Shown here piece after piece: positions 1 through 28,551 of a DNA stretch of 28,551 nucleotides (position 1 is its first letter; each line of letters starts with the position of its first letter). The position numbers and the translations under genes were made by a program. Source of the DNA: a virus; the IMG/VR virus record IMGVR_UViG_3300029319_000287, positions 2,679 to 31,229 of that record; one strand, given 5' to 3'. The notes beneath the pieces are model-generated. The model ran no database searches. It was not told where the DNA came from and saw only the letters and a program-made list of their open reading frames with translations.

Positions 1-463
1 GAGCAAGCACGGAGTCGTCGCCTTCATACATCAAACCTTCTCTTAAGTTGGGGTATAAGTCATCAACATCGCCCGGATCGTCCGGTCCCATTCCAATTCC
101 TCGGTCGGCATAACCTGATCTCATCTTAAGAGCGGCGATACGGTCTTGACCCAAACGAGCATTCCTTGCTCGTTCTTCCGCATCTTCGGCATCAAGTCTA
201 TCTTGGTAACGTTGTTCTCTCTCGGCTCTTTCGGCTTCCGCTGATGCTAACTCTTCGTCAGTATAGAACTGAGATTTGTCGAGGTTTTTCATGTCCTCGT
301 ATGCCTTTGTCAGTTCCTCTTCTGTGGCCTTACCTTGCGCTCTGAGCTCCTTAACACGGAAAAATTCGTCGCGAAGAATCTTCTCGGCTTCCATCTGTTG
401 GAGGATTCCTTCCTTTATGACTTCTTTGATCGCATTTGTTAGTTTCAATTTAGTTAATTTCAT
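1..463 (-). CDS. Leader-tagged charged coiled-coil protein, 3' end beyond window
   Basis: This reading frame is open from an ATG at 463-461 to the window edge (154 full codons), so the C-terminus is missing. AGGAG lies 6 nt before the ATG and fixes the start. The first residues, MKLTKLKLTNAIKEVIKE, follow the same pattern as the neighbouring genes, and I-K-E|G at residues 16-19 fits a T4-type prohead protease site. After the leader the protein is almost all charged helix (E/R/K/A-rich, about residues 25-110), likely coiled coil, then a Gly/Asp/Pro-rich stretch. It is the last visible gene of the leader-tagged cluster (3280-1), 9 nt after the preceding stop. I recognise no enzyme domain. By its leader and context I infer a head-internal or scaffold-like protein. 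Confidence 0.75.
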   Translation of the reverse strand, partial: MKLTKLKLTNAIKEVIKEGILQQMEAEKILRDEFFRVKELRAQGKATEEELTKAYEDMKNLDKSQFYTDEELASAEAERAEREQRYQDRLDAEDAEERARNARLGQDRIAALKMRSGYADRGIGMGPDDPGDVDDLYPNLREGLMYEGDDSVLA

Positions 464-472
464 TTCTTTCTC

Positions 473-1153
473 CTAATGGTGTTTACTAGCTGTTTCTAGA
501 AACTTTAGTGCGGCAGGAACCACGCCAGCATATTCAGTAGTTTCAAAAGCCTTAATTGCTGTTGTAATCGCTTCAATAGTCAGTTCTAATCCGTGTCCAG
601 CTGCTTTTCCAGCAGTAATTGTCCCGAGACCCATTGAGACACCGGCTATTGCGACACACACCAATAACATGATAAATAAGATTTCTGTTATCTCATCCTC
701 TTGTTCTTTGGGCATCTCTTCTCCGCCAAGTTTTGCCAATAGTTTTATTGGTTTTACAACAGAATACCTAATTATATTTAGATAAGCCGAGTGAATAAAG
801 TTTCCAAGGTCACTAGTAAGAAGTTGAACCATTTCATCTAGTTGTAATTTACCTATAACGCCTACTTTATCAGCTATAAACTTATAGACTTTTTCTTGTG
901 AAAGAAAAGTCTTAGCAGCCTTGCCCATCCATTGGAGGACCTTCGGGAAAGCTAGGGCTGCTGCAAATAGCAAGAGGCCTCCAGCCTCTTGTAGCACATC
1001 TTCTTCGCCTTTTGTAGCCTTCATCTCTTTCGCTTTGGGAATAAGATCTTTGATGTCAATTGGTGGTAATGCTGAGCTTAACGAGGCTTCAAGTAAGATG
1101 TTTTGATACTCATCATTAATTAATTGCTTCAATCTTGCTTCAGTTAATCTCAT
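473..1153 (-). CDS. Leader-tagged hydrophobic protein, putative internal virion/membrane protein
   Basis: A 226-residue protein whose first 22 residues (MRLTEARLKQLINDEY, then QNILLE) match the shared leader; L-L-E|A at 20-23 is a good prohead-protease-like site. The mature part has two hydrophobic segments: about residues 58-76 (GGLLLFAAALAF region) and about 155-180 (ILFIMLLVCVAIAGVSMG), the second long enough to span a membrane. The start is the ATG preceded by AGAGGAAAG; it overlaps the upstream stop by 4 nt, so the genes are translationally coupled. The family is unknown to me. A membrane-active cargo protein packaged in the head and released at infection is an inference from leader plus hydrophobicity; a lysis or membrane role cannot be excluded. 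Confidence 0.75.
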   Translation of the reverse strand: MRLTEARLKQLINDEYQNILLEASLSSALPPIDIKDLIPKAKEMKATKGEEDVLQEAGGLLLFAAALAFPKVLQWMGKAAKTFLSQEKVYKFIADKVGVIGKLQLDEMVQLLTSDLGNFIHSAYLNIIRYSVVKPIKLLAKLGGEEMPKEQEDEITEILFIMLLVCVAIAGVSMGLGTITAGKAAGHGLELTIEAITTAIKAFETTEYAGVVPAALKFLETASKHH

Positions 1154-1605
1154 TTTTTCTTTCCTCTTTTTTTTGGTTTTGTGCTCACGTTTTTAGCCTT
1201 ACCTTTTCTATTGGGGTTTGGATCCTCTTTTCGCTTTCTTCTTGCGGCACTTTCTTTTTCTTTCTTCGACATTGAAGCTGCTTTTTCTGGTGAGGCGCAT
1301 TTTGGCTTTGTCTTCTGACCAGGCTGTTTTGCACAAGGTTTTCCATCATACTTTCCACCGATTTGCTCCCATCCTTTTTGGCCATCGCCGTCTGCATCAT
1401 CAAACCAATCTTTAAGACCTTCTTCATCCAACTGATCATTATCTAGGTTCTCTTCAGCTTTGACACAGTTCCGATATGTTTTCCCAAACATCTCTTTAGT
1501 TTTCTGTGTGTCATGGGTTTTGTAACCCTTTTGACACCTTTCGTATAATACCGCATCAATTTCTTCTTTGATAATCTGTTGTAGATCTTCTCTAGTAACT
1601 TTCAT
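1150..1605 (-). CDS. Leader-tagged small basic Cys-containing protein, putative head-internal protein
   Basis: A 151-residue protein. Residues 1-23 are the shared leader (MKVTREDLQQIIKEEIDAVL, then Y-E), with L-Y-E as candidate cleavage site. Next comes a module beginning at Cys24 (CQKGYKTHDTQ) and ending in an F-G-K-x-Y-x-N-C motif about 24 residues later. A Trp/Gly/Cys segment (IGGKYDGKPCAKQPGQKTK) follows. The last 45 residues are strongly basic (RRKRKEDPNPNRKGKAK). Basic tails like this suit DNA or RNA contact inside a capsid. I have the impression that such modules recur in aquatic phage proteins, but I cannot name the family. An ACTATTTA motif lies 21 nt upstream and GAGGG precedes the ATG. 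Confidence 0.75.
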   Translation of the reverse strand: MKVTREDLQQIIKEEIDAVLYERCQKGYKTHDTQKTKEMFGKTYRNCVKAEENLDNDQLDEEGLKDWFDDADGDGQKGWEQIGGKYDGKPCAKQPGQKTKPKCASPEKAASMSKKEKESAARRKRKEDPNPNRKGKAKNVSTKPKKRGKKK

Positions 1606-1626
1606 AATAGACCCTCGTGTTGGAAC

Positions 1627-1634
1627 TAAATAGT
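1627..1634 (-). promoter_or_regulatory. Candidate late promoter element ACTATTTA
   Basis: On the coding strand ACTATTTA lies 21 nt before the ATG of the 1150-1605 gene, inside the 32-nt gap after the GNAT-like gene. The same octamer occurs upstream of three other leader-tagged genes. Its spacing would suit a -10-like box with a short leader that holds the ribosome site. Confidence 0.45.
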
Positions 1635-1637
1635 GTT

Positions 1638-2768
1638 TTATTTCTTCTTTTTATTCATTGAGGCTGTCTTTCTTTTGGACGCTTCTTTTCTTTTCTCGGC
1701 ATATTCATAAGCCTTCTTGAGCCTTGCTTTTACTTTTGGATCTTTAGCATTCTTGTAGGCTGCTCTAGACCTCTGATGTATTAAGTTGATAATTTGTGAT
1801 TGACGCTTGTGAGACTTTGATTTAAAGCTTGCCTTTGATAGAGTGTCTTTGATGTCTTGGACTGTGGAGAACTTGACCGAAACAGTGTCGCTTGGATCTT
1901 CATCAGTATATAGTCTTCGGCCAGATCCTGCAGGTTTCTTGCCCGTCCCTGTCTTTGGATCTCCCTCAGCGACTCTCTTAGCGTTTGCTGTAGCGATTGG
2001 GTAAATGTCTTCATCAGACATTCTTGGATTGTCTCTTTTCATTGCCTTTGCGATCTCGCCTTTCTTCTTATATTCAGCGTCGGTTAGTTTTCTTTCTTTC
2101 AAACCGCCTGTTTGTTTTATCATTAAATAAATGTTATTTTTAGGTGCACCTGCTTTAGTATAGACACCATCAGTGATCGAGGGAAGTTGTTTTTTTGTTT
2201 TGACATCGATAGCAACTACATTATATCTTCTCGCGAGATAGTTTTGCCATAAAGATTTGGACTCAGGTGTTTGAGAGTCCCCAGAATACAAATTGTTATT
2301 TGCTATAACATATTTATAAATCGTTGATGCTACCCCTTTACCTTTGGCCTCGGGCTTTACTGATACGGTGTTCACTTTTACACCGTCCATAAATGGGGCG
2401 ATAGACATATACCCAGCTGGTTGCTCGTCGGTATAAGCTATAATTTTGGTGTGATCTCCTGAAGGTGCAACTAATAATTTTACACCTCTGTTTCCAAATT
2501 CAAATTTATCTTGAGAAACTTGCTCGGCTTTTCCTGTTGCCCAATTTACATCAACTTGTTCGTCTGCACCTAGAGACCCTCTTAGTTCTATTTCATTAAC
2601 GCTGAGTGCTTCCATCTTCATATACCATTTTGAGTTAGGTCCTTCCGGATCTCCATACCCTCCATCGTAATGCCAGTCTGGTTCGTTCCAGTGATACCTC
2701 TTCGCCTCTAAAACTGCTTCAAGCTCTTCTAGAATGATACGCTGTAAATCTTCTCTGGTGAGGTTCAT
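1638..2768 (-). CDS. Leader-tagged protein with GNAT-like acetyltransferase domain and basic tail
   Basis: A 376-residue protein. Residues 1-21 are the shared leader (MNLTREDLQRIILEELEAVL), ending near A-V-L-E|A. From about residue 90 to 215 there is a GNAT-like fold: a strand ending VNTVSVKPEAKGKGVASTIY, that is V-x-P-x-x-K-G-K-G-V-A-S, resembles the acetyl-CoA pyrophosphate loop (Q/R-x-x-G-x-G/A), followed by a helix. A segment with M-K-R-D-N-P-R-M-S-D-E-D follows at about 240-265. The last 60 residues are Lys/Arg-rich (KARLKKAYEYAEKRKEASKR), suggesting nucleic acid binding. The start overlaps the previous stop as TAATG. A possible role is acetylation of a host or phage protein after delivery from the head; the substrate is unknown and the catalytic residues are unverified. 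Confidence 0.7.
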   Translation of the reverse strand: MNLTREDLQRIILEELEAVLEAKRYHWNEPDWHYDGGYGDPEGPNSKWYMKMEALSVNEIELRGSLGADEQVDVNWATGKAEQVSQDKFEFGNRGVKLLVAPSGDHTKIIAYTDEQPAGYMSIAPFMDGVKVNTVSVKPEAKGKGVASTIYKYVIANNNLYSGDSQTPESKSLWQNYLARRYNVVAIDVKTKKQLPSITDGVYTKAGAPKNNIYLMIKQTGGLKERKLTDAEYKKKGEIAKAMKRDNPRMSDEDIYPIATANAKRVAEGDPKTGTGKKPAGSGRRLYTDEDPSDTVSVKFSTVQDIKDTLSKASFKSKSHKRQSQIINLIHQRSRAAYKNAKDPKVKARLKKAYEYAEKRKEASKRKTASMNKKKK

Positions 2769-3280
2769 TATTTTTCTACTTTAACTTCTTCATCATCTGA
2801 GAGAATATAATCACCATCGTCGTGTTGTCCTACGTTTGGCATTTCCTCTAGAGCTTTTTCAATCTCTTTTTCCATGCCTTTACCAAACTCTTTTGTGAAT
2901 GGTTCCATACCAGCGGCTCCACCTTCGTCGCGCAGAATCTTTTCAATCTTCTTGGGATCGACATGAACAAATCCTTTGCCAGCCATATCGACATGGTCAG
3001 CCTCAACTTCTGCTTTGTGTTTGTCGCCAGTCTCAGGATCATACATGTCATGCTTTTCAAACTCTTCTTCTAAACCTTCTTTTTTTGATTTGTTGCCCCA
3101 GTTCTTGGCTCCAACCTTACGACATTTAACAAGGGCCCCAGAGGCATAAGCGGATGGCCACACATCGTATCGTGCTTTCACCTTATGATAGCAAGCATCC
3201 TTCTTACCTTTTTTCTCAGAAAGGACAGCATCAAGCTCTTCTTTAATGATTTGTTTAAGTTCCTTGTTTGTAAGTTTCAT
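2768..3280 (-). CDS. Leader-tagged protein with Cys/Trp module, putative head-internal protein
   Basis: A 170-residue protein if started at the ATG at 3280, which has GGGG 6 nt upstream; an in-frame TTG four codons earlier is less likely. Residues 1-22 are the shared leader (MKLTNKELKQIIKEELDAVL, then S-E) with L-S-E as candidate cleavage site. A compact module follows (CYHKVKARYDVWPSAYASGA to K-C-R-K-V-G-A): two Cys 23 residues apart around a W-P-S-A-Y motif. I believe this module recurs in phage proteins, but I cannot name it. The C-terminal half is acidic (E/D about 35%). It is the first gene of the leader cluster; an ACTATTTA motif lies 22 nt upstream. A packaged structural or cargo protein is inferred. 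Confidence 0.75.
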   Translation of the reverse strand: MKLTNKELKQIIKEELDAVLSEKKGKKDACYHKVKARYDVWPSAYASGALVKCRKVGAKNWGNKSKKEGLEEEFEKHDMYDPETGDKHKAEVEADHVDMAGKGFVHVDPKKIEKILRDEGGAAGMEPFTKEFGKGMEKEIEKALEEMPNVGQHDDGDYILSDDEEVKVEK

Positions 3281-3302
3281 AGCAATCCCCAAATTAATAC
3301 TA

Positions 3303-3310
3303 TAAATAGT
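3303..3310 (-). promoter_or_regulatory. Candidate late promoter element ACTATTTA
   Basis: Coding-strand ACTATTTA lies in the 40-nt gap between the J-domain gene stop and the first leader-cluster gene, 22 nt before its ATG. The surrounding CTATTTATAG is palindromic, so the opposite strand reads TATAAATA, the T4 late consensus, but facing away from the gene. Confidence 0.45.
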
Positions 3311-3320
3311 GACTAATTAC

Positions 3321-3917
3321 CTATTCTTTCCATCCAAATAGTTGAAGTAAAAAAGATTTTATCAGATTGTTTTTGCATTCGTCACTCCTACATTCATACA
3401 ACTTCCAAGAGTATGAATTTTTTTCTTTTTCTATCTCCGCTTTGATCCTATCTATATCCTCTTGGATGTCTGCACATATCACATCATAATCTTTCAAATG
3501 TATATCATGACGATCAGCGATTTCAAATAATTTACCCCAGTTTTCATCAGCGATTGAGCTAACTGTATCTTTAAAATCCATATAATCTTTCCAGTAGTTG
3601 GAGTCTGCCGTATCTAGCTTGTCTGGGTGTATCTTTTTGGCTAATGCTTTATATATATCTTTGTGTTTTTGAGTTTTCTTTTTTGGCTTTTCTATTGGGA
3701 CAATTCCGGTTTCATTTTGTTCAAAAATATGGGTTACTTTATTGTAGTTGTCTTTATTTAATTGATCTAGATCAATATCCCTTAAGGCACACCATTCAAG
3801 ATAAAATACTTCAAAATCTAAATGACCATCTTTTAGTATTTCTTTAACCATCTTGTATTCATATTCGAGAGACTTATATTCATTTAATAATTTTTTAAAT
3901 CTATATTTCTCGATCAT
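3321..3917 (-). CDS. J-domain (DnaJ-like) co-chaperone
   Basis: A 198-residue protein. Around residues 86-100 it contains KDIYKALAKKIHPDKLD, the diagnostic end of J-domain helix II plus the HPD loop (His97-Pro98-Asp99) that stimulates Hsp70/DnaK ATPase. The following helix III region (YWKDYMDFKDTVSSIADE) fits. Residues 1-75 are helical and 150-198 charged helix, so the J-domain is embedded rather than N-terminal as in classical DnaJ, and there is no zinc finger or Gly/Phe region. The gene overlaps the nucleotidyltransferase stop by 17 nt and closes the long operon that starts with the GroES-like gene. I infer that it recruits host DnaK for phage assembly or remodels a replication complex. Confidence 0.75.
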   Translation of the reverse strand: MIEKYRFKKLLNEYKSLEYEYKMVKEILKDGHLDFEVFYLEWCALRDIDLDQLNKDNYNKVTHIFEQNETGIVPIEKPKKKTQKHKDIYKALAKKIHPDKLDTADSNYWKDYMDFKDTVSSIADENWGKLFEIADRHDIHLKDYDVICADIQEDIDRIKAEIEKEKNSYSWKLYECRSDECKNNLIKSFLLQLFGWKE

Positions 3918-4806
3918 TTTTGGTCACCGGATTAAATTTTGTTCCATACAAAATAGACTTTGAAGGTCTCTTAATCGGAAAAGCACGAGAGGCACAAAGA
4001 AAGTCTCCATACTCCTCCCAATTTCGTATGTTAAAGTAATTATCTACCTTAATCTCGTGTGACGTATTTAGGTCCAGTGGTTCAAAAACTTTTGACAAAG
4101 GAAAGTATCTAGCTGACCATCTCTCTGATGGGTCAAGCAACAAGTCATCTTCAATTGTAGAGCCTGGAACCCTTTTGCCAGTTCCTGTTCTTATGATTCT
4201 TCTAAAATCAAGCCACTCATCTTTACCAAATGTAAAAGAGCAGAAATTATCATCCATTACGGTATTTCCGTTAAACGAAACGTAGGTGTTTTGTTCGGAA
4301 GCAATTATCTTTCTATGATCTCGAAGTTGCCACGCTGGGAAAAAACCATGCGGGAACGATACATAATATTTTGTAGGAGTCATCCAGTCGGAAACTTGAG
4401 CCATGACCTTAAAAGCGGTTAAGGCTCCATGGATGACTGACCACGCTGTGCAATCTCGCTTAAACCTGTCTTTAGGATTGACAGAAACATAATAGATCGG
4501 AATCCTCCTTTTAGATAGACCGGGCATTGGGTCAAACTTTCGATGTGCCCACACAGGATCACCGCACCAATCCCCTATGGACTTACGCACTAGAGGGCCT
4601 ATATCCTCATTCACGACAATCCAGATTGATTTACACCCTGCCCATGCACACTCAACAACCGCTGCTTCTATAAGGCTGTAAGAGGGTCCTATGGGCATCA
4701 TGCAATCAGGCCAAGGTTGGTCAAAGTCGTATGTATCATGACCTGCTATTGGGATGATTCCAACAAGGTTGTTTATCTTGTTTTTAAAGTCTCTATCATT
4801 TTCCAT
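3901..4806 (-). CDS. Nucleotidyltransferase-like (GT-A fold) protein
   Basis: A 301-residue protein. Residues 15-42 (VGIIPIAGHDTYDFDQPWPD then CMMPIG-PSYSLIE) match the start of sugar-nucleotidyltransferases: strand, loop, L/M-P-x-G before a helix. It continues with AWAGCKSIWIVVNE, the usual second strand ending in a nucleotide-contacting Asn/Glu. The G-x-G-T-R-L signature is degraded to G-H-D-T, so activity or substrate may differ. The family normally joins an NTP and a sugar-1-phosphate to give an NDP-sugar. The start has AAAGGAG 4 nt upstream and overlaps the previous gene by 34 nt. Together with the phosphomannomutase at 12507-13289 it could supply an NDP-sugar for glycosylation, but that pairing is inference. 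Confidence 0.6.
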   Translation of the reverse strand: MENDRDFKNKINNLVGIIPIAGHDTYDFDQPWPDCMMPIGPSYSLIEAAVVECAWAGCKSIWIVVNEDIGPLVRKSIGDWCGDPVWAHRKFDPMPGLSKRRIPIYYVSVNPKDRFKRDCTAWSVIHGALTAFKVMAQVSDWMTPTKYYVSFPHGFFPAWQLRDHRKIIASEQNTYVSFNGNTVMDDNFCSFTFGKDEWLDFRRIIRTGTGKRVPGSTIEDDLLLDPSERWSARYFPLSKVFEPLDLNTSHEIKVDNYFNIRNWEEYGDFLCASRAFPIKRPSKSILYGTKFNPVTKNDREI

Positions 4807-5516
4807 GCTTCTCCTTTTGTCTGGGGCATTTTGTAAACTTCATCAAACGTGAGTTGGCTTTGAACAAGAGGAGTTGTCACTCTTTTATGAAACTCGATCT
4901 TGGGTCGTTTGTAATATTTTTTTCCTTTATACTCTCGACCAAAATTGCCAACAAGGCCTTCATTTTTGATCATACGGAGTGCCTTAAGCTTGGCTATACC
5001 TTGACCTAGGTCGGGGTCTAAAAGCTGTTCTTGGGTCATTCTCGACGATCCCACAAGACCTCTTGCAGTTCCAGAGAATGTATAGAAGTTAAGTTGGCTT
5101 ACAAAGTCTGTGTCGTCCTCAATTCTGTCGGTGTTGTGAGGAGATAGCTCCTTAATGTCAAAAAAGTCATATACGCCATGATATTTTGTCTCAACATCAA
5201 ATTCTTGGAGGTTGCTTGTTTCTATCTCCACCCTTTTGTTTCCCTTTGTTATAACCGTCAAAATATTGTCATCGAATCGATATGACGCGACGTTATTGGG
5301 GAACAATAATAAAGAGGATAAGGACATGACGAAACAAAGGTTGGACCACAATTCATTAGGGTTCTTGGCATTTAAAAACGAGAGATCATACCCTTCATAT
5401 CTTTTATCAAATTTAAAGACGTATTCTGGATCTTTTATCAGACATTTTGTTTGCGTCTTCCAAGAATACAAAAGGCAGGTCAAGGACCTGCCGATTATGA
5501 TGTTGTTAATTTTCAT
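4773..5516 (-). CDS. Conserved-looking phage protein of unknown function
   Basis: A 247-residue protein; the ATG overlaps the preceding stop as ATGA. The N-terminus (MKINNIIIGRSLTCLLYSWK) looks like a first strand, tight turn and helix of a nucleotide-binding Rossmann-type fold, but the G-x-G-x-x-G pattern is absent, so I assign no cofactor. Residues 150-185 (SRMTQEQLLDPDLGQGIAKL then KALRMIKNEGLVG) look like a helical domain, and the C-terminus is basic. It lies between the leader-variant gene and the nucleotidyltransferase-like gene, with both of which it overlaps. A strong hairpin sits in codons 9-15, see the separate entry. Function unknown. Confidence 0.65.
   Translation of the reverse strand: MKINNIIIGRSLTCLLYSWKTQTKCLIKDPEYVFKFDKRYEGYDLSFLNAKNPNELWSNLCFVMSLSSLLLFPNNVASYRFDDNILTVITKGNKRVEIETSNLQEFDVETKYHGVYDFFDIKELSPHNTDRIEDDTDFVSQLNFYTFSGTARGLVGSSRMTQEQLLDPDLGQGIAKLKALRMIKNEGLVGNFGREYKGKKYYKRPKIEFHKRVTTPLVQSQLTFDEVYKMPQTKGEAWKMIETLKTR
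5470..5492 (-). terminator. Hairpin with short U-run inside a coding start (attenuator candidate)
   Basis: The coding strand has GGCAGGTC, a 3-nt loop CTT, then GACCTGCC: a perfect 8-bp GC-rich stem followed by TTTTG. It begins about 20 nt after the upstream gene's stop but lies in codons 9-15 of the 4773-5516 gene. It may act as a leaky terminator or attenuator. Confidence 0.4.
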
Positions 5517-6220
5517 GTGTAATACTTGTCAAAAAAATCATTTAAAAAGTCTGCCTTGTCCTGTAGTTTTCGGCTGGTTTCTTCTGATTCAGCTGGTTCA
5601 CTCATGTCAGGAGGATCTGTTGGGTCAGGTCTGTCCATCTTTGAAAAATATTCGTCCATAATTCTTCTAGTCTCCATGAACCCATCTCCAAACATATACC
5701 AATCGTCCATTGAGCCATAGAAGGCGGTATTACCTGAGAAGTGTCCACGTTTGCCATGAATCTGTCGATTGGGAGCCATGGTTTGGAGTCCATAATCCAT
5801 AATGCGCTCATAATTTCCAGCAAAAAAGTCTTTGTTCTCTTGAGAGATATTTGGAGACTGAAAATATATATCCAATTTGATTCTTACTATCTCATCAAAT
5901 GGAGGTGACAAACCTAACATATCCGGATCAGTGGAGTAATAAGCAAAACCAGAGTTTATGGTTCCAACTATTCTTTGATACTCTTTCTTGTCTTCCTTCT
6001 CTGTATTTGGGTCGTTAATCATTTCCATTAATGATTCAATAAATCCGCTATATTCGTTTTCAAGCTTTTCTCTCCAAGATGGATGATAATCAATATTTCC
6101 CAGCGCCTCATTCCATTCAGAGAACCAATTGTTGGGAGCTCCAAGTTGCTGGTCTTGAAGGGTCCTTCCTTCTGTGATTACAAACTTTCGCCACTCTTTA
6201 AGAATCTTTTTCATTTTCAT
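5513..6220 (-). CDS. Protein with variant capsid-targeting-like leader, unknown function
   Basis: A 235-residue protein starting MKMKKILKEWRKFVITEG. This differs from the other leaders but closely resembles T4 capsid-targeting peptides (short, basic then E-F-I-x-E|A); I-T-E|G at 15-18 is a good prohead protease site. The body is acidic, rich in Trp/Tyr/Asp (NNWFSEWNEALGNIDYHPSW, DDWYMFGDGF) and ends in a Pro/Asp/Ser linker (DRPDPTDPPDMSEPAESEE) plus a helix. The start overlaps the SH3-like gene by 23 nt, with AAGGG upstream; ATGs at 6220 and 6214 are both possible. No known domain is recognised. A minor head-associated protein is my inference from the leader. Confidence 0.65.
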   Translation of the reverse strand: MKMKKILKEWRKFVITEGRTLQDQQLGAPNNWFSEWNEALGNIDYHPSWREKLENEYSGFIESLMEMINDPNTEKEDKKEYQRIVGTINSGFAYYSTDPDMLGLSPPFDEIVRIKLDIYFQSPNISQENKDFFAGNYERIMDYGLQTMAPNRQIHGKRGHFSGNTAFYGSMDDWYMFGDGFMETRRIMDEYFSKMDRPDPTDPPDMSEPAESEETSRKLQDKADFLNDFFDKYYT

Positions 6221-6452
6221 TTTTAAGTCCCTTCATTATCTGTTCTGGTAGTTCTTTAATTAGTTGATCTCCAACAACAACGTCATAAACCCAATAATTC
6301 TGCTTTTTATATGGGCTAAGTTTTGATTCATAAATAAACATTAATATTGGCTCGGTTATTACAATACCTAAGTTTTCTCCTAGTAGAAGGTTTTCTTCAT
6401 CCTCTATGTAGACAAGGTCTCCCTTTTTAAATTTAGGTTTTTCTGCTGTCAC
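6198..6452 (-). CDS. Small SH3/KOW-like beta-barrel protein
   Basis: An 84-residue protein with a GTG start that overlaps the thyX stop by 20 nt; GGAG lies 6 nt upstream. Residues 8-20 (KFKKGDLVYIEDEE) carry the G-D-L-V strand shared with three tandem small genes at 18140-18723, followed by G-x-V/I-strand repeats and an aromatic strand (QNYWVYDVVVGDQLI). This pattern suggests a small SH3-like barrel. Such folds often bind nucleic acid or protein; the actual role is unknown. Confidence 0.6.
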   Translation of the reverse strand: MTAEKPKFKKGDLVYIEDEENLLLGENLGIVITEPILMFIYESKLSPYKKQNYWVYDVVVGDQLIKELPEQIMKGLKNENEKDS

Positions 6453-7125
6453 GATATGCTCCGACCGAGTATGGCCAGATCTCGGCTGCTATGTCTAGAC
6501 AAGCTTCGGCGACCTTTTGTATTTCCCATTGGGCACCTTCGTGGATCCTAAGATCGATGAACTTAATTAAGTTTGACAAGTTGACTGTGCCATAGTATTT
6601 GGCATAAAGATTTTGAGGCAAAACACCTCTTGCTTGTTCTCGACAGACACCGGATAAAATTAAATCTTCAAATAATTTTAATGACCTTTTGTGGTGTTCA
6701 TGAACTTTTTGACTTGCTGTTGTTTTATCAAATTCTATCTCTGGATTAATCAAGTCATGCTCGTTTGATGCTTGGCGATTACTTTCATGTTGGGTTCTGA
6801 ACTTCTTTGGCTCGTAAAATTTAAGATCAACATTCGTATATCTTCTAGAAATTTCATTATAAGCCCAAGTCCTATGTCTCATATGTTGAGAGCGGACAAA
6901 CATCGGAACTTCAAACAAAAATGTAATTGAGTTATGTTCAAAGGGTGATGTGTGTTTGTGCTCAGCAAGATATTTAATCAATTTCTTATCTCTCGGGGTC
7001 AAGGGTTTTGTGTTGTCTTGACCGAAAGATACCCTTGCGGCGTTGGCGATCATTTTGTCATCACCCACATGTTGGATGTAGGAAACTTTGCCAATGCCGT
7101 CTCCATAAAGTTCTATCTCTTTCAT
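6433..7125 (-). CDS. thyX: Flavin-dependent thymidylate synthase ThyX
   Basis: A 230-residue protein, the usual ThyX length. The diagnostic R-H-R-x7-S motif is present as RHRTWAYNEIS at residues 83-93, followed by R-R-Y. Upstream HTSPFEHNSITFLFEVP (58-74) matches the FAD/dUMP-binding His region, and ARGVLPQNLYAKYYGTVNL (164-182) matches the conserved R-x-x-L-P. The enzyme methylates dUMP to dTMP using methylene-tetrahydrofolate, NADPH and FAD in the cytoplasm. The ATG directly follows the stop of the leader-tagged 7126-7722 gene (TAAATG). With the class II reductase at 8280-10136 it forms the phage's dNTP supply set. Confidence 0.95.
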   Translation of the reverse strand: MKEIELYGDGIGKVSYIQHVGDDKMIANAARVSFGQDNTKPLTPRDKKLIKYLAEHKHTSPFEHNSITFLFEVPMFVRSQHMRHRTWAYNEISRRYTNVDLKFYEPKKFRTQHESNRQASNEHDLINPEIEFDKTTASQKVHEHHKRSLKLFEDLILSGVCREQARGVLPQNLYAKYYGTVNLSNLIKFIDLRIHEGAQWEIQKVAEACLDIAAEIWPYSVGAYRDSRKT

Positions 7126-7722
7126 TTATCTCTCATCTTCGTAAAGTGGGATCCCAAATCTTTTTCCAACTTTAGAATCAGGACCACTTTGTCCTGCTTT
7201 TGGTATGTATGAGTAGTCAGATGGGACACCCTGCATAAGTTGGTTGTCCATGACTTGTGAAACCTGATGGGAATCGGGGTCTCTTCTAAAACCCATCTCA
7301 TTTTCATAGTCGATTGAGAACATGGTGAACACCATCTTATCATTACCTTCTTCAATTGTAATCTTTTCACCCCAAACAAAACCCCATTGTTTGAATTGTC
7401 TGTTTAGTTCGTCGACGACACCTTTGTCAGGTGGGTTTATAAGCATTATTGATTGTTCAAAAATGCCCATAAAATTTCCGCCAATACGAATAAACTTAAT
7501 TCCTCTCGCTTTTGCGGCCTTCTCTAGATCTCTTTTGAGATATTCGTTGTCTAAGGCTGTTGCTTGTTTGGCCATTGGATTTTGTCCGGACATGATAGCA
7601 ATTGTGTCAATGTTGGGGTCTTCACCTCTAAGTATTGACATTACCCTGTCGTATTTTGACATTCTGGCTTCGTCAATAACTTCCACTATTAACTGCTCTA
7701 ATTTGTTTTTAGTTAATCTCAT
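7126..7722 (-). CDS. Leader-tagged protein with DUF3293-like domain
   Basis: A 198-residue protein from the ATG at 7722, chosen because GGAG lies just upstream and because this start places the shared leader (MRLTKNKLEQLIVEVIDE|A) at the N-terminus; a longer in-frame start would read through the GroES-like gene. I-D-E|A at 16-19 is a candidate cleavage site. Residues about 41-122 show S-G-Q-N-P-M, an Asn at 59, F-E-Q-S (88-91) and a final Q-F-K-Q-W-G-F-V-W-G-E; this order resembles DUF3293 (N-P, N, E-x-S, F-Q-x-A blocks), which I offer only tentatively. The gene overlaps the GroES-like stop by 14 nt. An ACTATTTA motif lies 38 nt upstream inside that gene. Confidence 0.65.
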   Translation of the reverse strand: MRLTKNKLEQLIVEVIDEARMSKYDRVMSILRGEDPNIDTIAIMSGQNPMAKQATALDNEYLKRDLEKAAKARGIKFIRIGGNFMGIFEQSIMLINPPDKGVVDELNRQFKQWGFVWGEKITIEEGNDKMVFTMFSIDYENEMGFRRDPDSHQVSQVMDNQLMQGVPSDYSYIPKAGQSGPDSKVGKRFGIPLYEDER

Positions 7723-7996
7723 TCTCCAATCTCCCGTAGACGTAATTTTCTTGAACAAGGTAAATAGTCTCCAAATTCGCTTTTATTTCTTGAAGTGTGG
7801 TTCTATCTACAACAATTACATCACCCGGATTAAGATTTATTGAACAATCCTCGGCTAGCGAAACAATCTCGCAAATAGCATAAGGCTGCTTGGGTGGCTT
7901 ATAGTCATCGGGCATAACAAACAAAGGATCTTCCTTGCTTATCTCTTTTTCTCGGAGCTCCACCAAGATGTGCCTATTGTATGGTTTAAAATTCAT
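7709..7996 (-). CDS. GroES/gp31-like co-chaperonin
   Basis: A 95-residue protein, the size of GroES (97). It opens MNFKPYNRHILVEL, the equivalent of GroES 'MNIRPLHDRVIVK', then has a flexible loop region (about 18-32), a strand ICEIVSLAED (like G-E-V-L-A-V-G), NLNPGDVIVVDRT (like V-G-D-x-V-I-F) and a closing strand TIYLVQENYVYGRL (like L-I-M-x-E-x-D-I-L-A). Such phage co-chaperonins cap host GroEL, often to fold the major capsid protein. The mobile loop is short and the tail extends beyond the usual end. It is the first gene of a nine-gene overlapping operon and has its own promoter at 8031-8059. GGAGG lies 4 nt before the ATG. Confidence 0.8.
   Translation of the reverse strand: MNFKPYNRHILVELREKEISKEDPLFVMPDDYKPPKQPYAICEIVSLAEDCSINLNPGDVIVVDRTTLQEIKANLETIYLVQENYVYGRLENEIN
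7761..7768 (-). promoter_or_regulatory. Candidate late promoter element ACTATTTA (intragenic)
   Basis: Coding-strand ACTATTTA lies within the GroES-like gene, 38 nt before the ATG of the leader-tagged 7126-7722 gene. It is the only one of the four copies with a longer spacing, so it is the least certain. Confidence 0.3.
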
Positions 7997-8010
7997 AATA
8001 CCTCCATATT

Positions 8011-8044
8011 AAAAAACGTGTTACACACTTAGTATAACACGTTT
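8011..8044 (-). terminator. Terminator hairpin overlapping a promoter
   Basis: The arms AAACGTGTTA (8044-8035) and TAACACGTTT (8023-8014) form a perfect 10-bp stem with an 11-nt loop, running into a T-run. It lies 25 nt after the histone-like gene stop and would end the helicase-reductase transcript. The left arm covers the -10 box of the next promoter. Confidence 0.55.
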
Positions 8045-8059
8045 ATCAGGGTTTGTCAA
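8031..8059 (-). promoter_or_regulatory. Sigma70-type promoter for the GroES-like operon
   Basis: TTGACA (8059-8054), a 17-nt spacer, then TGTTATACT with -10 TATACT (8036-8031) and an extended TG. It lies 35 nt upstream of the GroES-like ATG and shares the CTTGACAAACCCT start with two other promoters here. Confidence 0.85.
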
Positions 8060-8068
8060 GTTAAAAGA

Positions 8069-8263
8069 TTACTTTTGTTCGTGTTCTTTCTTCTTGTCTT
8101 GAACTTCTGCTCGGATTTCACGAAGACTCTTAGAAGCCTCCATCAATGCTTTCCTTGCTCTTGGAGCAGCAGATTTAAATCCATAAGCTCCAGCTTCCAC
8201 TTTGTCAAGATCCATAAGAACTTCTTGTAATTCTGCTATAATACTTTCTAATTGTTCGCGCAT
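8069..8263 (-). CDS. Histone H1-like (Hc1-family) small protein
   Basis: A 64-residue helical protein. The segment SAAPRARKALMEASKSLREI then RAEVQDKKKE (residues 31-60) matches the N-terminal helical domain of bacterial and phage histone H1-like Hc1 proteins (typical pattern K-A-A-x-T-R-x-R-K-x-L-x-x-L-x-x-x-x-x-x-I-R-x-E-V-x-x-x-K). The long Lys/Ala-rich DNA-binding tail of chlamydial Hc1 is missing; only a short KKKEHEQK end remains. Role by family: nucleoid or phage DNA organisation, perhaps dimerisation. AAGGAG precedes the ATG, 16 nt after the ribonucleotide reductase stop, so it is co-transcribed with it. Confidence 0.65.
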   Translation of the reverse strand: MREQLESIIAELQEVLMDLDKVEAGAYGFKSAAPRARKALMEASKSLREIRAEVQDKKKEHEQK

Positions 8264-8279
8264 ATTCGCTCCTTATCTC

Positions 8280-10136
8280 TTAAAATATTTCACAGGATCC
8301 ACCGCCACAAGCGATTTCTCCACTTAAATCGGTTTCATCTGTTGTCTCTGTAATTAGGTCCAGATCAATGTTTTTTACCAATTCAAGCATTCTTTCGTAA
8401 GTTTCCTTGTCACAGTCCTCAAAAGGTGCTTGAACATATGTGCCACCATCGTAAGGCAATACGGACAATCCATTATAAACTTTTCGGTTTTTCCACATCC
8501 AGTTACCAACAGTTTCCCACTCATCATCTTTGACTGTGATGGTCGCAGAAACATTGTGAGTGTTGTTACCATTTTTGTGACCAGACTTGATCCATTCGTT
8601 AGAAACTTTCTTTACTCTCTCGAGCAAATCAATGGCGCTTTCGTGGCGCGTTATAGCCCCTTCAGGAGCTTTTTGAGGCACAGATAGGATAGCAGTGTCG
8701 TGTGGGCGGAAACGGCAGTCCTCGATCAATTCAGGCAGGTTCTGAACGAGATAATGGTAAATTGCCTCATTCTTTCCAACGCGAAGACGGCGAATGTAGT
8801 AATCGTTGTGCCATGCGTGAATACCACTTGATGTTCCAAGAGTCAAAGAGGTTGTTCCGGCTGGTTTGACACAAGTTTGTCGCGCTGCTTGTTTAATTCC
8901 AATCTGCATTGCGACTCTACGGTTCTCTTTGGAGACCTCAAGAGATGCTTTAGTCATGTCTAAATTAAGAACGCCGCCTGAAGCAATACCAGTCATTGAA
9001 ACTCCAATAAGAGCATCTCTTTCTGTATTTCTTTGCCATATTGGACGAAGATAATGGAAGTCTGTATAGGAGGCTTGTAAAGTCCCTATGAAGGATGCGG
9101 CTTTTGCTCGAGCATTAAGATCCTCTTGTGAGTCTACATCGGATACATTTATCTCAACCAAGTTACAGAATTGAAAAGGGCGGAGCCCAATCTCACAACA
9201 AGGATTACAGCCCCACTCTTTATCATTAGAGAAATAAAATCCGGGCTCTCCGGAACGAGACTCCTCGACTCGTTTCCAAAGGCGCCCAAAAGTTGGTTCA
9301 TCAATCTTGTGACGCATAACAACTACGGAATTATTTGCTCTTCCTCGCTGTGGATTGAGTTCCCACCAAGCACCCGCTTTCGCACTAAGCATGTTTTCGT
9401 CATCAGCAGAGAATAAGGAAATGAGAGCAGCGCGACGGATACCTCCAGCGAGAACCGCATCCGCAATATGGCAGATGATGTCATGCACCTCAATAGGAGC
9501 GAGTTTGTCACCATTTTCTTTAGCATCTAATATTCCCTCTACTTTTACTAAACATTCTTTGAGCGGTTGTGGGCCTGGTGCCTTTCCGCCGGATGTAACT
9601 AGTCTTGCACCTTTAGGACGGATATCTGAAAAATCAAAGCGTAGTTTGGAAGTGCCTTTAAAGTAAGATTGAATCAGTGCTTTCACAGCATCTGACCATC
9701 CTTCGATTGAATCTCCAATGAGAAAACGTCGAGTTCTCTTTGTGGAGGGTCTGTGAATTTCCGGAAGTTTCTCAACGTGATGATGTTGGACAGAGTATCC
9801 AACACCGGTTCCACCTAAAAGCAAAAACATGATCTCACCAAAAATACGTGGATCATCAGCAGGAGCATAAGCACAATTGAATATACGGTTTGGAGAAACG
9901 TCTATGGGTTTACCGCCAAACTGCATACTGCGCATAGAGGGTAAAACCTTTTTATCATGGACATACTCATATGCTTCCAATATTTCCTTTTGCAAACTAG
10001 GAAATTTTTTGATATGCATTTGTTTGTTTCTTGTTACTAACTCATCCCAATTTTCTCTACGATTTTTGTCCTCAAGAAATCGGGCATATTTCATGTGCAC
10101 GGTTATGTCTGATAATATTTTTTTCTCTAAATCCAT
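8280..10136 (-). CDS. nrdJ: Adenosylcobalamin-dependent (class II) ribonucleotide reductase
   Basis: A 618-residue protein that converts ribonucleoside triphosphates to deoxyribonucleotides with coenzyme B12. It follows the monomeric Lactobacillus leichmannii RTPR pattern: FNCAY with Cys88 (equivalent of C119), NPCCEI with Cys313 (C408, thiyl radical site) and FCNLVEIN with Cys324 (C419); the 11-residue spacing between the last two is preserved. The C-terminal CGGGSC pair (Cys610/Cys615) matches the redox-shuttling tail. It is about 120 residues shorter than RTPR, with about 64 of these lost between the first two active-site cysteines, where the effector-binding insertion lies. The ATG has GGAG 6 nt upstream, overlapping the helicase stop (TAGGAG). 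The host must supply or salvage B12. Confidence 0.93.
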   Translation of the reverse strand: MDLEKKILSDITVHMKYARFLEDKNRRENWDELVTRNKQMHIKKFPSLQKEILEAYEYVHDKKVLPSMRSMQFGGKPIDVSPNRIFNCAYAPADDPRIFGEIMFLLLGGTGVGYSVQHHHVEKLPEIHRPSTKRTRRFLIGDSIEGWSDAVKALIQSYFKGTSKLRFDFSDIRPKGARLVTSGGKAPGPQPLKECLVKVEGILDAKENGDKLAPIEVHDIICHIADAVLAGGIRRAALISLFSADDENMLSAKAGAWWELNPQRGRANNSVVVMRHKIDEPTFGRLWKRVEESRSGEPGFYFSNDKEWGCNPCCEIGLRPFQFCNLVEINVSDVDSQEDLNARAKAASFIGTLQASYTDFHYLRPIWQRNTERDALIGVSMTGIASGGVLNLDMTKASLEVSKENRRVAMQIGIKQAARQTCVKPAGTTSLTLGTSSGIHAWHNDYYIRRLRVGKNEAIYHYLVQNLPELIEDCRFRPHDTAILSVPQKAPEGAITRHESAIDLLERVKKVSNEWIKSGHKNGNNTHNVSATITVKDDEWETVGNWMWKNRKVYNGLSVLPYDGGTYVQAPFEDCDKETYERMLELVKNIDLDLITETTDETDLSGEIACGGGSCEIF

Positions 10137-10145
10137 TTGTGTCTC

Positions 10146-11501
10146 CTATTTTGCTTTTAATTGTGAGTATTTATCTTTTAACATTTGCAGAGCATCTCCA
10201 GTTGTTTGCATTTTCTCTGCGTTTTCATCACGATCTAGAATGTTTATCGTGACATCAGACCAATCGACAAAAGCGTCGAAGACTAGTCCATCGGGTCCAT
10301 TACGATTTTTAGCAACAAACAATCTACCTTTGTTTTCTTGTTTGTCTTGAATCGTTCGAGATAAAGAGAAGATAAAATCAGCTACGAAACACTTATTAAA
10401 CGCCTCTGAGATCGCTTCCATTGTAATAACTTCAGCATTCAGTCCGCCACGATTTGTTTGGGAGGCTGTCCAAATGGGTATCTCATAGGTTTGAGCAAGA
10501 CCACGAAGGCCTTCATAAGTCTCCTCTAATTCATGTCTTTTCTCACCCGAACTCCTGACTGGTCTTAATAGGTCTGCATAATCTACCAATACCATATCGG
10601 GTTCAATTCCTCTTTTGCGAAGTTTCTCAATGTGATTCTTCAAGGTCTGAGTCGATGCTGACTTGGTGGGATATTCTTTAATTATGAGCGTTCCCTCGAT
10701 ATCTTTAATTTTGTTAACAATTTCTTTTTGTCTCATTCGATGTTCTTGCAAAGGAACGTTTGTAATGCAGCAATCAAACCTCTGACCGACAACCGTATCT
10801 TTAAGTTCCAGTGTGTAATATACGACAGTTTTACCAGCCAATAATGCTTGAGATGCCAAGTGAACTAAGACCATCGACTTTCCAGCACCAGTTGGTGCGA
10901 CCACGACGCCTAATTCAGACTTGCCGAGACCACCTTTGACAATTTCATCCATCCGTGACCAACCAGTGGAGGTTGGATCTCTAGAGACAAGTTCAAATCG
11001 CTTTAATAGGTCTTTGCGAAAATCATGACCAAAGTTGTTATCAGTCCCAAGAACCAACGCCTCCTTGATAACTTTTTCAATTTCTTCAAACGATGATGTT
11101 TTTAGCAGCGATGCGGATTTTATCATCGCTCCTTTTAAAACTTGTTTGCGACAAAAATCAAGGGCTTTATCTTTAATATATTCTGCTTCTTCTACGCCTT
11201 CTGATTTGTGAATACCGGCATAAAACTTTCTAACAGCCGTTGCTGTTGCTTTATCGTGATGGTTGAGTTCTGTTCGCAACAAAGACATCATCACTTCTGA
11301 ATTTGGGTGAGTGTTGTATTTGTTTCTGTAGTTGATCAAAGTTTGAGCAAATATCTGTAGATACTTTAACTCAAAAAAGTTGATATCTAGAACCTCCATA
11401 ATTTGATCAAAAAATGGCCGATCCTCCAACATTAGTTGGCATAGTTTTTCTTGAAAGTTCTTTCCGAACCTAAGAAAGGTTTCATTATCCATTGTATTCA
11501 T
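10146..11501 (-). CDS. Replicative DNA helicase (DnaB/T4 gp41 family)
   Basis: A 451-residue hexameric 5'-3' helicase candidate for the fork. Residues 1-150 are the helical N-domain. The RecA-like core has Walker A APTGAGKS (202-209), an aspartate-bearing Walker B MVLVDYAD (303-310) and the Q-T-N-R-G-G motif (348-353) typical of DnaB/gp41. The C-terminus (FVAKNRNGPDGLVFDAFVDW) has the K-x-R-x-G-x-x-G finger. I use the ATG at 11501, which has GGAGG 5 nt upstream; the longer frame to 11546 would start inside the promoter. No fused primase is present. Reductase and histone-like genes follow in the same operon. Confidence 0.92.
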   Translation of the reverse strand: MNTMDNETFLRFGKNFQEKLCQLMLEDRPFFDQIMEVLDINFFELKYLQIFAQTLINYRNKYNTHPNSEVMMSLLRTELNHHDKATATAVRKFYAGIHKSEGVEEAEYIKDKALDFCRKQVLKGAMIKSASLLKTSSFEEIEKVIKEALVLGTDNNFGHDFRKDLLKRFELVSRDPTSTGWSRMDEIVKGGLGKSELGVVVAPTGAGKSMVLVHLASQALLAGKTVVYYTLELKDTVVGQRFDCCITNVPLQEHRMRQKEIVNKIKDIEGTLIIKEYPTKSASTQTLKNHIEKLRKRGIEPDMVLVDYADLLRPVRSSGEKRHELEETYEGLRGLAQTYEIPIWTASQTNRGGLNAEVITMEAISEAFNKCFVADFIFSLSRTIQDKQENKGRLFVAKNRNGPDGLVFDAFVDWSDVTINILDRDENAEKMQTTGDALQMLKDKYSQLKAK

Positions 11502-11522
11502 ATTGTCCTCCGTATATGATCT

Positions 11523-11551
11523 AATATAACACGATTCAAAGATCATGTCAA
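11523..11551 (-). promoter_or_regulatory. Sigma70-type promoter for helicase-reductase operon
   Basis: TTGACA (11551-11546), 17-nt spacer, TGTTATATT with -10 TATATT (11528-11523). Perfect 7-bp arms ATGATCT (11516-11522) and AGATCAT (11540-11546), on the plus strand, flank the -10 box and could be an operator or a start-site hairpin. The exonuclease stop lies 9 nt upstream of the -35. Confidence 0.8.
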
Positions 11552-11559
11552 GTATTTTT

Positions 11560-12510
11560 TTATCTTTTTATACTTCTTAAGATGTATTGAAGTGCATCGA
11601 AGTTGAGATGTCCGGCGTCATCGTCAAATAGCATTTGTGTAAATTTTATTTTATCAAAGTATGGATCAAAATCATTTACGGCTTTTGTTATAAGTTGTCT
11701 GTTTAAAGGTCTTATGTTGGGATAGTAAAGTTGCATAATCTTGTAGTTTTCTTTTATAAGAGTCTCGCCTGTTTGGATATTTTCGTGGATCTTGAGTTTC
11801 TTGGCTTGCATTGCGCAATCTCTGATAATGTCAGATACTTCATATTCATCTTCTCGGACAAGGTAAGGGAACCTTTTTGCTATTGTCTTAAGACCAGCTC
11901 CTCTAATACCCGGCAAGTTATCAGAAGCGTCTCCTGCCATTGCACGAGCCAAGGCAAAATTCTTTGGATGAATCTTGAATTCATTGATTATCGAATCCTT
12001 GGTCATGACCTTTTTCTGTATCGGTCTGTAAATAGAAACATCTTCTCGACAAAGCTGAAAAAAGTCTTTATCAGATGAAATAATTGTCTTGTGCCAACCT
12101 TTGTATTTTTCATGGTTTATTACATGCGCTATAATGTCGTCAGCTTCCGTAAAGTCAGCCACCAATTGAATGACAGGCATCTGGTTTAGATACTCCATGA
12201 GCCTTATTTGTTGATAGCCTTTGTTTGCCTGTTCTTGATCTGGTGGTAACTCTATCATTCTGCGGTTAAACCTCACCGGTTTCCGACCACCTTTGTAGTC
12301 CTTGTTCATCGAACGCTTTCTCTGGGATCCCTCATGGCCATCCCAAGCGACGATAATCTCGTCGGCGTTAAAATCCCTTGCCACCTTCTGTAAAGACTTT
12401 AGAAAGCCAATGGTGCCTCCCACAGGGTTGCCTTTACGGTCCATGTGTGGACTGATTACATATGAGCGCAGAAACATATTCAGCGCGTCAATTATTATTA
12501 CATTTTTCAT
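11560..12510 (-). CDS. 5'-3' exonuclease / flap endonuclease (T4 RNase H-like)
   Basis: A 316-residue protein of the FEN/PolI 5'-nuclease family, which removes RNA primers and 5' flaps. Metal-ligand motifs are in order: IIIDALN (Asp8), VAWDG (Asp57), TEADDIIAH (Glu122, Asp124, Asp125), SSDKDF (Asp147, Asp149) and GDASDNLPGIRGAGLKTI (194-210), the last being Asp194/Asp197 plus the helix-3-turn-helix DNA-binding loop. It stands apart from the polymerase gene, as in T4 (rnh) and unlike bacterial Pol I where the domains are fused. Its ATG overlaps the stop of the phosphomannomutase gene by 4 nt (ATGA), so the two share the promoter at 13312-13340. Confidence 0.92.
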   Translation of the reverse strand: MKNVIIIDALNMFLRSYVISPHMDRKGNPVGGTIGFLKSLQKVARDFNADEIIVAWDGHEGSQRKRSMNKDYKGGRKPVRFNRRMIELPPDQEQANKGYQQIRLMEYLNQMPVIQLVADFTEADDIIAHVINHEKYKGWHKTIISSDKDFFQLCREDVSIYRPIQKKVMTKDSIINEFKIHPKNFALARAMAGDASDNLPGIRGAGLKTIAKRFPYLVREDEYEVSDIIRDCAMQAKKLKIHENIQTGETLIKENYKIMQLYYPNIRPLNRQLITKAVNDFDPYFDKIKFTQMLFDDDAGHLNFDALQYILRSIKR

Positions 12511-13289
12511 TTATCCTCCGTGATTATTTTATCAATTATATCTATTGTCTGTTTGGGACACTTTGTTGCAAAACCCAAATCTCCTGCTAATTGATAAGCT
12601 TCTCTGTCATTTCCATTGGGTCCGCATCGATCACCAACAAAATATATCTTGTCATATTTGTCAAAAATTTTAAAGGCATAAGTTTTGTCCCAACCTTCAG
12701 GGTAGATATCGAAAGATGTGTCACCACCCATTTTGATTACTACATTTTTTAGTCCAGAATTATCAAACTCTTCTCTGATGGTTTTTAACCATTTGTGTCG
12801 AATCCAGCCATGTTTGTCCCATAGGACCCAAGATTCCCTGTCAGAACTAGATGCTTGACGTCCTATTGGGCACCAATTCAAAGTTGAACCTCTATAATTT
12901 ATAAAGTGACCAGTAATGGGAATGTGTCTGTTTCCATTGATCAATGAAAGTTGTAGGTTAGTTATGATCCTTATCATCCGTCTCCAGTTTGATTCTCCCA
13001 ATTCTTCTCTCATATTTTTTTCATAGACTTTAGAAAATTCTCCATTATGGATTCTATAATATTTTGTTCCATTACAAGGCATGAGGTGGATTGTAGTTTT
13101 GTCTAGAGCAATATGGCTAAAGAAGCTCTCACATTGTTGTCTTATATATTCTAAATCTGAACCTGTTACAATCCCAATTTCAAAACCAGATTTTTGTAAA
13201 TCTATTAACTTACGAATCATGTCCCAAGTTATTGGTTGTCTTGCGGGCGTCAATGTTCCGTCCATGTCGAACAGGACTATTTTTTTCAT
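12507..13289 (-). CDS. Eukaryotic-type phosphomannomutase-like HAD phosphatase
   Basis: A 260-residue protein, close to human PMM2 (246). HAD nucleophile motif VLFDMDGTLTPARQPIT (Asp8, Asp10) has the T-P/A-x-R-Q signature of PMM. The cap domain has INYRGSTLNWCPIGRQASSS (130-149), matching PMM 'FRNGMLNVSPIGR'. Then come GGDTSFDIYPEGWDKTY (188-204) and FVGDRCGPNGNDRE (217-230), matching PMM 'SFDVFPDGWDK' and 'FGD...GGNDHE'. PMM interconverts mannose-6-phosphate and mannose-1-phosphate, the precursor of GDP-mannose. The start is the ATG with GGAGG 4 nt upstream; a longer frame runs back over the promoter. A sugar-phosphatase role remains possible. Confidence 0.8.
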   Translation of the reverse strand: MKKIVLFDMDGTLTPARQPITWDMIRKLIDLQKSGFEIGIVTGSDLEYIRQQCESFFSHIALDKTTIHLMPCNGTKYYRIHNGEFSKVYEKNMREELGESNWRRMIRIITNLQLSLINGNRHIPITGHFINYRGSTLNWCPIGRQASSSDRESWVLWDKHGWIRHKWLKTIREEFDNSGLKNVVIKMGGDTSFDIYPEGWDKTYAFKIFDKYDKIYFVGDRCGPNGNDREAYQLAGDLGFATKCPKQTIDIIDKIITEDK

Positions 13290-13311
13290 GTTTCCTCCGA
13301 GTTGTATATAT

Positions 13312-13340
13312 ATTATAACATATCTCCGAGGGTTTGTCAA
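13312..13340 (-). promoter_or_regulatory. Sigma70-type promoter for phosphomannomutase-exonuclease
   Basis: TTGACA (13340-13335), 17-nt spacer, TGTTATAAT with a perfect TATAAT (13317-13312). It starts 6 nt after the stop of the leader-tagged gene and ends 22 nt before the phosphomannomutase ATG. Confidence 0.88.
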
Positions 13341-13346
13341 GTTAAA

Positions 13347-13700
13347 TTATAAACTCTTTCTACTGAATTTATTTTTCATTCTTTTTAGCAATTGCTCAGG
13401 GTTGCGATAAAATGGAACATGGTATTTTGATGCGTAAGGTCTCATCGCACGATCAAGCCTAGACAACTCCGCTAAATCTTTATCAATCAAATTATCAATT
13501 TCGGTTGCTTCTTCCCAAGTTTTTGATTGGGGATAAGCTTTTTGTAAAGCATCCAAGCTTTCCTCTACCGCTAAATACTGATTGACAAGTTCTTCTACTT
13601 CTACGATGGCTTGTTGTAACTGCTTTGTTTGTGCTGAGGAGAGGTTAGATTTTATTTCATCCAAAATCATTTGTTTTAGTTTTGCTTCTGTTAGTTTCAT
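13347..13700 (-). CDS. Leader-tagged helical protein, isolated gene
   Basis: A 117-residue protein from the ATG at 13700 (GGAG upstream); five in-frame codons before it lack a good ribosome site. The N-terminus MKLTEAKLKQMILDEI is nearly the same as MRLTEARLKQLINDEY of the 473-1153 gene, although the rest is unrelated. L-D-E at 13-15 could be a cleavage site; the later L-S-S lacks the Glu. The remainder is helical coiled coil (AIVEVEELVNQYLAVEESLD region) with a basic end (LLKRMKNKFSRKSL). It sits alone between a terminator upstream and a host-type promoter downstream and has its own ACTATTTA motif, which suggests expression at a different time from its neighbours. Function unknown. Confidence 0.72.
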   Translation of the reverse strand: MKLTEAKLKQMILDEIKSNLSSAQTKQLQQAIVEVEELVNQYLAVEESLDALQKAYPQSKTWEEATEIDNLIDKDLAELSRLDRAMRPYASKYHVPFYRNPEQLLKRMKNKFSRKSL

Positions 13701-13721
13701 AGGTGGTCTCCGCAATCACCA

Positions 13722-13729
13722 TAAATAGT
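13722..13729 (-). promoter_or_regulatory. Candidate late promoter element ACTATTTA
   Basis: Coding-strand ACTATTTA lies 21 nt upstream of the ATG of the isolated leader-tagged gene and just after the uvsX terminator. Because the gene is cut off upstream by that terminator, it needs its own promoter, and this is the only candidate seen. Confidence 0.5.
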
Positions 13730-13740
13730 TCTTTAAAAAC

Positions 13741-13773
13741 AAAAAAAAGCCCCGATGGCGAACCAACGAGGCT
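13741..13773 (-). terminator. Rho-independent terminator after uvsX
   Basis: The coding strand reads AGCCTCGTTGG, TTCG tetraloop, CCATCGGGGCT, then a run of eight or more T. One G-T wobble and one T-T mismatch interrupt the 11-bp stem. It lies 19 nt after the uvsX stop. Confidence 0.9.
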
Positions 13774-13792
13774 GATGAGTTGCCTTCAGTAT

Positions 13793-14899
13793 TTAAACTT
13801 CTTCGGACTCTCCTTCAAGACCAAAGTTCTTGCCTTCAGTCTCAAATTTTCTAATGATTTCATCATCCATGATATCAAACACAACAGAGCGAAACTCTGG
13901 GTCTTGGAGCTTTTTGATCCACTGCGATCTTTGGAATTTGTATTCCTTGCCGTCTCGGTCATAAATTTTGTTCCAAGCACCGGCCTTAAAGCGATCAGAA
14001 CCTGATGCTCTTAGTGCTTCAAGCCACGATTCTTCATCTTGGATGCCAACGTCTTTGCCCCAGAGAATCTTAAAACCACAAGTGCGACCTTCAGACCCGA
14101 AGCGAGACTTCTCAACTTTCACCTTGACCTCAGAACCGACTCTAAGACCGGATGGGTCAGTGACATAAGAGGCTTTTGCTTTACGCTTTGTAAGCCAAAT
14201 ACGAAGCGAACAGAAATATTCAATTGCCTTTCCACCAGGCGCAACATAAGGTGTTGTCATGGCTTCTGCGATATTTGAAGTAATGTTCGTCTTAAGTTGA
14301 TTGATTATCAACAATGTGCATTGTTGATTTGCCAATGGAACAATAAGTTTTGGGAATGCTTTCGCGAATATCCGAGGCTTTACTGCCATTGACGATTGAG
14401 GATTAAAATCACCTTCTAAATCTTTTTCAGAAGATGTTGCTGCGATTGAGTCCCAGATAAACAAAAACTGTGTATCTGGATACTGACCCATTAAATCCTC
14501 AATGGTTTCCAAGGTTTTCTCTACCGAAACTGCTTGGATGTATAAGAAATCATTATTAATATCAATACCAGAGTTCTTTAAGAACAAAGGATCAATAGCG
14601 GACTCTGCATCGAAGTAGACGACACAATGTCCTTTCTTTTGTGCTTGTGCAGCAATTTGACAAGCCATGTAAGACTTACCAGCCGATGAAAGACCAGCAA
14701 GTTCGGTGACCTTCCCAACGGGAATACCAGCCATCTTACCTCGGCAGACAATAGAGTCCAACCAGCGTGAGCCAGTTGGAATCCATTCTTTGACTTCAGT
14801 AGGATTGTCTTCATTTAAGTCGTGGGCTATATCTAACCCGACTTTTTTATTGACGAATTTCTTCATCGCATTAATGTCGATCTTTCCTGCTTTGGTCAT
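13793..14899 (-). CDS. uvsX: UvsX/RecA-family recombinase
   Basis: A 368-residue strand-exchange ATPase, close to T4 UvsX (391). Walker A is GLSSAGKS (69-76), the catalytic Glu lies in YFDAESA (Glu99, RecA E96 equivalent), and Walker B is FLFIWDS (145-151). The L2 region with N-Q-L-K-T-N-I and GGKAIEYFCSLRIWL matches the RecA core. The acidic C-terminus (EGESEEV) resembles RecA/UvsX tails. It would act with the gp32-like SSB (15143-15913) in recombination-dependent replication and repair. The ATG overlaps the TAA of the small lipoprotein-like gene (TAAATG), with GAGGAGG upstream. Confidence 0.93.
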   Translation of the reverse strand: MTKAGKIDINAMKKFVNKKVGLDIAHDLNEDNPTEVKEWIPTGSRWLDSIVCRGKMAGIPVGKVTELAGLSSAGKSYMACQIAAQAQKKGHCVVYFDAESAIDPLFLKNSGIDINNDFLYIQAVSVEKTLETIEDLMGQYPDTQFLFIWDSIAATSSEKDLEGDFNPQSSMAVKPRIFAKAFPKLIVPLANQQCTLLIINQLKTNITSNIAEAMTTPYVAPGGKAIEYFCSLRIWLTKRKAKASYVTDPSGLRVGSEVKVKVEKSRFGSEGRTCGFKILWGKDVGIQDEESWLEALRASGSDRFKAGAWNKIYDRDGKEYKFQRSQWIKKLQDPEFRSVVFDIMDDEIIRKFETEGKNFGLEGESEEV

Positions 14900-15052
14900 T
14901 TACTCCTCCTCGGAGGTCTCTGTTTCTTCAGTTTCCTCTTCGGTGGTTTCTTCGGTTGTCTCTTCGACAACTTCTTCTTCAGCAACTGCTGTATCTGTTT
15001 CTTCCTCTTTGTCTCCGCAAGCGAAGAAGAGGGATAGTAATAACGTAGTCAT
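14900..15052 (-). CDS. Tiny lipoprotein-like acidic peptide
   Basis: A 50-residue reading frame with AAGGAG 5 nt before its ATG. It starts MTTLLLSLFFACGDKEEE: a short hydrophobic stretch ending in L-F-F-A-C, then 38 residues that are almost only Glu, Thr, Val and Ala. Hydrophobic start, Ala-Cys and an acidic tail suggest a lipoprotein, but the signal is very short and lacks N-terminal Lys/Arg, and -3 Phe is not the ideal lipobox residue. It lies between a strong terminator and uvsX, with which it overlaps. The alternative is a translated leader that couples uvsX expression. Confidence 0.6.
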   Translation of the reverse strand: MTTLLLSLFFACGDKEEETDTAVAEEEVVEETTEETTEEETEETETSEEE

Positions 15053-15074
15053 ATCTACTCCTTATTTTTACAAT

Positions 15075-15112
15075 AAAAAAGAGCCACCCCTTTTAAACCA
15101 AGGGCGGGTGGC
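15075..15112 (-). terminator. Rho-independent terminator after SSB gene
   Basis: The coding strand has GCCACCC and GGGTGGC arms (15112-15106 and 15089-15083) with a loop that can pair further (CCCTT/AAGGG), then TCTTTTTTATT. It begins 30 nt after the SSB stop and should limit read-through into uvsX. Confidence 0.9.
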
Positions 15113-15142
15113 GTTCCCTTACAACACAGGAGGACCTACGAC

Positions 15143-15913
15143 TTAATCTTCTTGCATAAAAGCAGCGAAAGCGGCATCGACGTCAGAGTCTTTTTTCTTA
15201 AACTTCTGTGTCTCAGACGAAGAGGACTCTGCTGAAGAGTCGGAGGACAGATAACCATCCAGCAAAGTCTGGACCTCTTCTACTGTTTTAACATCAAATA
15301 GATTATCGATGTCAGGAACAGAATCTAACAAGTCTTGGCAGTCAGCAATCGAATCGTCACAGAGGACAGAAGGACGACGTCGAGGCTGTAACGCGGTCTT
15401 TGGAAAAGATCCGGGTGTGCCAGGAATTGTGTAGGTAAGTTTAATATCAGTCCCAGTTTGAGGATCGGTGATATCTCCGTAATCCGGATCTAAGACGTAT
15501 CCCAATAGGGTCTCATACGCTGTTTTACCATAAGCCCATATTTTTACTCCGTCACTTTCATTGCCACGGATTAGGACTGGTGAATAATACCGCTTTCGAG
15601 CAAACAACTTTTTAGCTTCATTCTTTAGATTTTGATCGTCATTTTCAACACCATCTCGCCAAAGCTTTGATGCAAAGTCACAAATTGGACATTCGCCTCC
15701 GTCGTTACGCTTATTGCAATAGATTCCAGGGTTTTTTCCCACATTATAGTGGAAATGAAACTCACGGAACGGGTCGCCATCTTTTGTTGGAAGAATTCTT
15801 ACCATTTGGTCTCCAGCTTTTGGTCGCCACATTGTAGATTTACTTCCGGATGGTTTCCCACCATTTTTAGATGCGTTCAATTTAGCACGCATTGCTTCAA
15901 TATTAATAGCCAT
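15143..15913 (-). CDS. Single-stranded DNA-binding protein (T4 gp32-like)
   Basis: A 256-residue protein. A basic N-terminus (residues 1-32, role in cooperative binding in gp32) leads into an OB-fold. The zinc ribbon is visible as FHFHYN (His53/His55), YCNKR (Cys66) and CPICDF (Cys75, Cys78), the same His-Cys-Cys-Cys arrangement and order as T4 gp32. The last 60 residues are Ser/Asp/Glu-rich and end DAAFAAFMQED, the acidic protein-interaction tail. It coats ssDNA and recruits the helicase, recombinase and polymerase. AGGAG lies 7 nt before the ATG. The leader of about 75 nt between its promoter and the start is AT-rich and, as in T4, could be an autoregulatory operator. Confidence 0.9.
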   Translation of the reverse strand: MAINIEAMRAKLNASKNGGKPSGSKSTMWRPKAGDQMVRILPTKDGDPFREFHFHYNVGKNPGIYCNKRNDGGECPICDFASKLWRDGVENDDQNLKNEAKKLFARKRYYSPVLIRGNESDGVKIWAYGKTAYETLLGYVLDPDYGDITDPQTGTDIKLTYTIPGTPGSFPKTALQPRRRPSVLCDDSIADCQDLLDSVPDIDNLFDVKTVEEVQTLLDGYLSSDSSAESSSSETQKFKKKDSDVDAAFAAFMQED

Positions 15914-15994
15914 AATTTTTCTCCTAAGTTATGATATTATTTTTTTGTGTTTTATCACTAAGGTAAGCAGGGTTTCAACCATACTCCCATTCTT

Positions 15995-16023
15995 ATTATA
16001 ACATATCCAAAAGGGTATGTCAA
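15995..16023 (-). promoter_or_regulatory. Sigma70-type promoter for SSB
   Basis: TTGACA (16023-16018), 17-nt spacer, TGTTATAAT with perfect TATAAT (16000-15995). It leaves an untranslated leader of roughly 75 nt before the SSB start. Confidence 0.88.
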
Positions 16024-16043
16024 GTAAAAAGTTAAAAATCTCG

Positions 16044-16078
16044 AAAAATAGTCAAAAATTTTTTTTGGGCATTTTGAC
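16044..16078 (-). terminator. Probable AT-rich terminator after tRNA
   Basis: Coding-strand arms GTCAAAA (16078-16072) and TTTTGAC (16057-16051) are followed by TATTTTT. The stem is weak but well placed, 14 nt after the tRNA and before the SSB promoter. Confidence 0.5.
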
Positions 16079-16091
16079 TTTTATTAAAAAA

Positions 16092-16165
16092 TACACTTGA
16101 TAGGATTCGAACCTATGACCGTCCGCTTAGAAGGCGGATGCTCTATCCAGCTGAGCTACAAGTGC
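16092..16165 (-). tRNA. tRNA-Arg (anticodon UCU)
   Basis: A 74-base cloverleaf. Acceptor GCACTTG pairs with CAAGTGT (first pair G-U), D-arm GCTC...GAGC, anticodon stem TCCGC/GCGGA around loop CTTCTAA with anticodon TCT, T-arm ATAGG-TTCGAAT-CCTAT, discriminator A. CCA is not encoded. It reads AGA/AGG, codons frequent in these AT-rich genes, so it likely supplements a host with few such tRNAs. It is probably cut from the transcript of the WYL_2-like gene 43 nt upstream. Confidence 0.95.
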
Positions 16166-16170
16166 CTAAG

Positions 16171-16191
16171 GCGGTCTTTATGGCAGACCGC
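16171..16191 (-). other. Hairpin just 5' of the tRNA
   Basis: GCGGTCT and AGACCGC form a perfect 7-bp stem with a 7-nt loop, ending 5 nt before the mature tRNA 5' end. No T-run follows, so I read it as a processing or stability element rather than a terminator. Confidence 0.45.
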
Positions 16192-16207
16192 GAGCCCTAT
16201 CATAGAC

Positions 16208-16471
16208 TTAGAAAAGTTCAACTGTTACATCTTTGTTCATTGACGAAAGACTTCCAACTTGAGTGTTGGAGTTAAATGTTCGATATGCTTGACGATCAAT
16301 ATCGTAAACGGTTTCCATACCTTCACTAAGCTTTCGTGGTCGAATCACGGATGGGAATGTTCCCTTTGGTGCTTCATCAGGTCGGATAAAATTCATAGTT
16401 CGTCGGTTACCTCGTTTTGTTACAAAGGTTCCTGTATATACTGTTGTGTTGATAGAATTGTTGTTACTCAT
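16208..16471 (-). CDS. Small WYL_2/DUF2693-like protein
   Basis: An 87-residue protein. It contains VYTGTFVTKRGNRRTMNFIR (11-30) and LSEGMETVYDIDRQAYRTFN (48-67): the pattern Y-T-G-T-F-x-K-x-G-x-x-R-T-M and G-M-E-x-V-Y-D-x-x-x-x-x-R-x-F-N that I associate with the phage family DUF2693 (WYL_2, a small SH3/Sm-like barrel). Members are common in T4-like phages and their exact role is unknown; ligand or nucleic acid binding is assumed. The ATG has GGAGGG 3 nt upstream. It follows the promoter at 16501-16529 and precedes the tRNA. Confidence 0.7.
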   Translation of the reverse strand: MSNNNSINTTVYTGTFVTKRGNRRTMNFIRPDEAPKGTFPSVIRPRKLSEGMETVYDIDRQAYRTFNSNTQVGSLSSMNKDVTVELF

Positions 16472-16500
16472 AATCCCTCCATGGTTAGTTGAGTATAGTT

Positions 16501-16529
16501 ATTATAACATAGTTTTAATACCTTGTCAA
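16501..16529 (-). promoter_or_regulatory. Sigma70-type promoter for WYL_2-like gene and tRNA
   Basis: TTGACA (16529-16524), 17-nt spacer, TGTTATAAT with perfect TATAAT (16506-16501), 29 nt before the ATG. The -35 begins 8 nt after the stop of the small membrane peptide. Confidence 0.88.
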
Positions 16530-16537
16530 GTATTTTT

Positions 16538-16615
16538 TTAAAATTTTTCATGAAGCCAATACCAAAACCAAGTAAAGGCAAAGATAAAAAGCGTAATACT
16601 AAAGAACGCTAACAT
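16538..16615 (-). CDS. 25-residue membrane peptide
   Basis: A short reading frame, MLAFFSITLFIFAFTWFWYW then LHEKF, with GGAGG 5 nt before the ATG and its own promoter at 16639-16667. Residues 2-21 form one very hydrophobic, aromatic-rich helix; the only charges are at the end (H-E-K), so N-out/C-in or the reverse cannot be decided. Phage peptides of this form include lysis regulators, superinfection-exclusion factors and channel inhibitors. Nothing else fills this promoter-to-promoter interval, which argues that it is real. Confidence 0.65.
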   Translation of the reverse strand: MLAFFSITLFIFAFTWFWYWLHEKF

Positions 16616-16638
16616 TGATCCTCCATCGTTATGTATAT

Positions 16639-16667
16639 ATTATAACATATCTAAGAGGGTTTGTCAA
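16639..16667 (-). promoter_or_regulatory. Sigma70-type promoter for the membrane peptide
   Basis: TTGACA (16667-16662), 17-nt spacer, TGTTATAAT with perfect TATAAT (16644-16639). The -35 overlaps the last codons of the 16664-17158 gene. From the -35 through the spacer it is almost identical to the promoter at 13312-13340. Confidence 0.88.
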
Positions 16668-17158
16668 GTCAAATCGCAAACTTTTTTTAAAAAATCTTGC
16701 TCTTCTCTTATCTTTTCGAGTCTTTCGAGATAAAAATCATTATCGACTTGACCATCGACCCTGCCCTTTTGAAGCCACATCATTTTGTCTTGTATGTATT
16801 CATATATTTGACCATTTGATTCAAAAAGAAATTCTTCATGGTCCATACCTGTTCTGATTGATTTTTCATATTGGGGAAACAGCTTGATTGCTGTTTGATA
16901 AGTGTGGCGATAGTGTTTCACATCTTCTAATTTGCTATCTTCTGAAAAAGAAACATAGACTCTTGGTGATCCAAACTTTTCTTTTGTTTGCAATACTGAT
17001 ATGTTTGAGCGAGTTGTGATGTTCGTGGTATATGGTGTATGGCTCGGACCTATTAGTGCATATCCAATCCAATTAGCAATGGTCCCTATTGTATAAAAAT
17101 AATCTTTATGCTCTTCGCTTTCGCTTCCCCAGTGGGAATAGTAAATTTGTTCTGTCAT
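16664..17158 (-). CDS. Phage protein of unknown function
   Basis: A 164-residue protein overlapping the previous gene as ATGA. The first half is mixed strand/turn (SHWGSESEEHKDYFYTIGTI, then IGYALIGPSHTPYTTN), followed by RVYVSFSEDSKLEDVKHYRH and an aromatic helix (AIKLFPQYEKSI) ending DHEEFLFES. The C-terminal 45 residues are charged helix. No signal or membrane segment and no catalytic motif I can identify. It is third after the tubulin-like gene in the same operon, and the promoter inside that gene could also express it. Confidence 0.65.
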   Translation of the reverse strand: MTEQIYYSHWGSESEEHKDYFYTIGTIANWIGYALIGPSHTPYTTNITTRSNISVLQTKEKFGSPRVYVSFSEDSKLEDVKHYRHTYQTAIKLFPQYEKSIRTGMDHEEFLFESNGQIYEYIQDKMMWLQKGRVDGQVDNDFYLERLEKIREEQDFLKKVCDLT

Positions 17159-17337
17159 TCATCCTCCAATTCTTTTAGAACTTTATGAAGTCTCACGATC
17201 ATGTCGTTTGCTTCAAATATTTTTTCAACAATAAATTTCATCTCTACTTCGTTTAGGTCATCGACGATGATTGAGTTTAAAGCTATTTTTTCAAATCTTT
17301 CCAGTCTCTTTAGTTCGTGCATTATTTGTTTTCTCAT
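17155..17337 (-). CDS. Small helical protein next to tubulin-like gene
   Basis: A 60-residue, all-helical, Leu/Glu/Lys-rich protein (heptad-like spacing in RLERFEKIALNSIIVDDLNE and IVRLHKVLKELEDE). The ATG overlaps the tubulin-like stop (ATGA), with AGGAG 8 nt upstream. Tight coupling to the GTPase suggests a partner or adaptor, as TubZ is paired with a small DNA-binding TubR, but no helix-turn-helix is recognisable, so this is only a context guess. Confidence 0.6.
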   Translation of the reverse strand: MRKQIMHELKRLERFEKIALNSIIVDDLNEVEMKFIVEKIFEANDMIVRLHKVLKELEDE

Positions 17338-18146
17338 GTCACCGTCTCCTGTATATAATGAGTGTAATGAATAGAGTAAAAATGGCTTTCTTCTGAAGAT
17401 CTCCAGATTGCAAATGAAGTATCTCTACCTTTCTCTTTGTTTTCTCGGACAAGCCCTTGGCAATTCGGAATAACTTGTGAGTCATTGTCTAAGTCTTCCT
17501 CCTCTATATTAATAATATAACACGTTTCGGTTATGTTGTCAAGTGCAAACATTAAATTTTCTTCTTCGTGAAACTTTCCAAAGCCAATTGTCGATATTCT
17601 AGAAATATCTTTTTTCTCGTGAAGCTTTCCAAAATCAGGATCTACGTGTTTGCAATACATTAAATTTTGTATCGTGCTGTATATAAAGTAATTAACCTTT
17701 TCATAATATTTTAGCGTTGTGCCGGAGCCAATTAAGTTAATCAGTTGTTTATTATCTAGGATCACAAACTCAGCGACCATACCAGATCTAGCATATTCTT
17801 GCAAAATTCCAAAGTGAACCTTGTGTCTCAATTTTTCTTCTTGAGAGCAAAATTCAAGATCGGGGACAATATAATATATAGTTGTTTTAAAGCCTCTCAG
17901 AGCCTCTAGGACACGTAGTGTCGCACCAGCTATCTTACCAGACCCACAAACAAATAAACACGCTTCATCGTGCGATTTCAACCCTCTCTGTTTAAATGCA
18001 AACTCTACTTGATCATATTCTTCCACGGATTGTTTTTTATCTATTCCATTTCCCGCATCTAAAGTGATAATCTTATAATTTTTGCTATGAGGCTTAAATA
18101 AGGATGCTATATTACTTCCTGCTTGTCCTAAACCAATCATTAACAT
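17334..18146 (-). CDS. Divergent tubulin/FtsZ-superfamily GTPase
   Basis: A 270-residue protein. It starts at the superfamily's first nucleotide loop, MIGLGQAGSNIASLF (T1, 3-17; compare FtsZ GVGGAGGNA, tubulin GQAG). IITLDAGNG (26-34) fits T2. CLFVCGSGKIAGATLRVLEA (63-82) occupies the tubulin-signature position (GGGTGTGAAP) but with G-S-G-K-I-A-G-A. TIYYIVPDLEF, HFGILQEYA and EFVILDNKQLINLI parallel FtsZ strands and helices including 'IVIPNDRLL'. VNYFIYSTIQNLM precedes HVDPDFGK (167-174), the T7-like catalytic loop. Phage relatives form filaments that position DNA or replication centres. It is shorter than PhuZ (about 315). AGGAG precedes the ATG. Superfamily call fairly secure; polymerisation unproven. 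Confidence 0.68.
   Translation of the reverse strand: MLMIGLGQAGSNIASLFKPHSKNYKIITLDAGNGIDKKQSVEEYDQVEFAFKQRGLKSHDEACLFVCGSGKIAGATLRVLEALRGFKTTIYYIVPDLEFCSQEEKLRHKVHFGILQEYARSGMVAEFVILDNKQLINLIGSGTTLKYYEKVNYFIYSTIQNLMYCKHVDPDFGKLHEKKDISRISTIGFGKFHEEENLMFALDNITETCYIINIEEEDLDNDSQVIPNCQGLVRENKEKGRDTSFAIWRSSEESHFYSIHYTHYIQETVT
17514..17542 (-). promoter_or_regulatory. Intragenic sigma70-type promoter inside tubulin-like gene
   Basis: TTGACA (17542-17537), 17-nt spacer, TGTTATATT with -10 TATATT (17519-17514), within codons 202-211 of the tubulin-like gene. It would boost expression of the two downstream genes independently. Confidence 0.6.
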
Positions 18147-18343
18147 TGTTCTTCTCCTACTTTTTTAAGCCAAAGTTCTGGAATCCAAAACTTTTTGTCT
18201 TCATCGAACCATATTAAGGTGGTTCTAACTTTGTGTTCTATCTTTATTTCCATGCAAAGCCCTATGTCTCCATTTTTATATCCAAAAAGATTAATACCTT
18301 CTAGTGGAGATCCCCACACAATAACTAAATCACCTATTTCCAT
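18140..18343 (-). CDS. Small SH3-like barrel protein (third of three)
   Basis: A 67-residue protein from the ATG at 18343, which has AAGGA 6 nt upstream; a longer frame exists, but its extra 15 residues fall within the neighbouring gene. It begins MEIGDLVIVWG, has NGDIGLCMEI, then a strand TTLIWF and ends WIPELWLKKV. This is the order G-D-L-V, G-x-x-G, aromatic strand, hydrophobic end shared with the next two genes. It overlaps the tubulin-like start by 7 nt. The function is unknown; a nucleic-acid or protein docking barrel is likely. Confidence 0.62.
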   Translation of the reverse strand: MEIGDLVIVWGSPLEGINLFGYKNGDIGLCMEIKIEHKVRTTLIWFDEDKKFWIPELWLKKVGEEQC

Positions 18344-18545
18344 TATCAATCCTTGACAAAAAATGATCTGGGACTTTTTCAAATTCACCTGTTCTAAAAA
18401 AATAAACTGTTGTTACCCTAAATCCATATTCATAATCTCTTAAATCCAAAACAAACCCCAAATCTCCTGTGTGATACTTTAGCCAACTCCAATTAGGCAG
18501 CGGCTCTATTACAATTACTAGATCTCCTTTGTTAATTTTGTCCAC
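18330..18545 (-). CDS. Small SH3-like barrel protein (second of three)
   Basis: A 71-residue protein with a GTG start, overlapping the preceding gene by 14 nt. MDKINKGDLVIVIEPLP, then HTGDLGFVLDL, VTTVYFF and a short helix at the end match its two neighbours at moderate identity, which suggests tandem duplication. No catalytic residues are conserved between the three. Confidence 0.62.
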   Translation of the reverse strand: MDKINKGDLVIVIEPLPNWSWLKYHTGDLGFVLDLRDYEYGFRVTTVYFFRTGEFEKVPDHFLSRIDNGNR

Positions 18546-18723
18546 TCAATAACCTTATTTCCGTGTCCCACAATGGGGTGTGCATACCATAAATACCTAG
18601 ATTGACCCAATAAATGGTTATGTGTCTAGAAACTTGTTCTATTTTGACAATAATTCCAATAGCTCCGTCTTCAATTCCGGAAGTTTGTGTTTCAATGACC
18701 TCAACGAGGTCTCCTACTACCAC
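18532..18723 (-). CDS. Small SH3-like barrel protein (first of three)
   Basis: A 63-residue protein with a GTG start; AAGGAG lies 5 nt upstream, within the polymerase stop region (overlap 7 nt). MVVGDLVEVIETQTSG, then DGAIGIIVKIEQ and ITIYWV fit the shared barrel pattern. Position directly after the DNA polymerase raises the idea of a polymerase accessory role, but there is no direct evidence. Confidence 0.62.
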   Translation of the reverse strand: MVVGDLVEVIETQTSGIEDGAIGIIVKIEQVSRHITIYWVNLGIYGMHTPLWDTEIRLLSGQN

Positions 18724-19904
18724 ATGAACTCCTTCATATCACCCAAATTTTTACCGAGAGAACAATTAACCTTAAATTGCCCTAGTTTGGTGTCTCCAAA
18801 CATCTCCTTAAGTTGTGGAATCAGTCTTCTGTCGTCTTTGTGTAAGTCAATAACCACGCTATCATGAACGACAAATGCAACATGCGATCTTGTGGCTCGA
18901 AGGAAGTTAGAAACTCTGATAAAGCGTTCGAGGGTGTTATCCGATGAACTTGATTGTAATAGGTAGTTGAGCGCTTTACGAACGGGAGCAGCAATTGACC
19001 TTCCAAATGGTGTTTCGACCATGCCGTCTTTGAAATACTTTTCGAGAAGGATTTCCCTGTCGTAGTAATCCGATTTAATAGCTTTCGATTCTTGGTTGTA
19101 GAGCCAAGCGAATATTTTTGTTTTGGCTTCATCTCGGCTAAGATCTTTTTTAAATACTTCTTTGATATTCCACTCATGTATATCCTCCTGTGGTTGTTCG
19201 TGACCCTGTAGGGCTAACATCGTTCGGATTTCTGCGGCATTGAAATCTAATTCAAGGAAAACGTCATTGTTCGGACGAACATGTTTCTTAAGTTCTCTCT
19301 TGAGGTTGAGAGCGGGAAAAGACCCTCTCTTCGTTGTCATTCGTCCGGTGACCGTTCCGAATATATCGTAATCGACATACGGAGTTGTTTCGCCGAACTG
19401 GTCGTATAGGTGCTTTGCTTTTAAGTCATCAGCAGCATGACAGTAAACGCCAAAAGAATTAAGATTGACAGGATGTCGCTTCAGTTCTTTGACCGCTGTT
19501 TGAAGATTTTTGAGAAAATAATAGTTTTTAGGCTTCTCGTGGTTGTCGAATACCCATTGTGTTATTTGACTTTTCGTGTCGAAATAATGTTGAAGATGTT
19601 TTCTCGGAACAATCTCATAAAAACAAACATCGTCAATGTTTATTTTGGCAGTCGTAATACCCTTAAAATGAGCTTTTATGAGGTTTTTAGCTATACCCCA
19701 TCGTTCTCTTAGGAACTCAGGGCAAACGTCGTCTATCGACCTGCCAGACACCAGCAAATTAGCATAGTCAATGTCTCTGCCAAATAAATGTTCTGAATAA
19801 GCCCAAGTTTGTGTAATTCCATCTGGTATCTTATCCCAAATAAAGTGTCCGTCGAAATATGTTCCAGCACAGTCTGTCTTGCTGTCCATAAGTTGAAATA
19901 GCAT
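18717..19904 (-). CDS. Family A DNA polymerase without exonuclease domain
   Basis: A 395-residue polymerase module. FGTVTGRM (182-189) is the T-G-R motif. Motif A is LELDFNAAEIR (217-227; Asp220 metal ligand, Glu225 steric gate). Motif B is R257-x3-K261-x3-F265-x3-Y269, the exact R/K/F/Y spacing of the O-helix. NYLLQSSSSD (313-322) fits the Q-helix. Motif C is VVHDSVV (345-351, Asp348). The 3'-5' and 5'-3' nuclease domains are absent; residues 1-150 probably form a reduced thumb. A split polymerase is known from far-T4 phage RM378. AGGAGG lies 4 nt before the ATG and fuses with the upstream stop (TAGGAGG). Expression may also come from the promoter at 20054-20082. Confidence 0.92.
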   Translation of the reverse strand: MLFQLMDSKTDCAGTYFDGHFIWDKIPDGITQTWAYSEHLFGRDIDYANLLVSGRSIDDVCPEFLRERWGIAKNLIKAHFKGITTAKINIDDVCFYEIVPRKHLQHYFDTKSQITQWVFDNHEKPKNYYFLKNLQTAVKELKRHPVNLNSFGVYCHAADDLKAKHLYDQFGETTPYVDYDIFGTVTGRMTTKRGSFPALNLKRELKKHVRPNNDVFLELDFNAAEIRTMLALQGHEQPQEDIHEWNIKEVFKKDLSRDEAKTKIFAWLYNQESKAIKSDYYDREILLEKYFKDGMVETPFGRSIAAPVRKALNYLLQSSSSDNTLERFIRVSNFLRATRSHVAFVVHDSVVIDLHKDDRRLIPQLKEMFGDTKLGQFKVNCSLGKNLGDMKEFMW

Positions 19905-19912
19905 TTGTCCTC

Positions 19913-21163
19913 CTAGTAAGATGAGCCACCACTAGACGGACCTCCTCCAGTCTGTTGTCGTTGTGCCTCTGTTCGTGGTAGTCCTCTGACCCTTGCCAAA
20001 GCATCATGAAAACCATAGTCTTTGTTCCAAACTTGATCTTTGAATACATTATTAATATAACCTATTGCATAGGGTTTGTCAACTTTTTTGTAAAAATATT
20101 TTGCTTTTTTATATATTTGCTTGATTCTTTGGGAAGAAAATACGCTTCCTTCTTCTACATTTCTAATTCTGATGTATTGATTAATTTCTTGCAAATCACT
20201 ATATGGTCTCCTAATTGGAGCAACAGGTTGTAGTCTGATGTATTTTGATACAGTCTTACAGTTTTGAACAGAGACAATTTTCACCAGAGGGTTTTCAAAA
20301 ACATATTTATTATAAAATATATTAATATTATTATATAGTAAATCATTATCTACAGTATGTGTCTTTATAAATCTATCATTAAATAACAAAGGTAGTGTAT
20401 ATAAATTATAGGATTGCCTTATACTGTCACCTGCTGGTGATGCTACATCATACAGTATAATGTTTGGATTGTGGTGAAGTATGCTAAAGCTCATATTCAA
20501 CGCAAGATGCTCGACATACTTGAAACATGGGTGATCTATTATTCTGTCAATTTTCACTTGATCTGCATCATATTCCATATCAGCATAGGAAAATGCTAGC
20601 CCAGTGTCTAATATCGATGAAAATATTGATGTGTTCCATTTTGTCATGGTTAACGGTAGATTTTTTCCCTCATCGAAAAAAAGTTTAAAAAAGTGCTTGA
20701 CATAGTCTTCATAAGATGTTATACTGGTTATACCAAGGTTAATTGGTATGTGTGTTTCGTTGTAATATTGGAAGATGCCTTCAAGGTGTCTTCCATATTT
20801 TACCTTAGGATTAGTGTATGATGAAGCCATGTCTAGATTTCCAAACAAAGAACCTTCATTGGAAATCAGACCTTTTCGTAAGGCTGTTCCATAATTTAAT
20901 CTCATGAGGGAATATGAATCAGCAACAAAATCTAGCACTCGACCATTTTTTGTATTAACAATAAATTGTTCATTTGGAATAATTGAATTATTTTTATCAT
21001 CAATCAATCCATAATGGATTCTTTCGTAAAAATTAACATCCTTGATAGATTTTGAACCAGATCCATCATTTTCTTTATATGCTTCTGTATCCCACTTGAG
21101 TCGATAATATAACCTATCTATCAAGAATGGAAAATTGTTTGTTGAATCAAAATCTCTGGACAC
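19913..21163 (-). CDS. Putative tail/baseplate structural protein
   Basis: A 416-residue protein. I choose the GTG at 21163 because AGGAGG lies 9 nt upstream and merges with the previous stop (TAGGAGG); a longer ATG frame to 21223 would overlap the hub-like gene by 47 nt without a ribosome site. The protein is rich in Tyr/Asn/Ile and mixed strands, has no signal peptide or membrane helix, and ends in a flexible GGGPSSGGSSY tail. I recognise no family; structural role is inferred from its position in the tail block. Its 3' third contains a promoter that encodes KVDKPYAIGYIN at the same time. Confidence 0.65.
   Translation of the reverse strand: MSRDFDSTNNFPFLIDRLYYRLKWDTEAYKENDGSGSKSIKDVNFYERIHYGLIDDKNNSIIPNEQFIVNTKNGRVLDFVADSYSLMRLNYGTALRKGLISNEGSLFGNLDMASSYTNPKVKYGRHLEGIFQYYNETHIPINLGITSITSYEDYVKHFFKLFFDEGKNLPLTMTKWNTSIFSSILDTGLAFSYADMEYDADQVKIDRIIDHPCFKYVEHLALNMSFSILHHNPNIILYDVASPAGDSIRQSYNLYTLPLLFNDRFIKTHTVDNDLLYNNINIFYNKYVFENPLVKIVSVQNCKTVSKYIRLQPVAPIRRPYSDLQEINQYIRIRNVEEGSVFSSQRIKQIYKKAKYFYKKVDKPYAIGYINNVFKDQVWNKDYGFHDALARVRGLPRTEAQRQQTGGGPSSGGSSY
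20054..20082 (-). promoter_or_regulatory. Intragenic sigma70-type promoter ahead of DNA polymerase
   Basis: TTGACA (20082-20077), 17-nt spacer, -10 TATATT (20059-20054), with the TTGACAAACCCT start seen in other promoters here. It lies 150 nt upstream of the polymerase ATG, inside the structural gene, and allows polymerase expression apart from the tail operon. Confidence 0.7.
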
Positions 21164-21176
21164 TGTAAGTTGCCTC

Positions 21177-24100
21177 CTAAATTGGTATATTATATCTTTT
21201 TGATCTTCCGTCGCTTGAAACAAGGTTTATGACTAAGTTTTGTGTTGAGGTTCCAGGAATCGGAGAACTACTAATAACTCCGCCTTGACTGGCAAGTGCA
21301 ACTCCTGTTGCAACAAAACCCACAGTTTCAGCTGTAATTAATAAGTCACCAACCTCATATTTTTTCCTATAACCAGCTACACGGTTAGATTTTACTTTTG
21401 CATGCTGCATGGCCACTGCAAAAATATCAGAGTCATTTGTTTTCGCTTTGTCCACTTTATCAGGATTTTCTTTTTCTACAATCTCTTGAGCTGGAGTGGT
21501 AATGGGAGGCAATGATTGAATCTGCCCATCGTTTGGATTAGTTGTAACACCAACAACAAACTCACCAGCAACTGCTGGGTCAACCAACCTTAGTTTTTCC
21601 AATTGATCATTGTAGGTGTTAACGCATAATTGTGGCTCATCGATGAATATATCTTCAACAGCATTTTGTTTTGATATATTCAAGTTTGCATCGGTTCCTA
21701 AGAATTTTCCGGTAACTTTGATCATTGATGAGCCAACATCCTGTGTGGAATATAGGGTGTAGGATACTTTTGTTATTATATAATACCCACCGTATCCAAG
21801 AACATTTGCTCTTGTATTTGCTATATGAGGGTCGCTTTCGCCAAGAGGGGTTCTAACAATATCCGTGAAGGCGCTTGGTCCAAAATCAGTAACAATAAAG
21901 TTTATAATGTTGCCTGGATAAAAACATGTATTCATTTTTTTAGTTTGAATCGTAAACGACAAATCGTAAACGTTCGCCAATAAAGCCAAGACTCCAAAAT
22001 TATTATTGAAATATCTAGCCTCTCTTAAATAAGAGCTAGGGTTCACTTTTGTGAAAGTTGTCATTGTGGTAAAATTACCATATTTATTGTTATATCCATC
22101 ATATATATCAATTGTTGTTGGTTGATTTTTTAGGCTTGGGGCACCATTTCTAGTCTGCCTAAAGTAAGAAGGAAATTGTTGATATATTACGCAATAATTT
22201 TTAGATTGACCAACCGGTGCTTTAATGTCCTTTTTGATTAATATTCTTTGTGGTTGATTTGTTGCATATGGATCCTTTGGATCGAACCAAGCATCAGTAT
22301 TCTGAACGGTGCCTTGACCAACAGCTCTAATATTCATCGCAGTTCCGGGTTTTTTTGTGGAACTCCAGTTGAACCATTTATCTGAATGGTCTGAAAAATA
22401 ACAAGATCTTATTTGTGGTGGGTTTTCATCAATACTTAAAGCAGAAAAGCACGTATCATATATTACAGAATTCACAAGCCTCTCCAGCAAATCCCTTATG
22501 AATGGTCCAACTGCATAATTAGTTATCCCTTTTTTTACGATTGTGTCATGATACCAAGATGAGAAGAAGCCAAGGTCTATTGGTATCTGAAGGGGGTTTA
22601 TTGTTAATGATTTTGTTGGGTCTTTTGGGTGGGGAACCTTAATTGTGCCAACAATAAATCTCATATTCATATCTTTCGTATGAGAATAATGAGTATTTGA
22701 GCCTTTTTTATATAAAGAATCTAAAGCAAAGTCAATCACATCACCAAGCATAATGAACATTTTAACAAATGATAGTTTTGCGATTCTTTGGTAAAAATCA
22801 CCAGTAGGATTAAAGTTTGGTCCACCACTACTTACAGAGGCAGCTAAGCCACCGTAGGCAACTGTTGCTGCAATGTTTCTTTTGAGTTGGGCGCTCCCGC
22901 CACCACCCTTCGATGCTCTGTTCCACCGACTTGCAAATCCTCCAGGCCCTTTGTGTCCATTATTTAACCACCACGATCGTAGAGGTTGAATTGAACTTAA
23001 GTCAACATATTTATAATCAGTTAGTAGATACTTTCCAATTCTTCCGGCATCAAATGCGGTTTGATCAATTTCGTAAACCCGAATTTTATCTTGATCAATG
23101 AGAGCAGCTATCATTCCTCCGCTATCTATATATTGTTGAGTCTCCACTCTGTTGAATTCATTTATTACTCTCTGCATTTCTCTTAGTAATTTGTCACCGC
23201 ACTTTCTTTTTGCCATTTGATTTAAGGCTGCTTCTCTGTCGGCTCTATTCTGTATTATTGTGCTATTCACTATGGCGTCATTGTAAGGAACATTCATTGA
23301 CTCTTCGAAATATCCTCTATATGTTATTGTCAAAGTAGTTTTATTTGCACTATCGTCATGTCTTTTTATTTCATGATCTATTAAAGCAAGATCTAAAATT
23401 AAAGCAGTCTCAGTAGCGTAAGTTCGTTGCGGTCCGACTCTGGCTGATTCTTCGTCATACCACACTTTCAACCTTATTCTTGACGTATCAGGTGTAAAGG
23501 TGTTTTTATGATAACCTTGTCCACCGGGTGTTGTAACATCAACGGATTTTACCTGAGGTATAGTTATAAGGTCAACGAGTCTCACTTGAGCTGCTCCGCC
23601 TTTTGCCGGAAAAGCCGGTTGACTACTAAGACCTTGGAGATTCGGAGGAGTGTGTGCAGAGGATTCTATCACACCACCATAGGCACAAACTGTGTCTAGG
23701 GAGTTCATGTGATCCATTTCAATCCTCATTGTGACTTTTACGTCATTTCTGGCTGTTGAGGGATTCGTTCCGTCATAATCTATTTGTATTTCCTCAAAGG
23801 TATATCCTCTTTCCACTCTATCAGCATTCCATTTATCAAGTTGAGCTTTTGTGAGCTTACCTTCGTTTATAAGGTCTCTAACGGGATCATAATCATTATT
23901 TGGATCATCGGATTTAAGATAAATTTGTGCATCCTTCAAGCCTTCGCTGTCGTTGTAGACCCAATGAAGTGACCACCAAAGATTATCAGATTCAATTGTC
24001 CTATCAGCAAAAAAAGTTTTTATATCATCTGGAACAGTGCATAAATTTATTAATTCATTAGGGTCTATTCTATCCTGTACAGTAACAGGATATATTCTAC

Positions 24101-24959
24101 CATTAAAAGCATGATTTTTATTTACATCAGTCCATTTTGATGGATATACAGTGTAAGACCAACCTTGATGCAATAAGTCAGACATCAAAGCACATTGGTT
24201 AAGTGAATTTTGTTCCTCTGGGGTTAAGTTGCTAGTGGTTTTTTGCTTTCCTTTTCTAGCATTTAAAATAGCGCGTTTAGCTGTATTTTTTTCAGCTTGA
24301 TTTAATCCATAAACCAAACCAGCAGATCCGCTCTGTGTTTGGGGTGCTACTAAAACACTGGGATTGGCTATTGGGTTAGTGGAATCAAATTGGGTTCCAG
24401 CATATTCACTCCAGCCAAAAGTATTGGCTAAATATGGAACCGAGGTATATCCACCTCCTTGATCAGTTATTCCCAGTGAATAATATTCCACTTCATAAAA
24501 GTTGACAGTGCTGGGAAAAGATTGCCGCATTTTTTTAAATGCTTTGTCCGGATCTAGATTGCGCTCCCACTCGGTATATAGATTTTTTTCAAGTGTCAAG
24601 CTGGGATCCGATAACTCCTCAACACCCCAAACTCTGAATGCTTTAATTGCCATTGGGTATATATATTTGTCAAAAAGCTTACGAGCTTCCTTTTTATTAG
24701 CGTTGATGAAATCTTTTTCCCAATTTGGATCACCACCTTCTTTAACCAAAAAAACCCATGGACTTTTATATTTGGCACCAGAGACTGGCACCGCCGAGCC
24801 TTGAGAATGAATGTATATTTGAGGTTTTGCAACTCCTGTATTTATTGTGTAACTAGACCATTCTCCATTGGTTAATTTTTTGATCTTACCAGTCGCCGAG
24901 AGTGGTTTGGATGTTGTTGAATCTAGAGACCAATCAATGTATTCATTACCTGATGCCAC
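21177..24959 (-). CDS. Giant baseplate hub-like protein
   Basis: A 1260-residue protein with a GTG start right after the LysM gene stop (TAAGTG; GGAGG 11 nt upstream). Residues about 1009-1090 (FYPGNIINFIVTDFGP, then GYGGYYIITKVSYTLYSTQ and MIKVTGKFLGTD) match the pattern of gp27/VgrG-type hub domains: P-G-x-x-I-x-F, G-x-Y-x-I-x-x-V-x-H/Y-T, then a closing strand. Earlier parts include a helical stretch (ADREAALNQMAKRKCGDKLL) and a Gly/Ser-rich segment around 685-715. T4 gp27 has only 391 residues, so this is a fusion or a greatly expanded hub. The exact role is inferred from the C-terminal domain and the LysM neighbour. Confidence 0.6.
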   Translation of the reverse strand: MASGNEYIDWSLDSTTSKPLSATGKIKKLTNGEWSSYTINTGVAKPQIYIHSQGSAVPVSGAKYKSPWVFLVKEGGDPNWEKDFINANKKEARKLFDKYIYPMAIKAFRVWGVEELSDPSLTLEKNLYTEWERNLDPDKAFKKMRQSFPSTVNFYEVEYYSLGITDQGGGYTSVPYLANTFGWSEYAGTQFDSTNPIANPSVLVAPQTQSGSAGLVYGLNQAEKNTAKRAILNARKGKQKTTSNLTPEEQNSLNQCALMSDLLHQGWSYTVYPSKWTDVNKNHAFNGRIYPVTVQDRIDPNELINLCTVPDDIKTFFADRTIESDNLWWSLHWVYNDSEGLKDAQIYLKSDDPNNDYDPVRDLINEGKLTKAQLDKWNADRVERGYTFEEIQIDYDGTNPSTARNDVKVTMRIEMDHMNSLDTVCAYGGVIESSAHTPPNLQGLSSQPAFPAKGGAAQVRLVDLITIPQVKSVDVTTPGGQGYHKNTFTPDTSRIRLKVWYDEESARVGPQRTYATETALILDLALIDHEIKRHDDSANKTTLTITYRGYFEESMNVPYNDAIVNSTIIQNRADREAALNQMAKRKCGDKLLREMQRVINEFNRVETQQYIDSGGMIAALIDQDKIRVYEIDQTAFDAGRIGKYLLTDYKYVDLSSIQPLRSWWLNNGHKGPGGFASRWNRASKGGGGSAQLKRNIAATVAYGGLAASVSSGGPNFNPTGDFYQRIAKLSFVKMFIMLGDVIDFALDSLYKKGSNTHYSHTKDMNMRFIVGTIKVPHPKDPTKSLTINPLQIPIDLGFFSSWYHDTIVKKGITNYAVGPFIRDLLERLVNSVIYDTCFSALSIDENPPQIRSCYFSDHSDKWFNWSSTKKPGTAMNIRAVGQGTVQNTDAWFDPKDPYATNQPQRILIKKDIKAPVGQSKNYCVIYQQFPSYFRQTRNGAPSLKNQPTTIDIYDGYNNKYGNFTTMTTFTKVNPSSYLREARYFNNNFGVLALLANVYDLSFTIQTKKMNTCFYPGNIINFIVTDFGPSAFTDIVRTPLGESDPHIANTRANVLGYGGYYIITKVSYTLYSTQDVGSSMIKVTGKFLGTDANLNISKQNAVEDIFIDEPQLCVNTYNDQLEKLRLVDPAVAGEFVVGVTTNPNDGQIQSLPPITTPAQEIVEKENPDKVDKAKTNDSDIFAVAMQHAKVKSNRVAGYRKKYEVGDLLITAETVGFVATGVALASQGGVISSSPIPGTSTQNLVINLVSSDGRSKRYNIPI

Positions 24960-25286
24960 TTATCTCAAAGCCTCCATTATGACTAATGGATTATTGGGTA
25001 TTAATGCAATATCTCCTATTTTGAAATGAGCGTCGGTTGGTTTCTTGTTAACAAATCCAATAGTCCACCAACTGTCAGCTGATCCATAGTATTTTTGTGA
25101 CAGTTTCATTAAGTTGTCACCATAAGACCAGACGTGTTCTGTTCTCACTTGTATTTCTAAATCAATTGTTTTCTCAAATGTTTTGGTTCTTTGAATTTTT
25201 ATAAATTTCAAACCACGTTTTTGAAGATATTCAAAATACATGTCTGTTTGTAACATTGCAAAGTTTATATTTGGGTATGTTGGCAT
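24960..25286 (-). CDS. LysM-domain baseplate protein (T4 gp53-like)
   Basis: A 108-residue protein. Residues 48-100 form a LysM domain: HVWSYGDNLMKLSQKYYGSA (G-D-x-L-x-x-L-S-x-K-Y-Y-G), SWWTIGFVNKKPT and the closing IGDIALIPNN. Small LysM proteins of this type are baseplate components (T4 gp53, Mu/P2 gpX class), where the fold holds tube, hub and wedge together rather than degrading peptidoglycan. It lies between the tube-like and hub-like genes, as in contractile-tail clusters. AAGGA precedes the ATG; it starts 3 nt after the upstream stop. Confidence 0.8.
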   Translation of the reverse strand: MPTYPNINFAMLQTDMYFEYLQKRGLKFIKIQRTKTFEKTIDLEIQVRTEHVWSYGDNLMKLSQKYYGSADSWWTIGFVNKKPTDAHFKIGDIALIPNNPLVIMEALR

Positions 25287-25289
25287 TGT

Positions 25290-26933
25290 CTATCTTCCTT
25301 GTTTTGGTCTTGGTGGTTTTCCAATTTTTACTGTTTGCTTATCCATTGGAAAAAGCAAAGCATCTTCACTGCTCCTAACTACAGTCGGGTTTTGGCCTTG
25401 TTTAAAATAGTATTGGTCATCTGACGTGACATAATTTCCTTCATTTTTAACGCTATAATTTAATATTAAGTCGTTATCCGGATAGAAAAATTTAAAAGTT
25501 ATTGAAAAAGCTTTTGCGTATAAATATTTTTCTTCCTCAAAAAATCCTTGATCTAAATCCATGTCATATGACAACTCCTCTAAAAATAAAGGAATCGATG
25601 AGTCTCCCATGTCTTTCAGGAATTGTTTCTTCGCACCAGTATTAGGCATTTCTATCATGTTTGGAATATAAACAAATAGTTTTTGTAAATATTCTGATTT
25701 TTTTGATCCTTCTGGGACTTTCAAAGGATTTAATCCATTCCACCTAGTTTTGTAAAACATTCTTGTTAACAATTGTAATTTACCTAAGTTTTTTTTAGCT
25801 TGATTAATGTTATATGAGACGCAATTAATTTTAAGATTATAATAAAGGCCCTTAAAAACATTAGAGTCCCCAACTACTTTTGAATATACGCTAGCAGCTC
25901 CTGCTGGTGATTTAGCATATTCATATGAAACGTCTCTGGAAAAAGAGTCCAAAAATAAATCAAATATGACATATTTTGGACAAGCTTTATCTGTTAATTT
26001 TGTTTGAGGTTTTGATTCCGTCTTTGCTGCCTGAACACTTCCACCAGCAGTCACGCTGAGACTAAGTGTTTCCACTTCTATATTGGGGTCTCTTTCTTTT
26101 GAGATAAACATGTATGAGTTGCCTTTGATATATCTCTTTGTCTCGCTTTTGATATCGTTTGTTTCATTAACAGATTTTGATATGTGAAACGGCCAAAGCC
26201 CTGTGTCGTACTTATCTTTAAAACCAGAGATATCATAAGAATCTATAGCCTTATTGTTAAATAAATTACTATCCCCATTGAACATTGATTGGTTTTCATA
26301 ATTTAATACCAAGGATAATTTAATATTTTTTGGAAAAAGATAATCATCAGATTCAAAAAAGCCCAACTCAAGGTCTGGTTCGTAATTTACTTTCTCAATA
26401 TAACAAGGGAATCCATGCATTATAATTTGCTCGAAAGACAATATCTTTGAAGTTGTTATCTTTCTCCCTCCATTTATTAAGTTTCTAAAGTAAACCCAAA
26501 ACAAAGGCAATCTGGTTTTGCAAAGAGGGGCAAAGCCGGCGTTGGTTGTTATGTCTTTGAAGGTTCCATTTGGTTGTTGTTTAGATATTGTTTCTGTAGA
26601 CCAATCTCGACCACTTTGTATTAACTTTTGTAGCTCTTCAATTTTGGCTAAATTATTTCTAGCTTCATCAATATTATAAGCCGGCATATTTAAAGATATA
26701 TCATAATTTAAAGACCCTTCTTTCTCTTTAATCTTTTTAGTGTGTTGATTGGAAAAACTGATTACCTCTTTTTCTTTTTGTAGATTAATCTTAAAAGATT
26801 CCAAAAAAACCTTAATTGCTACAATTCTTTGGGTTGGTGCGCTACCAAAATAAATAACGTGTTTTGAATCACTTACGCTACTTAAGTTGTAAGAACCAGT
26901 TGTGGCAGAAAAAGGGCTTGGAAATTTAGACAT
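25290..26933 (-). CDS. Duplicated tail-tube/baseplate-like protein
   Basis: A 547-residue protein built of two related halves, about 36-212 and 320-485. YNIDEARNNLAKIEELQKLI (86-105) aligns with YNINQAKKNLGKLQLLTRMF (374-393), and IEKVNYEPDLELGFFESDDY (179-198) with LEELSYDMDLDQGFFEEEKY (451-470), each followed by a long strand. The V/L-x-Y-x-x-D-x-x-x-G-F-F pattern resembles the beta-sandwich of tail-tube and baseplate tube-initiator proteins of contractile systems. The second half keeps spacing but little identity, so the duplication is old. It starts on the tape-measure stop (TAATG). Which tube or baseplate part it forms is unclear. Confidence 0.62.
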   Translation of the reverse strand: MSKFPSPFSATTGSYNLSSVSDSKHVIYFGSAPTQRIVAIKVFLESFKINLQKEKEVISFSNQHTKKIKEKEGSLNYDISLNMPAYNIDEARNNLAKIEELQKLIQSGRDWSTETISKQQPNGTFKDITTNAGFAPLCKTRLPLFWVYFRNLINGGRKITTSKILSFEQIIMHGFPCYIEKVNYEPDLELGFFESDDYLFPKNIKLSLVLNYENQSMFNGDSNLFNNKAIDSYDISGFKDKYDTGLWPFHISKSVNETNDIKSETKRYIKGNSYMFISKERDPNIEVETLSLSVTAGGSVQAAKTESKPQTKLTDKACPKYVIFDLFLDSFSRDVSYEYAKSPAGAASVYSKVVGDSNVFKGLYYNLKINCVSYNINQAKKNLGKLQLLTRMFYKTRWNGLNPLKVPEGSKKSEYLQKLFVYIPNMIEMPNTGAKKQFLKDMGDSSIPLFLEELSYDMDLDQGFFEEEKYLYAKAFSITFKFFYPDNDLILNYSVKNEGNYVTSDDQYYFKQGQNPTVVRSSEDALLFPMDKQTVKIGKPPRPKQGR

Positions 26934-28551
26934 TATGTAATTGCCTTCTTTTCAACTCTTGCATCGATCACACCAGCTAAGTTGGCATCATTGACTTTTA
27001 CAACTACATTAATCGGAGGCAATGCTATCTCAGGCATATTAACATCAATAGCCAATCTACCTTCACTTAAGCTCTTTATCACTCCTTGTGATCCCATAAC
27101 AATTGATGATTTTGCTCCATCTGTTGACATTGCTAAGAACCCATCAATCTTTAGTGTTGAAAGCTCCATCATTGCTGACTTTACTTTTGTTAAACCAGCG
27201 GCAATCTTTTCTGTATCTAATTTTGCCATTGCTTCAATGCTAAAACTTTTGCCTCCTGCCTTGTGCATAGAGTCGTGAACTTTTTTCATTGATGCGCTTG
27301 TAGCTAGTGCTGCTTCATTTGCAACACCCATAGAGTTTGCCATGTTTTCATAGCCTGCACCAGCATGATTTGGAAGATCCCAGAGTTCTGGGGATCCCTT
27401 TTTATGAAAGATGGCCCACAATGAACCAAGAGCCAACACTGTCCAGCCGATTGGACCTAAGGCAGCCAAGAGTCCAACTTTGAAGGCGATAAAACCAACA
27501 ATCATCGCACCAAGGACCCTTTCCAATGTAACACCGCCTTCTTCTGTGACTCCAATAATGTCGCCTATACCTTGAGCCAAGCTTCCAACGACGCCAATGA
27601 TTTCAGAGAGAACACCTATAAAACCAGTGAAAAATGAGATCACAGGCTTAAACGCCATCATAAGTTGCATGCCTGCGAGTTTAAGTTGTTGCATCATTGG
27701 AACAACCTCTTCTGTAGCTTTTGCTAGTTCTGCTTGCACATCAGCAGCCTTTTGTTGTCCAGCGGTATATTTTTGATATTCTGCTGTCGACATATTAAGG
27801 ATTCTTTGTGCCTCTGCAACATCTTTTGCACCCATCGCTTGGGCAACATACATTTTTGTAAATTTGTCTAGATTTTCAAAATTTCCAACAGACATTTGAA
27901 CTTGTTGTTTTAACATCAATATTCTTTCTGAGTCTGATGCTTGAAGCATCTCTAGAGATGAAAGTTGCGTTCCCAAAATGGCATTAAGTTGTGACACTTG
28001 TGTTGCTGCGGCTTCAAATGTATCAAATTTCTTTGCTATACCAACCAAGGTAGCCATCTGAATACCGGTTGCCTTTGCTGCAGCTGCCAATTCTTTGAAT
28101 ACTTGAGTCCCCTTTTGTCCAAAGATAGCCAATCGTCCAGACTGTGCAACAAAATCATTAATCATTTTTGTTCCTGTTATTCCGATTTCTTTGCCCATTC
28201 TTGCTATTTCGGCTGTCATATCCGCCGCAGCTTTGGCACTCATTCCCATTGATCTTTGAAGATGGTCGATAGATTCCACTGCCTTTGCTGAACCAACGCC
28301 AAGCTTTGCTAGTCTAGCAACAGTCATCCCAACATATTCATTTGTTGCTTCCGCATTTGGATTAAAAGATGATAGACCCTCGGTTAATTTTGTTAGAGCA
28401 TCTGCAGATTCGGCAAAGCCAATACCTGCCATCATACCTTTCTGACCCATTCTCGCAATTTCGTTATTAAATTTATCTCCAAAGCCCGTAGCAGCACCTA
28501 GTTCTTTGGAAAGATTGTTTATTTCTAAACTGAGTTTAGCCATAAAACCCA
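26933..28551 (-). CDS. Tail tape-measure protein, 5' end beyond window
   Basis: The frame is open to the window edge; an ATG at 28543 is visible but its eight preceding bases hold no ribosome site, so I treat the gene as 5'-incomplete. From that ATG, residues 1-280 are Ala/Gly/Met-rich amphipathic helix, and 294-332 and 341-380 are hydrophobic (VISFFTGFIGVLSEIIGVVG; MIVGFIAFKVGLLAALGPIG), the usual composition of tape-measure proteins, whose hydrophobic segments insert into the host membrane. The C-terminus is strand-rich (LPPINVVVKVNDANL). The protein sets tail length and is released at infection. Tube-like and LysM genes follow directly, fitting the order in contractile tails. Confidence 0.78.
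   Translation of the reverse strand, partial: GFMAKLSLEINNLSKELGAATGFGDKFNNEIARMGQKGMMAGIGFAESADALTKLTEGLSSFNPNAEATNEYVGMTVARLAKLGVGSAKAVESIDHLQRSMGMSAKAAADMTAEIARMGKEIGITGTKMINDFVAQSGRLAIFGQKGTQVFKELAAAAKATGIQMATLVGIAKKFDTFEAAATQVSQLNAILGTQLSSLEMLQASDSERILMLKQQVQMSVGNFENLDKFTKMYVAQAMGAKDVAEAQRILNMSTAEYQKYTAGQQKAADVQAELAKATEEVVPMMQQLKLAGMQLMMAFKPVISFFTGFIGVLSEIIGVVGSLAQGIGDIIGVTEEGGVTLERVLGAMIVGFIAFKVGLLAALGPIGWTVLALGSLWAIFHKKGSPELWDLPNHAGAGYENMANSMGVANEAALATSASMKKVHDSMHKAGGKSFSIEAMAKLDTEKIAAGLTKVKSAMMELSTLKIDGFLAMSTDGAKSSIVMGSQGVIKSLSEGRLAIDVNMPEIALPPINVVVKVNDANLAGVIDARVEKKAIT

Follow-up and report, generated by a model that had tools for sequence, protein, structure and literature searches.

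A shared N-terminal leader on unrelated proteins of marine T4-like phages as a likely cleavable capsid-targeting peptide

Seven proteins encoded on the minus strand of the window (the whole stretch of DNA analysed, 28,551 nt, spanning positions 2679-31229 in a 31,229-base record from an uncultured marine T4-like phage) begin with a common leader, M-K-[LIV]-T-x3-L-x-Q-x-I-x-E-E, which likely acts as a cleavable peptide for targeting proteins to a T4-type capsid. This interpretation is supported by an S77 prohead protease in related phages, a sharp end to the conservation and [LIV]xE motifs at the cargo boundary despite differing leaders, as well as by a head-gene neighbourhood, a shared promoter-like motif and homologous cargo in the virions of a cultured phage. 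Cleavage and the packaging of leader-bearing forms are inferred. The initial annotation had proposed T4-style head loading with prohead cleavage, which is largely supported at the sequence level, and injection of the cargo, which remains inferred. The proposal can also be extended, as the leader class is distinct from the MKTYQEFIxE peptide of T4 and is widespread outside this genome.

Every one of the seven starts (463, 1153, 1605, 2768, 3280, 7722 and 13700) encodes the leader, as had been claimed, and its consensus reads MKxTKxxLKQIIKEELxxVLxE. The claim that all seven follow one exact pattern held only partly: six of 35 genes match, and 2768 has R rather than Q/N at position 10. No match to the leader pattern arose in 2000 trials with random N-termini of equal composition. 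Further leader genes lie outside positions 1-3280, at 775, 1695 and 2309 of locus L001, in the same 31-kb record upstream of the window. The leader genes of the window are situated among genes for ThyX, RNR and RecA. The leaders are as follows, a slash marking the predicted cut.

410..463, minus strand: leader of gene 463, residues 1-18, MKLTKLKLTNAIKEVIKE/G, predicted cut at IKE/G
1088..1153, minus strand: leader of the hydrophobic protein encoded by gene 1153, residues 1-22, LLE/A end, supported by the ortholog in L316
1540..1605, minus strand: leader of gene 1605, residues 1-22, VLYE/R end; the cargo occurs behind other leaders, mostly after [LIV]xE
2706..2768, minus strand: leader of gene 2768, residues 1-21, VLE/A end, from the sequence
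3215..3280, minus strand: leader of gene 3280, residues 1-22, VLSE/K end, a predicted separate helix at residues 5-22 in the structural model
6170..6220, minus strand: aromatic (T4-CTS-like) leader of gene 6220, MKMKKILKEWRKFVITE/G, supported by the L005 ortholog
7669..7722, minus strand: leader of gene 7722, residues 1-18, IDE/A end, supported by five orthologs
13638..13700, minus strand: leader of the coiled-coil protein encoded by gene 13700, residues 1-21, unchanged in L317 and L318

The E/x sites put forward in the initial annotation held for 463 (IKE/G), 1153 (LLE/A), 1605 (LYE/R), 3280 (LSE/K), 7722 (IDE/A) and 6220 (ITE/G), and the site in the leader of 2768 reads V-L-E/A. The cut point of 13700 is unclear, because its sole [LIV]xE site, L-D-E/I, falls inside the leader core. 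The variant leader claimed for an eighth protein, 6220, was likewise confirmed; it represents a separate aromatic T4-type class (MKLIMENWxKF...), found also in head regions of relatives, and the L005 ortholog begins MMKKILNEWKKYLKE/G. The L316 ortholog of gene 1153 is 86% identical and keeps both the leader and E22, and the leader of gene 13700 is unchanged in L317 and L318, where the whole protein is only about 40% identical. The bodies behind the leaders, said to diverge completely, do so by Pfam and PHROGs, except for 1605 and 3280, each of which matches its own part of the phrog_727 profile.

The leader was found on about 290 distinct proteins from many marine viral contigs, with roughly 200 unrelated bodies. 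The collection, at least 293 distinct proteins, was drawn from loci fetched in connection with a degenerate DNA pattern for the leader in viral contigs. Clustering the bodies of the 286 leader proteins of ≥60 aa gave 209 clusters, of which 187 are singletons. As many as 12 leader matches occur in a single large record, and only one of 31 random viral records has any. Circularity was guarded against with a set picked by residues 1-10 alone, DNA-pattern matches excluded. In this set I11-I12-x-E14-E15 is still conserved, [ILV]12-x-E14 occurs in 96% of leaders, and the information reaches background past about residue 22. [LI]xE is present at residues 18-30 in 60% of leaders, compared with 15-17% in control windows, and about 30-40% of leaders, 13700 included, have no [LI]/[LIV]xE right after the core. 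The hydrophobic moment of the leader was no higher than in shuffled sequences, and amphipathicity is thus not used as evidence. When cultured phages were searched with the leader by short-peptide tblastn, which is insensitive, a single weak match was returned, and the core peptides were not found in the literature searched.

The cargos of genes 1605, 2768 and 3280 are built from modules that recur in other viruses.

1153..1536, minus strand: cargo of gene 1605, two small Cys/basic modules, B (1450-1536) and A (1153-1422), phrog_727
1641..1961, minus strand: C-terminal basic module E of gene 2768 (DPKxGTGKKP...), with viral homologues
1965..1973, minus strand: predicted internal protease site V-A-E/G ahead of the C-terminal module of gene 2768, which is a stand-alone module in relatives
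2304..2456, minus strand: segment of gene 2768 resembling GNAT acetyltransferases (Pfam PF00583, 22.0 bits, cut-off 20.7)
3080..3205, minus strand: cargo module C of gene 3280 (KKDACYHKVKxRYxVWPSAYASGALVKCRKVGA), present in S-CREM2 gp160

The claimed GNAT-like domain among the cargos thereby held for gene 2768, with a score above the Pfam cut-off. The strongest evidence for the cut sites comes from cargo whose leader changes, an argument made from sequence alone, with cleavage itself inferred. The same cargo domains are found behind quite different leaders (the T4-like MKTYKEFILE, NWRxFLxE and others), mostly with [LIV]-x-E at the boundary. Module B of gene 1605 is preceded by the T4-type tag MKTYKEFILE/ in L022 and L016. 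Module E is 66-91% identical across 28 viral loci in which the N-terminal parts differ; in relatives it is a stand-alone protein immediately after a leader, and it directly follows about ten distinct short leaders (including MYLTRRNLRSLILESISEILSE/, MNILLESYIKEILLNE/, MNNLESYILEVLLYE/ and MNSSLLLELYVKEALLSE/), nearly all of which end in [LIV]-x-E at the module boundary or close to it. [LIV]xE lies ≤12 residues before module A in 30 of 38 cases (11.1 in shuffles), before module B in 15 of 23 (7.9) and before module C in 30 of 48 (15.4). For gene 7722, E/A is found at the cargo edge in five orthologs, and the one in L262 has a 5-residue insertion before E/A. For gene 3280, AlphaFold gave a model (mean pLDDT 78) with a leader helix at residues 5-22, a break (pLDDT < 50) at residues 23-25 and a C-terminal part folded with confidence; a fold search with this model gave no significant match (best E 2.1). 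The model of 7722 (pLDDT 43) was too poor for use.

Alternatively, the leader could be an uncleaved docking helix that stays on the protein and binds the scaffold or another part of the virion. In favor of this view, the conserved core (residues 1-16) is longer than the shortest T4 tags, which have ten residues, and a clear site directly after the core is missing in 30-40% of leaders. However, [LIV]xE is kept at cargo edges though the remaining leader is wholly different, the L262 protein retains E/A despite its insertion, and nearly all leaders have [ILV]-x-E within the core, which makes a permanent helix unlikely.

A cleavable leader requires a protease, and the initial annotation had suggested searching this genome for one resembling gp21. 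None was seen in the 31-kb fragment; the enzyme of the window phage is unobserved because the fragment shows no head module. The very close relative G084 (RecA 94.5%) is also a fragment without S77. In relatives, peptidase S77 (T4 gp21 type) is present in G001, G003, G005, G086 and most large leader records. G001 and G003 are syntenic with the window, and G086 carries the leader of gene 13700 unchanged. S77 was detected in 11 of 14 records found via gene 1605, in 7 of 9 large records found via gene 2768 and in 10 of 12 leader-selected records of ≥98 kb. Among leader-selected records of all sizes, 18 of 29 encode it, whereas it was found in only 2 of 31 viral records taken at random (Fisher p = 5e-6, without correction for kinship). 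S77-negative leader records look like fragments without the head module, as both the Gp23 capsid protein and the S78 protease were absent from those tested. S78 as a substitute protease in such records was rejected, none being found.

In relatives, leader genes are interspersed with terminase, portal, S77 and scaffold genes, and in G086 they adjoin the S77 gene on either side, next to portal and terminase. Gene names in these head regions were partly assigned by reading the sequences; S77 and Gp23 rest on profile matches.

A promoter-like motif, ACTATTTA, provides a further connection to structural genes. The window has only four copies, all of them 28-45 bases ahead of leader genes.

1627..1634, minus strand: ACTATTTA promoter-like motif upstream of leader gene 1605
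3303..3310, minus strand: ACTATTTA promoter-like motif upstream of leader gene 3280
7761..7768, minus strand: ACTATTTA promoter-like motif upstream of leader gene 7722
13722..13729, minus strand: ACTATTTA promoter-like motif upstream of leader gene 13700

This count is no independent test because the motif was first noticed there; the relatives are independent. Across twelve head regions of relatives, 29 of 288 ORFs have ACTATTTA ahead of them in sense orientation and no ORF has it in antisense; scaffold-like genes (in seven phages) and genes for the tail sheath are among the 29. When all leader genes are counted, CTATTTA occurs 18 times in sense and once in antisense. We read ACTATTTA as a putative structural-gene promoter. 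The T4 late promoter TATAAATA was found upstream of none of 287 leader genes in sense.

Evidence from virions is available for the cargo. Cyanophage S-CREM2 gp160 (128342-129235) contains homologues of modules A, B and C, linked by LEE/K and ISE/G. Mass spectrometry of virions purified on CsCl identified gp160 by 7 unique peptides, at 13.1% coverage (PMC10665884 Table 3), and the authors caution that abundant proteins may contaminate virions (PMC10665884). S-CREM2 has S77, and this leader class was not found in it; the virion datum therefore concerns the cargo, not the leader.

These data also bear on a second alternative, namely that the leader docks to a non-virion partner (replisome, membrane or host target) and that its T4-like distribution reflects common descent only. 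The ThyX, RNR and RecA genes surrounding the window leader genes, and a protease association that lacks phylogenetic correction, would be in keeping with this. Against it stand the terminase, portal and protease genes interleaved with leader genes in relatives, the promoter-like motif common to leader, scaffold and sheath genes, and the homologous cargo in virions, and we regard it as very unlikely. A third possibility is an N-terminal cassette spread by recombination for a translation or promoter benefit, without function at the protein level, to which the motifs shared among upstream regions lend some support. It is all but excluded by the orthologs of 7722, where leaders are 67% and cargos 84% identical and yet the leader motif positions are invariant, and by composite proteins, in which leader-like copies without a start codon lie between modules.

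The capsid-targeting interpretation has a precedent in phage T4, with its capsid targeting sequence (CTS), the protease gp21 and the injected protein IPI (PMC3012670, PMC5694885). The T4 CTS of IPI-IPIII and Alt, cut by gp21, is likewise a short N-terminal tag on unrelated proteins with an [I/L]-x-E end, in a phage group with an S77 protease and with cargo highly variable between phages (PMC3012670, PMC5694885). In contrast, the present leader has about 22 residues and its own consensus, where T4 propeptides have 10-20, and leader genomes have up to 12 matches with cargo that is often composite and contains several predicted cut sites. The T4 CTS sequence is MKTYQEFIxE. Compared by inspection only with this sequence, the leader consensus has no recognisable match, and only 6220 and some genes of relatives resemble the T4 form. 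The leader thus probably works like the T4 capsid targeting sequence but is not that sequence, with cleavage and injection inferred. The inner-head propeptides of phiKZ and SPN3US are also N-terminal and cut by a T4-related prohead protease (PMC5694885), but are often >100 residues long and depend on a protease of family S80 with the motif A/S-x-E. SPN3US gp53 and gp54 have identical first 15 residues (PMC5694885); such a common start links paralogs, not unrelated cargos. The phrog_727 cyanophage proteins (Syn9 gp114, P-SSM2 PSSM2_123 and S-CREM2 gp160) have the cargo modules of 1605 and 3280 with [LIV]xE or similar ahead of them, but here the modules are fused in one polypeptide without a clear match to the leader class, and the proteins are annotated as hypothetical only.

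The combined results suggest a model in which, late in infection, the N-terminal helix of each leader protein would bind the prohead core (scaffold). The S77 prohead protease would then cut after [I/L/V]-x-E at the edge between leader and cargo, and also at further [I/L/V]-x-E sites between the modules of composite cargos. The freed cargo would remain in the head with the DNA and probably enter the next host alongside it. Scaffold binding, actual cleavage, injection and the host functions of the cargo are all inferred; given head targeting, injection is the outcome we lean towards. The leader likely represents a new and expanded class of cleavable signals for import into the capsid, whose cargo is exchangeable and in some cases a polyprotein, although cleavage is inferred here as well. 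As a leader with an [LIV]xE edge predicts head loading, anonymous marine phage genes become searchable as candidate virion-delivered effectors, giving a handle on the largely unknown question of which proteins uncultured marine phages inject with their DNA. The leader may also be a new packaging tag for engineered capsids.

A bolder reading, which we offer tentatively and with the balance against it, is an unnamed and widespread capsid-import code of marine T4-like phages, where one leader class would bring hundreds of cargo families to hosts, including protease-cut polyproteins and Tat/lipoprotein preproteins. Injected proteins could in that case go to the host envelope, because cleavage would expose the Tat/lipoprotein signal as a new N-terminus. 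In L316, protein 4146 has a Tat signal immediately after the leader, above the Pfam cut-off. Fusions of module E to weak protein-kinase matches (below the Pfam cut-off) also occur, and leader proteins elsewhere carry pentapeptide repeats, leucine-rich repeats and an L,D-transpeptidase domain.

A conserved head-region protein with the start MKKxELKKxLKPLVKECIKEVLFEEG occurs in viral loci L214-L225 and L320, and its gene follows that for S77, the T4-type prohead protease, either directly downstream or close to that position. The N-terminus is leader-like and ends in LFE|EG, and this protein may be a core protein and a source of the leader.

In three viral proteins the leader is directly followed by a signal-peptide-like segment:

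L316 4146-4676, Tat signal (Pfam, above cut-off)
L233 2170-3339, Tat-plus-lipobox-like segment (by eye)
L146 8605-9129, Sec-like segment (by eye)

Cleavage of the leader, itself inferred, would expose the signal segment in these proteins. Internal start codons are a possible alternative account of the paired leader and signal-like segment in all three.

Module E, the C-terminal basic cargo module of window gene 2768, is joined in L232, L235, L250 and L255 to segments with weak similarity to protein kinases; PF00069 was below the Pfam cut-off in three of these fusions, and the L250 fusion had no PF00069 match in Pfam. The composite proteins contain several [LIV]xE junctions, the predicted S77 cut motif. 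A further composite protein (L248 1600-3336) carries a HEAGH zinc-peptidase-like motif N-terminal to module E and module B, the latter known from window gene 1605, and had no match in Pfam.

The leader gene starting at 463 (window 1-463; L001, the same record, 2322-3141) reaches a short N run. Because the relative L316 has a single gene (2692-3147) with the same C-terminal part, EGDDSVLALFEDA...AEYQGRKVTLNKP, gene 463 and the ORF after it probably form one gene interrupted by an assembly gap.

Upstream of leader genes in the leader-pattern viral loci, a second recurrent stretch shows 7-mers resembling GATTGCGATACTAAGTATG, which are enriched about 6-14 fold relative to background. The window also encodes a tRNA:

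16092-16165, minus strand, tRNA-Arg(tct) gene

Follow-up and report, generated by a model that had tools for sequence, protein, structure and literature searches.

A predicted, degenerate tubulin-fold protein family encoded between the DNA polymerase and SSB genes of uncultured phages

The window, a stretch of 28,551 nucleotides, is part of an IMG/VR virus fragment of 31,229 bases (IMGVR_UViG_3300029319_000287) and contains a block of collinear minus-strand genes. The block encodes a ribonucleotide reductase, a DnaB-like helicase, a 5'-3' exonuclease, a RecA/UvsX-like recombinase, a gp32-like SSB, and a family A DNA polymerase, and baseplate and tape-measure genes lie beyond these replication genes. 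The gene studied here is a member of the block (Table 1). An earlier note on this DNA had given its extent and its length of 270 residues exactly; the strand is the minus strand, the plus strand at 17334-18146 carrying many stops, and an AGGAG-like site lies ahead of the ATG. The same note had placed the gene beside the DNA polymerase gene. The two are separated in the window by three small ORFs (about 570 nt); across the family, the polymerase gene is the one fixed point upstream. The 82-, 60-, and 164-aa neighbours found in the window are present in 31, 40, and 20 of 263 family loci, respectively. The 60-aa helical ORF, which had been proposed as a partner of the protein, is thus accessory rather than a general partner.

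Several other features of the window were recorded. Between the tubulin-like gene and the SSB gene lies an 87-aa ORF (16208-16471), kept in 98 of the 263 loci and matched by only a weak PHROG of unknown function; a tRNA-Arg (TCT) at 16092-16165 separates it from the SSB gene. The ribonucleotide reductase (8280-10136) had as its best NCBIfam match the adenosylcobalamin-dependent class II model TIGR02505 (E 2.7e-79, below the cut-off), and a GroES-like co-chaperonin is encoded at 7709-7996 (PHROG E 1.4e-6). Five minus-strand frames, starting at 1153, 1605, 2768, 3280, and 13700, have in common the start tag M-[KRN]-[LVI]-T-xxx-L-[KQE]-[QR]-[LMI]-I-xx-E, and a similar sixth tag opens the ORF at 7126-7758. 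The tag is similar to the T4 capsid-targeting sequence, which the prohead protease cleaves, and by this analogy the tagged proteins may be packaged into the phage head.

Table 1 Genes of the window and elements of the putative nucleotide-binding pocket
Feature	Position in window	Strand	Basis and remarks
Tubulin/FtsZ-superfamily protein (predicted), 270 aa	17334..18146	-	ORF; AF2 model; VIA match; FtsZ profile match
Loop T1, residues 5-12 GLGQAGSN	18111..18134	-	G5, G7, G10 each in 179/181 members, 2 gaps
Loop T4, residues 68-74 GSGKIAG, replacing GGGTGTG	17925..17945	-	Register set by hhalign against FtsZ
N132, aligned with the Asn of FtsZ IPN (S5/T6 region)	17751..17753	-	181/181; hhalign register
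H7 start, Y148-xxx-N152, aligned with FtsZ F-xxx-D/N	17691..17705	-	Residue counts in 181 members
Degenerate T7 loop, residues 169-174 DPDFGK	17625..17642	-	Register set by a weak HMMER alignment with FtsZ (E 1.7)
Helical ORF, 60 aa	17155..17337	-	Overlaps the gene's stop as ATGA; 40/263 loci; accessory
Family A DNA polymerase, 395 aa	18717..19904	-	Pfam DNA_pol_A E 6e-10, PHROG 4e-21; fixed upstream neighbour
gp32-like SSB	15143..15913	-	Pfam gp32 E 3e-15, PHROG 1e-29; fixed downstream neighbour
UvsX/RecA-like recombinase	13793..14899	-	PHROG E 1.6e-57; same module, farther along

Relatives of the protein are numerous in IMG/VR. The first scan gave 27 loci with identities of 40-86%, and profile scans with the alignments A1, A2, and A3 gave at least 591, 579, and 595 confirmed relatives, lists that share members to some extent and are not additive. 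Among 266 loci examined, 263 held the family ORF; ten of these ORFs fell outside 240-330 aa and were excluded, and the 253 full-length sequences were reduced at 90% non-redundancy to a set of 181, since the same contig often contributed several loci. L101, which has two stops, was excluded from the 85-sequence set used for profile comparison, and L017 was excluded from A1. The three computable pairs out of seven had dN/dS values of 0.06-0.13. With relatives across IMG/VR and low dN/dS, the ORF is not a chance one.

Structure prediction was carried out for the window protein and for L108, a relative at 30% identity to it. The AF2 model of the window protein (pLDDT 81.5, pTM 0.83) runs from alternating beta-alpha units through a long helix (residues 144-167) into a mostly beta second domain, a succession of elements in keeping with the superfamily. 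Foldseek against the PDB gave FtsZ as its best matches (E 1.3e-6), and VIA-align gave CetZ with Z 16.7 (251 aligned, rmsd 4.0), TubZ 16.3, FtsZ 15.9, and tubulins about 15, with 245-262 of the 270 residues aligned at rmsd 3.7-4.0. The L108 AlphaFold model was better (pLDDT 87.8, pTM 0.87): CetZ was matched with Z 24.6 (259 aligned, rmsd 3.2), FtsZ with 23.1, TubZ with 22.6, and tubulins with about 21, rmsd to solved structures was 2.9-3.9, and all 711 aligned chains had Z of at least 8. Taking both models together, the listed structural alignments cover 245-277 residues, with rmsd of 3-4 Å to the solved structures and shallow input alignments (18 sequences for the window protein, 13 for L108), and the identity to solved superfamily members in them is just 10-17%. 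Both models thus present the two-domain tubulin fold, with a Rossmann-like N-terminal domain, a central H7, and a C-terminal activation domain. In the viral model library BFVD, the top matches of L108 (E 2.8e-11 to 3e-6) were the FtsZ/tubulin models A0A6J5RW92, A0A8S5UFG9, and the tubulin-like protein of Edwardsiella phage pEt-SU; among the first seven, all named proteins were FtsZ, cell-division, or tubulin proteins. These matches share no more than 16% identity and are 315-452 aa long, and none is a close family member.

At the sequence level the relationship emerges only with profiles. Single-sequence searches with the window protein gave a best E of 0.077 in Pfam and 0.1 in PHROG, and no match in NCBIfam or the PDB. 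The Pfam Tubulin model matched 0 of 18 members in one set and 2 of 13 in another (best E 0.0048), and it missed the family in all seven large records searched. When the 85-sequence family profile was compared with 23 FtsZs by hhalign, the match had Prob 92.7 and P 4.2e-7 over 154 columns and was collinear through T1, T4, T5, T6, and H7; a smaller set of 17 FtsZs gave Prob 78. The same family profile against controls gave Prob 18.8 for TrkA_N (84 columns) and 6.2 for saccharopine dehydrogenase (27 columns). Cross-controls gave 0.2 for TrkA_N with FtsZ, 3.4 for saccharopine dehydrogenase with FtsZ, and 97 for TrkA_N with saccharopine dehydrogenase. Sequence searches also showed NAD Rossmann domains to be no worse a match than FtsZ for the N-terminal 30-90 residues. 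Pfam TrkA_N matched 8 of 13 members (best E 8.8e-6); a plain PDB profile search listed dehydrogenase/reductase N-termini first (best E 0.019) and FtsZ third (E 1.7), and another listed dehydrogenases/reductases (best E 0.028) and no FtsZ. These hits are confined to the N-terminal part, in which GxGxxG is common to both folds, and the NAD(P)-binding Rossmann families gave no profile match over the full domain. Membership of the tubulin/FtsZ superfamily, which the earlier note had proposed, is therefore strongly supported by predicted fold and controlled profile comparison; the N-terminal Rossmann and activation domains are both present in the models, and no other NTPase family could be clearly assigned.

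Within this fold, the elements that would surround the guanine nucleotide are well conserved. Loop T1 and the Gly-rich loop named in the note were both found in the translation. N132 lies in a segment that had been written I-x-x-x-D-N-K-x-L; the segment is there, but its spacing is I-x-D-N-K-x-L (ILDNKQL, residues 129-135). At the start of H7, position 152 is N in 179 and D in two of the 181 members, and position 148 is Y in 151 and F in 19; the pair resembles the Y-xxx-N of tubulin. Q116, R120, and L77 are each invariant (181/181), and near-invariant residues are present in both domains. The T4 loop is altered, as had been noticed in the window protein, and the change holds throughout: the canonical GGGTG(S/T)G occurs in 0 of 181 members, the commonest forms being GSGKVAG and GSGKIAG, and a loose pattern, G-x-[GS]-x-[IVC]-[STA]-[GASC], fits 157. 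Position 71, the site of the signature Thr, is highly variable (K in 86, T in 11). Position 72, the fifth of the signature, is I in 106, V in 65, and C in six members and never G, and this loss of the fifth-position Gly in 181/181 is the distinctive feature.

The catalytic side is less well preserved. With DPDFGK aligned to FtsZ NLDFAD, the window protein has D169 and D171, the latter equivalent to D210, so that the D-x-D reported for its T7-like loop stands for this protein (D-P-D, 169-171). It is not a family feature: an acid occurs at position 169 in 101 members, at 171 in 42, and at both in 15 of 181, and position 174, equivalent to D213, is mostly T, N, S, or K, with no common acid. Segment 164-183 is exactly 20 aa long in 181/181 members and, by eye, about six residues shorter than in the FtsZ L114; neither model has a helix of four or more residues in it past the end of H7. 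We read this short, helix-free segment as an apparent loss of helix H8, which is absent from both predicted models. A long C-terminal tail is likewise absent, with at most 16 residues past position 266 in the 181 members. One subfamily (L104, L108, L183, and relatives) keeps an acidic C-terminal tail, LLDDQDIS or similar, possibly a docking peptide; the window protein is without it. In S. aureus FtsZ, the T7 mutations N208L, D210N, and D213N suppress assembly (PMC8936486). With N132 and N152 conserved, T7 not conserved, and H8 missing from the models, the pocket seems, by residue counts and models, to have retained its guanine side, whereas the catalytic side that activates the neighboring subunit seems to have decayed. 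Since D171 is kept in the window protein, its own lineage may hydrolyze GTP.

The genomic position of the gene is nearly invariant. Of the 149 non-redundant loci with more than 1300 bases upstream, all have polA on that side, no farther than 4 kb away and on the gene's own strand; in 72 the two genes abut or overlap (30 nt or less). Downstream, SSB was present in 121 of 122 loci with more than 2500 bases on that side, the miss (L003) being a contig end. Counting all 263 loci with a limit of 1.5 kb, polA was found in 197 of 203, and the other six had it at 1.6-2.6 kb; the recombinase was found in 163 of 263, flanks often being too short. To remove selection on the tubulin-like gene itself, loci were also fetched through polA and through SSB, each list holding the best 80 of 597 confirmed relatives. 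Leaving aside loci without room (9/80 and 23/80, respectively), the gene was at the expected place in 71 of 71 loci retrieved through the polymerase and in 56 of 57 retrieved through SSB, where the miss, L428, has 1747 bases upstream. Because these best-80 lists overlap earlier contigs, the result speaks for the clade and not for every polymerase relative, and distant polymerases without the gene could exist beyond them. Identity of the tubulin-like protein to the window protein or to L108 tracks polA and SSB identity (Spearman 0.71-0.79, 117 loci each), the pattern that vertical inheritance would give. The place between polA and SSB suggests that the protein works in phage DNA replication; this is an argument by association, made within a module whose genes all run collinearly on one strand.

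In the carrier phages the tubulin-like gene is a core gene with one clear copy per genome: all eight large records (102-194 kb) held one strong copy, and one of the eight had a second, marginal match. The terminase of L342, a record that carries the gene, is nearest to those of Flavobacterium phage immuto (46%) and Microcystis phage Mel-JY01 (43%), followed by T4-like cyanophages (32%), and on this sequence evidence the carriers are placed near T4-related phages, as uncultured tailed phages with records reaching 100-194 kb. The family profile, positive in the eight family records, found nothing in six other records including immuto and Mel-JY01. In place of the gene, the polA-SSB interval holds two short ORFs in immuto, and two short ORFs plus an S-AdoMet lyase-matching protein in Mel-JY01. 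SPO1-like phages, inspected because polA and SSB are close together there, have just small ORFs between the two. A tblastn search of 50,697 deposited phage records with three family members gave no convincing relative: the window protein had a single match at E 0.9, and L108 and L092 had none. The sole match in genome_contigs, L109 (CP070664.1, labeled a WOR-3 MAG chromosome), was considered as a bacterial gene and rejected; with its polA, gene, SSB, and recombinase order and flanking N runs, it has the look of phage sequence that ended up in a bacterial MAG.

Comparison with known systems places the family apart from each of them. Like FtsZ and CetZ, it has the two-domain fold over nearly the whole protein and the Asn and Phe/Tyr-xxx-Asp/Asn positions on the guanine side, and with FtsZ it shares the collinear T1-H7 profile. 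Unlike FtsZ and CetZ, it is without GGGTG(S/T)G, conserved T7 aspartates, H8 (in the models), and a C-terminal linker and tail, and it sits in a phage replication module. With PhuZ and TubZ it shares the character of a phage or plasmid tubulin-superfamily protein, TubZ matching the two models at Z 16.3 and 22.6. The earlier note held that phage tubulins keep the signature; PhuZ of phiKZ (L136, 3931-4914) instead reads GGASGST, so its signature is altered as well, and GGGTG(S/T)G motif searches would miss it too. PhuZ differs from the family in that its GTPase site is competent and its C-terminus forms an acidic knuckle (Aylett 2013, PMC3678025), and in lying about 7.7 kb from the DNA polymerase gene in phiKZ. 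PhuZ (hhalign Prob 0.6) and phage G gp138, tried as single-sequence profile partners, gave no usable score, and the family profile had no match in the phiKZ or phage G records. The FtsZl1 and FtsZl2 families, described by Makarova and Koonin 2010 (PMC2875224), are likewise divergent superfamily members recognized through profiles and context. They keep GGGTG(S/T)G and carry long extra domains, and T6-H7 is not identifiable in FtsZl1; the present family keeps T6-H7, has lost the loop, and is of minimal size. FtsZl2 was found there by a GGGTG(S/T)G search, which cannot find the present family since the signature is absent.

Our literature search, with most subscription journals outside its scope, gave no recognized description of the family. 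Aylett 2013 (PMC3678025) counts just two phage tubulin/FtsZ-like proteins as previously known and regards the phiKZ TubZ/PhuZ GTPase site as competent, a 2025 survey treats tubulin as a mark of Chimalliviridae, a marine jumbo-phage study places tubulin in the phiKZ-like group, and a jumbo-phage overview describes two distinct FtsZ/tubulin representatives. With both the T4 signature and the T7-H8 element failing, we call the present proteins a new degenerate family within the known superfamily, neither PhuZ, TubZ, nor FtsZ.

On balance, the protein is probably a guanine-nucleotide-binding, weakly or non-hydrolyzing tubulin-fold factor of phage DNA replication, representing a large unrecognized family. 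GTP or GDP would be bound through T1, T4, N132, Y148, and N152, and hydrolysis would be slow or nil because the T7-H8 element that activates the neighboring subunit has decayed. A shape that depends on the nucleotide, either in the single protein or in a polymer that is short or non-dynamic, would serve phage DNA replication, perhaps by organizing or holding in place the replicating genome or the polymerase-SSB complex.

The main rival is an active cytomotive filament like PhuZ/TubZ, polymerizing with GTP, hydrolyzing it at a rearranged site, and moving or centering the replicating phage DNA. We consider this unlikely, although both tubulin domains are there in the predicted models, near-invariant residues occur in each, and the window lineage keeps D169 and D171. 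PhuZ of phiKZ, an established filament (PMC3678025), likewise has a non-canonical signature. Against a filament stand the pairing of T7 acids in 15/181 only, a position 174 without a common acid, the H8 missing from both models, and the lack of a tail beyond 16 residues past 266; single T7 mutations abolish FtsZ assembly (PMC8936486). Another rival is a scaffold or adaptor, independent of nucleotide, that retains the tubulin fold alone. The degenerate signature loop of all members and its highly variable position 71 fit such a protein, but the T1 glycines, N132, and N152 stay nearly invariant down to about 28% identity, as expected for a pocket in use, which makes the nucleotide-independent scaffold improbable.

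Two further readings carry little weight. Phages make FtsZ inhibitors, and a protein homologous to FtsZ could in principle cap or co-assemble with host filaments and stop division. We regard such a poison as very improbable: in almost all loci with enough flanking sequence the gene belongs to the replication module and not to the early takeover genes, and its product has only the 10-17% identity to solved superfamily members given above. An NAD(P)-binding Rossmann protein with no tubulin relation would account for the weak Pfam TrkA_N and saccharopine-dehydrogenase matches over the first 30-115 residues and for the dehydrogenases and reductases (E 0.02-0.03) among the best profile-PDB hits. 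Those matches span a single beta-alpha unit or, at the most, roughly one third of the protein, whereas the FtsZ match reaches H7 with far better statistics than the Rossmann controls, and the C-terminal domain is tubulin-like. Profile controls and C-terminal domain together rule this reading out for practical purposes, and we give it next to no credence.

The preferred reading, a tubulin-fold factor that binds guanine nucleotide with little or no hydrolysis, can be carried one step further. Tentatively, and with somewhat less than even expectation, we propose that a nucleotide-binding, hydrolysis-dead tubulin is an obligatory replisome organizer, and not a dynamic filament, across an abundant T4-related phage lineage. 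On this reading, the family has so far escaped notice because the defining signature of its superfamily is gone. The finding puts a tubulin-like gene at a constant position within the replication module of a different, apparently common phage group. If the protein does bind nucleotide without hydrolyzing it, it would show what the tubulin fold does once its dynamics are lost, and one short gene makes the organization of replication in the carrier phages testable.
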